Below are positions 1-64,000 of a stretch of 64,000 nucleotides of DNA, piece by piece (the first letter of the stretch is position 1; each line of letters opens with the position of its first letter). The stretch is from Halpernia humi (lineage in GTDB: Bacteria; Bacteroidota; Bacteroidia; Flavobacteriales; Weeksellaceae). The translations under genes and the position numbers were made by a program. The stretch covers positions 1 through 64,000 of the forward strand of contig NZ_FNUS01000002.1 of assembly GCF_900108025.1 (NCBI RefSeq). The letters run 5' to 3'. The notes below the pieces were generated by a model. That model saw only the letters and a list, made by a program, of their open reading frames with translations. It was not told where the DNA came from and ran no database searches.

Positions 1-68
1 TAATGTTAAATTTAAGAATAAACAGAGTTTATTTTAATTTAGAAAATTAAGAAAAGGCTATAAAAAAT

Positions 69-416
69 TTATTGAATGAAATTTAAACAGGCTCTAAATA
101 TTAAAAAAGATTGCAATGCATCGGCGTAGGTTTTTATCGTATTTTGGCTGTAGCGTTTAGAATTGAGGTAATTTTTAAATTTTTGCAATTCTAAATTTCC
201 TTGCTCATTTAGTATTTCTATTAACTTTATATTAAATAGTTTTCGATGTTCAGGCGTATCAGAAATATACCAAGCAGTTTTTTTGGAACTCCATACCGAT
301 CCTTCAATTGATTTTATTATTTTAATTAACTCATATTTTTTCTCAAAATAGATAAATATTACCTTTTGGTTTTTATAAACACTTGGTTTGAAAGTAAAAT
401 GTTCTAAAGATTCCAT
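69..416 (-). pseudogene. Truncated tyrosine recombinase (N-terminal part only)
   Basis: The 115-residue product matches the N-terminal part of Bacteroidetes tyrosine recombinases. It has a small beta-rich arm-type domain (residues about 1-65, with a WSSKKTAWYI stretch typical of these integrases) followed by the start of the SAM-like core-binding domain (KFKNYLNSKRYSQNTIKTYADAL). The reading frame then stops after a non-homologous tail, so the rest of the core-binding domain and the whole catalytic domain with its R-H-R-Y residues are missing. The remaining 68 bases to the window edge show no continuation in any minus-strand frame. It is most likely the remnant of an integrated element. The protein could not recombine DNA, though it might still bind it. 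Confidence 0.75.
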
Positions 417-502
417 TTTAAAAAGTATTTTCTTCAGTCAAAAATACTTTTTTAATCTAAAACGTCCAATACTTCCCTTCAAAAGAAAAACCACCCGAAA
501 TT

Positions 503-556
503 CTAGCCCCGGGTGAAGCGGCATCCCCGCCGCGGCGGGATATAGCGGAACACGGG
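503..556 (+). repeat. Variable-stem GC-rich repeat, copy A
   Basis: This GC-rich island sits in AT-rich intergenic DNA. It reads TAGCCCCG, then GAAGCGGCATCC, then the perfect 14-base palindrome CCCGCCGCGGCGGG (526-539), then GATATAGCGGAA and CACGGG. Three related copies are at 6112-6178, 11668-11734 and 22504-22569. All keep ATCC and GGAT around a central hairpin. The 295 bases between the integrase remnant and gdhA hold only this element, a second repeat at 606-647 and the gdhA terminator. Its function is unknown. Confidence 0.7.
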
Positions 557-605
557 AAAGGTTTTCGAAAAATGTAGGATTTTCTTGCTTCTTATTTCAA
601 AAAAC

Positions 606-647
606 GACGGATTGCCTCGTCATTCGTTCCTCATTCCTCGCAATGAC
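606..647 (+). repeat. Dispersed intergenic repeat with ATTGC/GCAAT ends
   Basis: The segment begins with GACGGATTGC and ends with CTCGCAATGAC, so ATTGC (611-615) can pair with GCAAT (640-644) around a CTCGTCATTCGTTCCTCATTC-like core. Sequences of this form recur in intergenic DNA of many Bacteroidetes. Only one copy is visible here, so calling it a repeat rests on recognition rather than on a second copy. Confidence 0.4.
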
Positions 648-662
648 AAAGTAATAAGGAAC

Positions 663-696
663 AAAAAAGCCCGAAATTTCTTCCAGGCTTTTTTTT
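663..696 (-). terminator. Intrinsic terminator of gdhA
   Basis: Read on the minus strand, an A-rich stretch leads into a hairpin with arms AAAGCC and GGGCTTT and then a T run. It lies 16 bases beyond the gdhA stop. The T-run/A-run symmetry would let it work in both directions. Confidence 0.75.
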
Positions 697-711
697 ATTT
701 CAAATTTGTTT

Positions 712-2070
712 TTATACCACGCCTTGCGCCAACATGGCTTCTGCAACTTTTACAAAACCTGCAATATTTGCACCTTTCACATAGTTCACATAGCCGTCTT
801 CTTCTCTGCCGTAATTTCGGCAAGCGGTATGAATGCCAACCATAATTTCTTTTAAACGGGCATCTACTTCTTCGGAACTCCAATTGAGGCGAATGGAATT
901 TTGCGTCATTTCTAACCCGGAAGTGGCTACACCTCCAGCATTTGAGGCTTTGCCAGGAGAAAATAATACTTTGTTGTCTATAAAATAGTTGATGGCTTCT
1001 AAATCGCAAGGCATATTTGCGGCCTCTGTAACGCACATTACGCCATTTTCTACGAGTTTTTTAGCATCCGTTACATCCAATTCATTTTGTGTGGCAGAAG
1101 GAATTGCCACGTCGCATTTTACTTCCCAAGGATGTTTCCCCGCGTGAAATTCTGCATTTGGATATTTGGAGATATAATCTTCTGCGCGGTTGTTTCCGAT
1201 TGCGCGTAATTCTAATAAATAATCTATTTTTTCGCCAGTGATGCCGTCTTTATCGTAAATATAACCGTCTGGCCCTGAAATGGTAACGACTTTGCCGCCC
1301 AATTCATCTACTTTTTTGATAACACCCCAAGCCACATTTCCGAAACCTGAAACGGCAAATACTTTGTCTTTAATGGTTTCACCTATAGTACGAAGCATTT
1401 GCTCGCAAAAATAAACCACGCCATAACCCGTTGCTTCTGGGCGAATTAATGAGCCGCCATAAGCAATTCCTTTTCCTGTTAAAACACCTGTGAACTCGTT
1501 TCTAATTTTTTTGTACTGCCCAAAAAGGTAGCCTATTTCGCGTGCGCCTACGCCAATGTCTCCCGCAGGAACGTCGGTTTGTGGGCCGATGTGTTTGCAA
1601 AGTTCCGTCATAAATGCTTGGCAAAAACGCATCACTTCCATATCAGATTTTCCTTGAGGATCAAAGTCTGAGCCGCCTTTTCCACCGCCCATTGGTAAAG
1701 TCGTTAAAGAATTTTTAAATACTTGCTCGAAAGCCAAAAATTTTAAAACGGAGAGATTGACGGTCGGATGAAAACGAATTCCGCCTTTATACGGGCCAAT
1801 TGCCGAGTTCATTTGGATTCTGAAACCGCGGTTTACTTGTATTTCTCCTTTATCATCTACCCAAGCCACACGAAAAATGATGGTTCTTTCTGGCTCTGCC
1901 ATTCTTTCCAAAAGTTTCATCCCATTGTATTGCGGTTTTGTCGCAATAAAAGGTAGTACAGTAACTGCAACTTCTTTTACGGCTTGTAAAAATTCTGGTT
2001 CGTTGGGGTTTTTGGCTTCTATTTTTGCAATAAATTCTTCTATTTTTTGCTCTACGTTATAATGTTCCAT
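712..2070 (-). CDS. gdhA: NADP-type glutamate dehydrogenase
   Basis: This 452-residue hexameric-type glutamate dehydrogenase interconverts glutamate and 2-oxoglutarate plus ammonia in the cytoplasm. The catalytic loop PMGGGKGGSDFDP is at residues 126-138, the PxGDIGVG region follows near 168-175, and the dinucleotide-binding Rossmann motif SGFGNVAWG is at 241-249. Length and motifs match the bacterial NADP-linked biosynthetic subfamily. Assignment to NADP rather than NAD is from overall similarity, not a tested specificity residue. The gene is monocistronic, with a consensus Bacteroidetes promoter at 2090-2120 and an intrinsic terminator just past its stop. Confidence 0.95.
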   Translation of the reverse strand: MEHYNVEQKIEEFIAKIEAKNPNEPEFLQAVKEVAVTVLPFIATKPQYNGMKLLERMAEPERTIIFRVAWVDDKGEIQVNRGFRIQMNSAIGPYKGGIRFHPTVNLSVLKFLAFEQVFKNSLTTLPMGGGKGGSDFDPQGKSDMEVMRFCQAFMTELCKHIGPQTDVPAGDIGVGAREIGYLFGQYKKIRNEFTGVLTGKGIAYGGSLIRPEATGYGVVYFCEQMLRTIGETIKDKVFAVSGFGNVAWGVIKKVDELGGKVVTISGPDGYIYDKDGITGEKIDYLLELRAIGNNRAEDYISKYPNAEFHAGKHPWEVKCDVAIPSATQNELDVTDAKKLVENGVMCVTEAANMPCDLEAINYFIDNKVLFSPGKASNAGGVATSGLEMTQNSIRLNWSSEEVDARLKEIMVGIHTACRNYGREEDGYVNYVKGANIAGFVKVAEAMLAQGVV

Positions 2071-2089
2071 TGTATAGATGTTTGTGTAA

Positions 2090-2120
2090 CAAATTTAATT
2101 TTTTTTTGAAATACTGCAAA
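2090..2120 (-). promoter_or_regulatory. Bacteroidetes consensus promoter of gdhA
   Basis: On the minus strand, TTTG (plus 2117-2120) is followed by 19 bases and then TAAATTTG (plus 2090-2097). This is an exact match to the TTTG-N19-TAnnTTTG form of the Bacteroidetes primary sigma factor. The predicted transcript start leaves a leader of only about 13 bases before the gdhA ATG. Confidence 0.75.
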
Positions 2121-2251
2121 TCATTTTAAAGATTTTGTTAAAATAAAGATTTTTGAGCTTAAATTTTTATTAATCTCATAATTTTGGTATTAAAAATAGT
2201 AATCTTTAAATATAAAGGAAATTTCTATAAATTATCAATAAAAGAAGATAA

Positions 2252-3361
2252 TTACTTTACTGAAAATTGTTTCCCCGAAAAGGATTTCAATAGTCCTAAT
2301 AGTTCTAGTTCTAATATTAATCCAGAAACTTTGTAAGATGGTTCTTCTAGTTTTTGTGCTAAATCATCCAAAGTAATTTTAGGATGCTTTGCAATAATGT
2401 TGTAAACTTTTTCTTGATTTTCAGACATTAGTTTTCTTCTTTCAGACGTTGGGAAAAGTTCTTCGATTTTTTCTTTGGGTTCTGTGAAACGAAGGTGGTC
2501 TAAAAGCAAATCTATGGTTGAAATAATTTGGGCTTTATTTTGCAAAATCAGTTGGTTGCAGCCCTGGCTGTATTTATCTGTAATTTTTCCGGGCAACGCA
2601 AAAACATCTCTGTTGTAAGAGTTAGCGAATGTTGCGGTGCTCATAGAGCCGCCACCAAAGGCCGATTCTACGACAATTGTAGCGGGAGAAAGCCCGGCAA
2701 TTAGGCGGTTTCTTTGGATAAAATTTTCGCGATCCGGTTTTTGGGAAGAATTAAACTCTGTAAATAAACAGCCATTTTCTTGGAGTATTTCTTGGGAAAG
2801 TTTCTTGTTTTTTGCGGGATAAAATGTGTGAAAACCGTGCGCCAAAACACCAACTGTAGGAATGTTGTTTTTTAGCGAATATTGATGAACTTCGGCATCT
2901 ACACCCAAGGCTAAACCGCTAATTGTGAGGCAGTTTTGAGGCTTTAAAGCGCCTGTGAGTTCTTCGATAAATTGTTTTCCGTAGGGTGTAATATTTCGCG
3001 TTCCTACGATGCTAATTTTTTTCTTGGCTTCGTCGAAATTGCCTTTTTGATAGAGTATTGCGGGTGCATCTTCGCACTCATTTAGCAATTTCGGAAGTTG
3101 GTTTAAATGGCGCAAATTAATTTTAATATTATTTTTAAAACAAAACTCCAGTTCTTTTTCAGCAAACGATAAATGCTCTGGATTGCCGATGTCTTTTAAA
3201 ATTTTGGCGCCAATTCCATCAATTTTTTTCAAACCAGATTTAGAAATTTCCCACACTTCTTTCGCGGAACCAACGGCTTCTACTAATTTTTGAAAATTAA
3301 TATCACCAATTAAATTGCTGCGCCGCAATGCGATGGAATACAAGTGTTCGTCTGAAAACAT
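2252..3361 (-). CDS. dprA: DNA-processing protein DprA
   Basis: DprA (369 residues) binds incoming single-stranded DNA and loads RecA during natural transformation. The N-terminal helix-hairpin-helix/SAM-like region spans roughly residues 1-70. The Rossmann-like DprA core follows, with SIVGTRNITPYG (117-128), SGLALGVD (148-155), AHGFHTFYP (174-182), FIQRNRLIAGLS (214-225) and a VESAFGGGSM segment near 231-240. A winged-helix C-terminal domain (about 305-365) contains DDLAQKLEEPSYKVSGLI. No other competence gene is adjacent in the window, so actual competence is not implied by this gene alone. Confidence 0.95.
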   Translation of the reverse strand: MFSDEHLYSIALRRSNLIGDINFQKLVEAVGSAKEVWEISKSGLKKIDGIGAKILKDIGNPEHLSFAEKELEFCFKNNIKINLRHLNQLPKLLNECEDAPAILYQKGNFDEAKKKISIVGTRNITPYGKQFIEELTGALKPQNCLTISGLALGVDAEVHQYSLKNNIPTVGVLAHGFHTFYPAKNKKLSQEILQENGCLFTEFNSSQKPDRENFIQRNRLIAGLSPATIVVESAFGGGSMSTATFANSYNRDVFALPGKITDKYSQGCNQLILQNKAQIISTIDLLLDHLRFTEPKEKIEELFPTSERRKLMSENQEKVYNIIAKHPKITLDDLAQKLEEPSYKVSGLILELELLGLLKSFSGKQFSVK

Positions 3362-3463
3362 AGGCCATTATTATGCTTAAAAATCTTACTAAATGACAAA
3401 ATTTTGCGGTAAAAAAATGCTTATTTAATTTTTGTCTAGTACTAAATTCAAAACTACAAAATT

Positions 3464-4264
3464 TTAGTGGTTTTTTCGTATTTCATCTAATCGGTCCCAT
3501 ACATTTTCTTTCTTTATTTGTGGCATTTCTTCGAAGTCGTTTGGATGCTGTTCTTTGTATTCTTGCCAAAGTTTATCGTCTTTTTCGCTATAATAATTAG
3601 GGAATTGCCAAATAAATCTATTTTTTTTATTACCGATTTTTTTAAATAAAAAAGCCATAATACTCCCAACAAGTGCGCCCGCAAGATGTGTTTGCCAAGA
3701 AATTCTGCTTGGTTCTGCTAAATGCGAAAATAATTCTTCGGGCAAAACGCCCCAAATTAAACTGCCATAATAAAACGCAACGACTAATGAAACGGCCATT
3801 AATTTTAAATCCCAACGAAATATCCCACTGAAAAAAAGAAAAAAGGCCATTAAATAAACCAATCCACTAGCACCAATTATGCAGGTGTACATATATTTCC
3901 CGGTAAAAACATCAATTGGTGGTAAAAGCCAAACAAGTAAGCCCGTTAAAACCCAGCCTAAGAAGAAAACCATATTGGCAATTCTCGGATAAAAATAGTA
4001 GAGCAGAAACATCAAAATGCCTATCGGAATACTATTTCCCATAATGTGTTCTAAACTGCCGTGCAGAAATGGCGAAAAGAATATCCCTTTTAAACCTTCG
4101 GGAACAAGCGGAATTATTGCGCCGCTGCAAGACTCAAAAAAGCCGTGCATCTGCAATAAAAAAACAAACCACATACCACTCAACATTAGCAAAGGGTATA
4201 GGATTGGACGATATAAGCGTGCTTTTTTCAACATTTTAGAATGGGGGCTCAAATGTGAAGCCAA
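3464..4264 (-). CDS. Rhomboid family intramembrane serine protease
   Basis: The 266-residue membrane protein has about six hydrophobic segments and the rhomboid signature residues. These are HGSLEHIMGN (68-77, the oxyanion His/Asn region), the catalytic GASG motif with Ser133, and the partner His193 in QTHLAGALVG. Rhomboids cleave transmembrane substrates within the inner membrane. The last 55 residues are hydrophilic and probably cytoplasmic. A start at Met11 (MLKKARLY) is also possible. The gene lies 102 bases downstream of dprA in the same orientation, but no shared role is evident. The substrate is unknown. Confidence 0.9.
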   Translation of the reverse strand: MASHLSPHSKMLKKARLYRPILYPLLMLSGMWFVFLLQMHGFFESCSGAIIPLVPEGLKGIFFSPFLHGSLEHIMGNSIPIGILMFLLYYFYPRIANMVFFLGWVLTGLLVWLLPPIDVFTGKYMYTCIIGASGLVYLMAFFLFFSGIFRWDLKLMAVSLVVAFYYGSLIWGVLPEELFSHLAEPSRISWQTHLAGALVGSIMAFLFKKIGNKKNRFIWQFPNYYSEKDDKLWQEYKEQHPNDFEEMPQIKKENVWDRLDEIRKNH

Positions 4265-4342
4265 TATTTAGAAGTAAGTAAATTTGGCAATTTTTATCTA
4301 ATTAAAATAGAAATTTTAAGACAAATGGTGAATTTTAGGACA

Positions 4343-4583
4343 ATTTTTAATCGCAAAGGCGCAATTTTTTTAGTTTTGATGCTTATTTAAGGCGCAAAGC
4401 GTGATTCACTGTCTGCATATTTTTATTTTTTTGGTTGCTAATTTTTTAATCGCGAAGGCGCTTTTTTTTTTAGTTTTGATGCTTATTTAAGGCGCAAGGC
4501 GTGATTCGTTGTTTGCATATTTTTATTTTTTTGTTTGCTAATTTTTTAATCGCAAAGGCGCAATTTTTTTAGTTTTAAGGTAT
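4343..4583 (+). repeat. Tandem repeat, about 100-base unit, 2.4 copies
   Basis: Three occurrences of TCGCAAAGGCGC (one variant TCGCGAAGGCGC) start at 4351, 4450 and 4550, giving periods of 99 and 100 bases. Within each full unit lies TTTTGATGCTTATTTAAGGC followed by GCAAAGCGTGATTC or a one-base variant. The GATGCTTATT segment also occurs in every unit of the array at 23747-24165. This array fills much of the 508-base gap between the rhomboid gene and the DUF3078 start. The remainder of that gap is AT-rich, with only the promoter at 4722-4750 recognised. Confidence 0.85.
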
Positions 4584-4721
4584 GAATAGATTGCAAAATG
4601 CCGTTTTAATTTTTGAGAATTTTCTATTTTATGAGGCTTATTTTTGTTTATTATGAAACCCGTTTTAAAGTTTTAGGTATTTGTGTTTTAATTATTTGTT
4701 TTTTTTAAATTAAATACAATA

Positions 4722-4750
4722 TTGCAACTAATTTTTATTCAATACTTTTG
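4722..4750 (+). promoter_or_regulatory. Promoter of the DUF3078 gene
   Basis: TTG (4722-4724), an 18-base spacer and TACTTTTG (4743-4750) match the Bacteroidetes promoter pattern. The -33 TTG is also the first possible alternative start codon of the open frame. Because the promoter must lie outside the coding region, it supports initiation at the ATG at 4773. Confidence 0.65.
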
Positions 4751-4772
4751 CAAATATTATTTTAATGAAATT

Positions 4773-5879
4773 ATGAAGTGGACAGGCTTTTTCCTCCTGT
4801 TTTTTTGTTTTTATAAAGGACAGGAAAGTAATTATCTACAAACAATTGATTCTCTAAACCAACAACACTGGCAGAAAAACGCTGCTCGCTTAGATAGTAT
4901 TTCTGAGGTGAAATTGTTACCGATTTTCGTGAAACCAGCAGATACTTTGGCGATAAACCACACGCTTTTGGTGCCAAATACACCACAAGATATTCCACTT
5001 ACGCCATTTAATCTGCTGCGCACAAAAGATCCAAAACATTGGTTTTATTATGGGCAAAACACTTTGGTTTTTAACCAATCTGCTTTTTCTAATTGGAACA
5101 GCGGAGGGAATAATAATATTGGCGTAATAGGTAAGGTGAATTATCAGATCAATTATAAAAAAAACCGGCATTTTTTAGATTTTAATTTTAAAATGGGGTA
5201 CGGTTTTGTTGCTAATTCTGGTCAGGCAGCCCGCAAAACAGATGATTATATGGATTTTAGTGGAAATTATGGGTATGATTTGGGACAAAATTATTACCTC
5301 TCCACAGGCTTGCAATTTGTATCGCAGTTTATGCCAGGCTACAATTACAGCAGCACGCCCGATCCAACACGTTCAGATCGGATTTCAAATTTTTTAGCGC
5401 CGGCTTATGTGAATTTGGGACTTGGTATTTCTTATAATCCGCAAGAAAATTTTCAAATTATTTTTCGTCCCATTAATGGAAAATTTACCATTGTAGCAGA
5501 TCATGAATTACAAAAAGCGGGTAATTTTGGTTTGGAAAGAGACGGGCAAAGTTTGCGGAGTGAAATCGGTGCGATGCTTAATGTACAGTATCGTGTGAAT
5601 ATTTTTAAAAACATCAATTTTACTAATAATCTTAATTTTTTCACCAATTATCTCTTTCATCCTGAACGTGTTGATATTGCTTACAGCGGTGTTTTGAATA
5701 TGAAGTTTAATAAATTTATAAGTACTTTGGTGAGTTTAGACTTGCTTTATGATCACGATCAGGTACAAAAATTGCAGTTGAAGCAATCTTTAGGTATTGG
5801 TGTTTCTTATAATTTTGGTTTTGTGGATGATGACAAGGAATTGAAAAAGAAGTTGATAAAGCCTTTTATTGCCAGATAA
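4773..5879 (+). CDS. DUF3078 domain secreted or outer-membrane protein
   Basis: From the ATG at 4773 the protein has 368 residues and opens with a hydrophobic signal peptide (MKWTGFFLLFFCFYKG). The DUF3078 core is recognised by WFYYGQNTLVFNQSAFSNWNS with the following GGNNNIG, and by alternating beta strands ending in an aromatic segment (GIGVSYNFGF). The pattern is that of an outer-membrane beta-barrel. DUF3078 proteins are common in Flavobacteriia and their role is not established. The frame is open back to a TTG at 4722, but a promoter occupies that stretch. The gene is monocistronic and converges on the M16 peptidase gene. Confidence 0.8.
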   Translation: MKWTGFFLLFFCFYKGQESNYLQTIDSLNQQHWQKNAARLDSISEVKLLPIFVKPADTLAINHTLLVPNTPQDIPLTPFNLLRTKDPKHWFYYGQNTLVFNQSAFSNWNSGGNNNIGVIGKVNYQINYKKNRHFLDFNFKMGYGFVANSGQAARKTDDYMDFSGNYGYDLGQNYYLSTGLQFVSQFMPGYNYSSTPDPTRSDRISNFLAPAYVNLGLGISYNPQENFQIIFRPINGKFTIVADHELQKAGNFGLERDGQSLRSEIGAMLNVQYRVNIFKNINFTNNLNFFTNYLFHPERVDIAYSGVLNMKFNKFISTLVSLDLLYDHDQVQKLQLKQSLGIGVSYNFGFVDDDKELKKKLIKPFIAR

Positions 5880-6111
5880 ATTCAAAAAATGATTGCTTAT
5901 AAAAAATAGCAGTTATAGAAAATTATTAGAAAATATTAAACTTTAAGCCAAAGTTTTGGTCGTAATGATTTTAGCATTGAAAAGATGGATTGATTTTAAG
6001 AAAAAAAGAAGCGGTTTCTAGATGAATTCGATTCATGAAAAATGTAGGGCTTAAAAATTTCTAAAAAATTTGCTCTTAATGAAAAACCAATTGTAATGTA
6101 GTGAGAATCTC

Positions 6112-6178
6112 GCGCCTCGGCTTGAAGGGAAATCCCAGCGGCAGCGGGATTGGGAGTGGAAGACGGATAAAGGCGCCC
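6112..6178 (+). repeat. Variable-stem GC-rich repeat, copy B
   Basis: It opens with GCGCC (6112-6116) and closes with the complementary GGCGC (6172-6176). Inside are TTGAAGGGAAATCCC, a GC-rich loop, and GGGATTGGGAGTGGAAG. It closely matches copy C in its outer arms and right flank. The 382-base gap between the converging DUF3078 and M16 genes contains this element and one terminator. Nothing else is recognisable there. Confidence 0.7.
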
Positions 6179-6210
6179 AAAAAAAATTAATTTTTTGAAA
6201 AAGACAGTTG

Positions 6211-6242
6211 TAAAAAAAACCGCTCCATTTCTGAAGCGGTTT
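6211..6242 (-). terminator. Intrinsic terminator of the M16 peptidase gene
   Basis: On the minus strand AAACCGCT (plus 6235-6242) pairs with AGCGGTTT (plus 6217-6224) around a ten-base loop and is followed by a run of T. It lies about 20 bases beyond the M16 stop and may also serve the converging DUF3078 transcript. Confidence 0.85.
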
Positions 6243-6261
6243 GTTTGTTGAAAGATAAGGA

Positions 6262-9186
6262 TTAGTACCCGAAAATTTCTTCTAAAGTCAAGACTTTTAC
6301 GTCGCCTAATTTTTTTAGTTGTTCCATTGATACTTTTTTATCGGAAGCAACAATTGCATAAGTGTATGGCTTTCCTTTAAAATATTCATCGTGAAATTTA
6401 TCTAAATCTGCCATTTTTACGTCATCCACTTCGTTGTAAACTTTTTTACGAATATCTTCATTTAGTCCCAATTCTTTTGCTCGCAAATAGTTATAAATTA
6501 TACCATCTTGTGTAATTCTTTCCGTTTGAATGTCCTTTTTGACTTGGTTTTTCGCCAAAATAAGGTTGCCTTCTAAATTGGGTAAGGTGTTTAGAAGTTC
6601 GTTCATTGCGTCAGTTGCTTCGTTAAATTTATCTGCTTGGCTGCCCACATATCCCAACAGATAATAATCCTGGTCTTTTTTCTGTGGACTTACGTAGTAG
6701 CCGTAAGTGCTGTAAGCCAATGCTTTACTTTCGCGAATAGTTTGGAAAACGATGGAGCCCATTCCGCCGCCAAAATAATTGTTGAAAACATCAATTAATG
6801 TGGTTTTTTCAGGATTGTAAGTGTCTGTGTTTCTAATCCATCTTGTTTCTGCTTGCACCATATCATAGTTTGCAAATAGAACCTGGTTGGTGGCCGGTTT
6901 TATTTGTTTAAATTCCTTTTTCGGGCTTCCCATTGTATAGGCTGCAGGAACTTTGTGCTCTGTTTTTAAACTTGAAACCAATTCATTTAAAGGTTTAGGG
7001 CCATAATAAATAATGGTTTGCTCAAAATTATTTAGATTTTTTAAACGATCTACTAATTCTTGTGACGTAGTGGCGTCTAAATCTTTATCGCTTAATGTAT
7101 AATTAAATTTATTATCTGCGCCATAAATTGCATAATTTGTGAGGCCTTGCATAATTGCGCCTTTGCTTAGTTTTCGGTCTTTTCTGCTTTTTTGAATTCT
7201 TGCAATCAAACTTTTTAAAGCCGCATCATCAGGTTTAATATTGTTGATGATATTTTCATAAAGCGAAACGGCTTTGTCAAAATTATCTTGCAATCCTTCG
7301 ATGGAAACCGTGGTATATTCTTCACCCGTAGAAATATTAAAACTACAAGCAATTTTATAAAACTCTTTAGAAATTTGCTCGGCAGACATTTTATCGGTTC
7401 CTAAAAACTGAATATAACCTGCCGCTAAAGATTCTTTTAAATCGTTTAAAGTTCCCACTTTGTAGCGGTAACTTAAACGGAAAATAGAATTGTCTTTATT
7501 GGGAACATAAAGAACTTCCGCAGCGCCTAAATTAGATTTTTGCAAATCTTTATTATAATCTAAAAACACTGGCGCAGAAGGATTATTTGGCATATCATCT
7601 ACCATTTTCACAAAAGGCGATTGCTTGTCTGGATTGGTTTCTACAGCAGTAATTGCTGGTTTTTCAACCTTTTCGCGGTTTTGTTTTTCACCTTTTCTTT
7701 TTAAAACCGCCACGTAATTATTGCCCAAATATTTATTAGCAAAATTTACTACATCTGCTTTAGTGATTTTAGATAAATCATTCACATAAGCAACTTGATC
7801 GCGCCAATTGAGTTCAGAGGTAAAAGCGCTCATTAAAGAATTAGCGCGGCTTCCGTAAGTTTCACTTTCGTAAATTTTATCTTTTTTGATATTATTAACG
7901 ATGGAAGTAATCAAAGATTCGTCAAAATCTCCTTTTTTCAAATTTTCTATTTGGCCCAAAAGCAATGTTTTCACTTCGTCTAAAGACTGGCCGGTTGTTG
8001 GTGATGCCTGTAAATAAAGCACACCATGATCAATCAACGTATAGGTGAAGGCATAAGCGCTCAGTAATTTTTGTTTTTTTACTAAATTTAAGTCTAATAA
8101 ACCTGCTTTACCATTAGTTAAAACTTGGCCAACCAAATCTGCAATTAATACATCTTTGTCTTTATTGCCTGGAAGTCTGAAACCCATGGTTAAACTTTCA
8201 GCGTCTGGACCTACAATTTCTTTAATAATTGGAGTTTTTATAGGGCTTTCTTGCTCAAAAGTATATTTTGGGACTGGTTTTGCCACCATATTTTTAAAAG
8301 AAGCATCAATTTTTGCAATCACTTCATTTGGATTAAAATCTCCCGACATAATGATGCCCATATTATTGGGAACATAGTAGGTATTAAAATAATTTCGGAT
8401 TTTTATTAATGAAGGATTTTTTAAATCGTGAATTGTTCCGATGGTGGTTTGCTTTCCGTAATTATGTTTTTTAAATAAATTCGCAAATAAAGTTTCAAAA
8501 ACTTGCCGAGAATCACTATCTAAACCACGGTTTTTTTCTTCGTAAACCGCCTCTAATTCTGTGTGGAACAATCTTAAAACTGGGTTTCTGAAACGTTCCG
8601 CTTGTACGGTAATGTATTTATCAATAGAAGAACTTGGGACATCATCCGTATAAACCGTTTCTTCAAAACTGGTGAAGGCATTTGTTCCTTGTGCGCCCAT
8701 AGAAGACATTAATTTATCGTATTCATTTGCAATTGCAAACTTACTTGCCACGCCAGAAACGGAATCTATTTTATGATAAATTGCCTTTCTTTTCGCTTCA
8801 TCCGTTGTTTGATTGTAGGTTTCGTAAAGCGCATCAATTTTATCCAATTGCGGTTTTTCTTTTACCCAATCCAAAGTGCCATATTTATCGGTTCCTTTAA
8901 AAAGCATGTGCTCAAGATAATGCGCCAAACCTGTGTTTGTTGCAGGATCGGTTTTGCTGCCGGCTTTCACCGCTACATACGCCTGAATTCTTGGGTCTTT
9001 CGGTGTTGGACTTAAAATTACAGTTAAACCATTTTTCAGTTTGTAAAATCTGGCTTTCATTGGGTCGTTTGAAACGTACTTATACGTGTAACCTCCATCT
9101 GTGGCGGTTTTCCATTCAAATTTGCTTTGCGCAAAAAGGTTGACTACCAAAAATAAAAGTAGAAATTGTAATGATTTTTTGATCAT
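6262..9186 (-). CDS. M16 family zinc metallopeptidase (insulinase/pitrilysin-like)
   Basis: The 974-residue protein has an N-terminal signal peptide (residues 1-19, ending LFAQ), placing it in the periplasm or outer membrane. The zinc site is the inverted motif HYLEH at residues 89-93 in GLAHYLEHMLFKGT, with the third ligand expected among the Glu residues at 210-217. Two M16 repeats follow: an active N-terminal half, and a C-terminal half that includes GGGMGSIVFQTIRESKALAYSTY, typical of the inactive partner domain. The length fits fused two-half peptidases of Bacteroidetes. On the minus strand a TATATTTG -7 box (plus 9210-9217) lies just upstream. The physiological substrate cannot be read from sequence. 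Confidence 0.92.
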   Translation of the reverse strand: MIKKSLQFLLLFLVVNLFAQSKFEWKTATDGGYTYKYVSNDPMKARFYKLKNGLTVILSPTPKDPRIQAYVAVKAGSKTDPATNTGLAHYLEHMLFKGTDKYGTLDWVKEKPQLDKIDALYETYNQTTDEAKRKAIYHKIDSVSGVASKFAIANEYDKLMSSMGAQGTNAFTSFEETVYTDDVPSSSIDKYITVQAERFRNPVLRLFHTELEAVYEEKNRGLDSDSRQVFETLFANLFKKHNYGKQTTIGTIHDLKNPSLIKIRNYFNTYYVPNNMGIIMSGDFNPNEVIAKIDASFKNMVAKPVPKYTFEQESPIKTPIIKEIVGPDAESLTMGFRLPGNKDKDVLIADLVGQVLTNGKAGLLDLNLVKKQKLLSAYAFTYTLIDHGVLYLQASPTTGQSLDEVKTLLLGQIENLKKGDFDESLITSIVNNIKKDKIYESETYGSRANSLMSAFTSELNWRDQVAYVNDLSKITKADVVNFANKYLGNNYVAVLKRKGEKQNREKVEKPAITAVETNPDKQSPFVKMVDDMPNNPSAPVFLDYNKDLQKSNLGAAEVLYVPNKDNSIFRLSYRYKVGTLNDLKESLAAGYIQFLGTDKMSAEQISKEFYKIACSFNISTGEEYTTVSIEGLQDNFDKAVSLYENIINNIKPDDAALKSLIARIQKSRKDRKLSKGAIMQGLTNYAIYGADNKFNYTLSDKDLDATTSQELVDRLKNLNNFEQTIIYYGPKPLNELVSSLKTEHKVPAAYTMGSPKKEFKQIKPATNQVLFANYDMVQAETRWIRNTDTYNPEKTTLIDVFNNYFGGGMGSIVFQTIRESKALAYSTYGYYVSPQKKDQDYYLLGYVGSQADKFNEATDAMNELLNTLPNLEGNLILAKNQVKKDIQTERITQDGIIYNYLRAKELGLNEDIRKKVYNEVDDVKMADLDKFHDEYFKGKPYTYAIVASDKKVSMEQLKKLGDVKVLTLEEIFGY

Positions 9187-9346
9187 ATTGATATTTTTTT
9201 TGATTAAAACAAATATATAGAAAATCCTTTTACAAGTGTCTTTTTTCTTTTTTACTTAAAAAAAAGCAGGATTTGTTTTCGATAGTTGTTTTTTTTGACA
9301 ATAAGTTTTTTAGAAAAACCGCTGTAAGAACCTTCAAATAATACAA

Positions 9347-10588
9347 TTACTTCGGTGCTTCTACTTCAGAAAATAGTTTTTCTAGGCTGCCATTATAACT
9401 TTTAGTAATGGGTTTTCCGTCTCTTGAAAATGGTGCTAGAGTTCCGTCATCTACTTTTCCCCAAAGAACGTATTTTGCGGTGCCATCTACTTTGAAGAGA
9501 CCAAAATGGTTTTCGGAACCGGCAGGATTTGCGGCATCTTTCCAAATTTCATCAAATGCCTCAAAATAAAAACAAGTTATGTTTTCTTTATTGGTCCATG
9601 CTCTCATGGCGTCATAGTAGATTTTTTGTTTGTATTCGTCTGTTGCTCTAGATCCTTCGTTGCCATAAAAACCGTCTGAAGAACTTGCCCAGCCTGTTTC
9701 GCCAATATGTATTGGTTTATCTACGCCTAAACTTTCCATATAATTTTTTACGGCGGCATATTGCCCTTTTGCATAATTTTTGGCGCGCAACATTGCTGCA
9801 TCTATTTTTTCCTTCTTGCTGAGGTTTTTTTCAGATTCTGGCGTTTTCCAAAAATTGGGATTATAATGTGTGTCGTGCATTGGATAGGTGTGCATGGAAA
9901 TATAATCAACGGCTTTTATTAATTTTTCTAGATCTGGAGTGTGGTATTCTGATCCACCGCCTCCCCAAGAAGCAAAATTATCTGAACTTGTAATCCAAAT
10001 ATCTTTAGAAATTACATTTTCTTTTTTTAGTTTTTGGAGATAATTCACCCATTTTAATATAATGTTGGGCTGCACATAATAGCTTGTGGCCCATTTTACC
10101 ATTGCTTCATTTCCTACGGCAATTATTTTAACAATATCTGGATATTGCTTGGCAAGCGCCACAGCATTTTTTATTTCTAATTCATTTGCTTCTAGATTTT
10201 CTGCATTATGATTGGGTTCTAGATTGGTAAAAGCGTTTTCGCAATCAATCCAAACGCCAAGCATCATGTACATTTCAAATTTTGGATCTTCTTTTTTCAA
10301 TTCTTTGATGGCTTCTAGTACAATTGAAGATTCGTTGTATTTGGTTTTGTACGTTCTCACAATTTTGAAATTAAGCGCTGCCAAAATTTTCAAATCTTCT
10401 TTGGTTTGTTCTAAAGTCGGTCTCGCATCTCTATTATTTTCCCGATAACCACTGTAACAAATTGCTTGATAATTGGGGTTTCCAAGTATTTCTTTTGCAG
10501 TTTTATCTGAAGGTTTTGGAGCGGCAGTGCAAGAAATAATATTGGATAAAAGGAGCAAATAACTAACTAGTTTTGATAATAATTTCAT
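9347..10588 (-). CDS. GH17-like glycoside hydrolase lipoprotein
   Basis: The protein (413 residues) is a lipoprotein: a hydrophobic leader ends in the lipobox IISC with Cys20. The remainder resembles family 17 (clan GH-A, TIM barrel) glycosidases. The likely acid/base is Glu161 in AVGNEAM and the likely nucleophile Glu297 in HIGETGW, with SMHTYPM on strand 6 and YFEAFDE near the C-terminal barrel strands. GH17 enzymes act on beta-1,3-glucans, but the substrate of this branch is unproven. It is probably surface or periplasmic. The neighbouring genes are not carbohydrate genes, so the locus is not a polysaccharide utilisation locus. Confidence 0.8.
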   Translation of the reverse strand: MKLLSKLVSYLLLLSNIISCTAAPKPSDKTAKEILGNPNYQAICYSGYRENNRDARPTLEQTKEDLKILAALNFKIVRTYKTKYNESSIVLEAIKELKKEDPKFEMYMMLGVWIDCENAFTNLEPNHNAENLEANELEIKNAVALAKQYPDIVKIIAVGNEAMVKWATSYYVQPNIILKWVNYLQKLKKENVISKDIWITSSDNFASWGGGGSEYHTPDLEKLIKAVDYISMHTYPMHDTHYNPNFWKTPESEKNLSKKEKIDAAMLRAKNYAKGQYAAVKNYMESLGVDKPIHIGETGWASSSDGFYGNEGSRATDEYKQKIYYDAMRAWTNKENITCFYFEAFDEIWKDAANPAGSENHFGLFKVDGTAKYVLWGKVDDGTLAPFSRDGKPITKSYNGSLEKLFSEVEAPK

Positions 10589-10726
10589 GGTAAAGTTTTT
10601 TAATATATCGAAATTTGGTATTCTGAAAAATTTTATAGGCTTAAAATTAAATAAAAATATTATGAAACTTCAATCTATTTTGCAATAAAATTATGGTCTA
10701 TCAAAAGGCACTATTTTGCCAGTTTT

Positions 10727-11440
10727 TTAAAGCAAGAAATCTTCGCAATTGTTCTGGCTAATCACTTTGAAATCACTTTCTGGATAAGCTCCTGAAAATT
10801 GTTTCGGGACTTTTAAATTTGCTTTTGCATTCCATTTGAATTCAAATGCTTCTAATTTTCCATCGCTTTCTTCTAGCCAATCGCTTTCTTTTTGCTCTTT
10901 AGTGCGCCAAAACCAATAATTTTTCCATAATTGTTGGTAATTTAATTTTTTAATTCTTTCTGAAACCAAAAAGTTTTCCCACAACTTCCCAATATCTTCG
11001 CGGTTTTCTGCAATTGTGAAATTGGCGATTAAGGCATTGCGGATTCCATTATCATAAAAATAATTTTTTTTGCTGCTCTTCAGTTCATTTACGCTATTCG
11101 CCGATTCAAAAGAAGAACTTCCTGTAGCGATTAATTGTATGCTTGGAATTTCGTCTGTAATTAATTTTAATTTTAAACCAACATCCGGTATTCTTTGGGC
11201 TTCATCGATAATCACAAATTTTTTATTCCTGAAAAATTGTTTTAATCTTAAAAAATTTGGGTTTTCAAATAGATTTATAACGTCTTGTTCATCTGCATTT
11301 AGCCAAATATAATCGTTTTCGTTTTCGAAAATATTTTTCAGTAAAGTGGTTTTTCCCACTTGTCTTGCACCCATTAAAATGATGGCTTTTCCTTCATTAA
11401 ATTTTTGTTTCAGTTTTGCTTCCAAAAATCGTTTAACCAT
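10727..11440 (-). CDS. AAA ATPase (AAA_14/DUF4143 type) with an internal deletion
   Basis: The N-terminal part has Walker A GARQVGKTT (24-32), Walker B FVIIDEA (75-81) and the sensor TGSSS (107-111). The C-terminal part matches the end of the DUF4143 region (YFYDNGIRNALIANF, then LWENFLVSER and WFWRTKEQ). Members of this family are usually 370-400 residues, while this one is 237. The stretch that normally follows the sensor, including the winged-helix part of DUF4143, is missing. SVNE joins directly to LKSSKK at about residue 118-120, in frame. I infer an in-frame deletion of roughly 140 residues, possibly at a short NE-coding homology. The product may fold partly but is probably non-functional. 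Confidence 0.8.
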   Translation of the reverse strand: MVKRFLEAKLKQKFNEGKAIILMGARQVGKTTLLKNIFENENDYIWLNADEQDVINLFENPNFLRLKQFFRNKKFVIIDEAQRIPDVGLKLKLITDEIPSIQLIATGSSSFESANSVNELKSSKKNYFYDNGIRNALIANFTIAENREDIGKLWENFLVSERIKKLNYQQLWKNYWFWRTKEQKESDWLEESDGKLEAFEFKWNAKANLKVPKQFSGAYPESDFKVISQNNCEDFLL

Positions 11441-11513
11441 AATGTTGCCATTTTTATTAAAAAAAATTCAACTTTTTTGGATTTTAGCGAAATTACAGAA
11501 CTTTTTACACTAA

Positions 11514-11542
11514 CCTTGTCAAGGTTTTGAACCTTGACAAGG
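11514..11542 (+). repeat. Perfect palindrome of the CCTTGTCAAGG type
   Basis: CCTTGTCAAGGTT (11514-11526) and AACCTTGACAAGG (11530-11542) form a perfect 13-base-pair stem with a TTG loop. A degenerate second copy lies at 11595-11627 and a related palindrome is at 32591-32623. There is no T run directly after it, so a terminator role is not supported on either strand. Confidence 0.8.
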
Positions 11543-11594
11543 ATAGTTGCGTGGGATTTTAAAGTCTGTTATTTTTTTTGTCGATTCTTTTCAG

Positions 11595-11627
11595 AACCTT
11601 GTCAAGGTTTTGAAACTTGAAAAGGTT
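11595..11627 (+). repeat. Imperfect copy of the CCTTGTCAAGG palindrome
   Basis: AACCTTGTCAAGGTTTTG is followed by AAACTTGAAAAGGTT, the same design as the copy at 11514-11542 with two substitutions in the right arm. Together with copy C of the GC-rich repeat at 11668, these elements account for most of the 302 bases between the deleted ATPase gene and pyrC. Confidence 0.7.
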
Positions 11628-11667
11628 AGTAAAATTAAAAAACAAATCTTGTTTTATACACGAAACT

Positions 11668-11734
11668 GCGCCCCGACTTGAACGGAAATCCCCGCCGCGG
11701 CGGGATTGGGAGTGGAAGGCGGAAATTGGCGCCC
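11668..11734 (+). repeat. Variable-stem GC-rich repeat, copy C
   Basis: Outer arms GCGCC (11668-11672) and GGCGC (11728-11732) are complementary, as in copy B. The central palindrome CCCGCCGCGGCGGG (11691-11704) is identical to that of copy A, and the right flank GATTGGGAGTGGAAG is identical to copy B. The copy therefore mixes features of two other copies. It lies 8 bases past the pyrC stop. Confidence 0.75.
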
Positions 11735-11742
11735 AACTAAAA

Positions 11743-13080
11743 TTAAACTCGCTCAAACAGCAATCTTTCGCCGCATTTTTCTTGATTAATTTCACCGTTT
11801 TCATAAACCAAATTTCCATTCACGAAAGTATGCGTTATTTTTGAATGAAAAGTTGTTCCTTCAAACGGGCTCCAACCGCATTTTGCTAAAATATTTTCTT
11901 TTGAAACTGTGTATTTTTCATTCAAATCTACCAAAACTAAATCTGCCTTAAAACCTTCTTTTAGAAAACCACGTTTTTCAATTTCAAACAAAATGGCAGG
12001 ATTATGACACATTTTTTCTACCAATTTTACCAAAGATATTTTCCCGTTTTTATAATGTTCAAGCATTTGATTTAAAGCGTGTTGCACCAAAGGCCCGCCA
12101 GACGGCGCTTGCAAATATTTTTGAGATTTTTCTTCCAAAGTATGCGGCGCGTGATCGGTTGCAACTACGTCAATTCTATCATCTAAAAGCGCTTTCCACA
12201 GTGCATCTTGGTCTTTTTGGGTTTTTATGGCAGGATTCCATTTGATGAAATTTCCTTTTACTGAATAATCTTTATCGCTAAAACTTAGGTGATGCACACA
12301 AACTTCTGCCGTAATTTTTTTCTCTTTTAAAGGAATATTATTTTGAAATAAATCCATTTCCTTTGCTGTTGAAAGATGAAAAACATGCAATCTTGCGCCC
12401 GTTTTTTTGGCCAAATCAATGGCTTTTGAAGATGAAATGTAGCAAGCGTCTTCACTTCTAATAATCGGATGCATTTCTACGGGAATATCTTCGCCGTATT
12501 TTTCTTTGGCTTTTGCTAAATTTTCTTTTATCGTAGTTTCATCTTCGCAGTGAACGGCGATTAATAATTTAACATTCGAAAAAATTTTCTCTAAACTTTC
12601 TGGATTATCAACGAGCATATTTCCTGTTGAAGAACCGAGAAAAAGTTTAATTCCCGCCACATTTCTGGGATTTGTTTTTAGTAATTCTTCCAAATTATCA
12701 TTAGTTCCGCCCATCATAAAAGAATAATTGGCGTAAGAATTTTTGGAGGCAATTTTATATTTTTCTTCTAAAACTTCTTGCGTCACAGCATTTGGAACTG
12801 TGTTGGGTTGCTCAATAAAACTCGTGATTCCGCCAGCAATTGCGGCGCGAGATTCGCTTTCAATATCGCCTTTCCAAGTTAGGCCTGGTTCGCGGAAATG
12901 CACTTGGTCGTCTATAATTCCAGGTAAAAGATATTTTCCTGAAGCGTCAATTATTTTATCAACATTTTCTTCTGAAATATTTTGTGCAATTTTTTTAATT
13001 AAATCATTTTCTATGAGCAAATCACTTTCAAAAATTTGGTTTTCATTGACGAGTTTGGCGTTTTTTATTAAAATTTTCAT
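11743..13080 (-). CDS. pyrC: Dihydroorotase
   Basis: This 445-residue amidohydrolase catalyses ring closure of carbamoyl aspartate to dihydroorotate in pyrimidine synthesis. The motifs are DDQVHFREPG (58-66 region), AGIKLFLGSSTGNM, IAVHCEDE, RLHVFHLSTAKE and VATDHAPH, which supply the metal ligands and the base. The usual HxH metal pair reads QVH here, so the first His is replaced by Gln. I recall the same form from other Bacteroidetes dihydroorotases, so it may be lineage-typical. A -7-like box TAAATTTG (plus 13134-13141) lies upstream on the minus strand, without a clear -33 element. No other pyr gene is adjacent. Confidence 0.93.
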   Translation of the reverse strand: MKILIKNAKLVNENQIFESDLLIENDLIKKIAQNISEENVDKIIDASGKYLLPGIIDDQVHFREPGLTWKGDIESESRAAIAGGITSFIEQPNTVPNAVTQEVLEEKYKIASKNSYANYSFMMGGTNDNLEELLKTNPRNVAGIKLFLGSSTGNMLVDNPESLEKIFSNVKLLIAVHCEDETTIKENLAKAKEKYGEDIPVEMHPIIRSEDACYISSSKAIDLAKKTGARLHVFHLSTAKEMDLFQNNIPLKEKKITAEVCVHHLSFSDKDYSVKGNFIKWNPAIKTQKDQDALWKALLDDRIDVVATDHAPHTLEEKSQKYLQAPSGGPLVQHALNQMLEHYKNGKISLVKLVEKMCHNPAILFEIEKRGFLKEGFKADLVLVDLNEKYTVSKENILAKCGWSPFEGTTFHSKITHTFVNGNLVYENGEINQEKCGERLLFERV

Positions 13081-13192
13081 GTCTTGAGATTGGAGGTTTA
13101 GAGATTAAAAAATTTCTTAAACAAGGATTTAGACAAATTTAAGTATTATCAACTTAAGAAAAAACTCTTTTAAAATCTCGAATCTAAATAAT

Positions 13193-13200
13193 TATCTTTG
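13193..13200 (+). promoter_or_regulatory. -7 box upstream of the flippase gene
   Basis: TATCTTTG matches TAnnTTTG and lies 18 bases before the TTG start of the flippase gene. The -33 position holds TTTT rather than TTTG, so the promoter is weak or only partly recognised. A divergent -7 box for pyrC is at 13134-13141. Confidence 0.45.
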
Positions 13201-13218
13201 CAAAAAACTAATTAGATT

Positions 13219-14667
13219 TTGTATAAAAAATTATTGGGACAAACGGCAATTTATGGTTTAAGCACGGTTATTATCCGCCTTTTTCCATTTATCATTTCGC
13301 CAATTGTTACCGCAAGATTTGGCCCCACTGCTTTAGCACCTTTTATTGATTTTTATTCCGTTGCAGGAATTATCATTGTTTTGCTTTCGCACGGCATGGA
13401 AACCACTTTTTTTCGGTTTGCAGAAAAAGAACAAGATTCTCGGAAACTGATTTCTACAGCCACTTTAAGTGTGGTTTTTGCGTCACTTATTTTTGTCATT
13501 TTTTCATATATTTTCCGAGTAGATTTAGCCATTGCTTTCAAAACGCCAGATCAAATTAATCTATTATTAATGATTGTTTTTGTTTTAGGTTTAGATGGTT
13601 TAAGCACGATGCCGTTTGTGATTTTAAGAAAAACGGGACGTCCAAAGAAATATGCTGTGATCAAAATTATAAACGGTGTCATTAATTTTTTGCTGGTTTT
13701 ATTTTTTTTAGTTCTACTTCCGAGATTGGGAAACACAGGATTTTTAGGTTTAAAATATAATGCGAGTTTAGGAATTGGTTACGTTTTTATTGCTAATTTA
13801 GTGGCAAGTGGCGTTACTTTTTTGCTGCTTTTTCAGGAATTAAAAAGTGTAAGAATTACTGCTTTCGATTGGCAATTATGGAAAAAAATGATGGCTTATT
13901 CTTGGCCGATTACAATTGCAGGTTTAGCGGGCGTTGTAAACGAAACCATGGATCGCCAGTTTTTAAAATATTTATTACCCGACGGAATTAATACTGAGCA
14001 AATGGCAATTTACGGCGCTGTTTGCAAAATTGTGACTTTTCTCACTTTATTCAGACAAGCCTATTTATTAGGAATAGAACCTTTCTTTTTCTCTCATGCA
14101 AAAAACGAAAATTCTGGTAATTCTTACGCAAAATTAATGGATATGTTTGTGGTAGTAAACTGCGTTATACTTTTGGCCTTATGTGCGAATTTGAATTGGT
14201 TGGCGCATTTTTATTTAAGAAATCCTGCGTATAATATTGGGATTCCGATTGTACCGATTGTTTTGATGGCAGCCGTTTTTCTGGGTATTTATCTCAATAT
14301 GTCTGTTTGGTATAAATTGTCTGATAAAACTATTTTTGGTGCTTATCTTTCTGGGTTAGGTGCAATTGTAACCATTGCGATAAATGTTTATTTTATTCCA
14401 AAATATGGGTTTTGGGCTTCAACTTGGGCTACTTTTTTTTCCTATTTTTCTATGATGACGGTTTCCTATTTCTTAGGTCAGTATTATTATCCTGTTCCAT
14501 ACCACCTAAAGAAAATTTTGCTTTATTTAGGTGGAAGCATATTATTTTCGGTGCTTTCTTTTTATGTTTTTAAAGGAAATTTAGTTATTGGGAACGCACT
14601 ATTATTATTGTATATTGCAATAATTAGCATTATTGAAAAAGACCAAATAAAAAGACTCATTCGGTAA
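13219..14667 (+). CDS. Oligosaccharide/lipid flippase (MOP superfamily, Wzx-like)
   Basis: A 482-residue polytopic inner-membrane protein with about 12-14 hydrophobic helices and the N-terminal signature YKKLLGQTAIYGLSTVI of the polysaccharide-export flippase family. Such proteins translocate lipid-linked saccharides. The start is a TTG codon: no ATG exists before residue 12, and the conserved N terminus requires this start. The next gene encodes a sugar nucleotidyltransferase in the same direction, which fits an envelope-polysaccharide role. The substrate is not determinable from sequence. Confidence 0.85.
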   Translation: MYKKLLGQTAIYGLSTVIIRLFPFIISPIVTARFGPTALAPFIDFYSVAGIIIVLLSHGMETTFFRFAEKEQDSRKLISTATLSVVFASLIFVIFSYIFRVDLAIAFKTPDQINLLLMIVFVLGLDGLSTMPFVILRKTGRPKKYAVIKIINGVINFLLVLFFLVLLPRLGNTGFLGLKYNASLGIGYVFIANLVASGVTFLLLFQELKSVRITAFDWQLWKKMMAYSWPITIAGLAGVVNETMDRQFLKYLLPDGINTEQMAIYGAVCKIVTFLTLFRQAYLLGIEPFFFSHAKNENSGNSYAKLMDMFVVVNCVILLALCANLNWLAHFYLRNPAYNIGIPIVPIVLMAAVFLGIYLNMSVWYKLSDKTIFGAYLSGLGAIVTIAINVYFIPKYGFWASTWATFFSYFSMMTVSYFLGQYYYPVPYHLKKILLYLGGSILFSVLSFYVFKGNLVIGNALLLLYIAIISIIEKDQIKRLIR

Positions 14668-14683
14668 TTTTAGAAAAATATAG

Positions 14684-14691
14684 TAGTTTTG
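14684..14691 (+). promoter_or_regulatory. -7 box upstream of the nucleotidyltransferase gene
   Basis: TAGTTTTG fits TAnnTTTG and lies in the 60-base gap before the ATG at 14728. The -33 element is unclear. It suggests that the nucleotidyltransferase gene has its own promoter besides any read-through from the flippase gene. Confidence 0.4.
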
Positions 14692-14727
14692 CACATCTAA
14701 TAAAAATTAGAAAAAAGAATTAAAATT

Positions 14728-15753
14728 ATGAAAATAATAGTTCCAATGGCTGGAAGAGGTTCCAGACTTAGACCACACACACTTACTGTTCCAAAACCAC
14801 TCATCCCAATTGCGGGAAAGCCAATTGTGCAAAGATTGGTAGAAGATATTGCAAAAGTTGCGGGAGAAAATGTGGATGAAATCGCTTTTATTATTGGAGA
14901 TTTTGGAGTAGAAGCCGAAAAATCGTTAATGAAAATTGCAGAAAGTCTTGGCGCAAAAGGAACAATTTATGTTCAAGACGAACCGCTTGGCACGGCACAC
15001 GCTATAAAATGTGCAGAAGATTCTATGCAAGGCGACGTAGTTGTGGCTTTTGCAGACACTTTATTTAAAGCAGATTTTAAATTAGATACCAATTCTGACG
15101 GCGTAATTTGGGTGAAAAAAGTAGATGATCCTTCCGCTTTTGGTGTGGTGAAATTGGATGATTATGGTTTTATCACAGATTTCGTAGAAAAACCAAAAGA
15201 ATTTGTCTCAGATTTAGCCATTATCGGGATTTATTATTTCCGAAGTGCAGAAAAATTAATGGAAGAAATAAATTACATTATTTCTAATGATATTAAAGAA
15301 GGCGGCGAATACCAATTGACGCGTGCTTTGGAAAATCTTCGCCAAAAAGGCGCAAAGTTTTCTCTTGGTAAAGTCGATGATTGGATGGATTGTGGAAACA
15401 AAAATGCAACAGTAGAAACCAACGGTAAAGTTTTGAAATATGAAGCCGAAGCAATGTCGCATTTTCCATCTTCTGCAGAAATAGAAAACTGTATGATTAT
15501 TCCACCATGTTTTATCGGTGAAAACGTGAAGATTAAAAATTCTAAAATTGGGCCATGTGTTTCTTTAGGGAACAATACTGTAGTAATCAATTCTAATATA
15601 GACAATTCATTAATCCAAGAAAACACGGTGATTGATCACGGTAATTTAAGCAATTCTATGATAGGGAATTCTGCGCATTATTATGGCGTTGCAAGAGAAA
15701 TTTCTTTGGGAGATTTTTCAGTTTTAGATTTTCTGTCTAAAGGCGAGAATTAA
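14728..15753 (+). CDS. Sugar-1-phosphate nucleotidyltransferase
   Basis: The 341-residue protein has the nucleotidyltransferase fold with the pyrophosphorylase signature AGRGSRLRPHT (residues 8-17), then VPKPLIPIAGKPI. The C-terminal third shows hexapeptide-like repeats (NCMIIPPCFIGENVKIKNSK) forming a left-handed beta-helix. Such enzymes activate a sugar phosphate with a nucleoside triphosphate (for example to dTDP- or GDP-sugar). The exact sugar and nucleotide are uncertain. The position beside a flippase gene suggests supply of precursors for envelope glycans. Confidence 0.88.
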   Translation: MKIIVPMAGRGSRLRPHTLTVPKPLIPIAGKPIVQRLVEDIAKVAGENVDEIAFIIGDFGVEAEKSLMKIAESLGAKGTIYVQDEPLGTAHAIKCAEDSMQGDVVVAFADTLFKADFKLDTNSDGVIWVKKVDDPSAFGVVKLDDYGFITDFVEKPKEFVSDLAIIGIYYFRSAEKLMEEINYIISNDIKEGGEYQLTRALENLRQKGAKFSLGKVDDWMDCGNKNATVETNGKVLKYEAEAMSHFPSSAEIENCMIIPPCFIGENVKIKNSKIGPCVSLGNNTVVINSNIDNSLIQENTVIDHGNLSNSMIGNSAHYYGVAREISLGDFSVLDFLSKGEN

Positions 15754-15842
15754 ATGAAAAACTTTTCCGAAAATAAAAGCAAATCAGTGTTTAAAGCACA
15801 AAATGGCGCAAAAATTGTAAACTTTCGGTTTAAAAAAAATTT

Positions 15843-16637
15843 ATGAAGAAGTTCTTTGTCTTAATTTTTTGCGCACTTATTCTAGGCTCATGCAAAACGA
15901 AAACCGCGATTAATAAACCTATTGATAGCAATGCAGAATTAGCATCATCTAAAGTATTTTACAATTCTATTTTAAAAGAATCTACCTACGAAGGCCTTAA
16001 AATTAATAGCAAAGTAAATATAGAAAACGGTAGTTTTATCCCCACATTAGACGCCACAATTTACCTTGAAAAAGATCAAAAAGTTTGGCTAAATATTACC
16101 GCTTTATTTTTGCAAATGGCACGCGGAATCGCAACAACAGATGGCATAAAAGCCTACGAAAAATACAATAAAACCTATATAGATTCAGATTTTAGCTACT
16201 TAAATCAGCTTTTGAATGTTAATTTTATAGATCTGAAATCTTTGCAAAATTTGCTAATTGGCAAAACTTTCATTCCAATCGACGAAAATGATTTTAAACT
16301 GACGAGAAATGCAGAAAATTATACTTTAACTTCAATAAAAAATCAAGAAATAAAAAGCAACGGAAAAGTAAGCGAATATGCAATAAAAATGGTTTATAAC
16401 ACAGATTTTAATTTAGAAAGCGTGAGTTTAAAAGATGCCAGTTCTGATGATAATTTGGAAGTTTTCTACAGCAACTGGGAAATAGTAAATAATATTCCCT
16501 TGCCACAAAACGTTAAAATAATTATAAATGGTAAGAAAAGGAGCGAAATTTTATTAGAAAACACGAAATTTGACTTTTCTAAAATGGAAACGCCGTATTC
16601 CGTCCCAAATAATTATAAGAAAACTGTTATTAGATGA
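15843..16637 (+). CDS. DUF4292 lipoprotein
   Basis: This 264-residue protein begins with a lipoprotein signal ending ILGSC (Cys17) and then carries a DUF4292 domain of alternating beta strands, recalling LolA/LolB-like lipoprotein-binding folds. The stretch LKINSKVNIENGSFIPTLDA and the later VWLNITALFLQMARG are typical. The role is unproven; lipid or lipoprotein handling at the outer membrane is an inference from the fold. The stop overlaps the start of the next gene by four bases (ATGA), showing translational coupling with the EnvC-like protein. Confidence 0.8.
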   Translation: MKKFFVLIFCALILGSCKTKTAINKPIDSNAELASSKVFYNSILKESTYEGLKINSKVNIENGSFIPTLDATIYLEKDQKVWLNITALFLQMARGIATTDGIKAYEKYNKTYIDSDFSYLNQLLNVNFIDLKSLQNLLIGKTFIPIDENDFKLTRNAENYTLTSIKNQEIKSNGKVSEYAIKMVYNTDFNLESVSLKDASSDDNLEVFYSNWEIVNNIPLPQNVKIIINGKKRSEILLENTKFDFSKMETPYSVPNNYKKTVIR

Positions 16638-18190
16638 TTTTAAAGAAAGTAATTTTTTTTATCGGGCTGCTTTTTGTAGGTCTTTTTTCTGCACAGAAAA
16701 AGGAGCAATTGCAACAAGAAAATGCCGCACTTAAAAAACAAATTGCTTCTATTAATGCTAATTTGGCCAAAACCCAGAGCCAATCTAAACTTTCTGTGGC
16801 TTATTTAAACGGTGTAAATCAAAAAATTCAACTTCGCGAGAAAGTCTATAGCAATACGCAAAAAGAAAAAAGATTAATAGAAGATGATATTTATCTTCGT
16901 CAACTAGAAATCAACCGCCAAAATAGAGAATTGGCAATTTTAAGGAAAAATTATGCTGATGTTTTGGTGAATGCTTACAAAAACAAAGGTGTGCAGAATA
17001 AAGTGACCTTTATTCTATCTTCAAAAAATTTAGGCGAAGCGTTGAGGAGAGTTCAATATTTGAAGCAATATTCTGATTACCAAGACAAAAAAGCAGCAGA
17101 AATTACTAATGCGGCTATTGTTTTAAAACGTAGCATTGCATCGAGACAAAAATCAGTGAAAGAGAAAGAAAATTTACTCGCCAACCAAGAGAAAGATTTG
17201 CAGACTATAAATATAGAAAAGGTTCAAAAAGAAAAGTTATTGGCAGATTTTAAAGCCAATGAAACCAAACTTACAGCAGAATTGAAGCAAAAGCAAGCGC
17301 AATCTAATGCATTAGAGGCTAAAATCCGAACTATTATTAATGAAGAAATAAAATTAGCCAAAGCAAAAGCGGAAGCCGAGAAAAAAGCGGAAGCCGAAAG
17401 AGTAAGATTAGCGAAAATAGCCGCAGACAGAGAAAAAGCAAGAATTGATGCGGAAAACAAAGCCAAAGCAGACGCCTTAGAAAAAGCCAGAAGAGATGCG
17501 GATATAGCAGCAAAAAAAGCCGCTGATCTCGCAGCAAAGAAAGCGGAAGAAGAAAAAAAACGTATTGCTGATGCCGCAAAAGCAGATGCTAACGCGCGTG
17601 ATGAAGAAAGAAGAGTTGCAGCAGCCAAAGATGCTGTTGCCGCAGCAAATGCTTCAAAAATTGCAGCTAATAAAGCGGCCGAAGCAAGAGCCGCCGAAGA
17701 GGCGTTAGAAAAAAGCAAAAACGAAGAAAAAAAGGCCGCTGAAAGCAAAGCAAACAAAAACTTTGGCGTAAATCCCAACTTGTCGGGAAGCAGCTTTTCT
17801 GCAAACCGCGGTAAAATAAGTATGCCGGTTAGAGGCACCATTACACATAGATTTGGACGGCAGCAGCACCCCGTTTTCAAAAATATTGTAGAAGACAATA
17901 TCGGTATAAAAATAGCGGTTTCTGCGGGTACGAATGCGCAGTGTGTATTTCCCGGTGTGGTTTCTAGAATTATAGCAGATGGTGACTCGAGAACCGTGAT
18001 TGTGAAACACGGCGATTATTTCACAGTGTACAGCAACCTTTCTAGCACTAATGTTTCGGTTAACCAAAATGTGGCTGCGGGAACAGTGGTCGGACAAGTC
18101 GGGAAAGATTTTGATGGCACTTACACATTAGATTTTCAAGTCTGGAATGGAAATACGCCGGTTGATCCTTTAGGTTGGGTTTCTTATTAA
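16634..18190 (+). CDS. EnvC-like murein hydrolase activator with degenerate M23 domain
   Basis: The 518-residue protein has a signal peptide (ends LFSAQ), a long coiled-coil region (about residues 20-240), an Ala/Lys/Glu-rich helix (about 240-375) and a C-terminal LytM/M23 domain (about 395-518). In the M23 domain the zinc-binding HxxGxD reads DNIGIKI and the HxH motif reads LDFQV. Only the isolated HG in VKHGDYFTVYSNL remains. It is therefore probably not a peptidase but an amidase activator like EnvC, acting in daughter-cell separation. It overlaps DUF4292 by four bases and sits close to tatA, as in many Flavobacteriia. Confidence 0.88.
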   Translation: MILKKVIFFIGLLFVGLFSAQKKEQLQQENAALKKQIASINANLAKTQSQSKLSVAYLNGVNQKIQLREKVYSNTQKEKRLIEDDIYLRQLEINRQNRELAILRKNYADVLVNAYKNKGVQNKVTFILSSKNLGEALRRVQYLKQYSDYQDKKAAEITNAAIVLKRSIASRQKSVKEKENLLANQEKDLQTINIEKVQKEKLLADFKANETKLTAELKQKQAQSNALEAKIRTIINEEIKLAKAKAEAEKKAEAERVRLAKIAADREKARIDAENKAKADALEKARRDADIAAKKAADLAAKKAEEEKKRIADAAKADANARDEERRVAAAKDAVAAANASKIAANKAAEARAAEEALEKSKNEEKKAAESKANKNFGVNPNLSGSSFSANRGKISMPVRGTITHRFGRQQHPVFKNIVEDNIGIKIAVSAGTNAQCVFPGVVSRIIADGDSRTVIVKHGDYFTVYSNLSSTNVSVNQNVAAGTVVGQVGKDFDGTYTLDFQVWNGNTPVDPLGWVSY

Positions 18191-18221
18191 AAAATAATAT
18201 AACTTTGTTAAAATTTTCAAA

Positions 18222-18419
18222 ATGATTACAATTACTATACTAAATTTATCTTGGCAACATATTTTAATAATTGCCTTAGTTTTAATTCTACTTTTCGGAG
18301 GTAAAAAAATCCCAGAATTGATGCGTGGAGTAGGTTCTGGCATTAAAGAATTTAAAGACGCTGTTAAGGAAGACGACAAAAAACCATCGGCGGATAATAC
18401 ATCAGATAAAAACCAATAG
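18222..18419 (+). CDS. tatA: Twin-arginine translocase subunit TatA/E
   Basis: The protein has 65 residues, with one N-terminal transmembrane helix (about 8-25), the hinge [10 protein letters not shown], then an amphipathic helix [16 protein letters not shown] and a charged tail, the standard TatA layout. TatA oligomerises to allow folded proteins through the inner membrane, together with TatC, which is not in this window. A -7-like TAACTTTG (18200-18207) lies 14 bases before the ATG. It follows the EnvC-like gene by 31 bases. Confidence 0.93.
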
Positions 18420-18441
18420 CCGAGTTTAAAACAATAGAGAT

Positions 18442-19053
18442 ATGTCTTTTTCCGAAACCGCATGGAAAGTTTTTAACCAATCCATTGAACAATATCATGT
18501 AAATGATGATGTTGATTCTTTAATAGAAAACCCCTTCGAAGACCATTCTTTGGAACAAATTTTGTATGCAAAAAACTGGATAGATTCCGTTCAATGGCAT
18601 TTAGAAGACATCATAAGAGAAGAAGAAATTAATCCCGATGAAGCCCTAAAACTCAAGAGGAGAATTGATGCTTCCAACCAGCAAAGAACAGATTTAGTGG
18701 AATATATTGATGCTTGGTTTTACAAAAAATATGAGAATATTTCGCCGAAACCAGATGCTAAAATTAATACCGAAACTATTGCTTGGGCTGTAGATCGCTT
18801 GTCTATTTTAGCATTAAAGGTCTACCACATGCGGCATGAAGCAGAAAGAGAAAGTGCTTCGGAGGACCATAGGCAAAAATGTCAAGCAAAACTAAACGTA
18901 CTTCTGGAGCAGCACGAAGATTTATCTAATGCTATAGATCAATTGTTAATTGATATTGAGAACGGAACCGTAAAGATGAAAATGTACAAGCAAATGAAAA
19001 TGTACAATGACGAGTCTTTGAATCCAATCTTATATCAAAAAACAAAAAAATGA
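18442..19053 (+). CDS. DUF4254 domain protein
   Basis: A 203-residue soluble, mostly helical protein recognised as DUF4254 by the segments AKNWIDSVQWHLEDIIREEE, RRIDASNQQRTDLVEYID and LALKVYHMRHEAER. No signal peptide or membrane segment is present. The function is unknown. In Flavobacteriia the family lies near envelope and glycosyltransferase genes. It overlaps the next gene by four bases, so the pair is translated from one message, which begins at or before tatA. Confidence 0.82.
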   Translation: MSFSETAWKVFNQSIEQYHVNDDVDSLIENPFEDHSLEQILYAKNWIDSVQWHLEDIIREEEINPDEALKLKRRIDASNQQRTDLVEYIDAWFYKKYENISPKPDAKINTETIAWAVDRLSILALKVYHMRHEAERESASEDHRQKCQAKLNVLLEQHEDLSNAIDQLLIDIENGTVKMKMYKQMKMYNDESLNPILYQKTKK

Positions 19054-19481
19054 TAAGAATTTTTGGGGTAGCCTTTGTTTTTGCAATTTTAGTGACGAGT
19101 TGTTCCACAGAAAAGATAAATTTGTCGCCTATTTCAGATAGTATTGTCAATGATATGTCGTCTACAGGTGATGTCGGCGTAAAATCTGAAGCAGTTACTT
19201 ACCAATCAGAACTGACCAATTTAATGTCTACTTTCCCAAAATTCAGAAATACTGCCGTTAATAGAGAGGTTCAACAATTAAAAACTTCGATTACGAGTTA
19301 CATTTCGGCAGATTTAAGAAAAGATAAAAAAGCGCAAAAATCTGCGTACAAAGATTTTTCTGATTCATATAAAAAAATACAGAAACTCCGAAAATACATG
19401 AATGCGGATGAAGATGAGGTTTTAAATCGCTATCTCGTACGTATCAAAACCAATATTAATTTGTTGGAATCTTTAAATTAA
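19050..19481 (+). CDS. Small lipoprotein of unknown function
   Basis: The protein has 143 residues, with a lipoprotein leader ending LVTSC (Cys18). The rest is predominantly helical and Lys-rich (KTSITSYISADLRKDKKAQK). I do not recognise a named domain. It begins within the end of the DUF4254 gene (ATGA overlap) and is the last gene of the DUF4292-EnvC-TatA-DUF4254 block, so an envelope role is likely by context only. Confidence 0.7.
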   Translation: MIRIFGVAFVFAILVTSCSTEKINLSPISDSIVNDMSSTGDVGVKSEAVTYQSELTNLMSTFPKFRNTAVNREVQQLKTSITSYISADLRKDKKAQKSAYKDFSDSYKKIQKLRKYMNADEDEVLNRYLVRIKTNINLLESLN

Positions 19482-19509
19482 TTACTATAAAAATAACCTT
19501 TACTCTTAA

Positions 19510-20127
19510 ATGGTACAATTACAAGCAGAATCTTTAGTTCCCACAGATTTCGGGAATTTTAGAATAATGGCGTTCTCAGAAGTTGATAACAACTGGATGC
19601 CACACCTCGCAATAGTTGCGGAAAACACCGATTTTTCTAAACCAGTCAATGTCCGTTTTCATTCGGAATGCATCACAGGAGAAGTTTTTCACTCCAAGAA
19701 ATGTGAGTGTGGTCAGCAATTAGACGCCGCTATGAAATACATGGCTGAAAATACGGGTATAATTGTTTATCTTCGGCAAGAAGGTAGAAATATCGGAATT
19801 ATCAATAAACTGAAAGCGTACGCTTTGCAAGAGCAAGGTTTTGACACTGTGGAAGCAAATCTTAAATTAGGGCTTCCTGCAGATGATCGAGATTTTACCG
19901 TTGCAATCGAGATTTTAAAAAAATTAGGCATTGCGGAAGTTAATTTATTAACTAATAATCCACTAAAACTAGACGCAGTAGAAAAAAGCACAGTAACGCT
20001 GAACTCCCGAATTGCTTTACAAATGCCTTCCACTAAAGAAAGCAAAGAATATTTGCAAACTAAAAAATCCTATTTTGGCCATCTTCTAGAAGATGAAACC
20101 GAAACACAAATAAAAGCAACTGATTAA
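19510..20127 (+). CDS. ribA: GTP cyclohydrolase II
   Basis: The 205-residue enzyme converts GTP to 2,5-diamino-6-ribosylamino-4(3H)-pyrimidinone 5'-phosphate, the first step of riboflavin synthesis. Zinc ligands are Cys54 (HSECITGEVF), Cys65 and Cys67 (KKCECG). The GTP-binding YLRQEGRNIGI is at 87-97, and TNNP near 157 belongs to the family signature. It is the stand-alone form, without the RibB domain. Only 28 bases separate it from the preceding lipoprotein gene, too few for an FMN riboswitch. An intrinsic terminator follows. Confidence 0.95.
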   Translation: MVQLQAESLVPTDFGNFRIMAFSEVDNNWMPHLAIVAENTDFSKPVNVRFHSECITGEVFHSKKCECGQQLDAAMKYMAENTGIIVYLRQEGRNIGIINKLKAYALQEQGFDTVEANLKLGLPADDRDFTVAIEILKKLGIAEVNLLTNNPLKLDAVEKSTVTLNSRIALQMPSTKESKEYLQTKKSYFGHLLEDETETQIKATD

Positions 20128-20144
20128 TTTCAGTTGCTTTTTTT
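20116..20144 (+). terminator. Intrinsic terminator of ribA
   Basis: GCAACTG and CAGTTGC form a perfect seven-base-pair stem around an eight-base loop, followed by seven T. The stem starts within the last codons of ribA. Confidence 0.9.
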
Positions 20145-20157
20145 ATCAAAATTCTAT

Positions 20158-20673
20158 TTAGAGACTTTTTATATTGCTTTCTTTTATATTATAAAATTTT
20201 GCTACACTTGCATAATCCGTTAAATCTAAATTTGCGTTTTTCCCAGTTGAAGCTGGAACTACAACTACCCGAAAAGTTTGATTATTAATATAAGTAGGTG
20301 CTAATCCTGGGTCAAAAGTTCCACCTGCTCTTATCAAAATATCTACTTTACTGAAATCATAGTCATAATCCAATTCACCTTGCGTTAAATACAGCGTTCT
20401 TGGGATCGATTGCCATACTGGGCTTCCATTATTTGTTGTTCCAGATTTTCTGAAAATTAAAACCACATCACTTTCTACCAAAGGATTATTAAAATTTCTA
20501 CCAATCGTGTAATTTCCATTGCTGTCTTTGGCAAAACTCACATTGTTTAAATCGTAAGCGGTAGAATACGTATCGTTATCTTGCACTTGGGCTACAGTTT
20601 CAGTTGTTCGGGTACAACCTACAACGGTAAATGTTAAAAGCCCAATAATTGCTAAAGAAAATATTTTTTTCAT
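20158..20673 (-). CDS. Lipoprotein of unknown function
   Basis: A 171-residue protein with a lipoprotein leader ending VVGC (Cys20). The mature part is rich in Thr, Asn and Asp and predicted to be beta-strand rich (for example FRVVVVPAS near the C terminus). No named domain is recognised. It converges on ribA and is divergent from the GH3 gene, so it is probably a single-gene transcript. It may be a surface lipoprotein. Confidence 0.65.
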   Translation of the reverse strand: MKKIFSLAIIGLLTFTVVGCTRTTETVAQVQDNDTYSTAYDLNNVSFAKDSNGNYTIGRNFNNPLVESDVVLIFRKSGTTNNGSPVWQSIPRTLYLTQGELDYDYDFSKVDILIRAGGTFDPGLAPTYINNQTFRVVVVPASTGKNANLDLTDYASVAKFYNIKESNIKSL

Positions 20674-20748
20674 CTTTTTAAATTTAATTAATTTTTTACT
20701 TTCAAAATATATACCAATTAAGTGCCACTTTAAAATAATTAAAAAACG

Positions 20749-20756
20749 TATTTTTG
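20749..20756 (+). promoter_or_regulatory. -7 box of the GH3 gene
   Basis: TATTTTTG fits TAnnTTTG. Its last three bases are the TTG that opens the longest reading frame of the GH3 gene, so translation most likely begins at the ATG at 20778 instead. No clear -33 box is present at the usual distance. Confidence 0.5.
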
Positions 20757-20777
20757 TTTTTAAACCAAATCAGAGAC

Positions 20778-22493
20778 ATGCAAAGTTTTTTCTCAACCCT
20801 TCTTTTAATATTTGTAATCTTTACACAGAGCATAAAAGCCCAGTATTTGCCGAAAAACATCACACATAAAGACAAAAAATATGCTCAAGAATGGGTAGAT
20901 TCTACTTATCAAAATTTAAGTCAAGACGAAAAACTCGGGCAATTATTTATCATCGCACTTTACACCAATAAAGATGAAGCGCATATCAATTTTGTAAGAA
21001 ATTTAGTAGAAAAAGAAAAAATCGGCGGTTTAATTTTAATGCAAGATGATGCCGCTCGTGAAATTGATTTGGTTAATGAATTTCAACAACGATCTAAAGT
21101 TCCATTAATGATTGGGATGGATGCAGAATGGGGCTTGTTTCAAAGAATTGCCGCTGCGCACAAATTTCCTTGGGCAATGACTTTAGGCGCCATTCAAGAT
21201 AAAAAACTAATCTACGAAATGTCTTCACAAATTGCCGAAGATTGCAAGAGAATGGGCATTAACTGGGATTTCGCACCGGTTGTAGATGTGAACACCAATC
21301 CAAATAATCCAATTATCGGTAACCGAAGTTTTGGCTCAACCGTAGATAATGTGGTGAAATCTGCAACCGCTTATTTCGAAGGATTGCAAGATCATAATAT
21401 TTTAGCAGCCATGAAACATTTTCCCGGTCACGGCGATGCAGACACCGATTCGCATTTAGATTTGCCCGTTATAAATGGAAGTCTTTCTCGTTTAAATTCC
21501 GTTGAACTCGCACCTTTTAGAGAATTGGCACATAAAGGAATAGGCGGCGTAATGGTCGCACATTTATATGTTCCCGCTTTAGAAACAAAAAAAAATCCTG
21601 CTTCTTTGTCTTATGAAATTGTAACGAAACTTTTAAAGGAAAAAATTGGTTATAAAGGTTTAATAATCACGGACGCCTTAAATATGGGCGCTGTTGCAAA
21701 ACGATACAAACCTGGTGAAGTTGATGAAATGGCGTTCAAAGCAGGAAATGATATTTTACTTTTTTCCGATGGCGTTGTAGAAGCCAAGAAACGCATCCAA
21801 CAGGCCATTGATAATGGCGAAATTCCTGAAAAAAGAGTAGAAGAAAGCGTGAAAAAAATTCTTTTAACGAAATATTATTTGGGCTTAACGAAATACGAAC
21901 CACGAAACCCAGAAAATATTAATGAAGATCTAAATAATGAAACGCATATAAAATTATCGCAAAAACTTTACAGCAATGCTTTAACTTTAATAAAAGATGA
22001 TAAAAAACTATTGCCTTTAAATTGCAAAGAAACCTATTATTTTGTGCCTTTAGAAGAAGCACCTTACCAAACTTTTCTTGATCAATTAAATTTAGAAACA
22101 ACGGTAATATTAAAAAAACCTTCTGAAATCTCGACAATTCCGGCGAACTCTAAAGTCATTGTAGGTTTTCATAAAGACAATTCTACGGTTTATAAATCTT
22201 TTAAAATTTCTGCCGAAAGCAAAACTATTTTAGCGGAATTAAATAAAAATCAAAACGTCATTCTCACCGTTTTCGGAAGTCCTTACGCTTTAAAAGATGT
22301 CGATATTTCTAAAACTTCTACCGTTTTAGTGGCTTATGAAAATAATGACGATTCTCAAACTGCAGTAGAAAAAGCACTTTCCGGTGAATCGACCATTCAT
22401 GGTAGAATTCCAGTTTTGGTGAATGATAATATTAAAGAAGGAATGGGAATGGATTTGGAAGTGGAATTAGAAAAAAGTGAAAAGAAAAAATAA
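20778..22493 (+). CDS. Glycoside hydrolase family 3 protein (NagZ-like)
   Basis: From the ATG at 20778 the product has 571 residues with a signal peptide (ends SIKAQ). The GH3 catalytic domain has the beta-N-acetylhexosaminidase hallmark KHFPGHGDADTDSH (starting near residue 213), whose His/Asp pair serves as acid/base, and the nucleophile Asp in ITDALNMG (about residue 299). A C-terminal GH3 domain extends to about 560, ending in a Lys/Glu tail. It probably removes N-acetylglucosamine from peptidoglycan fragments in the periplasm. Many Flavobacteriia carry a longer version fused to a beta-lactamase-type domain, which is absent here. Confidence 0.87.
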   Translation: MQSFFSTLLLIFVIFTQSIKAQYLPKNITHKDKKYAQEWVDSTYQNLSQDEKLGQLFIIALYTNKDEAHINFVRNLVEKEKIGGLILMQDDAAREIDLVNEFQQRSKVPLMIGMDAEWGLFQRIAAAHKFPWAMTLGAIQDKKLIYEMSSQIAEDCKRMGINWDFAPVVDVNTNPNNPIIGNRSFGSTVDNVVKSATAYFEGLQDHNILAAMKHFPGHGDADTDSHLDLPVINGSLSRLNSVELAPFRELAHKGIGGVMVAHLYVPALETKKNPASLSYEIVTKLLKEKIGYKGLIITDALNMGAVAKRYKPGEVDEMAFKAGNDILLFSDGVVEAKKRIQQAIDNGEIPEKRVEESVKKILLTKYYLGLTKYEPRNPENINEDLNNETHIKLSQKLYSNALTLIKDDKKLLPLNCKETYYFVPLEEAPYQTFLDQLNLETTVILKKPSEISTIPANSKVIVGFHKDNSTVYKSFKISAESKTILAELNKNQNVILTVFGSPYALKDVDISKTSTVLVAYENNDDSQTAVEKALSGESTIHGRIPVLVNDNIKEGMGMDLEVELEKSEKKK

Positions 22494-22503
22494 TCTTCAA
22501 TGT

Positions 22504-22569
22504 TAGCCCCGATTGCAGCGACATCCTTTTTCTTTTAAAAAAAGAAAAAGATACAGCGGAAAGCGGGAC
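22504..22569 (+). repeat. Variable-stem GC-rich repeat, copy D
   Basis: TAGCCCCGATTGCAGCGACATC precedes an A/T-only stem: CTTTTTCTTTT (22526-22536) pairs perfectly with AAAAGAAAAAG (22540-22550). GATACAGCGGAA and GCGGGA follow. The flanks match copy A almost exactly, while the hairpin has entirely different bases, so pairing rather than sequence is kept. It lies between the GH3 gene and bshA. Confidence 0.75.
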
Positions 22570-22621
22570 TGAAAGTGAAAATAGCAGTAACTTTCTGCTT
22601 CAAAATATTTAAATTAAAGAA

Positions 22622-23761
22622 ATGAAAATAGGAATTCTCTGCTATCCAACTTACGGCGGAAGCGGCATTGTAGCGACAGAATTGGGAATGTCTTTGGCAA
22701 ATAAAGGCTATGAAGTGCATTTTATTTCCAGTGCGATGCCTGCAAGATTAGATATTGCAAATCCCAATATTTTTTTCCATAAAGTGAATGTGCAAACGTA
22801 TCCGCTTTTTCAATATCAACCTTATGATATTGCATTGTCTTCGATGATTTACCGTGTTGTAAATCTTTATAAATTGGATATTTTGCATGCGCACTACGCG
22901 ATTCCTTACGCTTATGCCGCTTTTACAGCAAAGCAAATGCTGAAAGAAGTCAATGCAGATGTTCCTTTAGTTACAACGCTTCACGGGACGGACATTACTT
23001 TGGTTGGGCAACATCCAAGTTATAAACATGCGGTGGAATTCTCTATCAATCAATCAGATACGATTACTTCAGTTTCTGAAAGTTTGAAAGTGGATACGCT
23101 GCAAAAATTTCATATTAAAAAAGAAATCCAAGTCATAACCAATTTTATTGATAATTCTGAATTTTCTAATCACGAAGTTTGCGCAAGAAAACAACTTGCA
23201 AATCCTGACGAAAAGATCCTAATTCACGTTTCAAATTTACGGCCGGTAAAAAGGGTTTCTGAGGTTTTAGAAATTTTTAAAAACGTTCATAAAAAAGTAA
23301 AATCCAAACTTGTTATCATCGGCGAAGGTCCTGATATGGAAGTAATTAATGAGTTTTTGGAAGAAAATCCAGAATTGATGGATAAAGTTCGTTTGATGGG
23401 AAAAGTAAATGATTTGTATAAAATTTTAGAACTTTCTGACGTTTTTCTTTTGCCTTCAGAACAAGAAAGTTTCGGTCTTGCCGCGTTGGAAGCAATGGCG
23501 GCTTCAACGCCGGTTATCAGTTCAAACGCCGGTGGAATTCCGGAAGTTAATATTCAAGGTGTGACGGGATTTTTAGCCGAAGTTGGAAACGTAGAAGCGA
23601 TGAGCAATTACACAATTAAACTATTAAGCGATGAAAAACTTCTCGCACAGATGAAAATCAACGCGAAAGAACAAGCCATAAAATTTGATTTAAAAAACAT
23701 TCTACCGATTTACGAAGAAATGTATGAAGAAACTTTGAAAAAATTTCATGCAATGGCGTAA
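22622..23761 (+). CDS. bshA: N-acetyl-alpha-D-glucosaminyl L-malate synthase
   Basis: This 379-residue GT4 family glycosyltransferase joins UDP-GlcNAc and L-malate in the first step of bacillithiol synthesis. Diagnostic segments are the N-terminal GILCYPTYGGSGIVATELG, the TTLHGTDITLVG motif and the GT4 donor-binding motif EQESFGLAALEAMA near residue 280. Bacillithiol is made by many Bacteroidetes as well as Firmicutes. The last codons (FHAMA) are part of the first unit of the tandem repeat array that follows, so the exact C terminus may have been altered by array expansion. No bshB or bshC is present here. Confidence 0.92.
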   Translation: MKIGILCYPTYGGSGIVATELGMSLANKGYEVHFISSAMPARLDIANPNIFFHKVNVQTYPLFQYQPYDIALSSMIYRVVNLYKLDILHAHYAIPYAYAAFTAKQMLKEVNADVPLVTTLHGTDITLVGQHPSYKHAVEFSINQSDTITSVSESLKVDTLQKFHIKKEIQVITNFIDNSEFSNHEVCARKQLANPDEKILIHVSNLRPVKRVSEVLEIFKNVHKKVKSKLVIIGEGPDMEVINEFLEENPELMDKVRLMGKVNDLYKILELSDVFLLPSEQESFGLAALEAMAASTPVISSNAGGIPEVNIQGVTGFLAEVGNVEAMSNYTIKLLSDEKLLAQMKINAKEQAIKFDLKNILPIYEEMYEETLKKFHAMA

Positions 23762-24165
23762 ATTATTTTCACGCAATGACGCAATGGGAATGCACGCAAT
23801 GGGCGCAAAGATTTTTATTGAAAATATTTAATTGGAATTCGATGCTTATTAAAGTTTTTTCATGCAATGGCGTAAATTATTTTCACGCAATGACGCAATG
23901 GGAATGCACGCAATGGGCGCAAAGATTTTTATTGAAAATATTTAATTTGAATTCGATGCTTATTAAAGTTTTTTCACGCAATGGCGCTTGTTTTCACGCA
24001 ATGGTGCAATGGGAATGCACGCAATGGGCGCAAAGATTTTTATTGAAAATATTTAATCTAAATTGGATGCTTATTAAAGTTTTTTCACGCAATGGCGTAA
24101 ATTATTTTCACGCAATGACGCAATGGGAATGCACGCAATGGGCGCAAAGATTTTTTAAAGGTAAA
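23747..24165 (+). repeat. Tandem repeat array, 114-base unit, 3.7 copies (left of GxxExxY)
   Basis: Units begin at 23747, 23861, 23975 and 24086 (periods 114, 114 and 111). Each has CACGCAATGGCG or CATGCAATGGCG, then GACGCAATGGGAATGCACGC, then GGGCGCAAAGATTTTTATTG and GATGCTTATTAAAG. The first unit starts inside the 3' end of bshA. The periods are multiples of three, which leaves one frame open through the array, but its translation is only the repeat. This fills the 421 bases between bshA and the GxxExxY pseudogene. Confidence 0.92.
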
Positions 24166-24182
24166 ATTCTAAATATTCAAAT

Positions 24183-24560
24183 ATGACTGAAAATGAAATT
24201 GCTTACAAAATAGTTGGAGCATCTTTAGAGTTGCACAAAACGGTTGGTCCTGGTTTATTATAATCTGCATATGAAGTTGCTTTGGCTTATGATTTACGAA
24301 ATTTAGGTTTAGATGTGAAGCAACAAGTTTCTATGCCATTTTCTTACAAAGAAATAAATTTAGAAGTAGGATATCGAGTGGATTTAATAGTAGAAAATAA
24401 AGTTTTAATTGAACTAAAATCAGTCGAAAACCTATTGCCAGTTCATTTTGCACAAACATTAACTTACCTGAAATTATCAAATTTAAAATTGGGTTTATTA
24501 ATAAATTTCAACACAAAACTAATCAAAAACGGCATCCATAGAATTGTAAATAATTTATAA
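24183..24560 (+). pseudogene. GxxExxY protein gene interrupted by a stop at the signature Glu
   Basis: The full 126-codon frame reads through the GxxExxY family: HKTVGPGLL, a TAA codon (24261-24263, codon 27), then SAYEVALAYDLRNLG, VDLIVENKVLIELKSVE and LLPVHFAQTLTYLK. In intact members GLLExxY follows GPG; here GAA has become TAA, so the signature Glu is replaced by a stop. No ATG follows closely to restart translation. The family is thought to be related to PD-(D/E)xK nucleases, with the later Asp and ELK forming a plausible active site, but its function is unknown. It sits exactly between two oppositely oriented repeat arrays. Confidence 0.85.
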
Positions 24561-24925
24561 CTCATACATTTGTGAATCAAAACAAACCATTTCGCCATTG
24601 CGTGAAACCGAGCATAATAAAATAAAACTCATACATTTGTGAATCAAAACAAACCATTTCGCCATTGCGTGAAACCGAGAATAATAAAATAGAACTCATA
24701 CATTTGTGAAGCAAAACAAACCATTGCGTCCATTGCGAAAAACCATTGCGCCAATTGCGTGAAACCGAGCATAATAAAATAGAACTCATACATTTGTGAA
24801 TCAAAACAAACCATTTCGCCATTGCGTGAAACCGAACATAATAAAATAGAACTCATACATTTGTGAAGCAAAACAAACCATTGCGTCCATTGCGAAAAAC
24901 CATTGCGCCATTGCGTGAAAAATAA
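24559..24925 (+). repeat. Tandem repeat array, 67-base unit, 5 copies (right of GxxExxY)
   Basis: Units beginning AACTCATACATTTGTGAA start at 24559, 24626, 24693, 24783 and 24850, with periods 67, 67, 90 and 67. The longer one has an insert containing GCGTCCATTGCGAAAAACC. Each unit contains CGCCATTGCGTGAAA (or the variant CGCCAATTGCGTGAAA), the reverse complement of the TTTCACGCAATGGCG core of the left array. The array starts on the last codons of the GxxExxY frame and ends just before the DUF2851 ATG. The open frames across it on the minus strand are repeat artefacts. Confidence 0.92.
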
Positions 24926-24927
24926 AA

Positions 24928-26190
24928 ATGAACGAAAAACTCCTACAATACCTCTGGAATTTCAAAATTTTCACCAGTTTTGATTTTAAAGATATTGCCG
25001 GAAATTTTATAGAAATTCTAAATTTTGGGCAATGGAATTTTAATTCTGGCGCCGACTTTTTAGATGCTAAAATTAAAATTAATGATTTAGTTTTAGCCGG
25101 AAACATCGAACTTCATGTGAAATCTTCCGACTGGATTTTTCATCAACATTCTGGAAATCAGGATTTTGATAATTTAATTTTGCACGTTGTCTATGAGCAC
25201 GATTTGGATATTGAAGAATTTGCAGAGAAAAATATTCCAACATTAGAACTTAAAAATTATATTGAAAAAAGTTTAATTGAAAAGTATTCTAAACTTTTAA
25301 ATGGAATTTCATTCATCCCATGCGAAGAACTATTTGATATAAAAAAAATACCTTTCAACTTTGCAGATGAAACTTTACTTAAAAAATTAGATGAAAAATC
25401 TGAAAAAATAAGTTTGCAATTAAAGGCTTCCAAAAATAATTATGAAGCGGTTTTATTTCAAAACCTTGCGTATGCATTTGGTTTAAAGGTGAATGCAGAA
25501 ATTTTCCAGCAGTTTGCGATGCAAATAGATTTTAATTTAATTAATAAAATTAAGCAAAACGAATTGTATTTAGAAGCCTTGTTTTTTGGCATTTTTGGTT
25601 GGCTGAAAAATCCAGAAGATGAAAAAATGCATATTTGGAAAAGAGAATTTGAATTTTTAAAAACAAAATATAACCTTTCAGAACTTTCTTTTAAACCAAA
25701 ATTTTTACGATTAAGACCGCCAAATTTCCCTACAATTCGCCTTTCTCAATTGGCAAATTTGTATGTTGCTCAACCGAATTTATTTTCAAAAATTATTGCA
25801 GCAAAATCTAAAGCCGATTTATTTTTAATTTTTAAAAACGTGAAAGCGTCCAAATATTGGGACAATCGTTTTAATTTTGGAAAAATTTCGCCCATTGATT
25901 CTCCTAAATTAGTAAGCGAAAATTTCATTAATTTAACTATTATTAATGCAATTTTACCTTTAAAATATCACTATCATAAAAACACTGAAGAAGAAATTGC
26001 AGACGAAATTTTGAAATTTTATACCGAAATTCCTGCAGAAAAAAACACGATTACAGAATCTTGGAAAAATTTGAAATTGCCTATTAATAGTGCTTTAGAT
26101 AGTCAAGCATTTCTTTACCATTATAAAAATTTTTGTAAAGAGAAAAAATGTTTAAATTGCAGTATCGGTTTACAACTGCTTAAAATTTAA
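24928..26190 (+). CDS. DUF2851 family protein
   Basis: A 420-residue soluble protein recognised as DUF2851 by LLQYLWNFKIF, the central GNIELHVKSSDWIFHQH segment and the C-terminal KEKKCLNCSIGLQLLK with two Cys. The GNIELHVKSSDW strand and the surrounding acidic residues recall a restriction-endonuclease-like core, but the function is not established. The gene starts two bases beyond the right repeat array, so its promoter must lie within or beyond the repeats. It precedes a small PspC-like gene by 32 bases. Confidence 0.85.
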   Translation: MNEKLLQYLWNFKIFTSFDFKDIAGNFIEILNFGQWNFNSGADFLDAKIKINDLVLAGNIELHVKSSDWIFHQHSGNQDFDNLILHVVYEHDLDIEEFAEKNIPTLELKNYIEKSLIEKYSKLLNGISFIPCEELFDIKKIPFNFADETLLKKLDEKSEKISLQLKASKNNYEAVLFQNLAYAFGLKVNAEIFQQFAMQIDFNLINKIKQNELYLEALFFGIFGWLKNPEDEKMHIWKREFEFLKTKYNLSELSFKPKFLRLRPPNFPTIRLSQLANLYVAQPNLFSKIIAAKSKADLFLIFKNVKASKYWDNRFNFGKISPIDSPKLVSENFINLTIINAILPLKYHYHKNTEEEIADEILKFYTEIPAEKNTITESWKNLKLPINSALDSQAFLYHYKNFCKEKKCLNCSIGLQLLKI

Positions 26191-26222
26191 CGCGTAAATT
26201 TGTAAAAAAGTAATAATACCAC

Positions 26223-26459
26223 ATGAAAGAACCAAAAATCATCAATAATTTTCGGCATCGAGTAGAAAGAGAATGGTTTGGTGTGCTAACAAGAATGGGT
26301 ACAAAACTTGGCATTCCGGTGTCAAAACTGCGGGTATTTTTTATTTATTCCACCTTTGCAACAGTAGGAATTTTCTTTTTAATTTACCTTGGCTTGGCTT
26401 TTATGCTTTGGATAAAAGATATGTTTATTCTTCGTCGGCCGAATGTTTTTGATCTTTGA
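26223..26459 (+). CDS. Small PspC-like membrane protein
   Basis: The protein has 78 residues. The N-terminal half is basic (FRHRVEREWFGVLTRMGTKLGIPVSKLRVFF) and the second half carries one or two transmembrane segments (YSTFATVGIFFLIYLGLAFML), the layout of short PspC-domain proteins. PspC proteins respond to envelope stress. Identification rests on the short LGIPVSKLRVFF-type motif. It likely shares a transcript with the DUF2851 gene. Confidence 0.65.
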   Translation: MKEPKIINNFRHRVEREWFGVLTRMGTKLGIPVSKLRVFFIYSTFATVGIFFLIYLGLAFMLWIKDMFILRRPNVFDL

Positions 26460-26524
26460 ATTAGATTTTTTAAAGTTTCCCCTTTTTCATTAAATAAAAA
26501 ATAACTGAAAAATATTCTAAATAT

Positions 26525-27256
26525 TTATTTCACCTGATATTCTAGTTTTATCGTAATACTCGCTTCTTTTTCTTTCGAAGAAGTGTTAAATGTTCCGCCG
26601 TAAGAATAATCTTCATTAGAATTTGGTGCCGTAATTTGGATCACGCCCATCGTTGCTTTTTTCAGGTTTCCCAAACTTGCACCTGCATTTTCCGCGATTT
26701 TTTCAGCCCGTTCTCTTGCGTCTTTTGTAGCGTTTGCAATCATTTCATGTTTTACTTGCGACAATTTTGTGTAAAAATATTGCGGTGGAGAAGACGTGAA
26801 TTCAATGCCGCGGTTGATGATTTCTGTAATATTACGGCTCAGATTTTCAATTTTTTGCACTTCTTTACTTTCTATAGAAACCGTTTGCGTTAAATTATAG
26901 CCCGCAAAAATTTGATGACTTCTGCCATTTTCATCACTCGTATAATTATATGTTTTTTGAATATCAACTGCAGAAAAAACCATTTCGTTCGGTTTAATAC
27001 CTTTTGAAATTAAATAATCTGAAATCACTTTTCTATCAACCGCCAAATCATCATAAGCCGATTTTAAATCATAGTTATTTTTTGTAAAACTTCCAGACCA
27101 GGTGATTAAATCTGAAGTAAATTCTTTAGAACCCAATCCAGTAACGGAAATCGTATTATCTGCTCTGTTTCTATTTTTGATCGCATTTCCTAAAAAAGCC
27201 AAACCGATAACGAAACCTAGAGCAGCGATCGTGATTGCAATTATTGATTTATTCAT
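26525..27256 (-). CDS. SIMPL domain (DUF541) protein
   Basis: This 243-residue protein has an N-terminal signal anchor (residues 4-25) and a SIMPL/DUF541 domain, recognised by ISVTGLGSKEFTSDLITWSG and the C-terminal ATKDARERAEKIAENAGASLG. SIMPL proteins are periplasmic and form oligomers; proposed roles include oxidative-stress tolerance, but the activity is unknown. It converges on the PspC-like gene. Confidence 0.88.
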   Translation of the reverse strand: MNKSIIAITIAALGFVIGLAFLGNAIKNRNRADNTISVTGLGSKEFTSDLITWSGSFTKNNYDLKSAYDDLAVDRKVISDYLISKGIKPNEMVFSAVDIQKTYNYTSDENGRSHQIFAGYNLTQTVSIESKEVQKIENLSRNITEIINRGIEFTSSPPQYFYTKLSQVKHEMIANATKDARERAEKIAENAGASLGNLKKATMGVIQITAPNSNEDYSYGGTFNTSSKEKEASITIKLEYQVK

Positions 27257-27299
27257 AACATTAAAAATTAGATTTAAAGTTACAAAAATTTTAATAAAC

Positions 27300-28082
27300 T
27301 TACTTTTTCGGCGTATAAGTCTTAAACTTTTTATGCAGTAAAAACTCTATTTCAGCGATATCAAAATCTTTGCGATATAGTCGCGCCAATTTTAACTGTT
27401 GATTGGCTTCTACTAAAAAATTTTCCAATTGTTCCTCGGAAAGTCCATATTTGTAATAATAATTTTTATTGATACTTTCTTTTAATTTTTTTAAAAAGTC
27501 TTGGGTTTCATTGTAATCGGGTTCTGTAATTTTTGGTTTTGTCCATTTCCCAATTAATCCCGCAACGCCTTCTGCTAATTTTTTTACATCAACTTGTCCC
27601 GCAGAATAATTTGGCGGCGCAAACGCAGAAGGCGTGGACAAACGCGGCATAACTTCGGTTGGTTTGTATTTCAGTGATTGCGTAATTTCATCTTGTAAGC
27701 GCCGGGTTTTTTTATATTTTGGCAACTTATCTAAATCTTTTTTTAAATTTCCTGTAGGTTTAAAAGCAAGCGAAACTTCTTGTATTAATTCTGGCGAAGC
27801 GAAAATTGTTACTTTTAATTGAGATTTAAAATCATCGCTTTTTAAGCGAAATTGAACGCGGTCGTATTTATTTTTCACCACACGCAATTCGTCATTTTCG
27901 ATTGCTGCAATCATAAAATTACCATTTGAATCTGAAAAAACAACTTGATCGGTTCTCATATTAATAATTTCAGCGCTTGAAATTGGCGTTTTGCCTTCGT
28001 CAGAAATTTTACCAAAAATATAATCTTGCGAAAACACCTTCAGGGAAATAAGTAACATTAAAAAAATTAATTTAAGTTTCAT
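27300..28082 (-). CDS. Secreted protein with carboxypeptidase-like regulatory domain (copy 2)
   Basis: This 260-residue protein has a signal peptide (ends VFSQ) and a domain of the carboxypeptidase-D regulatory type near residues 20-75 (ISDEGKTPISSAEIINMRTD, then VFSDSNGNFMI). A long charged, partly helical region without a recognised family follows. It is a diverged paralogue of the product of the gene just upstream, with the same domain order and similar length. The start overlaps the upstream gene's stop by four bases. Envelope location is likely; function is unknown. Confidence 0.72.
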   Translation of the reverse strand: MKLKLIFLMLLISLKVFSQDYIFGKISDEGKTPISSAEIINMRTDQVVFSDSNGNFMIAAIENDELRVVKNKYDRVQFRLKSDDFKSQLKVTIFASPELIQEVSLAFKPTGNLKKDLDKLPKYKKTRRLQDEITQSLKYKPTEVMPRLSTPSAFAPPNYSAGQVDVKKLAEGVAGLIGKWTKPKITEPDYNETQDFLKKLKESINKNYYYKYGLSEEQLENFLVEANQQLKLARLYRKDFDIAEIEFLLHKKFKTYTPKK

Positions 28083-28855
28083 TTCGCAGATTTTTTAGTT
28101 AAATATTCTGGCGCCATTTGTATTAATGCAAAACTTACTTTATCAATATTTTTTTGTTTAAATCCGTTTGCAACATCAGAATTTGTATTAATCGCAAAAC
28201 CTAAAAAATCTGAAATTTGCTTCTCTGGAATTTGGTTTTCTTTAAAAAAATCCTCTTTTAAATTCGCTTTTATCCATTCTATTTTTTCTTGAAAATCTTG
28301 ATATTTATAAAGTCTTTTTTGCCGACGCGCTTTTCCGCTAGCCAAATCGTAAATGCCTTGCACGTTTAAATTTCCAAACAAAATCGGTAAAAGAACGCTC
28401 TTTTTTAAATCGGCTGGTTTTTCTCGTGGTTTTTCTGGGTTTTTGGGCAGGCCGATATTTTCTTCCAACTTGGCAATTTTATCAACTTTATTTAATTTTT
28501 TAGAATCTTTGGATAAATCACCAGAAGGCACAAAACTTAGATCTACAGTTTCTATTAATTCTGGAACGTATTCCATAAAAACTTGAAGGGGAATATAAAA
28601 ATTTTCAGGTTTAATGATTTTTGATGCGCGCTCATAATTTACTCGCACAAAGCGAAGTTCATCATTTTCTTTTGCGCGAATGCTAAATCTGCCATCTGCA
28701 TCGCTTACGGTTTTCTCATTCGTATTAATGTTTACAACCAAAACACCAGAAAGTGCAATTTTTGAATCATTAAAAACTTGCCCCGAAACATAAGTTTGAG
28801 AATAGAAAAATTTTAACGAAAAAAGAAAAATTAGAAAGAATAAAGATCTTTTCAA
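28079..28855 (-). CDS. Secreted protein with carboxypeptidase-like regulatory domain (copy 1)
   Basis: The 258-residue protein has a signal peptide (ends FYSQ) and a regulatory-like beta domain (VSGQVFNDSKIALSGVLVVN, then TVSDADGRFSIRAKENDELR). The paralogue downstream shares ENDELR, the PEL-I-E-V/T segment and the K-rich middle. Such domains are often found at the N terminus of TonB-dependent receptors, but here they stand alone. The two genes form a translationally coupled pair. Function is unknown. Confidence 0.72.
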   Translation of the reverse strand: MKRSLFFLIFLFSLKFFYSQTYVSGQVFNDSKIALSGVLVVNINTNEKTVSDADGRFSIRAKENDELRFVRVNYERASKIIKPENFYIPLQVFMEYVPELIETVDLSFVPSGDLSKDSKKLNKVDKIAKLEENIGLPKNPEKPREKPADLKKSVLLPILFGNLNVQGIYDLASGKARRQKRLYKYQDFQEKIEWIKANLKEDFFKENQIPEKQISDFLGFAINTNSDVANGFKQKNIDKVSFALIQMAPEYLTKKSAK

Positions 28856-28996
28856 AGGCTTTTTGTTTTATGTAAATTTAATCTGAAAAATACTTACATT
28901 CTAAACTTTAACCAGACTTAACGCGATTTAAGAATTATTGGTAATTTTTTTTTAAAATTTTCTTAAAATATCTCAAAGATTTCTTCTGATTTTTAA

Positions 28997-29390
28997 AGTC
29001 TCTCGCAGATTAAGCAGATTGAATTCCATCCAAATATTTAAAATTAACCTGTTGTGCATTTAGACAAGCTGCATAATTAACCCTAAATCAAGTTAAACGC
29101 AAAGGCGCAAGAACTTAGTTATTATGAAAATAGTTCAAAGGCGCAAGAAAATCAAAGATTTTCATCTTTTAACGAAGTTAAAACTTTGCGCCGTATAAAC
29201 GTAAATGTGTATAAATAAATTATTTGTGCCTTTGCGTTTAATATTTTTCTATATGCACAACAGGTAAAATAATTCTATTAGAATGCAATTTAAATTCTGC
29301 GTCATCTACAAAATCGCCGAGAATATAGCATTTGCACCAACAAGAGTTAAAAAAAAATCTGCCAAATCTGCCAAATCTGCGAGAGATTTT
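28997..29390 (+). repeat. Large imperfect nested inverted repeat
   Basis: Three motif pairs are nested in the same order on both arms. CTCTCGCAGATT (near 29000) pairs with AATCTGCGAGAG (29375-29386). ACCTGTTGTGCAT (29047-29059) pairs with ATGCACAACAGGT (29253-29265). TAAACGCAAAGGCGCAA (29094-29110) pairs with TTGTGCCTTTGCGTTTA (29224-29240). The arms differ in spacing, so the element is degenerate. It occupies most of the 566 bases between the regulatory-domain pair and the helicase gene. No coding frame is evident inside. Confidence 0.75.
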
Positions 29391-29421
29391 TCCTAAATTG
29401 CATTAATTCAAATAAACTTTA

Positions 29422-32400
29422 ATGAAAACCTATTTCGCCATAAACGCTTCTGCAGGTTCTGGGAAAACCTATTCTTTGGTGCAAAAACTTCTCATGATTT
29501 GCCTAGAATTTCCCGATAAAGCCGATGGAATTAGCCAAATTTTGGCTTTAACTTTTACCAATAAAGCGGCGAATGAAATGAAACACAGGATTTTGCAATG
29601 GCTAGAAAATTTCACAAAGGAAGATTTTGAGCAATGTGATGAACTTTTAAATATTCAGAAAAAATTTACAGAAAGCGGCAAAGAGATTTCATTAAATGAA
29701 CTTCATCGCCGTTCGAAAAAGGTTTTAGATTATATTTTGCACCATTATTCTACTCTAAATATTGGGACAATCGACAAGTTCAATGCGCGATTGGTGCGCA
29801 GTTTTTCTAACGAATTGGGTTTGGCGCAAAACTTTAATTTGGAAATTCAGGCCGAACCTTTTTTAATTGAAGCCGTAGATAAAATGCTCGATAAAATTGG
29901 CGCAGACGAAAAAATTTCTGATGCGTTCATGGATTTTATTAATTATAATCTTGATAATGAGCAGCGCGTTTACATGAACCAAAGTTTGTACAAAAAAGCG
30001 AAGCAATTTGTAAGCGATGTTCATTATGATGAACTAAAAAATAATAAAGATTTTGATTGGGAAGTTTATGATAAATTAAAAACCAAACTTCGGAAGGAAA
30101 TTGCAGCGCATGAAACATTTAACCAAGAAAAAGCAAAAGAAATTATTTTGCTTTTTAAGGAAAAAAATTTGGAAGTCGCCGATTTTTCGGGTGGAAATAG
30201 CAATGGTTTAGGAAAGTTTTTTGTTGAATTTTTAAAATTTAGTTCTGGTGAAAGAGCAACTTTTCCATTTCCTGGCGATGAAGAAAAAGCAATTGCAACT
30301 TTTGAGAAAGGCGCTTCTACAAAAGGGAAACATAAAGAATCTGATATTTTTGAAATCTTAAATTACCTTTTAGAAGCACGAAAAAATATTATTGCAAATT
30401 ACATTTCGGTGGTGAAAAAAGAGAAAATTTTGCAAGAATTATTGCCTTTAAAAATTAATAAAGAAATCCAAGATCAATTGGCCATTATTGAAGAGGAAAA
30501 CGATTTGGTTTTGCTCTCAAAATTTAATGTTCTTATTAATGAAAATTTAAAGAATGAGCCGTCTTCTTTTATCTATGAAAAAGTGGGCACGAAATACAAC
30601 CACTATTTTTTAGATGAATTTCAGGATACATCTAAAATGCAGTGGGACAACATTTTACCTCTGCGCGACCACACCATAAATTCTGAAGAAAACACTTTCA
30701 CTTTGGTCGGCGATCCGAAACAAAGTATTTACAGATTTCGAGGTGGCGACAGCGAAATTATGCTCGATATTTTGAATAAAAATGAGCAGACAAACGTAGA
30801 AGTGAGTTTAGAAAATCTTGAATTTAATTATAGAAGTGCAAAAAATATCGTTGATTTTAATAACCAATTGTACGCTTTTTTATCTAAAGATTTGGCGCTA
30901 GAACATGCGCGATTATTTAATGAACATGCGCACCAAAATGCAATGCAAAAATTCAGCGGGCGGGTAAAAGTGAATTTACAAGATTATAGCCAAAGTAATT
31001 CTGACTTTTTTGAAACTGCGACTTTGCAAATGAAAAACGATATTCAAAATTGTTTGGACAATGGTTTTCGGTTTTCAGACATTACGATTCTTTGCAGAGG
31101 TGGCTTTGAAATAAAAGAATTTTCGCAACTTTTGGGGCGCGAAAAAATCGTCTATAATAACGAAGAACAATACATAAAAACCATTTCTGAAAAAGGTTTA
31201 ACGCTAGATTTGTCTTTAACCGTAAAAGCACTTTTGGAATTTCTAAATTGGAAAGTGCAGCCGAAAAACAAGCAATTTTTGGTTAAAATGTTTTATTATT
31301 TAAAAGAATCTGGGCGAATCTACATCGAAAATTTTACTGCAGAAATGCTGAAAGTTTTAGAAATTACGGAGCAGGAAACCTTAGAAAAATATATATTAGA
31401 AACTTTTCAGCTCAATTTGAATCCGAAAGATTTGCCGCAACTTAATCTTTATAATGAAATAGAATTTTTTGTCCACGAGTTTTCAGTAAAAAATTATGAA
31501 ACAGATTTTCTGTTAAATTTCTTAGAAATGCTTTATAATTACAGCCAAAATAGTGGGAAAACCTTACAAGATTTTCTGCAATATTGGGAAGAAGAAGCGC
31601 ATAAAATATCTATTCAGGCAAGTGAAAATGTGGATGCGATTCGGCTAATGACGATTCATGCAGCAAAAGGTTTGGAGTTTCCGGTGGTTTTTTTACCTAT
31701 GAAAAACAAAAATAAAGATGGCGAAATTAATGATTGGTTGCCGCTGGATGATTATGGTGAACTGAAATCTGTGAACATCAACGGATTTATTTCTGCGCTG
31801 GAAAATTATGATACGGAAATAAAAAATTTCAACACAGAAAACACGTACAGAAATAAAATTGATCGCTATTGTTTGCAATATGTGGCGACCACCCGAGCCG
31901 TAGAGCAATTGTTTTTTTATCTTCAAAATAAAAGTAAAACAGGTGGAAACAGCATTGAAATGCTGGATTTTATTGAAACTAAAAACCCAGAAAATCTACA
32001 AGAATTAGAACTTTATCCGCAAGAAAATGCTTCTTTTAAGAAACAAACTAAAGAAAAGGAGCAGAAATTTAATACTAAAAACATTAAATCTTTAACGGAG
32101 AAAACTTCGGCAAAAAATAATTTAAAAATTGCAACACCGTCAAAAAATTATCAGGTTCGGAATGAGAAAGTGAGGTTGGGGATTTTCACACACGAGATTT
32201 TATCTAAAATTAATCAGGAAAATGAAGTGAATTTTGTGCTAGAACAATATGTTTTAGATGGCATTATTAGCCGAGAAGAAAAAGAAAATATTTCAAGCAA
32301 TATATTTGAAATCATTAGAAATCCGGCGAATGCAGATTACTTCAATCCCGATTTAAAAATCATTAATGAAAAAGATATTTTAATAACAGAAAACGGAATA

Positions 32401-32583
32401 TCAGAATTTTACCGGCCAGATCGATTAATTGAAAAAGAAAATGGCTGGCTGATTGTGGATTTTAAAACGGGCGAAGAGACTGATGAAAAAAAGAAAAAAT
32501 ACGAAAAACAAGTTGCGACTTACAAATCGGTCTTAGAAAAATTGGGTAAAAAGGTTTTGAAAACGGAGATTGTGTATGTTTAA
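29422..32583 (+). CDS. UvrD/RecB-like helicase-nuclease (AddA-type)
   Basis: This 1053-residue superfamily 1A helicase-nuclease resects DNA ends for recombination. It has Walker A NASAGSGKTYSL (8-19), Walker B DEFQDTSKMQW near 397, VGDPKQSIYRFRGGD near 429, NYRS, the motif V/VI stretch TIHAAKGLEFPVVFLP near 743 and VATTRAVEQL. The C-terminal PD-(D/E)xK nuclease has RPDRL and LIVDFKTGEE (about residue 1013) followed by Q-x3-Y (QVATY). The usual AddB-like partner is not adjacent here. The gene follows the nested inverted repeat. Confidence 0.9.
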   Translation: MKTYFAINASAGSGKTYSLVQKLLMICLEFPDKADGISQILALTFTNKAANEMKHRILQWLENFTKEDFEQCDELLNIQKKFTESGKEISLNELHRRSKKVLDYILHHYSTLNIGTIDKFNARLVRSFSNELGLAQNFNLEIQAEPFLIEAVDKMLDKIGADEKISDAFMDFINYNLDNEQRVYMNQSLYKKAKQFVSDVHYDELKNNKDFDWEVYDKLKTKLRKEIAAHETFNQEKAKEIILLFKEKNLEVADFSGGNSNGLGKFFVEFLKFSSGERATFPFPGDEEKAIATFEKGASTKGKHKESDIFEILNYLLEARKNIIANYISVVKKEKILQELLPLKINKEIQDQLAIIEEENDLVLLSKFNVLINENLKNEPSSFIYEKVGTKYNHYFLDEFQDTSKMQWDNILPLRDHTINSEENTFTLVGDPKQSIYRFRGGDSEIMLDILNKNEQTNVEVSLENLEFNYRSAKNIVDFNNQLYAFLSKDLALEHARLFNEHAHQNAMQKFSGRVKVNLQDYSQSNSDFFETATLQMKNDIQNCLDNGFRFSDITILCRGGFEIKEFSQLLGREKIVYNNEEQYIKTISEKGLTLDLSLTVKALLEFLNWKVQPKNKQFLVKMFYYLKESGRIYIENFTAEMLKVLEITEQETLEKYILETFQLNLNPKDLPQLNLYNEIEFFVHEFSVKNYETDFLLNFLEMLYNYSQNSGKTLQDFLQYWEEEAHKISIQASENVDAIRLMTIHAAKGLEFPVVFLPMKNKNKDGEINDWLPLDDYGELKSVNINGFISALENYDTEIKNFNTENTYRNKIDRYCLQYVATTRAVEQLFFYLQNKSKTGGNSIEMLDFIETKNPENLQELELYPQENASFKKQTKEKEQKFNTKNIKSLTEKTSAKNNLKIATPSKNYQVRNEKVRLGIFTHEILSKINQENEVNFVLEQYVLDGIISREEKENISSNIFEIIRNPANADYFNPDLKIINEKDILITENGISEFYRPDRLIEKENGWLIVDFKTGEETDEKKKKYEKQVATYKSVLEKLGKKVLKTEIVYV

Positions 32584-32590
32584 TAAAGAT

Positions 32591-32623
32591 AAACCTTCAA
32601 GGTTTTTAAAACCTTGAAGGTTT
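32591..32623 (+). repeat. Nearly loopless palindrome of the CCTTCAAGG type
   Basis: AAACCTTCAAGGTTTT (32591-32606) and AAAACCTTGAAGGTTT (32608-32623) are perfect reverse complements separated by one base. It is related in design to the palindromes at 11514 and 11595. It lies between two converging genes and could form a terminator-like hairpin, though no long T run follows. Confidence 0.8.
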
Positions 32624-32634
32624 GAGTAAATAAT

Positions 32635-34569
32635 TTACTTTTTCACTGCGGTAACAACTTGCCCTTCTAGTTTTGTAATATTATCAAAAATTTGCTTGAA
32701 AGCGGGATAATATTCTTTCGGGAAAGAGGAGTCATCTATGATAGTGGTGGTTTCTACAGTGAGTTTATTGCCTTCTTGTGTTACTTTGTACAAATATGAA
32801 ATGGAATCGTCTTGTGTGCGAAATTTTTTGGAAGTTGGGACGTTTTCAAAAGCATAACCTTCTGGTAAAGTGATTGTTACTTTTTTGTCGCGGTCATACG
32901 CACAATAAAATTCTAAAGGTGCTTTTCGTTCTTCTTCTTGGTTGAAGTCGTGGTTTTTTGAATATAAAAAAAGAAGGGGGTTAAAGACTAATTTATTACC
33001 AATGGCATCTACAAATGTATCGGCATCAAAATCAAAAGAGGTAGAAAAATCGCCATTTTCGGTAGGGCCAGATTTAATATTTTTAAAAGGAAATTTATAG
33101 CGGTTTTTGTATTCTTTCTGATAATCTTCTTTGTTATCTTCGTAAGATTCTCGCACCATCATCGCAAATAATTTGGTGTCTGTATCTGTAAAATGCCCAG
33201 AAAATGTGCCGTCGTCATTTAGTTTTGCGTCTACAACTAAATCTGTTTCGCTTCTATCCGGAAATACAACGTTTAGTTGTTTTGCGTCTTTATCTGTCAT
33301 TAGAAAGCCGTAGTAATTTAATGCTCGAGGTGGAATGGTATTTTTACTCGAATATTTGCTTGTGGCATCATATAAATATATTTTGTTACCACTTTCTACT
33401 GCTGCAATTACGTAATTCAATTGGGCTAAAGAAGGCGAATAAGAGAGCAACAGCCCGCGATTAACGGTCGATAAAACAACAGGATCTGCTGTAATTCCTG
33501 CGTCGCGCATTAGCATGATTAGCAGTAAATTAATTTCTGCACTATTTCCGATTTTTGTTGAAATAAGGTTTCTAATGCCTTTGTCTGTTTGGACATCTAT
33601 TTCGTTATTCCATTTGTAGTTTGTTTGTACAAATTTTAAGATGGCATTTGCTTTTTCTTCCGTATTGCTAATTGCTTTTATGTCTTCTGGTAAAAGATTT
33701 TTAACGGCACCTGTTTTTTTGAGTTGTAAGCCAAAATCGTCACTTTCGTATAATCTTTTTCGTACATCATTCCAAGTTGTGGTAAAGCTTCTGAAAACAT
33801 TATTTATCGTAGAACTATTGATTTCTGCTTTTATAGAAGTTTTGTAATTATCATTGTTTCTCACAAAGTTTTCTTCTTTGTAGGCGGGAACGTTTTCATA
33901 GGCAAAACGATAGCTATAATGCTCACCGCCATAGATGTTTTTTTCTTCCACATCTCTAAATGTGGGTTTTAGATCTCCTTTGTAATTTATTGTATAGCCC
34001 AACTGTTTTGGGGTTTCGAATATATATTCTATATATTTTGTGGGGATATTTCTTTCTATCATCACACGTGGAACTACCCAATAGAAAGGCGTTTCTATGG
34101 TATATTGGTATTCTACCACCGAGCCATTTTTCACATCTGGAAAGGCAAATTTTGTGATGTTATAATTTTTGTCTTCTGCGGATTTAAACTTAGAATCTTT
34201 TTCAACTTTTGTGGCTTTTATTTTTCCGTCTTCATAGTTATAAGTGTAGGCTTTTAGATTTACTAATTTTTCACGCGAGCCATTGCCGGAATCATAGAGT
34301 GGGATTTCGGTATCAAGATAATCTCCAGCCTTATCTTTATCATAAATTTTTATTCTACTAATAATATCAGCATACATATTACCATTATAATCTACTCGGT
34401 AATGGTAAGATTTGTATAGTATTTCTGCTGCTGCATCTGCTTTGAGATAAGGCGTCATATTCTGAACTTCGGCATCAGTAATTTTTGGAAAATCCAAGTA
34501 CTTGTGTTTTTGTGCAACAAATGAAAGGCTACAGAGTAGGGCTGAAAAAATAAATAGTTTTATTTTCAT
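32635..34569 (-). CDS. DUF3857/transglutaminase-fold protein with Cys-to-Ser active site
   Basis: This 644-residue secreted protein (signal peptide ends SFVAQ) has an N-terminal DUF3857 domain, a transglutaminase-like domain in the middle and a DUF2569-like beta domain at the end. In the transglutaminase domain the expected GxC motif reads KIGNSAEINLLLIMLM, with Ser343 where the catalytic Cys should be, so it is probably not a cysteine peptidase. It lies 12 bases downstream of a DUF3857 gene that keeps the Cys, so both are one operon. It has a full-length paralogue of exactly the same length at 50677-52611. Confidence 0.82.
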   Translation of the reverse strand: MKIKLFIFSALLCSLSFVAQKHKYLDFPKITDAEVQNMTPYLKADAAAEILYKSYHYRVDYNGNMYADIISRIKIYDKDKAGDYLDTEIPLYDSGNGSREKLVNLKAYTYNYEDGKIKATKVEKDSKFKSAEDKNYNITKFAFPDVKNGSVVEYQYTIETPFYWVVPRVMIERNIPTKYIEYIFETPKQLGYTINYKGDLKPTFRDVEEKNIYGGEHYSYRFAYENVPAYKEENFVRNNDNYKTSIKAEINSSTINNVFRSFTTTWNDVRKRLYESDDFGLQLKKTGAVKNLLPEDIKAISNTEEKANAILKFVQTNYKWNNEIDVQTDKGIRNLISTKIGNSAEINLLLIMLMRDAGITADPVVLSTVNRGLLLSYSPSLAQLNYVIAAVESGNKIYLYDATSKYSSKNTIPPRALNYYGFLMTDKDAKQLNVVFPDRSETDLVVDAKLNDDGTFSGHFTDTDTKLFAMMVRESYEDNKEDYQKEYKNRYKFPFKNIKSGPTENGDFSTSFDFDADTFVDAIGNKLVFNPLLFLYSKNHDFNQEEERKAPLEFYCAYDRDKKVTITLPEGYAFENVPTSKKFRTQDDSISYLYKVTQEGNKLTVETTTIIDDSSFPKEYYPAFKQIFDNITKLEGQVVTAVKK

Positions 34570-34581
34570 TTTTAATGTATT

Positions 34582-36468
34582 TTAAGATTTGGTAATTAAA
34601 ACTTTTGTATTATCAAGATTTGCGGTTTTTTTACGAAATGCAACATAGTCTTGGTATTTTTCTTTTGGATAAGTTCCTCTATTAATGGTTAGAATTCTAT
34701 GAACTTGTAATTTTCCGTTTTCATTTTTAAAGGAGATAGAGTAATGCCCAAATTCTGATTTTAACTCTCTATTTTGTGGCATTTCAGAAAACTTATAGCC
34801 TACTGGCATTTCAAAATCTACGGTATAATCATCTTGAAAAGGAAAAGAGGTTTCGAATGGTAATTTTCTGTCGGAGTCGGACGACATTGTAGTGGCGCTA
34901 TAAAATGGCATCACACGAAAAAAAATATCATTGCCCAATTTTTTAGAAAAATCTGCTGCTTTAAATTTTAATTCATAGTTAATTTCCGCATCATCTCGAT
35001 TATTAGTGAGGTTTAAAACATCCAAATCTTCAATCCGAAGGTTTGCATGTCTGCTTTTGAGTGCTTCTTTTACTTCAGAATTGTCGTAATAGAAAAGGGG
35101 CATATTTAGATCATATTGCCCACCAGTAAAAGAAAATTTAGAATCTGTACTGATGCTGTTATCAGCATTTATTTTTACGTTTGATCTAATTATTTCTTTG
35201 CTGTCTTCTGGTTTGTAAACGGGCGTTTTTACGAGTTCGATACCATTTTCCTTTACGGCCAAAACATTTCTGTAATTGCAAGTGTAACTTAAATGATTGA
35301 ATGCTATATTTTGTGAAGTGTTTTCGAGCCAAATGGTATCTTTTTCTGCGGGTATCATCAAAATAGCATGGTTTCCGGAAATTTCGGTAAAATCTGGGTC
35401 GAAGGATTTTGCCGATTCATTATCATTTATAACGCAATAATAGGCTTTAATACCCGCCGCTTCTAGAAGAGTTCTCATATAATTGGTGAGCGCTTTGCAA
35501 TCGCCGTATCCTTTTTTCCGCACGTCATCGGCAAACATTGGTTTCCAACCGCCAATGCCCATTGCAACTAGTATGTAATGGGTTTTGCTCTGCATATATT
35601 GGTATATTTTTTTTATTTTTTCTGCTTTTGTTCCCGTTAAATTCAGATCATTTACTTCTTTCTGAATTTCTGGTGTTACAGTAGAAACGGGCGCAATTAA
35701 ATCATTATACATCCACTTACCCAAACTACTCCAAGATGTGTTATCGCCTTCTCTGCCTGCAAGCGAAAATTTTTGCATCGCAAAATCTACATGCGGAACA
35801 AGCACGTCAATACTTGGTGCTAAAGGTTCTTGCTGCAATGCAGGTATATTTTCGTAAGTATATTGCGACATCCCAGCGACTTCAGATTTTGAAACTTTCG
35901 CTAAAAAAGTATCAACTATTTTTGTGTTTAAATTGATGCCCGACTTATTCGTAATCGTCATTTGTGACTTTTCTACTGCTAAGTTATACGCTCTTATAGG
36001 GTTAAAATCTAAAAAAGCAGTGTTGCTGGTTTTTGTAGAATAAGAATACTTCAATGTGTATGGATATTGCGTCACAACTGGCTTAAAGTAAAGCACGCGA
36101 TCGTCAACATAAAGGGCGTTCGATGGATTATTAGAAATATCTGTAAAATCTTTTTTATAAAATTTTTCAATTTCTTTTCCGTTTTTATCATAAACGAGCA
36201 CTTTAATGCTGCTCACTCTTGTATCGGGATCGTATGGAATGCCAATTATAGAAAATCCTTCGCCGCTAGAACTCAAAATACTAATAACCGTTTCCGTTTC
36301 AATTTCCATATCTTTTATAGAATTGATGGTATAGTTCTCGGTGTGGCTCCTGATAACGGCATAGGCATTGGCGCGCAAATTATCGGGTATGGAAGCAGTG
36401 GTGAAATCTTGGCCTAAAACTAAAGAAAAAGAAAAGGGTAAAAATAGAAGAAATATTTTCCGAAGCAT
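34582..36468 (-). CDS. DUF3857/transglutaminase-like protein with intact Cys
   Basis: This 628-residue secreted protein (signal peptide ends VLGQ) has a DUF3857 domain at residues about 50-200 and a transglutaminase core. It keeps Cys324 in KGYGDCKALTNYM, a His in SGNHAILMIP and an acidic residue in WLENTSQ, a plausible Cys-His-Asp/Glu set. The activity could be peptide cleavage or cross-linking, but no substrate is known. A -7 box TATATTTG (plus 36493-36500) lies upstream. It is the first gene of a two-gene operon with the Cys-less paralogue. Confidence 0.82.
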   Translation of the reverse strand: MLRKIFLLFLPFSFSLVLGQDFTTASIPDNLRANAYAVIRSHTENYTINSIKDMEIETETVISILSSSGEGFSIIGIPYDPDTRVSSIKVLVYDKNGKEIEKFYKKDFTDISNNPSNALYVDDRVLYFKPVVTQYPYTLKYSYSTKTSNTAFLDFNPIRAYNLAVEKSQMTITNKSGINLNTKIVDTFLAKVSKSEVAGMSQYTYENIPALQQEPLAPSIDVLVPHVDFAMQKFSLAGREGDNTSWSSLGKWMYNDLIAPVSTVTPEIQKEVNDLNLTGTKAEKIKKIYQYMQSKTHYILVAMGIGGWKPMFADDVRKKGYGDCKALTNYMRTLLEAAGIKAYYCVINDNESAKSFDPDFTEISGNHAILMIPAEKDTIWLENTSQNIAFNHLSYTCNYRNVLAVKENGIELVKTPVYKPEDSKEIIRSNVKINADNSISTDSKFSFTGGQYDLNMPLFYYDNSEVKEALKSRHANLRIEDLDVLNLTNNRDDAEINYELKFKAADFSKKLGNDIFFRVMPFYSATTMSSDSDRKLPFETSFPFQDDYTVDFEMPVGYKFSEMPQNRELKSEFGHYSISFKNENGKLQVHRILTINRGTYPKEKYQDYVAFRKKTANLDNTKVLITKS

Positions 36469-36523
36469 CTAAATGTTAAATTTTTGTTAAATCAAATATA
36501 AAAAAATTTTTGATAGTGGAACT

Positions 36524-36550
36524 AAAAAAAGCAGAGATTTTTCTCTGCTT
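36524..36550 (-). terminator. Intrinsic terminator of the Spy-like gene
   Basis: On the minus strand AAGCAGAGA pairs with TCTCTGCTT around a four-base A-rich loop, followed by a run of T. It lies just beyond the stop of the 131-residue gene and upstream of the DUF3857 operon. Confidence 0.85.
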
Positions 36551-36578
36551 TAGTTTATTTATGAAAAACAAAATGTTT

Positions 36579-36974
36579 TTAGTTTGTTTGCGATTGCATC
36601 ATTGCTGCCCCATCTTTTCTCATTTTCATTTTTTTCCCCTTCATGTTTTGTTTTCTGGCTTTCATATTATCTTTCCATTTTGTGTATTGGTCTGGAGTTA
36701 AAATGTTTTTCATTTCATTATCCATATTTTTCCGACTTTCTTGTTTATTTGCTTTGTTGTTTGCCTTGTTTTTTTCATGGAAAGCTTTTATTTTCATTAC
36801 CTGATTGTCATTCAGATTAAGTCCTTGTTTCATCCTATCCATTTGTTTTTGGCCTCTCATCTGCATACTTTGGGGGTTTTTCCCATTTCTCATATTAGTG
36901 GGCGAATCTGCTTGCTGTGCCATAGCAAAAGTTCCCAAACCTACGATTGCCATGCTTAAAAATAATTTTTTCAT
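36579..36974 (-). CDS. Small secreted Lys/Met-rich protein (Spy/CpxP-like)
   Basis: The protein has 131 residues with a clear signal peptide (ends FAMAQ). The mature part is rich in Lys, Met, Asn and Gln and mostly helical. LNLNDNQVMKIKAFHEKNK and MKNILTPDQYTKW resemble the paired LTxxQ motifs of Spy/CpxP periplasmic chaperones and related small Bacteroidetes proteins. That assignment is tentative. The Met and Lys content suggests metal or acidic-polymer binding, but this is not established. The gene has its own terminator. Confidence 0.65.
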   Translation of the reverse strand: MKKLFLSMAIVGLGTFAMAQQADSPTNMRNGKNPQSMQMRGQKQMDRMKQGLNLNDNQVMKIKAFHEKNKANNKANKQESRKNMDNEMKNILTPDQYTKWKDNMKARKQNMKGKKMKMRKDGAAMMQSQTN

Positions 36975-37075
36975 TTCTTTTATTTTAAATTAATAATTGT
37001 TTGTTGTACGTCTTTTTGATATTATTTTAAGACTTTAGTTAAACCTTTTTTAAAATTTTTATAGTTAAAGTTTTC

Positions 37076-37107
37076 ACAAAAAAAACAGGCCGAAATATCG
37101 ACCTGTT
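37076..37107 (-). terminator. Intrinsic terminator of the Tyr-rich secreted protein gene
   Basis: On the minus strand AACAGG pairs with CCTGTT, with a nested CGA/TCG pair inside, followed by eight T. It lies about 30 bases beyond the stop. Confidence 0.85.
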
Positions 37108-37137
37108 CTAACATTAAAAAAACTATTAACTATGAAA

Positions 37138-38166
37138 CTATCTAAAACCACCTCCACGGGTAGATGTATTACTTCTCGCACTTACTTCTCTAGTCGCTGA
37201 CTTTTGTGCAGTTCTGCTTCCAGAATTTCCACTTCTAAAACCGCTATTTTCGCGGCTTTCTACTCTCGGCTGAGACCTTTGTGGTGGCATTCTGTTTCCA
37301 GAAGTGCCATTTCTAAAACCGTCGTTATTTCGGTTTTCAGATTTTGGTTCAGAATTATTTTGCGGCGATCTATTATTCTGTGAACTTACACCCGATCTAA
37401 ATCCATTATTTTCAATATTTTGTCTAGGCTCTATATTTCTAGTGCTTTGGTTTTCATTTCCGCTGCCTGCTCTGAAACCATTATTTTCTCTCACGGAAGC
37501 TTTAGATTTTTCTAATGAATTATTTCTTAAGCCATTACTTCTATAATTCGGATCATATAAACCATTATTCGCTCTACGGTTTTTATAAGTATCTCTATCT
37601 ACTCTATACTTTATAATATTTACATTTCTGTATTGTCTTTGCACGTGAAATCTTGGCACATAATAAGTTCTTCTATAATTTTGAAAATAAACTACAGGAT
37701 TATAGCCACGATAGTAATTATTTTGAAATACTACAAAAATTCTAGGTCCTAAAATATTTTGCAAAGCATAAAATCTTTCATAATACCATCTGTCCGGATT
37801 AGAACCGTAGTAAGAATCCCAGGCACTAAAAGTTGGATATAGTTGGTTTAAATAAATAATTTGCTCAATCTGATATCTGCTTAATCTGTATTTTCTAAAA
37901 AATTGGGACCAATTAATAGAAACGATGCTATTGCGGTAATCATTATAATAACTTTCATAATAACTTTGTGGATAATAATCTGTAGGATAATCGTAGTAAT
38001 AATCATCTGGATAATCGTAATCATCTCCATAATAAAAGTTATTATAATAATCATTAGAATTACCATAATTATTATTTGCCGAATCATACTGCGCAAAAGA
38101 TAAACTTGCAAACAGTAAAAGACTAGAAATTAGTATTTTTTTAAGTGTGTGAAGTTGTGATTTCAT
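37138..38166 (-). CDS. Secreted low-complexity Tyr/Asn/Arg-rich protein
   Basis: The 342-residue protein has a signal peptide (ends LSFAQ), then a Tyr/Asp-rich segment (about residues 27-80). A central region follows with a helix-rich core (NWSQFFRKYRLSRYQIEQII) and an RTYYVPRFH stretch. The C-terminal 150 residues are repetitive, with five degenerate NNGFRxG units (for example ENNGFRAGSGN and IENNGFRSGVS) and a final GGGFR. I recognise no established domain for the repeats. Secretion is clear; a matrix or nucleic-acid-binding role is only a guess from the Arg/Gly content. Long open frames on the opposite strand are shadows of the Tyr/Asp codons. Confidence 0.7.
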   Translation of the reverse strand: MKSQLHTLKKILISSLLLFASLSFAQYDSANNNYGNSNDYYNNFYYGDDYDYPDDYYYDYPTDYYPQSYYESYYNDYRNSIVSINWSQFFRKYRLSRYQIEQIIYLNQLYPTFSAWDSYYGSNPDRWYYERFYALQNILGPRIFVVFQNNYYRGYNPVVYFQNYRRTYYVPRFHVQRQYRNVNIIKYRVDRDTYKNRRANNGLYDPNYRSNGLRNNSLEKSKASVRENNGFRAGSGNENQSTRNIEPRQNIENNGFRSGVSSQNNRSPQNNSEPKSENRNNDGFRNGTSGNRMPPQRSQPRVESRENSGFRSGNSGSRTAQKSATREVSARSNTSTRGGGFR

Positions 38167-38401
38167 TTTTTATAATTTTAAGAACGTTGGTTCGCTCTAC
38201 ATTTAAGATATAAAAAACAAAAAAAAGTTAAACGATTTGCTTAACTTTTTTTAAAAAGACTTTCTGTAGGCTTCTAGAAGAGGTTTTTTAAAGTTGAAAA
38301 TTCTTCAAACTTCATTTTTAATCTTATTAAACAATAATTTCTACCTTTAGAAATACAATATTTTTAGGGTTAAAAAAATTCGGTTAAATAAATACTAATT
38401 T

Positions 38402-41059
38402 CTATTCTCTACCAGAATCCACAATCCAACTTGCAATCTTTTCATTAAAATCTTTTTCAATCACTAAAGACTCCAAATTAAGATGCATTCTGTATCGCCA
38501 ATAGTGCGGAAAAACGTCTGGCTGGTTGATTCTCTCATTTTCCATATTCGGATTTGTGAGTCTCGCATCTGTTGCAAAAAATTCTTGAATTGGGAAAATA
38601 GCCAACATCGCATTATTATACAAATGCTGTTTCATAATCATTTCGGCTAAATCTGGTGTTAAATCCCAAGGTGCTGTTCCGTATTGATGGAGTTGTTTAT
38701 TAAAATATTTTTGTGTGAGTTCTCGGTCTTCATGCCACCATTGGCGAAGCGTTGAACTGTCGTGTGATGAGGCGGTGACTACATTTAAGTAACCCGCATA
38801 TTCTGGGTTATAAAACGGAATATTATCGCTCGGCATTCTTTGTACTTTTAGCGCAGTAAGCCCTAATCTGTCCATCACTTGTGGCACAGAATCTGGCACC
38901 AAACCAAGATCTTCTCCACAAATCAACATATTGGTTGCGTTTAAGATTGGTGGCAATTTTTCCATCGCACTGGCGTACCAAAGTCCGTCTTGGCGTTTGA
39001 AAAAATAATCTACATACAAATCATAAATCTGTTTTTTCTCGAAGTCGCCCAAAAATTTGTAAGAATCCGTTTTGTTAATATTGAATCTTGGATGGTAAAC
39101 GTAATCGCCGCCGCCTTTATCTTCCTGCAAAAACAGCACATTTGCGCAAAGACGCAATAATTTTTCCTCTTTCCAATCTTGCGGATGTTCTACAAAATAA
39201 TTTTTGAGTTTTCGCTGCGTGTCGAATTCTTCTTTAAAGGTATAATTCCCGTTAAAATGATTGTTCATAAAATGTTCCGCCACTTCTTGCTTCTTTTCAC
39301 CGAAATAATTCCACAAAATTTCTTCGTTGATAAATGGCTTGCAATATCTATCAAAATTAAAAGGAATGTTTCGAGCCTGAAATTCTTCAATTCTCACCGG
39401 AACGGCAGGATAAAAATAGCCCAAAATACCTTGTGTAGCACTCATCGGCATACGCCAAATTCTAAAAAAACCAAGAATATGATCTATGCGCATCGCATCA
39501 AAATATTGTTCCAAAGCTTTAAATCTTTTTTTCCACCAAGCAAAGCCATCTTGCTTCATTACTTCCCAATTATAGGTTGGGAATTCCCAGTTTTGGCCTA
39601 AATCTGAAAAATTATCTGGTGGCGCGCCAGCTTGAAAATCCATTCCAAACAATTCTGGTTCTGCCCACGCTTCCACAGAATATCTATAAATACCAATTGG
39701 CAAATCGCCTTTTATAGAGATTTTAGATTGATGCAAATAATCGCGCGCTTCGGTAAGTTGCAAATGTAGTTGGTATTGAACCCAACAATGAAGCATAACA
39801 GTTGAAAAATCTTTGTGTTTTTCTGCAAATAATGCGTTGATTTTTCCTGCAATGTACTTTTTATGCGTTTTCCAATTGTTGAAATTGGGCGTTTTGTAGC
39901 GGTCTCTCAATAGGCAAAATGCCGCGTATGGGAAAAGCCAAGATTCATTCTCTTTCAAGAAAAGTTTAAAGTTTTTATCCTTTAAAATTTCTGTTTTATG
40001 TTCTTTAAATATGCCTTTTAAGTATGTCCATTTTGAAGAAATAACACGTTCATAATCTATTAATTCACAATTATTTAACTCAATTTTTTCTAATTGATAT
40101 TTTTCTGCAGATTTCTTATCTAATTTAAAATCAAGATGTTCGATCGATAAATATTGTGGATGCAAGGCATAAACCGAAATGGCGGCGTATGGATAAGAAT
40201 CTGTCCAGGTGAAATTTGCAGTTGTATCATTAATCGGTAAAATTTGCACCGTCGACAATTTTGCCGCTTTCGCCCAGTCACCTAGAATTTTTAAATCTAA
40301 AAATTCACCAACGCCGAATCCGTTTTCACTTCTCAACGCAAAAACGGGAACGGCAACGCCCGCTGCGTGGTACAATTCATTGATGCCAAATCTAAAATAA
40401 TGGTCGGCTTGAATTTGCAGTAAATCGCTTTCTAGATTGCCATCGCAATAGCGATTGTTTCCACTTTCCATCCAAATAATTTCTCCAGAATTATCATCTA
40501 TAATGGCGTATTTGTATTGAATTGGATATTTGGAAGAAATTTTCGCTGCGATTTCCCAAACTCCAAAATCTGTTTGCGACATTTTTAATGCATTTTCGGC
40601 TTTCCAATTTCCCAATCCCGCATCATTTCCCATTAAAATAATCGACCAATTTTTCTTGAAAAGTGGCGCTTCTAAACGAAAAAGATGCGAATGTTTTTTT
40701 AGAATATTTACCTTTTGAGGTTTAAATGGATGCAAATTATTTTCTAGAATTTTCGTGGTAAGATAATTTTCTGGAAAGTTTTTTAAATTCCAAACATCAA
40801 AAATTTTAAAATCTTTAAAATTATTCGGAAAATTTAGGTTATGCGCTACATATTCTTTGTCTAAAACAGTATCGTTCTCATTTTTAAGGATATAACTGTA
40901 AGTAATAGATTTAGAATACCAGTCTAATTCTAAAGTCCAATTATTATTAACGTCATAATTAAGTGCATATTCGCGATCATCACCTTTCTCATCTGTTACT
41001 TTTAGCGCAAGTTTTTCGCCATATTTTGTAGCGAAATTGATGTTTAAGTATAGTTTCAT
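38402..41059 (-). CDS. malQ: 4-alpha-glucanotransferase with starch-binding domains
   Basis: Translated from Met at 41059 it has 885 residues. Two N-terminal carbohydrate-binding modules of the CBM20 type (about residues 1-90 and 110-210; the second has LMGNDAGLGNWKAENALKMSQ) precede the GH77 catalytic domain. The catalytic domain includes PYAAISVYALHPQYLS, MRIDHILGFFRIW with the nucleophile Asp, and CGEDLGLVPDSV. GH77 enzymes transfer alpha-1,4-glucan segments, freeing glucose from short maltodextrins. The CBM20-GH77 fusion is known in Bacteroidetes and plants. A longer frame reaches back to 41116, but MKLYLNINFATKYGEKL looks like the natural N terminus. Confidence 0.9.
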   Translation of the reverse strand: MKLYLNINFATKYGEKLALKVTDEKGDDREYALNYDVNNNWTLELDWYSKSITYSYILKNENDTVLDKEYVAHNLNFPNNFKDFKIFDVWNLKNFPENYLTTKILENNLHPFKPQKVNILKKHSHLFRLEAPLFKKNWSIILMGNDAGLGNWKAENALKMSQTDFGVWEIAAKISSKYPIQYKYAIIDDNSGEIIWMESGNNRYCDGNLESDLLQIQADHYFRFGINELYHAAGVAVPVFALRSENGFGVGEFLDLKILGDWAKAAKLSTVQILPINDTTANFTWTDSYPYAAISVYALHPQYLSIEHLDFKLDKKSAEKYQLEKIELNNCELIDYERVISSKWTYLKGIFKEHKTEILKDKNFKLFLKENESWLFPYAAFCLLRDRYKTPNFNNWKTHKKYIAGKINALFAEKHKDFSTVMLHCWVQYQLHLQLTEARDYLHQSKISIKGDLPIGIYRYSVEAWAEPELFGMDFQAGAPPDNFSDLGQNWEFPTYNWEVMKQDGFAWWKKRFKALEQYFDAMRIDHILGFFRIWRMPMSATQGILGYFYPAVPVRIEEFQARNIPFNFDRYCKPFINEEILWNYFGEKKQEVAEHFMNNHFNGNYTFKEEFDTQRKLKNYFVEHPQDWKEEKLLRLCANVLFLQEDKGGGDYVYHPRFNINKTDSYKFLGDFEKKQIYDLYVDYFFKRQDGLWYASAMEKLPPILNATNMLICGEDLGLVPDSVPQVMDRLGLTALKVQRMPSDNIPFYNPEYAGYLNVVTASSHDSSTLRQWWHEDRELTQKYFNKQLHQYGTAPWDLTPDLAEMIMKQHLYNNAMLAIFPIQEFFATDARLTNPNMENERINQPDVFPHYWRYRMHLNLESLVIEKDFNEKIASWIVDSGRE

Positions 41060-41270
41060 CTGTCTTTTTCTATAGTTTTTGTGGTCAGACGTACATCTAT
41101 TTTGATTTTCGATCAATAGAAGAAAATTAATTTTTTATAGATGTTTCATTAATGTTGTTTGTACTTGCTAAATTAAGAATTTTTTAACTAAAATTATCAA
41201 TATTTAAAGAAAATATTTTCTAGTTTAATAATTGTAAATCAGATGGTTACAAGTATCATTTTGAGACATA

Positions 41271-41303
41271 AAAAAACTCTGAAATAAATTTTCAGAGTTT
41301 TTT
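41271..41303 (-). terminator. Intrinsic terminator after the toxin gene
   Basis: On the minus strand AAAACTCTGAA pairs with TTCAGAGTTTT around a seven-base loop and is followed by T. It separates the toxin-antitoxin unit from malQ. Confidence 0.85.
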
Positions 41304-41341
41304 AAATAAAATCCTTGAAAAGGCACTAAAAACGATTTTTT

Positions 41342-41659
41342 TTATTTCTGTCGTTTAAGTTTTAAGGGATTTTGTCTTACATCAAAAACATCTGTAATTT
41401 CAACCCTACTTTTATCTTGATTGAACCAATTGATAATCTTATAACTTTTGTAAATCAGATATCTAAATTCTTCTTTTCGTTCTAAAAGTGAATCTTCCTT
41501 TTGTCCTATTTTAAATTGAAAATCTAATGAATTGGCTTTGTTTACAATTCCTTCTATTAGGTTATGAGCAACTTTTGAACTTACTCGTAATTTGTAATAA
41601 TTGAAGATATTCTTTAGTTCGCTCTTTGCAAAGTCTGTCCAAAAAACTTCGGTTACCAT
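41342..41659 (-). CDS. RelE/ParE family toxin
   Basis: The 105-residue protein has the compact alpha-beta layout of RelE/ParE toxins, with FWTDFAKSELKNIFNYY at the N terminus and RYLIYKSYKIINWFNQDKSRVEITDVFDVRQNP at the C-terminal sheet. ParE toxins target gyrase and RelE toxins cleave mRNA at the ribosome; which applies is not decidable here. It overlaps the antitoxin gene by seven bases in the usual antitoxin-first order. Confidence 0.85.
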   Translation of the reverse strand: MVTEVFWTDFAKSELKNIFNYYKLRVSSKVAHNLIEGIVNKANSLDFQFKIGQKEDSLLERKEEFRYLIYKSYKIINWFNQDKSRVEITDVFDVRQNPLKLKRQK

Positions 41660-41877
41660 TGATTTATTTCAGAAAGTAATTGGCTTGATTTTGTAACTCT
41701 ATCATTCTTGGAATCTTCTAAAGATTTATCAATTCTCTCGTTAAATTCCTCAATTGTAAATGGTTTAATATCTTCGTCCTTGCTTTTCAAAAGACATTCT
41801 AAAAGAGAATTTAATTCCTCGCTTTGAACTTTCAAAAACTCTTGAACAAACGCAATTTTTCTTGTTTGAATATCCAT
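41653..41877 (-). CDS. Antitoxin partner of the RelE/ParE toxin
   Basis: A 74-residue acidic protein with a helical N terminus (ARG/LYS-poor, DIQTRKIAFVQEFLKVQSEE) and a flexible charged C terminus (RIDKSLEDSKNDRVTKSSQLL), the usual form of antitoxins that mask the toxin with their C terminus. It is assigned mainly from its position directly before, and overlap with, the toxin gene. No classic ribbon-helix-helix motif is certain. Confidence 0.75.
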   Translation of the reverse strand: MDIQTRKIAFVQEFLKVQSEELNSLLECLLKSKDEDIKPFTIEEFNERIDKSLEDSKNDRVTKSSQLLSEINQW

Positions 41878-41920
41878 TTTAATTTTATTTAATTCTAAAA
41901 TACGATTATTTTCGGTTTAA

Positions 41921-42265
41921 TTACAAATTCCATTGTAAAATGAAATTGTTTAAAGTTTTTCTTCCAACTAAATTTTTTATATTATTGGAAAGGTAAATAT
42001 TGTAGAATCCTTTAAATGGTTCACTATTACTCTTAACTGTATATAATCCAAAATCCAATCTCAATCTTTTAGATATTATTGGAAATTTTATATCTGGTAA
42101 CTCGTTTTTTTTATTTTGCTCATAGTGACAATTGAAATATTTTAACCAACATAAAATACTCAAAAATTCATCTTCATTAAATTCAAAATCAGTTTCATCG
42201 ACGATTTTAATGTCATCTGGAAGTCTTAATTGTATTTCTTTAATTTGGGCGGATTTTTTCATCAT
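41921..42265 (-). CDS. Hypothetical protein between cysS and the toxin-antitoxin pair
   Basis: This 114-residue soluble protein has a basic N terminus (MMKKSAQIKEIQLRLPDDIK) and a C-terminal beta-rich part (KRLRLDFGLYTVKSNSEPFKGF). I recognise no family. It starts 15 bases beyond the end of cysS and 43 bases before the antitoxin gene, all in one orientation, so it may be co-transcribed with either. Confidence 0.6.
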   Translation of the reverse strand: MMKKSAQIKEIQLRLPDDIKIVDETDFEFNEDEFLSILCWLKYFNCHYEQNKKNELPDIKFPIISKRLRLDFGLYTVKSNSEPFKGFYNIYLSNNIKNLVGRKTLNNFILQWNL

Positions 42266-42280
42266 TTATTTTAATTTATT

Positions 42281-43744
42281 TCAACTAATCGAATAACTCG
42301 TTCCATCTCTCCCATCTTTTAGTTCAATTCCCTCAGAAAGTAATCTGTCGCGGATTTGGTCTGAAAGTTCGAAGTTTTTTGATTTTCGCGCTTGGTTGCG
42401 CAAATCGATTAAAACCTGCAAAGTTTGGTCTAGTTTTGCATTGTTGTTGGCCTCTAATTTTTGCAAGCCCAAAACGTCAAAAACATAAGCGTTTAAAGCA
42501 GATTTTAGATTTGACAAATCTTTAGAACTAATTTTTTCTTTGCCATCATTTAATTTAAAAATAAAATTCACGGCTTCAAAAAGATGGGCAATTAATATTG
42601 GAGAATTAAAATCGTCCGCTAAAGCGTCATCAGATTTTGTTTTCCAGTCATTAAAATTAAAACTAGATTCAGATGAGGTTTCAGTAAAGTTTTCTAATAA
42701 TTTCAAAGCCTCTAAAAGCCTTTGCAAGCCTTTTTCGCTCGCAAGCATCGCTTCATTAGAAATATCCAAAATACTTCTGTAATGCGCTTGCAAAAAATTA
42801 AACCGAACGACAGAAGGATGAAATGCTTTTTCAAAAAAATCATTTTCACCAGAAATGAGTTCTGCGGGTAAAATGTAATTGCCTGTAGATTTACTCATTC
42901 TTTGTCCGTTCATGGTGAGCATATTGGCGTGCATCCAGTAATTGACGGGCGAAGTTCCGTTCACCGCTTTTCCTTGGGCAATTTCGCATTCGTGGTGCGG
43001 AAATTTTAGATCCATTCCGCCGCCGTGAATATCAAAATTTTCTCCTAAATATTTGGTGCTCATTGCGGTACATTCCAAATGCCACCCTGGGAAACCTGCG
43101 CCCCACGGAGAATTCCAGCGCATAATGTGTGCGGGAGAAGCGGCTTTCCAAAGGGCAAAATCTGGCGGATTTTTCTTTTCAGATTGGCCGTCTAAATCTC
43201 GTGTATTAGAAATTAATTCTTCAATATTTCTTTTGGAAAGCTCGCCGTAATGCAAACCTTTTGCGTTGTACGCCAAAACATCAAAATAGACAGAACCGTT
43301 GCTTTCGTATGCAAACCCCGTGTCTAGTAATTTTTGCGTGAGTTCTATTTGTTCTAAAATATGTCCGGTTGCTGTAGGTTCAATTGTCGGTGGCAGCAAA
43401 TTAAATTCATCTAAAACCTTATGAAAATCTATGGTATATTTTTGCACAATCTCCATTGGTTCTAATTTTTCCAAACGGGATTGTTTCACAAAACGGTCGT
43501 TATTCACATCGCCATCATCGGTTAAATGTCCTGCATCAGTTATATTTCGCACATAGCGAACATCGTATCCGAAATACATTAAACTGCGGTAAATAAAATC
43601 GAAATTTAAAAAAGTGCGCACATTTCCAAGATGCACGTTGCTATAAACTGTGGGTCCACAAACGTACATTCCAACTTTGTTTTCGTGGATGGGTTTGAAG
43701 ATTTCTTTTTCTCCGGAGAGTGAGTTGTATATTTTGAGTTGCAT
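42281..43744 (-). CDS. cysS: Cysteinyl-tRNA synthetase
   Basis: This 487-residue class I synthetase charges tRNA-Cys. The HIGH-type motif is in [19 protein letters not shown], with the zinc ligands near Cys28 and in [10 protein letters not shown] and HHECEIAQ. The KMSKS loop is [11 protein letters not shown], and the C-terminal DALR-type anticodon helices begin at about 370. Length and motifs are standard. The N terminus follows a 94-base gap after folE. Confidence 0.97.
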
Positions 43745-43838
43745 GTTGCTAATTATTGTTGGTTGGTAGTTGATGGTTTACTGTAAACTGGATTTATCTT
43801 TAAATTATAAGAATCTCTTGACGTTGCTAGCGAAAAAT

Positions 43839-44504
43839 TTAATCCAATTTTGTGTGGCTTCCCACATAATGCAAAAATTCTTGTCGTGTAATTGGGTTGC
43901 TTCGGAAAATGCCGCTTAATTCTGCTGTTATGGTAGAACTTGCCGTGTCTTTTATGCCGCGACAATTCACGCAAAGGTGTTTTGCATCAATAATACAGGC
44001 AACATCAGTTGTGTTCAAGGCTTCTTTCAAAGCATCAACAATTTGCATCGTCAAACGTTCCTGAACTTGCGGACGTTTTGCATAATAATCTACAATTCTG
44101 TTAATTTTAGAAAGACCGATCACTTCGCCGTTTGAAATATAGGCAACGTGCGCTCTTCCGATGATTGGTAAAAAATGATGTTCGCAGAAAGAATAAACCG
44201 TGATGTCTTTTTCCACCAACATTTGGCGGTATTTGTATTTGTTAGAAAAACTGGAAATGGTGGGTTTGTTTTCTGGCAACAAGCCCCCAAAAATCTCATT
44301 CACATACATTTTGGCAACTCTTTTTGGCGAATCTTTCAAGGAATCGTCGGTCATATCCAAACCCAAAGTTTCCATTATTTTCCCAAAATGATGCTGAATG
44401 ATTTCGATTTTTTCTGATGGTAATTTTTCAAAAGCATCTTCGCGCAAAGGCGTATGTTCTTTGCCTGTGAAAACATCATCGTCATTATCTAAAAAATCTT
44501 GCAT
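43839..44504 (-). CDS. folE: GTP cyclohydrolase I
   Basis: The 221-residue enzyme makes 7,8-dihydroneopterin triphosphate from GTP for folate (and pterin-type) synthesis. Zinc ligands are in SFCEHHFLPIIG (Cys plus two His nearby) and HLCVNCRGIKD. QERLTMQIVDAL is the conserved subunit-interface helix. The residues after HLC are VNCRG instead of the common MMxRG, a variation I recognise in Flavobacteriia. A -7-like TATTTTTG (plus 44522-44529) lies upstream, with no clear -33. Confidence 0.95.
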   Translation of the reverse strand: MQDFLDNDDDVFTGKEHTPLREDAFEKLPSEKIEIIQHHFGKIMETLGLDMTDDSLKDSPKRVAKMYVNEIFGGLLPENKPTISSFSNKYKYRQMLVEKDITVYSFCEHHFLPIIGRAHVAYISNGEVIGLSKINRIVDYYAKRPQVQERLTMQIVDALKEALNTTDVACIIDAKHLCVNCRGIKDTASSTITAELSGIFRSNPITRQEFLHYVGSHTKLD

Positions 44505-44579
44505 TTCTGTTATTTAAAACACAAAAATAGGGATTTTAAATAAAAGTAAATTGTAAAATATTTTAGGTTAATTTTTAAG

Positions 44580-44611
44580 CGCAAATCTGTCTTTCGGCAG
44601 GCAGGTTTGCG
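44580..44611 (-). other. Hairpin between folE and the monooxygenase gene
   Basis: CGCAAATCTG (44580-44589) and CAGGTTTGCG (44602-44611) pair with one G-U pair. On the minus strand it lies about 35 bases beyond the monooxygenase stop, but no T run follows, so it is not a canonical terminator. It may be an mRNA 3'-end hairpin or a dispersed repeat. Confidence 0.5.
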
Positions 44612-44645
44612 TTAGAAATTTTCAGTAATAAAATTATGCAAGATT

Positions 44646-46091
44646 CTATTTCAAAATATTTCCTCTTGGCTGATTGGTTTCAATTAAAACCGTTTCAGAA
44701 TGCAATATTGTTGCTGCCTCGCGCGAATCTTTAACTTTAATAGCAGTTCTTTCCAGCATCTCTTTTTCAAATTGATTTAAAACGGAAGTTCTAATACCGT
44801 CTTCTCGCCAGTTTTTATATTTGCAATTTTTGTAAATTATTTTTGCTAATGATAAAGCATCAAGCAAAGCCTGATTCGCGCCTTGACCTTTAAACGGACT
44901 CATCGGATGCGCCGCATCGCCAAGTAATGTTACCGAACCGATTTTTTTAAATAAATCAGAATTTAAAACCACGCGATCATAAACGGGATATCCCGAAATA
45001 TTTTCTTGTGGCGTTCCCGAAATAATGTCTGAGATGGGCGAGTGCCAACTTTTCGTTCGCTCAAAGACATCGTTTTTTAGGGCTTTTGAACCTTCACGAC
45101 TTAAATTTAGGGCTAATTCTTCCGAAATTGGATAGCTGAATTGCCACATAATTTCGGTTGATGAATAGGGCATCATATACATTCTTTCTACGCCATTTGC
45201 CGTTTGAAATACTGTTTCGGAATCTAATAATTCGCTTTTTAAAGTTTTATTTTTTTTTAAAGGACAAATTCCTAAAATCACAATGCAATCTAAATAACGC
45301 AATGGCGACAGTTTTTCATCAATAATAAAATTCCGAACTGTGCTACGAATTCCGTCTGCACCAACAACCAAATCTGCTTTTGTGGTTTTTATTTCATCAT
45401 TAATTTTAAATTTTAATTCTACAGTTTTGTCTGTTAAATTTTTTAAATCTAATAATTGGTGGTTCCATTTTACGGCATTTTTTTCATCGAGTTGCTGAAG
45501 AAGTTCCAAGCGCAAAGATTGCCGTGCAATATGCATATTGGAGCGTCTAGTTGCGGTTTTTTCATTATTGGCCAACCATTTTCGTTTTCCCCATTCGCCA
45601 AGAATTTTGCCTTCAATGTTGTGCACCACGTGTCTTGTAGAAACTATGCCGTCTTTTAATTTTTTAATTCCGAAAGCTTTGATAGCGACATTGGCTTGTT
45701 GCAAAGTGAGACCGTAACCTTGCATTCTGGCGTTGAAACTTTCATCTTTTTCGTATAATGTAAACGGAATACCACGGTGTAAACAAGCGACTGCTAAAGC
45801 AACGCCGCCAATTCCGCCGCCAATAATGGCGATTTTTGGAAAATGTTCTGTATCGGGAATTGGATAATTTTCACTTGGAATTATACCTGAAGCGTTGCAA
45901 TTTTCACAGATTTTCAAATGGCTTTTTGGGGGAATTGGTTTTTCTCCTTTTTGGTCAGTATTTTCATAAATTTCTAAAGCCTTTTCGTAGTAAAGTTTTT
46001 TCTTTCTCTTAATTTTTTGGCGTACTCTGCCTTGTCCGTTGCATTCTGGACAAATTTGCCATTTTTTTGCAATGTTTTCTTGGTTTTCCAC
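44646..46091 (-). CDS. FAD-dependent monooxygenase with an N-terminal DnaJ-like zinc motif
   Basis: The 481-residue protein combines two modules. Residues 14-69 contain CPECNGQG and CENCNASG, two CxxCxGxG-like motifs (Cys14/17 and Cys62/65), a DnaJ-type zinc module. From about 85 it is a PHBH-type flavoprotein: IAIIGGGIGGVALA (FAD dinucleotide fold, 88-101), DLVVGADGIRSTVR (DG motif) and LLGDAAHPMSPFKGQGANQALLDA (GD motif). Such enzymes hydroxylate aromatic or other organic compounds with NAD(P)H and oxygen. The combination with a zinc module is unusual, and the substrate cannot be deduced. Nearby genes do not indicate a pathway. Confidence 0.82.
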   Translation of the reverse strand: MENQENIAKKWQICPECNGQGRVRQKIKRKKKLYYEKALEIYENTDQKGEKPIPPKSHLKICENCNASGIIPSENYPIPDTEHFPKIAIIGGGIGGVALAVACLHRGIPFTLYEKDESFNARMQGYGLTLQQANVAIKAFGIKKLKDGIVSTRHVVHNIEGKILGEWGKRKWLANNEKTATRRSNMHIARQSLRLELLQQLDEKNAVKWNHQLLDLKNLTDKTVELKFKINDEIKTTKADLVVGADGIRSTVRNFIIDEKLSPLRYLDCIVILGICPLKKNKTLKSELLDSETVFQTANGVERMYMMPYSSTEIMWQFSYPISEELALNLSREGSKALKNDVFERTKSWHSPISDIISGTPQENISGYPVYDRVVLNSDLFKKIGSVTLLGDAAHPMSPFKGQGANQALLDALSLAKIIYKNCKYKNWREDGIRTSVLNQFEKEMLERTAIKVKDSREAATILHSETVLIETNQPRGNILK

Positions 46092-46222
46092 TTGTGATGG
46101 TTTGGAATTCTTTTAAATTAAAAAATAGAATAATTAATACACGGATTTTCAACAAAGAACATTGAATTATTTGTTTGGATTTCTACTTAATTACAAAAAA
46201 GTTTTTTAAAATTCACACTTTT

Positions 46223-48061
46223 TTACTTAAAATTCTGCAACTCTACCAATTTATAATAAGTTGATTTTTTGTCCATTAATTCTTGATGCGTTCCCTGTTC
46301 TACAATTTCGCCGCGTTCCATCACCACAATCCAATCGGCTTTTTGTATGGTAGAAAGTCGGTGCGCGATGATTAATGAGGTGCGGTTTTCCATCATTTTA
46401 TCTAAAGCATCTTGCACAAATTTTTCAGATTCTGTGTCTAAAGCAGAAGTGGCTTCATCCAAAATCATAATCGGTGGGTTTTTTAAAACCGCTCTTGCGA
46501 TAGACAATCTTTGTTTTTGCCCGCCAGAAAGTTTGTTTCCATCATCGCCGATATTGGTGTTATACGCTTCTGGAAGTTCGGTGATGAAAGTATCTGCATT
46601 TGCAATTTTCGCTGCTTCAATTACTTCTTCCTGGGTTGCTGAAGGTTTCCCCATCAAAATATTATTGTAAACAGAATCATTAAATAAAACAGATTCCTGT
46701 GTTACCATTCCGAGTAAATGGCGGTATTCTTTGATGTTTAATTCTTTAACATTTATGCCGTCAATTAAAATTTCACCTTCCGAAACATCATAAAATCTGG
46801 CTAGTAAATTGGCGATTGTGGTTTTCCCACTTCCAGATTGTCCGACCAAAGCAACGGTTTTTCCTTTTGGAAGTGTGAGGGAAAAATGTTTCAATATCAC
46901 ATTATCGACATCGTAATAAAAACCAATATTTTTAAATTCAATTTCATTTTTTAGATCTAAAATTGAAATTGGGCTTTCTACTTCTTCGATTTTTAAATCA
47001 TAATCTAAAACTTCTGAAACCCGATCTAAACTCGCCATTCCGCCTTGTATGGAGGAAATAGAATTCGATAATTTTTTTGCAGGATCTAAAATTTGAAAAA
47101 ACAAAGCAATGAATGCTAAAAAAGTAACAGGATCATTATTGGTTCCGTTAATGATATTTACGCCGGCAAACCAAGTGATTAAAAGTATGGTGATGGAACC
47201 GAGAAATTCACTCATCGGTGAGGCCAATTCTCTTCTACGGCTCATTCCGATGGCGAATTTTTGCCAAAGATTGGTGGTATTATTGAAGCGGTTTTTTAAA
47301 ATAACATCGGCATTGAAAATTTTGATGACTTTTGATGATTTTAAGGTTTCATCTACTAATGAGAACATATTTCCCAATTCTTCTTGTGCTGATGTGGCTT
47401 GTTTTTTTAAACTTTTCCCTACCCAAGAAATCAATAATCCCATCACGGGGAAAATAATTAGCGAAAATAAAGTCAGATTGGCATCGAGCGCAAAAAGCGT
47501 GAACAAAGTCCCGATTATCATAAATGGCGCATTGATTAAATCTACCAAAGCCCCCATTATGCCGCCTTCTACGGCGCCAATATCGTTTGAAATTCGGCTC
47601 ATCATATCACCTTTTCTCTGCTCTGTGAAAAAGGAAACGGGCAATTGCAAAAATTTATCGTACATGGAAGTTCGTAAATCTTTTGTAATCCCGACTCTAT
47701 AATTCACTAAAAAATAAGCGCCCAAATAGCGAAATAAATTTCTCAATAAAAATGAAAATGCTGTAATAATACAAAGTGTTGCTAAAACTTTGATACCGCC
47801 GTATTCATTGATGCTTAATTGTATTTTATAGTAAGCGAGATTTTTTAAATATTCGAAATAACCGCCAATTTCTCCTGCGTAGACGGGAACTTTCGAGGTA
47901 TCAATACCTTTGTCTAATTTAAAGACAATCCGCAGTATAGGAAGCATCGTGATGATTGAAAAAATGCTTAATGCAGAATAAAGAATATTGAAAAAGATAC
48001 TTAAAATAAGATACTTTTTATGTGGTTTTGCGAAAAATAATATTCTTTGAAAGGGTTTCAT
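46223..48061 (-). CDS. ABC exporter, ATP-binding/permease fusion (MsbA-like)
   Basis: The 612-residue half-transporter has an N-terminal six-helix membrane domain (about 1-330) and a C-terminal nucleotide-binding domain. That domain has Walker A VGQSGSGKTTIANLL, signature LSGGQKQRLSIARAVL, Walker B PIMILDEATSALD and the H-loop IIAHRLSTI. It works as a homodimer and is most like lipid A/multidrug exporters. A -7-like TATTTTTG (plus 48082-48089) lies upstream. Substrate specificity is not readable from sequence. Confidence 0.93.
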   Translation of the reverse strand: MKPFQRILFFAKPHKKYLILSIFFNILYSALSIFSIITMLPILRIVFKLDKGIDTSKVPVYAGEIGGYFEYLKNLAYYKIQLSINEYGGIKVLATLCIITAFSFLLRNLFRYLGAYFLVNYRVGITKDLRTSMYDKFLQLPVSFFTEQRKGDMMSRISNDIGAVEGGIMGALVDLINAPFMIIGTLFTLFALDANLTLFSLIIFPVMGLLISWVGKSLKKQATSAQEELGNMFSLVDETLKSSKVIKIFNADVILKNRFNNTTNLWQKFAIGMSRRRELASPMSEFLGSITILLITWFAGVNIINGTNNDPVTFLAFIALFFQILDPAKKLSNSISSIQGGMASLDRVSEVLDYDLKIEEVESPISILDLKNEIEFKNIGFYYDVDNVILKHFSLTLPKGKTVALVGQSGSGKTTIANLLARFYDVSEGEILIDGINVKELNIKEYRHLLGMVTQESVLFNDSVYNNILMGKPSATQEEVIEAAKIANADTFITELPEAYNTNIGDDGNKLSGGQKQRLSIARAVLKNPPIMILDEATSALDTESEKFVQDALDKMMENRTSLIIAHRLSTIQKADWIVVMERGEIVEQGTHQELMDKKSTYYKLVELQNFK

Positions 48062-48231
48062 TTAAATTTATATTTAAGAGGCAAAAATACTGATTTTAAA
48101 TTATAGAAGATTACTCGTTTTAAAATTGCAAAACGGCTTGAAAATTTCTTTTTAATCTCGCTAAATATTCAATTTTATAGCATAATTTTTTAAATTAAAA
48201 AGTAGTTTCATTTAGATAGGGTTTTAGTATA

Positions 48232-48262
48232 AAAAAAGCAGTTTCCATAAAAGAAACTGCTC
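48232..48262 (-). terminator. Intrinsic terminator of the DUF4293 gene
   Basis: GCAGTTTC (plus 48238-48245) and GAAACTGC (48253-48260) form a perfect eight-base-pair stem. On the minus strand it is followed by seven T. Confidence 0.9.
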
Positions 48263-48286
48263 AACTCAAAAAAAATCGTTGTGAGT

Positions 48287-48676
48287 TTATCGTAAACGGT
48301 CTACAGATTTCACGATCCTTTCATCTCTCCGGATATAAATGTTTGCAATTTGCAGACAAATAATAGATATCACCGGAAAAATAGGCTCAATACCTTTCTC
48401 AGGAAAATTAATTCCTCCAGATAATTTTAGTAACCAATAAGACAACAAACCTAGCAACAAAACGTTTATAACGATGCTGATTTTATTCAGCAAAATTTGT
48501 CTTTTTCTATTTTTAAAACCAAATAAACTTAAACCACCTAAAACGACTAATACGGCGCAGGAAATCAACAGGATTGGCGCGTTCATTTCTGCATCAAAAT
48601 CGGTTGAAGTGCTGTATAAAAATACAGCGCCGAAAATGGCAATTAGCAACCAAATACTTTGAATTCTTTGTATCAT
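48287..48676 (-). CDS. DUF4293 membrane protein
   Basis: The 129-residue protein starts MIQRIQSIWLLIA and has four hydrophobic segments and a basic C terminus (RRDERIVKSVDRLR), the pattern of DUF4293, a small Bacteroidetes membrane protein family of unknown role. In this clade it frequently adjoins rho, and here it is divergent from rho, with a 165-base intergenic region containing the rho promoter. Confidence 0.85.
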   Translation of the reverse strand: MIQRIQSIWLLIAIFGAVFLYSTSTDFDAEMNAPILLISCAVLVVLGGLSLFGFKNRKRQILLNKISIVINVLLLGLLSYWLLKLSGGINFPEKGIEPIFPVISIICLQIANIYIRRDERIVKSVDRLR

Positions 48677-48724
48677 TTAGGCTTTCTTTTAAGTAAGAAT
48701 TGGTTGAGCAAAAGTAAATTAATT

Positions 48725-48755
48725 TTTGCACAATTCAAAAAATAGTGTAGATTTG
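48725..48755 (+). promoter_or_regulatory. Consensus promoter of rho
   Basis: TTTG (48725-48728), a 19-base spacer and TAGATTTG (48748-48755) match the Bacteroidetes consensus exactly. The predicted start is near 48762, giving an 80-base leader before the rho ATG, with a small AAGTC/GACTT hairpin. This leaves room for leader-based autoregulation, which is common for rho. Confidence 0.75.
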
Positions 48756-48841
48756 CATTACAAATTACAATAAAGACACAAGTCGCCCGACTTAAACTTC
48801 TTATTTGCACACACTTATAATTTACATATTTAACATATTTT

Positions 48842-50623
48842 ATGTTTAACCTCGAAAAATTAAGGTCTAAATCTTCTGATGATTTAACCAAAATCTCTGA
48901 TGCTTTGGGCATCAAAACTTCAAAAAACAGCACGGAAGACGACAAAGTTTTTGCTATTTTAGATTTTCAAGCCTCAAACACAAAAGTGGCCAAAGAGTAT
49001 TATAATGCTACAGAAACACCCGAAGAGAAGGTTTCGGAACCAGTTTCGGAAGTAAAAAAACCAGCAAGAAAAGCAGCGCCAAGAAAGAAGCCAGTAAAAA
49101 CTACGGCGGTAGAAACTGCTGAAATAGCCTTTGAAAACACCCCCGAAAAGCCATCTTCAGAAGAAAAAGATAACGACAAAACTGAAGTGATTCCTGCGAG
49201 CGCACCGAAAACGCGCAAAAGAGTACAAAAGAAACAAGTTGAAAAAGTTGTGGAAGCCGAAAAAACCGAAGTAGCGCCTGAGAATAAAACCGAAGCGCTA
49301 GAAAATACGGAGCAAAAAGCAGAACAAAAACCGCAGCAACCCGTTCAGCAAAATAAAAATCAACAGAATAATAGCAAAGCGAACAACAATAACCCAAACC
49401 ATCCGAGCAATAGGAAGCAAAATCCCAATCAAAATAAAAATCAACAAAACCAAAATTCTAAAAATTCTGACCACAGCGAAGAGCAAGAAAAGAAAAAAGA
49501 ATTTAATTTTGACGGCATTGTTACTATTGAAGGCGTTTTAGAAATTTTGCCAGACAATTATGGGTTTTTACGCTCTTCGGATTTCAGTTATATTTCTTCG
49601 CCAGATGATGTGTATGTTTCTACCAATCAAATAAGAAATTATGGTTTAAAAACTGGAGACACGGTTCGTGGAATTGTAAGATTACCAAAGGAAGGTGAAA
49701 AATATTTTTCGCTTTTAAAGCCAGTTGAAGTAAACGGTCGAGATTTAGATTTTATAAAAGATCGCGTTGCTTTTGAATATCTTACGCCGCTTTTCCCACA
49801 AGAAAAATTTAATTTGGCAGGGAAAGGTTCTACACTTTCTACCAGAATTGTAGATTTATTCGCACCAATTGGGAAAGGGCAACGCGCAATGATTGTTGCA
49901 CAACCCAAAACGGGTAAAACAATGTTGCTAAAAGATATTGCAAATGCCATTTCCTCAAACCATCCAGAAGCGTATATGATGGTTCTTTTGATAGATGAAA
50001 GACCAGAAGAAGTGACAGATATGGAAAGAAGCGTAAATGCAGAAGTGATTGCTTCTACGTTTGATGAATCTGCAGACAAACACGTAAAAGTGGCTAATTT
50101 AGTTTTGGCGAAAGCACAGAGAATGGTAGAATGTGGCCACGATGTGGTGATTTTATTAGATTCTATCACACGTCTCGCAAGAGCTTATAACACCGTAACG
50201 CCAGCTTCAGGAAAAATACTTTCTGGTGGTGTAGATGCAAATGCGTTACACAAACCGAAACGTTTTTTTGGCGCAGCGAGAAAAATTGAAAATGGTGGAT
50301 CTTTAACCATTATCGCAACAGCATTAATAGACACAGGATCTAAAATGGATGAAGTGATTTTTGAAGAATTTAAAGGAACTGGGAATATGGAACTTCAATT
50401 AGATCGTAAGATTTCTAACAAAAGAATTTATCCTGCGGTAGATTTGGTGTCTTCAAGTACCCGAAGAGATGATATTCTTTTAGATGAAGTGACGTTGCAG
50501 AGAATGTGGATTTTAAGAAAATATTTGTCTGATATGAATCCTTTAGAAGCGATGGATTTTGTGAATAAGCAAATGAAATCTACATTAAACAATGAAGAAT
50601 TTTTAATGTCTATGAATAGATAG
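48842..50623 (+). CDS. rho: Transcription termination factor Rho with a long disordered insert
   Basis: The 593-residue Rho has an N-terminal SAP-like helical part (about 1-50), then about 165 residues of low-complexity sequence (55-220). These are rich in Lys/Glu/Pro/Thr, then Asn/Gln ([22 protein letters not shown]). The cold-shock RNA-binding domain follows (about 222-290, [13 protein letters not shown]), then the ATPase core with Walker [12 protein letters not shown] and [13 protein letters not shown], and SITRLARAY. Similar disordered inserts are reported in Bacteroides Rho, where they affect condensate formation. The same role here is an inference. Confidence 0.95.
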
Positions 50624-50640
50624 TTTTTAAAAATTAATAT

Positions 50641-50679
50641 AAAAAAAGCCAATCCATTTATTTCGATTGGCTTTTTTTA
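50641..50679. terminator. Bidirectional intrinsic terminator between rho and DUF3857
   Basis: GCCAATC (50648-50654) and GATTGGC (50665-50671) form a perfect stem, preceded by seven A and followed by seven T. It can therefore terminate both the rho transcript and the converging DUF3857 transcript. Confidence 0.9.
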
Positions 50680-52611
50680 TTTTTTTATCGCCGTAACCAC
50701 TTGTGCTTCAAGTTTGGTTATATTATCAAAAATTTGTTTGAATACTGGGTAATATTCTTTTGGAAAAACAGAATCATCTACTGTGGTTATGGCTTCCACA
50801 GTTAATTTATTTCCTTCTTGCATAACATTGTATGAATAAGAAATAGAATTGTCTTGGGTCTTAAATTTTTTGGATTTTGGCACGTTTTCAAAAGTATAAC
50901 CTTCTGGCAGAGTGATAGTAACTTTTTTTATTTTATCATAAGCAGATAGAAATTCAATGGGTGCTTTTCGAGCCTCTTCTTGATTGAATTCGTGATTTTT
51001 AGAATATAGAAATAGCAAAGGGTTAAATACAAATTTATTGCCAATTGCATCCACAAAAGTGTCAGCATCAAATTCAAAAGAAGTAGCAAAAGAACCATTT
51101 TCTGTTGGTCCAGATTTAATATTTTTAAATGGAAATGCATATTTTTCCTTATATTGTTTTTGGTAATCATCTTTGTTGTTTTCGTAAGACTCTCGAGAAA
51201 TCATCGCAAATAATTTTTTATCAATAGTTGAAAATCGACCAGTAAAAGTTCCGTTTTCATTCAATTTTGCATCAATTTCCAAATCTGTTTCGCTGTGGTC
51301 TGGAAAAACGATGTTTAGTTGCTTTGCGTCTTTATCTGTCATTAAAAAGCCAGTATAATTTAATGCGCGTGGAGGAATTATGTTCTTGCTTGAATATCTG
51401 CTAGTTCCGTCGAATAGGTAGATTTTGTGATCATTTTCCACACCAGCGATTACATAATTAAGTTTAGATAATGAAGGCGAATTAGGTAACAATAAGCCGC
51501 GTTTTACTGTAGATAAAACAACAGGGTTTGCTTTTATCCCAGTGTCTTTCATCAACATTATCATTAATAAATTTATTTCGGCGCTATTGCCAATTTTTGT
51601 GGAGATAAGATTTTTCACGCCTTTGTCCGTTAGTACATCGCTTTCATTATTCCATTTATAATTGTCTTGTACAAATTTCAAAATGGCACTTGCTCTTTCC
51701 ACATCATCGGAAATAGATTTTACATTTTCTGGTAAAATGTTTTTTACATAAGACATTATTTTTAGTTGATCTCCAAAATCTTTTTCATCATAAAGTTTTT
51801 TTCGAACATCATTCCAAGTAACCGTATATTTATTTAATTTTCCACCCGTTGTGCTAGAATTTATTTCTGCTCTTATAGATGTTTTATAATTATCATTATT
51901 ATGTACAAATTTTTCTTCTTTGTAGGCTGGTACATTGACATAGGCAAAACGGTAGGTATAACTGTCTCCGTTATAAATATCTCTGTTTTCTCTCTCTTTA
52001 AAAGTTGGAGATATTGGACCTTTGTAATTAATCGTATATCCCAAAATTTTCGGTGTTTCAAAACAGTATTCTATGTATTTTACGGGGATAGCCTGTTCAA
52101 TTATTACTCTTGGTACAGATGAAATAAATGGCGTTTCGATGGTGTAATGGTATTCGACAACTGATCCATTTTTCACCTCTGGAAATGCAAATTTGACAAT
52201 ATTATAGTTTTTGTCTTCTTTGGATTTGAATTTTGAATCTTTTTCTACTTTGGCCTCCTTTATTTTTCCATTTTCAAAATTATATGTATAGGCTTTTAAT
52301 TTAACTAATTTTTCGAAATCGCCTTTTGGAGAAACATAAAGTGGAATTGCAACGTCTAAATAATTGCTTGCTTTGTCTTTATCATAAATTTTTATTCTGC
52401 TTATAACGTCACTATACATATATCCATTTCGCTCTATTCTGTAACTATACGACTGATAAAGGACTTCTGCGGGCGCATCTGCTTTCATCGTCGGTGTCAT
52501 ATTTTGGATTTCAGTATCTGTTAATTTTGGTTCATCTAAATATATGTGTTTTTGAGCAGAAACATAAATGCAATAAAACAAGACGGTTAAAAGGAATATT
52601 TTTTTTTTCAT
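50677..52611 (-). CDS. DUF3857/transglutaminase-fold protein with Cys-to-Ser active site (paralogue)
   Basis: This 644-residue secreted protein (signal peptide ends YVSAQ) has the same length and domain order as the product at 32635-34569. It retains the same STKIGNSAEINLLMIMLM stretch with Ser343 at the position of the catalytic Cys. Alignment by eye is gapless over most of its length, so the two arose by duplication within the clade. Unlike the other copy, it has no neighbouring Cys-containing partner. A role as a structural or regulatory pseudoenzyme is inferred. Confidence 0.82.
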   Translation of the reverse strand: MKKKIFLLTVLFYCIYVSAQKHIYLDEPKLTDTEIQNMTPTMKADAPAEVLYQSYSYRIERNGYMYSDVISRIKIYDKDKASNYLDVAIPLYVSPKGDFEKLVKLKAYTYNFENGKIKEAKVEKDSKFKSKEDKNYNIVKFAFPEVKNGSVVEYHYTIETPFISSVPRVIIEQAIPVKYIEYCFETPKILGYTINYKGPISPTFKERENRDIYNGDSYTYRFAYVNVPAYKEEKFVHNNDNYKTSIRAEINSSTTGGKLNKYTVTWNDVRKKLYDEKDFGDQLKIMSYVKNILPENVKSISDDVERASAILKFVQDNYKWNNESDVLTDKGVKNLISTKIGNSAEINLLMIMLMKDTGIKANPVVLSTVKRGLLLPNSPSLSKLNYVIAGVENDHKIYLFDGTSRYSSKNIIPPRALNYTGFLMTDKDAKQLNIVFPDHSETDLEIDAKLNENGTFTGRFSTIDKKLFAMISRESYENNKDDYQKQYKEKYAFPFKNIKSGPTENGSFATSFEFDADTFVDAIGNKFVFNPLLFLYSKNHEFNQEEARKAPIEFLSAYDKIKKVTITLPEGYTFENVPKSKKFKTQDNSISYSYNVMQEGNKLTVEAITTVDDSVFPKEYYPVFKQIFDNITKLEAQVVTAIKK

Positions 52612-52805
52612 TATTTACTTAATACTAAGAATTTGTGAAATGAGTATCACTTCCGATAAACTTGCTTTTGTCTTATAAAATCGGAATTCAATGTGTTTTT
52701 CGGCACATTTAAAATTAATCTAAATTCTTAATACTAAATTAGCACATTTAGGCTAAATACACTTTTTTTAATTGACTTTTTTTATTTTTAAATTAAATTT
52801 TTTTG

Positions 52806-53294
52806 CTAATTCTTTTTTAAATTTTTAAGTAATCTATAAAAAATATAAATATGGCTTAAAAATGCTGCCAAACCATATGTAACAAACATTAACCAAATAA
52901 AACCCAAATTGTGGTCGTAAAGTTTTAATCCAAAGAACTGGGGAAAAGCATTTATTAAATCTGCAAAACCGAATATATTAAAAATCCAAACCATTGGTAT
53001 AGCAAAACGCCATTTCTTTTTTAAAGCAATTGCTGTTATAATTGCCAAAACGGAAACAGCAAAATCCCATAAACCAACTATTTTCAGAAAATCTACAGGA
53101 AACCCATCATAAATTTGCTCTTTGGCCATAAACGATAAACCTAAATATCGAAATGCATTTAAAAATACAAAAGGCAACAATGCATCCTGAACAGATAAAT
53201 GAGCAACTCGTGGCTGAACCCACCATTTGAATACAAGAAAAAGAGAGATCGAACCTGTTAATGCTTGCAAGTTAATAATTGTAAAATTGTCCAT
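52806..53294 (-). CDS. Small integral membrane protein
   Basis: The 162-residue protein has about four or five hydrophobic segments, with short charged loops and a basic C terminus (FYRLLKNLKKN). No domain is recognised. It follows the 151-residue membrane gene after ten bases and is the last gene of the SDR operon. Confidence 0.65.
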   Translation of the reverse strand: MDNFTIINLQALTGSISLFLVFKWWVQPRVAHLSVQDALLPFVFLNAFRYLGLSFMAKEQIYDGFPVDFLKIVGLWDFAVSVLAIITAIALKKKWRFAIPMVWIFNIFGFADLINAFPQFFGLKLYDHNLGFIWLMFVTYGLAAFLSHIYIFYRLLKNLKKN

Positions 53295-53304
53295 ATTTTT
53301 AATT

Positions 53305-53760
53305 TTAATTTGTTTGATTTTGAAATCCTAAAAGCGCGTAAACGCCAGAAATAATTGCGATAATAATTCGTATCCAGTGAGAAATAACCCAATCTTGAAG
53401 TTTGCTTGAAGCAGTTGCAGCATCATATTTCAATGCTATAAAATCTAAATTCATCGGCAAATGATAGATGGAAGTTTGCAAAATTGTAAGCGTTAAACCG
53501 ATAAATGCAAATAACCAATATTTTTTAGTTTCCGATTTTTTTTCCGATTTCAAAAATAACCAAAGACTTCCCAACCAAGCAGGCAAAAGCGTTACAGCAG
53601 TTGGAACTAAAAGCAAAGGAAAATCTATGGCAAAAAATTTCATAAAATCTATCGGAGCAAGCGATTGCCAATATTTGGCATGACTCAAACCAATATTGAG
53701 CATGTTCCCAATAAATGCACCAATGGCGAGAATGGTAATGATTGAAATTATTTTTTTCAT
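53305..53760 (-). CDS. DUF1772-like membrane protein
   Basis: The 151-residue protein has four hydrophobic segments and the pattern LAPIDFMKFFAIDFPLLLVP, then YHLPMN and W-x3-HW-x-R near the C terminus (WVISHWIRII). This resembles DUF1772, a small membrane family related to anthrone oxygenases, with which it shares the W/H/R end motif. The assignment is moderate. It begins three bases beyond the SDR gene, so the two are co-transcribed. Confidence 0.6.
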   Translation of the reverse strand: MKKIISIITILAIGAFIGNMLNIGLSHAKYWQSLAPIDFMKFFAIDFPLLLVPTAVTLLPAWLGSLWLFLKSEKKSETKKYWLFAFIGLTLTILQTSIYHLPMNLDFIALKYDAATASSKLQDWVISHWIRIIIAIISGVYALLGFQNQTN

Positions 53761-53763
53761 AAT

Positions 53764-54528
53764 TTACAGATTTGGAATTGCTTGCTTGTTTAGTTGTTTA
53801 AAAATAAATTTTGGCGCCAATCTGTTCATTAATTTTAGTTGAGAAGACATTCCTGGTGTGATTTCTTCCTTTCCTTTGATGAAATCTTTCCAAAAAAGAT
53901 CGGCTAATTTTTGGGGAAGAATAGGTTTAAAATCATCCTCGCTTGCTTCGATACCATCAAATATATCTGTTTTCACAACAGGCGGCAATACCTCAATAAC
54001 TTTTATATTGTGCGGTTTTAGTTGTGGGCGAATAGATTTTGTCCAAAAATGCAATGCCGATTTTGTGCCCGAATAAACCGGTGCTTGTGCGAAAGGAACG
54101 TAAGCCAATCCTGAAGAAACATTAATTAAAGCAGCATTCTTACTTTTTTTTAGTTGTGGCAAAAAATAATGAAACATTCTCAAAGGCGAATTAAAATTAA
54201 TTTCAATCTCTTCCATTTGTTTTTGAAGGTCATTTTTTTCGTTTCCAGCATCTACTAAATTCATTATTCCGGCATTATTTACCAAAATATCTATGCCTTC
54301 AAACTTTTGTGAAATATCATCTGCAAGCATTCTCACTTCCGCATCGTCGGTCACATCACTTTGAAAAATATTGATTTTGGGAAATTCGGCTTGTACTTTT
54401 TGCAATTTTGCAAGATTTCTTCCGGTGATAATAACGGTATTATTATTTTCAAGAAATTTTTTGGCAAGAGCAAGCCCAATTCCCGAACCGCCGCCAGTTA
54501 TTAGCACAATTTGTTTGGATAGTTTCAT
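53764..54528 (-). CDS. Short-chain dehydrogenase/reductase
   Basis: The 254-residue SDR has the cofactor motif TGGGSGIG (11-18), followed by ITGRN, which suggests NADP(H). NNAG is in DILVNNAGIMN, and the catalytic Ser/Tyr/Lys lie in INVSSGLAYVP and VYSGTKSAL. Its closest known type is DltE-like oxidoreductase. It heads a three-gene operon with two small membrane proteins, divergent from the HxlR regulator gene. Substrate unknown. Confidence 0.9.
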   Translation of the reverse strand: MKLSKQIVLITGGGSGIGLALAKKFLENNNTVIITGRNLAKLQKVQAEFPKINIFQSDVTDDAEVRMLADDISQKFEGIDILVNNAGIMNLVDAGNEKNDLQKQMEEIEINFNSPLRMFHYFLPQLKKSKNAALINVSSGLAYVPFAQAPVYSGTKSALHFWTKSIRPQLKPHNIKVIEVLPPVVKTDIFDGIEASEDDFKPILPQKLADLFWKDFIKGKEEITPGMSSQLKLMNRLAPKFIFKQLNKQAIPNL

Positions 54529-54623
54529 AAGTATATTTTATTATTTTAAAATCATATTCAATCGCCTAATTTCATAAATGTTTATTTGCAAACTTGATAA
54601 TGGCGATTTCATTAAAAATTTGT

Positions 54624-54680
54624 TATTTTTGCTTTCAAATTGCAAGCAAAGATATAAATAACTTTTAAATTGCAAGTAAA
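54624..54680. promoter_or_regulatory. Divergent promoter region and likely HxlR operator
   Basis: AAATTGCAAG[C/T]AAA occurs twice, at 54637-54650 and 54667-54680, exactly 30 bases apart. For the minus-strand SDR operon, TTG (plus 54673-54675), an 18-base spacer and TATCTTTG (plus 54647-54654) form a promoter that lies across both repeats. A plus-strand TATTTTTG (54624-54631) is the -7 box for the HxlR gene, and its start would fall at the first repeat. The layout fits repression of both sides by HxlR binding. Confidence 0.6.
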
Positions 54681-54693
54681 AATAATATAAAAA

Positions 54694-55131
54694 ATGGAAA
54701 ATAAATTTCGTTCTTCCTGTCCCATTGCATCAACTTTGGATATTATTGGCGATAAATGGTCGTTGCTGATTATCAGAGATTTGCTTTTAGGCGGGAAGAA
54801 AACTTTTAAAGAAATTTCATTATCTGAAGAAAAAATTGCGACCAATATTTTATCGTCAAGGTTGAAATTATTAGAGCGTTTTGATTTAATTAGTAAAAGA
54901 AAATTGCCTTCAAATAAAAAAGAGAATATTTATTTACTAACAGAAAAAGGGATTGATTTAGCGCCACTTATTACAGAAATCATACTTTGGAGCGACAAAA
55001 ATGTTAGAAACTATAATCCTAAAATGTTTTCAATTTCTGATAAAGGTTTTGATGGAGAAAAATTAAAAGTTATTACGGCTATTAAGAAAAATTACCGTGA
55101 AATTGTAAAAGAAACGTTGAGTGATTTTTAA
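54694..55131 (+). CDS. HxlR family transcriptional regulator
   Basis: The 145-residue winged-helix protein has the HxlR hallmark CPIASTLDIIGDKWSLLIIRDLL with Cys9 near the N terminus, then LSSRLKLLERFDLI and YLLTEKG. The N-terminal Cys is the position used by several HxlR proteins to sense electrophiles or thiol stress. It is divergent from the SDR operon, with a direct repeat pair between them. A short AAACTTA/TAAGTTT hairpin (55139-55158) follows its stop. Confidence 0.9.
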   Translation: MENKFRSSCPIASTLDIIGDKWSLLIIRDLLLGGKKTFKEISLSEEKIATNILSSRLKLLERFDLISKRKLPSNKKENIYLLTEKGIDLAPLITEIILWSDKNVRNYNPKMFSISDKGFDGEKLKVITAIKKNYREIVKETLSDF

Positions 55132-55264
55132 TCAAGCGAAACTTAATATTTTAAGTTTAAGTGAATTTATCAATGTTAAAGATTTAATAAATTCTATCAA
55201 TCACTTAGGCTTTTGCATAATTATTGCTTATTTTTGAGAAGAACATTTAAAAAAATATAATATT

Positions 55265-55861
55265 ATGTCATTTCAATTACCAGACTTAGGATTTGCGTAC
55301 GACGCATTAGAACCACACATAGATGCAAAAACAATGGAAATTCACTACACAAAACACCACCAAGGTTATGTGGATAATTTAAACAAAGCCATTGAAGGAA
55401 CGGATTTAGATGGAAAATCTATCGAAGAAGTTTGCAAAACAGGTTCAGATAAAGCAGCGGTAAGAAACAACGGCGGTGGACATTACAACCACAGTCTTTT
55501 TTGGAAAATTTTAAAACCAGGCGGAAGCAAAGAACCAGTAGGAAACGTAAAAGCAGCCATCGAAAAAATGGGTGGTTATGAAAAATTTAAAGAAGATTTC
55601 GCAACGGCCGCAAAAACGAGATTCGGTTCTGGCTGGGCTTGGTTGTGCAAAAAAGAAGATGGTTCTGTAGCAATTTGCTCTACACCAAACCAAGATAATC
55701 CATTAATGCCAGTTGCAGATTGCAGCGGAACACCAATTTTAGGAATCGATGTTTGGGAACATGCTTACTACTTAAATTACCAAAACAAAAGACCAGATTA
55801 TGTAACCAATTTCTTTGATTTAATCAATTGGGATCAAGTTGAAGAAAATTATAACAAATAA
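55265..55861 (+). CDS. sodA: Superoxide dismutase (Mn/Fe family)
   Basis: The 198-residue dismutase has metal ligands His27, His76, Asp162 and His166, the last two in DVWEHAYY. The GGHYNHSLFW stretch and NQDNPLM, whose Gln replaces the Fe-type Gln position, favour the manganese or cambialistic type. No signal peptide is present, so it acts in the cytoplasm. A TATTTTTG box (55229-55236) is upstream, and an intrinsic terminator follows the stop by about 60 bases. Confidence 0.95.
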   Translation: MSFQLPDLGFAYDALEPHIDAKTMEIHYTKHHQGYVDNLNKAIEGTDLDGKSIEEVCKTGSDKAAVRNNGGGHYNHSLFWKILKPGGSKEPVGNVKAAIEKMGGYEKFKEDFATAAKTRFGSGWAWLCKKEDGSVAICSTPNQDNPLMPVADCSGTPILGIDVWEHAYYLNYQNKRPDYVTNFFDLINWDQVEENYNK

Positions 55862-55920
55862 TTTTCAATAGGATTTTATCCAAAAGAACTATCCAAAAAA
55901 ATTAAAAAATTTCACAGAAT

Positions 55921-55954
55921 AAAGGCTCGAATTTCTATATTTCGAGCCTTTTTT
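55921..55954. terminator. Bidirectional intrinsic terminator after superoxide dismutase
   Basis: AAAGGCTCGAA and TTTCGAGCC with T run form a stem of at least eight base pairs. It stands between the superoxide dismutase and the converging TonB receptor genes and suits both. Confidence 0.9.
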
Positions 55955-55995
55955 AATTTTAATTTTCTTTAAATTATTTAAAATTAAATATTTCA

Positions 55996-58392
55996 CTAAA
56001 ATTTAAAATCAACACCTAAATAAATATTTACCGGCATAATCGGCGCATAAACCATTCCCGCATCAAAATAATTTCTAAATGGATTTTGCGCATCCAAAAT
56101 AGGGCGGTTTTGTTTGTAAGAAGTGATATTTTCCGCACCAAGATAAACCCGGAATTTTTCATTAAAATTTTTCGCGATTTGTCCATTCAAAGTAGAAAAC
56201 GCAGAAGATTTTGCACCCAACTGAAATTCTTGCGGATTACTTGCTGTTGTTGGTAAATTTTGCGAACCGACCAAATTGTATGTCAAATCAACCGACCAAA
56301 AACCACCTTTTTCCGTTTTGTTTGTGGCGTAAGACATATTCGCAAAACCTCTGTTTTTAGGGATAAATGGCACTTCTCTTTTACCTGAAATGTAATTTGC
56401 TTGCACATCATAGTATTTATAAGCCAAGCGAAAATCTAAATTTTTTACCAAAGAAAAATCCCATTGCGCTTGGAAACTATTTGCAAAAGAAAAACCTTCT
56501 AAATTATAAAACAAAATTTTCTGCGGCGATTGGTAAAGATCTACCAAAACCTGATGCTGGAAATCGGTTCTGAAAAAATCTAAAATAAAGCTACTTTTTC
56601 TGCGCAGAAACTTAAATTCTTGTACTAAACTCGCGCCAAAATTCCAAGCGATTTCCGGTTTTAAACCATAAATATCACCGCCATTATTTCTTATTTCTAG
56701 TGTTCTGTTTGATGCAAAATATTGCTGATTTTCCGCAAAAATATTTGCCGTTCTAAAACCTCTGCCAGCAGAAAGTCGCAAAGTTGTTTTTGGCGCAATA
56801 TCATATTTAAAATTTATTCTCGGTGTAAATTGTGTTCCCGCCAAATTGTGAAAATCTGCGCGAACACCTGCTACCAAAGTATATTTCACACCAGTTAATG
56901 TATATTCAAAAAATAATCCTGGCACCGTTTCTGTTCTTGTATAATTTTGCGTCAAGTAATTTTCATTGTAAGAATCATACAGAAAACTTGCGCCAGTTTT
57001 AAATTTATTGTTTGTGTTTCCCAAGATTCCTTCAAAAATAAAATTGGAATAATATGAAGTTTCTTTGCCGTCATAATTTCTCAACCCGAAAAAACTGTTT
57101 TGCTGATGAACGGTTAGTTGGTTCATCCAGCCGATACTTTTGCCCGGTTTGTCTTTAAAAATATATCCTGTTTTATTCCAAAATTGGAAACGCGAGGTAT
57201 TGATTCCTACTCCATATAAACTTTGCACATTTTGTGGTTTGCTAAAATCGTAACCTTTTTGTCCGGCATTTCTTTCATCTTTCACATAATTAATTCCAAA
57301 ATGTGACATCAAACCGCTCTTTTCTAAATTATTGAAATCGAGTAAATAAGCCACATTTATTTGGTTGCCTTTTGGTTGGTCTAGAAAACCATCATTATTA
57401 GAATCTCGCTCAGAAAAAGTGCCGTTTCCGTGAAGCAGTACACTTTGCGACCAATGTTCGGAAAGCAATTGTGTTGAAGTTAAATTGATTTCTGTTCGCA
57501 AATTAGAATCTAAAAAAAGATTAATCGCCGTTTCTGGTTTATCTTTGTATTTTAAAAGTTCCGTATTTATTTGTCCTGTGATGCTTTCATATCCGTTTAC
57601 GACGGTACTTCCACCTTTTGTTAATTGTATAGAAGCAATCCATTTCCCGGGAATAAAATTTAAACCATACGCAGCCGATAAACCGTGAACTTGCGGCAAT
57701 TGTTCCTGCGTAATTGCTGTATATTTTTGGTCTAAACCGAGCATTTTCAGTTGTTTAGTTCCGGTTACAGCGTTACTGTAAGATACATCCACAGTTGCGT
57801 TGGTTTCAAAACTTTCAGATAAATTGCAGCAAGCGGCTTTTAGAAATTCTTTTCCGTTCATATTCATCGTTAAACCTGCAGATTTGCTATCAATCGCGGT
57901 TGGATCTTGTAATTTTAAAAGTTTTACGCCTTCTATATTCTGGCTTTTTTCTTTATGATTAGAATGGTCGTCTTGCGCATCCATTTGCATTGAATGATCT
58001 TGTAATATTTTAGAAACAGTCGCGGTCTTATTTGGTAAAAAATCTTCTAGATTTTGTTCTCTATCATACAAACAACAACTTGGAAGATTTTTATAAGCTT
58101 CATCATCTGCTTTGAATTTTTCATTATCGTGACCCACTTGCGCAATTTTTTTTAGAATTTTTTCTAAAGATGTTTTCGCCGGATTGAACTCTATTTGCAA
58201 CACTTTTGTATCAGGAGACCAAACTGCCGTCTCAGCATTCGCGCTTTTCGCTGCGTTTTCTATTCGCGTTTTACATTGCACACAATTGCCATTCACAATT
58301 GCTTTTTCATAAGTTTTAAGATTTTGCGCTGAGAGAATTGTGCAAAATAGAAAGATGAACAAAGGCACAATTTTGCCTAAAATTGTTTTCAT
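55996..58392 (-). CDS. TonB-dependent receptor with N-terminal HMA-like domain
   Basis: This 798-residue outer-membrane receptor is unusual. After the signal peptide (ends ILSAQ) comes a heavy-metal-associated-type domain with GNCVQC (Cys37/Cys40), then Cys-Cys pairs at 106-107 (PSCCLYD) and 188-189 (AACCNLSE). A His/Met-rich stretch lies between them (HSMQMDAQDDHSNHKE). The plug includes LPQVHGLSAAYGLNFIPG, and the beta-barrel runs to an aromatic end (YLGVDFKF). The metal-binding residues suggest copper or a related soft metal. Its neighbour just upstream encodes a small Cys-rich protein. Confidence 0.85.
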   Translation of the reverse strand: MKTILGKIVPLFIFLFCTILSAQNLKTYEKAIVNGNCVQCKTRIENAAKSANAETAVWSPDTKVLQIEFNPAKTSLEKILKKIAQVGHDNEKFKADDEAYKNLPSCCLYDREQNLEDFLPNKTATVSKILQDHSMQMDAQDDHSNHKEKSQNIEGVKLLKLQDPTAIDSKSAGLTMNMNGKEFLKAACCNLSESFETNATVDVSYSNAVTGTKQLKMLGLDQKYTAITQEQLPQVHGLSAAYGLNFIPGKWIASIQLTKGGSTVVNGYESITGQINTELLKYKDKPETAINLFLDSNLRTEINLTSTQLLSEHWSQSVLLHGNGTFSERDSNNDGFLDQPKGNQINVAYLLDFNNLEKSGLMSHFGINYVKDERNAGQKGYDFSKPQNVQSLYGVGINTSRFQFWNKTGYIFKDKPGKSIGWMNQLTVHQQNSFFGLRNYDGKETSYYSNFIFEGILGNTNNKFKTGASFLYDSYNENYLTQNYTRTETVPGLFFEYTLTGVKYTLVAGVRADFHNLAGTQFTPRINFKYDIAPKTTLRLSAGRGFRTANIFAENQQYFASNRTLEIRNNGGDIYGLKPEIAWNFGASLVQEFKFLRRKSSFILDFFRTDFQHQVLVDLYQSPQKILFYNLEGFSFANSFQAQWDFSLVKNLDFRLAYKYYDVQANYISGKREVPFIPKNRGFANMSYATNKTEKGGFWSVDLTYNLVGSQNLPTTASNPQEFQLGAKSSAFSTLNGQIAKNFNEKFRVYLGAENITSYKQNRPILDAQNPFRNYFDAGMVYAPIMPVNIYLGVDFKF

Positions 58393-58448
58393 TTTTTAAG
58401 ATTTAGTTAATTAAAATTGGGCAGACTTCTGCTTTAATGTTGTTTTAA

Positions 58449-58790
58449 TTAAATAAATTTCGGTGGTTGAAAAACGCCTTCTAAATAGGTGTTTGGAAGT
58501 AATTGATGAGAATAAAAGAAAGAAAGTTTCTTTTTAAAATTATTAAAATGATAACATTCTGTAGATATACTTTCCGCAGAATTGATGAATTGAAAAACGC
58601 AAATACTTACACTACAGCAATCGTGAGACGTAGAGTTCTTGTGATTTTTCGCGGGCATATTATTATGACAAACGCTTTGTGATGTGCAACATTTGGCTTG
58701 CGGCATATTTTGCGCCATAAGATTTTGTGTTGGAAGAATTAAAATTCCAACAGAAAAAATAAAGATGAAAAGATTTTGAATATTTTTCAT
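58449..58790 (-). CDS. Small secreted Cys/His-rich protein (HYC_CC_PP-like)
   Basis: The 113-residue protein has a signal peptide (ends LMAQ) and Cys residues at 34, 35, 41, 58, 59, 64 and 79, with several His, ending GVFQPPKFI. Short proteins with paired Cys and a C-terminal PP occur upstream of metal-linked TonB receptors in Bacteroidetes. It is 56 bases upstream of the receptor gene and shares its promoter. It probably binds a soft metal in the periplasm. The family name is given from the pattern, not from a search. Confidence 0.7.
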   Translation of the reverse strand: MKNIQNLFIFIFSVGILILPTQNLMAQNMPQAKCCTSQSVCHNNMPAKNHKNSTSHDCCSVSICVFQFINSAESISTECYHFNNFKKKLSFFYSHQLLPNTYLEGVFQPPKFI

Positions 58791-58800
58791 TTTCTTGTTA

Positions 58801-58828
58801 CAAAGTTAGAAAAAACAGTTAAAAACAA
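58801..58828 (-). promoter_or_regulatory. Promoter of the receptor operon
   Basis: On the minus strand TTG (plus 58826-58828), a 17-base spacer and TAACTTTG (plus 58801-58808) fit the Bacteroidetes promoter with a slightly short spacer. A separate TATTTTTG box (58915-58922) faces the opposite way for the L,D-transpeptidase gene. No palindromic operator was identified. Confidence 0.5.
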
Positions 58829-58938
58829 TTATTTATTTAAGTTAAAGTGTCTTAAAAAATGTTAAAGCACACAATTTTAAGATATTATACAGGTTTAAAA
58901 CAAGTTAAACTACTTATTTTTGCATTCTAAAATTTGAT

Positions 58939-59688
58939 ATGAAGAAAGTCTTTTTTATTTTTATCCCTGTTTATTTAGTAATTACATCATTTGTTTTACC
59001 AAAAATTCGTGCGGAGAAAAGCGGTTTTAAAAATGATTCTGTGAAAGCAGAAACCGATTTTAAAGCCATTACAAGTTTAAATAGTTCAAAAGCCGATGCT
59101 ATTTTTTCTGAGATTGATTTTTCTAACAATGAACAATTAGATGAAGACGTTTTCGAAAAAGCCTTCAAAGGTTTTGAAAAATTAAAAAGCGATGGAAAAT
59201 TACCTAAAGAATCTCATGTTTTAACCATAGCAGATTTTAGCAAATCTTCAAATTCCAAAAGACTTTGGGTGATAGATTTAGATAAGAAAAAAGTAATTTT
59301 CAACACATTGGTTGCCCACGGAATGGGAACTGGCGATGAGTTTGCAGCGCATTTTTCAAACACCGAAAGTTCGCACCAAAGCAGTTTGGGCTTTTATATT
59401 ACCGAAGAAACCTACACGGGCAAAAATGGTTTTTCTTTAAAATTAATTGGGATGGATAAAGGCTTTAATGACGCGGCTTTGCAACGTGCGATCGTAATGC
59501 ACGGTGCAGATTATGTGAGCAATGATTTCGCAAAAAACCACAAAAGAATTGGTAGAAGTTGGGGTTGCCCGGCTGTTTCGCGCGAGTTAGCAGAGCCAAT
59601 TATCAATACCATAAAAGACCAAAATTGTCTGTTTATTTATTATCCAGATCAAAATTATTTAAGTTCTTCCGAATGGTTGAAATCTTAA
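58939..59688 (+). CDS. Murein L,D-transpeptidase-like protein
   Basis: The 249-residue protein has a signal anchor (residues 4-20) and a catalytic YkuD-like core. It shows His188 in IVMHGADYV and the active-site Cys210 in GRSWGCPAV, the HG and SxGC pattern of L,D-transpeptidases. Preceding it are VTIADFSK-type strands and LVAHGMGTGDEFAAHFSN. It may make 3-3 or lipoprotein peptidoglycan links in the periplasm. It is divergent from the metal receptor operon and is followed by a terminator. Confidence 0.85.
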   Translation: MKKVFFIFIPVYLVITSFVLPKIRAEKSGFKNDSVKAETDFKAITSLNSSKADAIFSEIDFSNNEQLDEDVFEKAFKGFEKLKSDGKLPKESHVLTIADFSKSSNSKRLWVIDLDKKKVIFNTLVAHGMGTGDEFAAHFSNTESSHQSSLGFYITEETYTGKNGFSLKLIGMDKGFNDAALQRAIVMHGADYVSNDFAKNHKRIGRSWGCPAVSRELAEPIINTIKDQNCLFIYYPDQNYLSSSEWLKS

Positions 59689-59696
59689 AAATAAAA

Positions 59697-59725
59697 AAGC
59701 AAATCTACACGATTTGCTTTTTTTC
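59697..59725. terminator. Bidirectional intrinsic terminator after L,D-transpeptidase
   Basis: GCAAATC (59699-59705) and GATTTGC (59711-59717) form a seven-base-pair stem around a five-base loop, followed by T. It also suits the converging GLPGLI gene. Confidence 0.9.
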
Positions 59726-59726
59726 T

Positions 59727-60548
59727 TTAGTTTAATTCTATCGGATTATTAAAATCTGCAATGCTTTTTTTCAGTCTGTCTTCTTGCTCTTTTCTGTCTT
59801 GCGGTGTTGGGCTGGGTCTATTTCCGCCACCTCTGCCGCCTCTAGAATTTAGGCTGCTTTGCATATACGAAACCGGATCTTTTCGGTAAGTTGCATTTTG
59901 TTTTAAAAAGTCTTTTTTAGAAAGTTTCACCACATTTCCACGTGTGAGAAATTCTGCTGGCGCATCAATTTTTTTACTTTCCATCAAATCAAAAGAATAG
60001 TCGCCTTTTTCATCTTCAATTTTTACGATTAAGCCAGGTAAGCCAGAAAATTTATAAGGGCCATCCAAAACAGGAACATCTGTGGTAAACCAGGCATCCC
60101 ATTTTCTACCGCCGTAAGTCATTTCTGCTTTCTGCGTTTTATAATCACCAATTTTAACGGTTTCGGGTAAAATTTTCCAGTTAAAATTTGGTTTTTCTTC
60201 ATAAGAATATTCATCTCTACCGATTCTGCTTCTAAAAACTAAACTTTGGTCTTCATAATTTTTTTTAATGATAAAATCAATATTAGATTGCAAATTCTCA
60301 AACATGCTTCGGTCGAAATTAAAATTTCTTGTTTGTCTTGCTCTAGCAAAAATAGAGTCGCGTTTTAAACGCTTATCGCCATAAAAGATAGATTCTGTGG
60401 GTGATACGTCTAAATTTGCCAATTCTGTTTTTACAGATTTCGCGTCTGTAGAATCTGTTTTTATAGAGACTTGATAGACGAATCTTGTTGTTTGCTGCGC
60501 CATAATTAAAGGCATTGCAAGTAAACTTAATAATTTTATTATTTTCAT
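59727..60548 (-). CDS. GLPGLI family protein (short copy)
   Basis: The 273-residue secreted protein (signal peptide ends MAQ) has the GLPGLI signature in FSGLPGLIVKIED, with WKILPETVKIGDYKTQKA before it. The C-terminal tail is Gly/Arg-rich (SRGGRGGGNRPSP) and ends in IADFNNPIELN. GLPGLI proteins are numerous and uncharacterised in Bacteroidetes. It is downstream of a longer GLPGLI gene by 12 bases. Confidence 0.88.
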   Translation of the reverse strand: MKIIKLLSLLAMPLIMAQQTTRFVYQVSIKTDSTDAKSVKTELANLDVSPTESIFYGDKRLKRDSIFARARQTRNFNFDRSMFENLQSNIDFIIKKNYEDQSLVFRSRIGRDEYSYEEKPNFNWKILPETVKIGDYKTQKAEMTYGGRKWDAWFTTDVPVLDGPYKFSGLPGLIVKIEDEKGDYSFDLMESKKIDAPAEFLTRGNVVKLSKKDFLKQNATYRKDPVSYMQSSLNSRGGRGGGNRPSPTPQDRKEQEDRLKKSIADFNNPIELN

Positions 60549-60560
60549 TGTTATATTTTT

Positions 60561-61604
60561 TTATCTTAATTCTATTGGGTTTCCGTCGGAATCGCTTCTG
60601 AAATTTCCAAAATTATTGTTTGAATTGCCATTTTGGCTTCTACCACCAAAAGCATTTCTTTGTCCTTCAAAACCGCTAAATTGATTATTGCTTGGCGTTT
60701 GTGAACCCATTTCATCATCTTCGCTTTCCGCATTTCTTTCGCCACCGCCTCGCATTCTGTCACCGCCACCTTCCATTCCGCCACTTCTTCCGCCGCCCAT
60801 TCCACCGCCATGCATTCTACCTTTTCTGCCGGATATTTCAGAATTGGAATCTCTAGAATATTTGTCTTTTCTACTTTGAAGCATTTCAAACTCTATTGCC
60901 GCTTTATCTCCGTTAAAATTATTTCTTGTTGATTGTTTTGCGTTAGGCTGAACTTGTTCGGCATAAGCGTTTGGAATGGTAATTTTCTTTAAAAAAGTAA
61001 ACAAATAATCGCCTTTTTCATCTTCTAATTTTAAAATTAACCCTGGCAAACCATAGAATTTATATGGCCCATCAGAAATTTTAATATCGGGTGCAAACCA
61101 CGCAGTCCAAGATCTTCCGCCAAAATTTACTGTGGCTTTTTGTGTTTTATATCCATTGATTAACATTGTTTCTTTTGAAATTTTCCAAGGGATTTTTCTG
61201 TCTTCTAGATAATAGATTTGTTGCGGCCCTATATTTTCTACCAACGACACTTTTTTGTCGTCTATATTTTTCTCAATAAAAAAATTAAAAAAACTAGGTT
61301 TCAAAGAATTACCAGCAGCAAGTTTTGGAGAATCTGATTTATTTTTTTTATTTCTTTTCTCAAGTTTTGGATTGCTTTCTTCCTGTTTTTTAAATACAGA
61401 AATTAAAGAATCTTTTAATAATTTGTTTTCACTTATGAATGTGGATTGTCCATTTTTAAGATCTAAAAATGTGCGCTCATGTTTAAGTGGCTGAAGATTT
61501 ATAGTGTCAGAATTTATTTCTGTGTCGTAAATAAACCGTTGCGTTTGGCTAAAAAATTGCCCAAAAGAACTTAAAAATAGCATTAAAATAAAGAGACGTT
61601 TCAT
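60561..61604 (-). CDS. GLPGLI family protein (long copy)
   Basis: The 347-residue secreted protein (signal peptide ends FFSQ) has the signature FYGLPGLILKLED and WKISKETMLINGYKTQKA, parallel to the shorter protein. The C-terminal 130 residues are rich in Gly, Arg, Met and Asn (MHGGGMGGGRSGG, MEGGGDRMRGGGER) and end with GNPIELR, like the short protein's end. The shared tail suggests a functional pair. Function is unknown. Confidence 0.88.
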   Translation of the reverse strand: MKRLFILMLFLSSFGQFFSQTQRFIYDTEINSDTINLQPLKHERTFLDLKNGQSTFISENKLLKDSLISVFKKQEESNPKLEKRNKKNKSDSPKLAAGNSLKPSFFNFFIEKNIDDKKVSLVENIGPQQIYYLEDRKIPWKISKETMLINGYKTQKATVNFGGRSWTAWFAPDIKISDGPYKFYGLPGLILKLEDEKGDYLFTFLKKITIPNAYAEQVQPNAKQSTRNNFNGDKAAIEFEMLQSRKDKYSRDSNSEISGRKGRMHGGGMGGGRSGGMEGGGDRMRGGGERNAESEDDEMGSQTPSNNQFSGFEGQRNAFGGRSQNGNSNNNFGNFRSDSDGNPIELR

Positions 61605-61755
61605 ATTAGTTTTGATGTTTGATAATAAAAGCAGAGCAAAGTTAATTTTAAAGAGTGAAGATATTTTAAATTTGCATTTTTTATAAATACTTTAACACAA
61701 TGCCCCATAAATGATAAATATCAATCTGTATGATAGACAAATAATTTGTGCTGTA

Positions 61756-61786
61756 TTTGTAATTGATTTTAAATATAGTATTTTTG
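61756..61786 (+). promoter_or_regulatory. Consensus promoter of the suf genes
   Basis: TTTG (61756-61759), a 19-base spacer and TATTTTTG (61779-61786) match the Bacteroidetes consensus exactly. The predicted transcript start near 61793 is about 22 bases before the sufA ATG. Confidence 0.75.
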
Positions 61787-61814
61787 TACTTTAAAATAAG
61801 TCTAAATAAAAATA

Positions 61815-62144
61815 ATGATAAAAATATCAGATAACGCAAAAGAAAAAGCCATCCAGCTAATGACTGAAGATGGTTTTAATCCTACTGAAGATTTCATCAG
61901 AGTTGGTGTGAAAAGCGGTGGTTGCTCAGGTTTAGAATATGTTTTGAAGTTTGATAATAAAAAGGAGGAAAACGATCAGGTTTTTGAAGATAACGGCATA
62001 AAAGTAATTATCGAAAGAAAATCTATCCTTTATCTTGCTGGTACCATTTTGGAATATTCTGGTGGTTTAAATGGAAAAGGTTTTGTTTTTAATAACCCAA
62101 ACGCGAGCAGAACCTGTGGTTGCGGAGAGAGTTTTTCACTTTAA
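61815..62144 (+). CDS. sufA: Iron-sulfur assembly protein, A-type carrier (SufA/IscA)
   Basis: The 109-residue A-type carrier has the three conserved cysteines: Cys37 in GGCSGLEY, and Cys101 and Cys103 in TCGCGESF. It receives and delivers Fe-S clusters. It is 9 bases upstream of sufB under a consensus promoter. Confidence 0.93.
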   Translation: MIKISDNAKEKAIQLMTEDGFNPTEDFIRVGVKSGGCSGLEYVLKFDNKKEENDQVFEDNGIKVIIERKSILYLAGTILEYSGGLNGKGFVFNNPNASRTCGCGESFSL

Positions 62145-62153
62145 TAAAAGAAT

Positions 62154-63599
62154 ATGAAATACACAGAAGACGATTTACGCGTTGATTTAGAAAATAAAAA
62201 ATACGAATTCGGTTGGGAAACTATTTTGGATTACGAAGAATTCCCAATTGGTCTTAATGAAGATATTGTGCGTGCAATTTCTGCCAAGAAAGAAGAACCA
62301 CAATGGATGACGGATTGGCGTTTGGAGGCATTTGCTATTTGGAAAAAAATGGAAGAACCCAATTGGGCAAATGTAAAATATGAAAAGCCAGACTTTCAGG
62401 CCATTAAATATTATGCTGCACCAAAGAAAAAACCAGAATTGGCAAGTTTAGATGAAGTAGATCCAGAGTTGCTGAAAACATTTGCGAAACTGGGAATTAA
62501 CATACACGAACAAAAAAGACTTTCTGGTGTTGCAGTTGATATTGTGATGGATTCAGTTTCGGTGAAAACAACTTTTACCAAAACTTTAAAAGAAAAAGGC
62601 ATAATATTTTGCTCCATTTCTGAAGCAATAAAGGAATATCCAGAATTGGTTCGAAAATATTTAGGAAAAGTCGTTCCTCGTGGCGATAATTTTTATGCCG
62701 CTTTAAACTCTGCGGTTTTCTCAGATGGAAGTTTTTGCTACATTCCAAAAGGTGTGAAATGCCCAATGGAACTTTCCACTTATTTTAGAATAAACCAAGC
62801 AGGAACAGGCCAATTTGAAAGAACTTTATTAATCGCCGACGAAGGCAGTTACGTGTCTTACTTGGAAGGTTGCACCGCGCCTTCTCGCGATGAAAACCAA
62901 TTGCACGCCGCCGTTGTAGAACTCATTGCAATGGACGATGCAGAAATAAAATATTCTACCGTCCAAAATTGGTATCCAGGAGATGAAAACGGTAAAGGTG
63001 GTGTTTTTAATTTTGTAACCAAACGAGGCGTTTGTGAGAAAAACGCAAAAATTTCTTGGACACAAGTAGAAACCGGTTCCGCCGTGACTTGGAAATATCC
63101 GTCTTGTATTTTAAAAGGCGATAATTCTATTGGCGAATTTTATTCCATCGCGGTAACTAATAATTTTCAATATGCAGACACGGGAACAAAAATGATCCAC
63201 ATCGGGAAAAATACCCGTTCCACCATCATTTCAAAAGGAATTTCCGCCGGAAAATCTAACAATTCTTACCGAGGTTTAGTGAAAGTAATGCCGTCTGCAA
63301 AAGGCGCCAGAAATTTTTCACAATGCGATTCTTTATTAATGGGCGATCAATGCGGCGCGCATACATTTCCATACATCGAAATTAAAGATCCGACGGCACA
63401 ATTGGAGCACGAAGCCACAACTTCAAAAATCGGTGAAGACCAAATTTTCTATTGCAACCAACGTGGTATTTCTACGGAAAAAGCGATTGCATTAATTGTA
63501 AATGGTTTCAGCAAAGAAGTTTTGAACAAACTCCCAATGGAATTCGCGATAGAAGCACAAAAATTGTTGGAGATTTCTTTGGAAGGAAGTGTTGGATAA
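62154..63599 (+). CDS. sufB: Fe-S cluster assembly scaffold SufB
   Basis: The 481-residue scaffold has the SufB/SufD fold, including [36 protein letters not shown] and the C-terminal stretch [10 protein letters not shown]. It joins SufC and SufD to build Fe-S clusters with sulfur from SufS. The gene expected next is sufC, but a GxxExxY gene follows instead at this window edge. Confidence 0.97.
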
Positions 63600-63602
63600 A
63601 GT

Positions 63603-63653
63603 TATTAACATTAAGAAGTTAAGTTTAATTTTCTTAAATTCTTAATGTTAATA
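63603..63653 (+). repeat. Hairpin-forming inverted repeat between sufB and the GxxExxY gene
   Basis: TATTAACATTAAGAA (63603-63617) and TTCTTAATGTTAATA (63639-63653) are a perfect 15-base inverted repeat. TTAAG and CTTAA inside the loop can pair further. Lacking G/C pairs and a T run, it is not a typical terminator. Confidence 0.75.
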
Positions 63654-63695
63654 TTTAAGAAATTGATAAATCAATTCTTTTGAAGAAAATTAAAT

Positions 63696-64000
63696 ATGAC
63701 TAAAGCAGAGGTAACACAGCTTTCTTATGACATTGTAGGATGTGCAATTAAAGTTCATAAAGAATTAGGACCGGGATTGCTAGAAAGTGTTTACGAAATA
63801 TGTTTGGCTTATGAATTAAAGGAAAAAGGATATTTAGTAAATCAGCAGGTTGCTACAAAAATCAATTACGGAAAGATAGAAATTGAAACACCACTAAAAG
63901 TAGATCTTCTAGTAAATGAAATGATTGTTATAGAGATTAAAACGGTTGAAAATTGTTACCTGTTCATCAAGCCCAATTGATGACTTATATGAAAATTTTG
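63696..64000 (+). pseudogene. GxxExxY protein gene with a one-base deletion, cut by window end
   Basis: The frame opens with KVHKELGPGLLESVYEICLAYELKEKG, which has an intact GLLESVY signature, and VDLLVNEMIVIEIKTVEN. After that it becomes CYLFIKPN and stops at 63980. Reading with one extra T near 63953 restores LLPVHQAQLMTYMKI, which is the conserved family continuation. So a T has been lost from a TTTG run, or is a sequencing error. The gene is about half identical to the pseudogene at 24183. It lies downstream of sufB, and its true end is beyond the window. Confidence 0.8.

Follow-up and report, generated by a model that had tools for sequence, protein, structure and literature searches.

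What does a small Cys-rich protein do when its gene directly precedes that of a TonB-dependent receptor? We addressed this question in Halpernia humi, where the window (the whole stretch of 64,000 nucleotides that was analysed, positions 1 to 64,000 of contig NZ_FNUS01000002.1) contains two such genes on the minus strand, their reading frames 56 nt apart:

55996 to 58392, minus strand: TonB-dependent receptor with an N-terminal HMA domain, 798 aa (ORF and Pfam)
58449 to 58790, minus strand: leader ORF (uORF) for a 113-aa Cys-rich protein ending FQPPKFI (ORF)

A sequence-only reading of this locus had treated the small protein as a secreted partner of the receptor and had suggested that the two import or sense a soft metal such as copper. 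In our view the small gene is better understood as a cis-acting leader ORF that senses metal, akin to CutF and CruR, than as the gene of a partner protein. The explanation that we regard as probable is that it forms a two-gene operon with the receptor gene and acts in cis, its nascent, exported, Cys-rich peptide reading a metal (most likely copper) that the HMA receptor probably imports.

The receptor has Cys residues at positions 17, 37, 40, 106, 107, 188 and 189. Three Cys pairs are conserved in 93-100% of 105 distinct receptors, the other 104 of which share 54-79% identity with that of the window:

58129 to 58287, minus strand: HMA domain (profile match to PF00403; pLDDT 80-88)
58273 to 58284, minus strand: CxxC of the HMA domain, C37 and C40 (kept in 98 of 105 distinct receptors)
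58072 to 58077, minus strand: Cys-Cys pair C106-C107 at the end of the HMA unit (kept in 100 of 105)
57826 to 57831, minus strand: Cys-Cys pair C188-C189 in the plug, KAACCNLSESF (kept in 105 of 105)

Loss of these Cys residues in homologues had been named beforehand as an outcome that would speak against a metal role, and such loss is not what these counts reveal. Pfam recognized the TonB barrel at 89.3 bits and the Plug at 19.8 bits, below its cut-off of 23.9. The HMA-like domain with Cys37 and Cys40 that had been read from the letters is borne out as a borderline member of its family: the CxxC is present, and PF00403 matches residues 36-88 at 20.9 bits in the Pfam scan (below the cut-off of 24.8) and at 25.9 bits (above it) in the genome search. 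AlphaFold2 predicts a beta-alpha-beta-beta-alpha unit at residues 27-85, with pLDDT of 80-88 in the ten-residue blocks from 31 to 110, within a whole-receptor model that is poor (mean pLDDT 61), as is its plug, with values below 50 at residues 120-278. When the HMA part was compared with the PDB, two matches were found at E <= 0.1, and both are copper-transporting ATPases (E 1e-4 and 4e-4).

It had also been suggested that this domain stands in place of the usual carboxypeptidase-type domain. No carboxypeptidase-type domain was found in the Pfam scan of the receptor, and the suggestion is a fair one because a relative with three tandem HMA copies matches HMA at 69 bits and a non-HMA relative, L037, carries CarbopepD_reg_2 by Pfam. 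L037 is among four more distantly related receptors of this group that we also compared: L035 and L036 belong to another family of the order, L037 and L038 to the same family, and L038 has an extension that looks similar to that of L037. The HMA unit is absent from all four, and the C188-C189 pair is present in all four. When units before the plug were counted through the motifs C..CK and CC.Y/F.R, at least two were found by at least one motif in 80 of the 105 receptors, two of each motif in 70 and three of each in one. The two Cys-Cys pairs of the sequence-only reading are thus real and conserved, but only one belongs to the N-terminal extension to which both had been assigned, C188-C189 lying in the plug. 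Less remains of the His/Met-rich linker, as its richness is weakly conserved (His143 in 76 of 105 receptors, linker Met in less than 60%).

A soft-metal role for the receptor is well supported, since its Cys residues are conserved, its HMA part is closest to copper ATPases and leaders of the same kind precede metal genes. Judged from sequence, it likely imports such a metal, with copper a likelier substrate than zinc. The soft metal of the earlier proposal therefore stands; as the small gene reads as a leader, sensing probably falls to it and import to the receptor. A comparison with known copper receptors had been recommended, and that with OprC, the copper TonB transporter of Pseudomonas, gave a divided result. 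Foldseek with the whole receptor matched TonB transporters by fold, with OprC chains included but not first, so that the barrel fold is shared; an OprC-type CxxxM-HxM site was rejected, as the receptor has no CxxxM and its one HxM lies in the linker, the HMA domain and the plug Cys-Cys pair being found instead. Our literature search found nothing direct on an HMA-TonB copper receptor in Bacteroidota or Chryseobacterium.

The upstream ORF itself was confirmed, its product having 7 Cys (34, 35, 41, 58, 59, 64 and 79) and 5 His residues. It may be called secreted-looking on account of an N-terminus that is hydrophobic when read by eye, which is also as far as the earlier word secreted can be followed. 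Towards its end lies the following element:

58458 to 58466, minus strand: Pro-Pro-Lys codons near the leader end, the presumed arrest site (alignment and ending counts)

We collected 106 HMA-receptor loci, a few of which are one and the same locus; 26 (the window included) came from a first set and 80, the best of 157 relatives, from named genomes. All 106 have, at most 1.5 kb upstream of the receptor, a Cys-containing ORF on the same strand that ends in xPPK. This count tests the presence of the leader and not its ending, because the search itself demanded PP and then K, R or N within the last residues. Among the 104 distinct leader proteins, K follows PP in every one, though R or N was also allowed. 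Two positions before PP there is W in 102 leaders and F in the other two, those of the window and a congener; the residue before PP is Q in 98, N in three and H, K and E in one each; and 99 leaders have exactly three residues after PP. Of the 95 leaders with a CxxC or CC, 83 have the last such motif 43-45 residues ahead of PP. In an alignment of 23 hand-picked leaders P-P-K were the sole invariant columns, with a mean column identity of 29%, and the Pro codons vary silently. As a base rate, none of 951 control ORFs (at least 100 aa, from the 80 named loci, many of them mutual orthologues, with 54 ORFs ending [W/F]xPPK set aside) has PP among its last six residues. Many of the 104 leaders are close relatives from Chryseobacterium. 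By itself, xPPK is not known to be a strong stall. The strings WQPPK, QPPKIG and IWQPP were absent from the literature searched, and WNPPK occurred only in an unrelated titin paper.

These proteins could instead be periplasmic metal-binding partners or scavengers (metallochaperones), with W-x-P-P-K as a docking or processing signal. They are secreted-looking and rich in Cys and His, and they adjoin metal genes in nearly all of the loci read, as such a role would have it. We nevertheless consider this unlikely, since the body diverges while PPK alone is fixed, since Cys-rich and His-rich bodies share one ending, and since the coding end coevolves as RNA with the next start, which a partner protein would not need. 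A cis-acting leader ORF, with its divergent body, its near-fixed x-P-P-K ending and the coupling of its mRNA to the next start codon, fits better than the partner gene first proposed, although both roles could coexist.

The coupling is made by an outer helix, P1, which encloses a hairpin, P2:

58443 to 58458, minus strand: P1 5' strand, the last codons of the leader and its stop codon (MFE fold, cognate-pair tests)
58401 to 58416, minus strand: P1 3' strand, 9-24 nt before the receptor AUG (MFE fold)
58421 to 58432, minus strand: P2 inner hairpin, GCAG-AAGU-CUGC (fold; covarying counterpart in Chryseobacterium-type loci)

Folding of the 91-nt stretch of the window gave z -2.6, as against z -1.2 for its intergenic part alone. 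All 83 distinct intergenic regions that measure 50-115 nt have an MFE fold with at least five pairs between the leader side and the AUG side (mean z -2.86). Since shuffling gives as many P1 pairs as observed in 8% of cases on average, AT-richness by itself accounts for some of them. Covariation of P1 within Chryseobacterium gave no signal and, because P1 hardly varies there, we used a mismatched-partner test, in which the pairing of a leader end with its own next start is compared with its pairing to the start of another locus. In 21 loci first tested, the summed energy was -216.9 for cognate partners versus -136.3 (sd 10.2) for mismatched ones, and 0 of 20000 permutations were as low. The 26 HMA-receptor loci, from 23 genera, gave z -7.35 (0 of 10000 permutations), 16 leader-RND pairs gave z -6.4, 12 other W-type pairs z -3.0 (18 of 10000) and 26 pairs of the HYC type considered below z -6.1; all 80 pairs pooled across groups reached z -14.0 (0 of 10000). 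Six control samples of 70 ordinary gene pairs from similar loci ranged from z +0.2 to -2.6, a weak background. Both sides of P1 coevolve, and what can safely be claimed is that P1 links the end of leader translation with the next gene's start.

Across the 26 loci P1 has a median of 13 pairs. Its median limits are -10 and +6.5 relative to the final base of the stop codon on the leader side and -26 and -9 relative to the AUG on the other, and stop-codon bases take part in 23 of 26. In some loci the partner lies further from the AUG, and P1 is almost absent from L034. If a separate HMA gene intervenes between leader and receptor, the leader end prefers the HMA-gene start in 10 of 13 cases, mostly from one genus.

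P2 was examined in Chryseobacterium-type loci (30 hand-chosen rows), where 97.5% of cells were paired versus 93.7% in shuffled alignments, double-change cells numbered 11 versus 2.7, and the covariation score was 0.282 versus 0.208, each value being exceeded by 0 of 500 shuffles. Two further measures of the five, namely pairs with double changes and further pair types, were not above shuffles. Slid versions of P2 pair at most 60%, and RNAalifold recovers it unprompted. The hairpin and the T-rich stretch that follows it in Chryseobacterium-type loci could suggest that P1/P2 acts on its own as a metal riboswitch or intrinsic terminator, with the peptide incidental. This is very improbable, as a search for known RNA families gave a single Rfam match up to E 1 that was far below cut-off, the terminator scan lists the P2 repeat of the window on the plus strand only, the transcribed strand being the minus strand, and the peptide ending is conserved at the amino-acid level while the Pro codons vary.

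A second leader family, HYC_CC_PP (NF047658), bears on what P1 can tell. Its CC and PP are invariant in 16 aligned members, and a search of 247 class genomes detected the family in 158. Among the 30 best-scoring loci the next gene is a CusA-type pump in 18 and a receptor in five; a small HMA gene and a receptor follow in two, an HMA gene and a pump in one, and the other four have neighbours with weaker matches to metal proteins. Leaders of this family also precede the four non-HMA receptors, and the window's own genome has two such genes (one below the family cut-off), each before a DUF3347 gene and a multicopper oxidase. The two families are alike in placing a Cys-rich leader with CC and PP before CusA, receptors or oxidases and in having, when pooled, the same kind of helix; HYC leaders before CusA alone gave z -2.1 (13 pairs, 105 of 5000), which is inside the control range. 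Homology was rejected, as the window leader has no HYC_CC_PP match in NCBIfam up to E 1 and only 14 signal-peptide columns align between the two profiles. We found no mention of HYC_CC_PP in the literature searched.

The families also differ in that HYC_CC_PP has its PP 12-18 codons before the stop and its helix at the stop itself. Pairing in W-type leaders (45 of 52) is strongest in the 18 nt right after the Pro codons (z -12.8) and weaker downstream (z -3 to -10). The HYC-type signal is strongest at the stop codon (z -8.4) and not seen at PP (z -0.2), so that a P1 starting at PP is not supported for that type. Because the HYC helix is anchored at the stop codon, P1 demonstrates coupling to the leader end and not arrest at PP. 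That anchoring would also suit plain translational coupling through P1, with no metal sensing by the nascent chain and with metal control at the promoter or elsewhere. We hold such an arrangement to be quite unlikely, since it leaves unexplained the near-fixed PPK, the spacing of 43-45 residues from Cys to PP and the bias of the family towards metal genes.

The metal-sensing leader that we prefer has precedents outside this phylum. As far as the available text of PMC9973294 goes, the window leader resembles CutF of the CutF-CutO system of R. capsulatus and its relatives in being short and apparently exported, in having a Cys/His motif and a near-C-terminal PP, and in preceding a same-strand metal gene whose start is shielded by a stem-loop; with 113 aa and three residues after PP it fits the size and PP rule for CutF-like proteins (less than 150 aa, PP in the last 15 residues). 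It differs from CutF in its near-fixed terminal [W/F]-x-P-P-K, in a helix made by the leader's own last codons and in having a receptor or pump downstream. That text describes CutF as needing Cu to make CutO, and its authors saw no stalling by the Pro-rich tail of CutF alone. In its 2023 list of CutF-like proteins, whose neighbours include RND pumps and TonB proteins, Bacteroidota members make up 19% (raw) or 40% (normalised), and the present proteins may in part be among them; the word covariation is absent from the text available.

CruR of Bordetella pertussis, a Cu-linked leader ORF before the metal TonB transporter BfrG/CrtA, is likewise similar, with 45 residues from CXXC to PP as against mostly 43-45 here, according to the accessible parts of PMC9426467 and PMC12914433; a spacing of 45 is also reported for CutF. 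By the same sources CruR differs in having RAPP rather than QPPK, Rho-dependent termination and a 162-nt intergenic region, and its toeprints indicate a halt with two Pro codons in the P and A sites. Homology of the window leader to DUF2946 (PF11162) was rejected, as there was no Pfam match up to E 1 and only the signal-peptide end aligned in a profile-profile comparison (probability 26%); the leader lacks a C-terminal RAPP, and seven DUF2946 members of the same phylum end in RAPP or RGPP. In the portions available of a 2025 survey of RAPP/RGPP leaders (PMC12992588), copper-gene leaders are missing from Bacteroidota and receptor-type leaders occur throughout Gram-negatives. NSP-stop and NAP-stop leaders upstream of sec genes, restricted to Bacteroidota, are known, as far as the sources consulted go. 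The [W/F]-x-P-P-K ending and its coupling helix appear to be new.

How far this ending extends was judged from a profile of 23 leaders, which matched 62 of the 247 class genomes and four places in the window's own genome. Neighbours at 30 profile loci were judged by eye from translated starts, with Pfam run on nine of the 30. An RND pump gene is next in nine loci, a TonB receptor in three (two of these confirmed by Pfam), a small gene and then a receptor in six, and the window type itself occurs in two; of the remaining ten, six have DUF3347, one has a YtkA-like gene, one has an apparent P-type ATPase 573 nt away, and two were left unscanned. A profile-free search for W-Q-P-P-K codons gave matches in 147 of 247 genomes, part of which are due to chance because a reversed control pattern also matches many genomes. 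Among 30 of these loci (one per genome, in listing order), an ORF of 75 aa or more ends exactly with the motif in 15, and in the other 15 the motif lies in no such ORF; the gene after the 15 terminal ORFs is an RND pump in 11, a receptor in one, and a small gene with a receptor in two. Leader bodies vary, some being Cys-rich and others His-rich with a single Cys. Within the window's genome a second leader ends IWQPPKI and precedes an AraC-type regulator gene, and two more, ending IWQPPQLG and IWEPPKI, precede Pfam-confirmed RND pumps.

The same ending thus stands before efflux pumps and import-type receptors, and a single sign of control does not explain both. It is possible, and we offer this tentatively, that the leaders belong to a phylum-wide, modular form of metal control in Bacteroidota, in which a near-fixed W-x-P-P-K-x-x-stop arrest module and a closing RNA helix are joined to varied bodies. 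On this tentative scheme Cys- or His-rich bodies, unrelated in sequence to DUF2946, would precede importers, RND pumps, DUF3347 and HMA genes, the final leader codons would form one strand of the helix, and the time that the ribosome dwells at the leader end might serve as the metal signal. If this were so, nascent peptides would tune how a major phylum imports, exports and resists metals, the W-x-P-P-K ending would be a named candidate for an arrest motif, the metal that controls a gene might be read from the body of its leader, and there would be a candidate function for many small Cys-rich proteins now called hypothetical.

As to arrest, the direction of control and the identity of the metal, we infer the following course of events for the window. 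A ribosome held near the Pro-Pro-Lys codons would cover the P1 5' strand, keeping P1 open and the receptor start free. Binding of metal, presumably copper, to Cys residues about 44 residues upstream of the Pro codons, near or outside the tunnel exit, could release the hold, and once the ribosome has left, P1/P2 would close the receptor start. The receptor would then be on when metal is poor, a sign suggested by its import role and by CruR; for pumps the opposite sign would be expected, as for CutF. In the receptor itself, the metal might pass from the barrel to the plug Cys-Cys pair and then to the periplasmic HMA domain.

As a third component we considered the gene of a lipoprotein with NPPHGQPGHRCDIPVG repeats, which is present at most 3 kb before the start of the receptor in 61 of the 80 named loci. 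It was rejected for the window locus because a search of the window's genome (run without a positive control) found none. Directly 5' of the leader ORF lies a further element:

58801 to 58808, minus strand: TAnnTTTG (-7-type) element

TAnnTTTG is the promoter consensus of Bacteroidota, and a candidate promoter element of this type was found at most 150 nt before the leader in 84 of 106 loci, as against 0 of 85 short intergenic regions.

At 61 of the 80 HMA-receptor loci from named genomes (L039-L118, the best 80 of 157 relatives), the 3 kb that precede the receptor's start contain a lipoprotein gene. At the named loci its product opens with an SCKKDE-type N-terminal start and carries two or three NPPHGQPGHRCDIPVGQPL-type repeats. 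Scanning of one such protein against Pfam and NCBIfam gave no match above cut-off, and a literature search for the motif strings of the repeat lipoprotein found no occurrence. The repeat lipoprotein is possibly a surface metal-capture protein.

At locus L021 (817-3825) the receptor is a protein of 1002 amino acids with three HMA units in tandem, which shows that the HMA unit duplicates. In a genome of the window's own family (G014 C7:24207-25303), the receptor lies in two pieces, has an in-frame stop and is a decaying copy.

The WQPPK ending of the leader ORFs may serve a non-metal signal too, as at locus L223, where it closes an ORF of 97 amino acids with few Cys or His (WQPPK codons at 1501, minus strand). 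The next ORF there, of 199 amino acids, was without similarity to the reference metal proteins. DUF2946, the CruR family, was found in 8 of 296 genomes from the phylum (loci L153-L160), and all seven of the proteins from these loci that were aligned end in RAPP or RGPP.

The window's genome also harbours a copper island (G000 C5:346000-378000; loci L121 and L122), within which lie:

leader ORF with the ending IWQPPKI
AraC-type regulator gene
two units, each an HYC-type leader (HYC_CC_PP type, NF047658), a DUF3347 gene and a Met-rich multicopper oxidase
P-type ATPase with HMA
Cus-type pump genes
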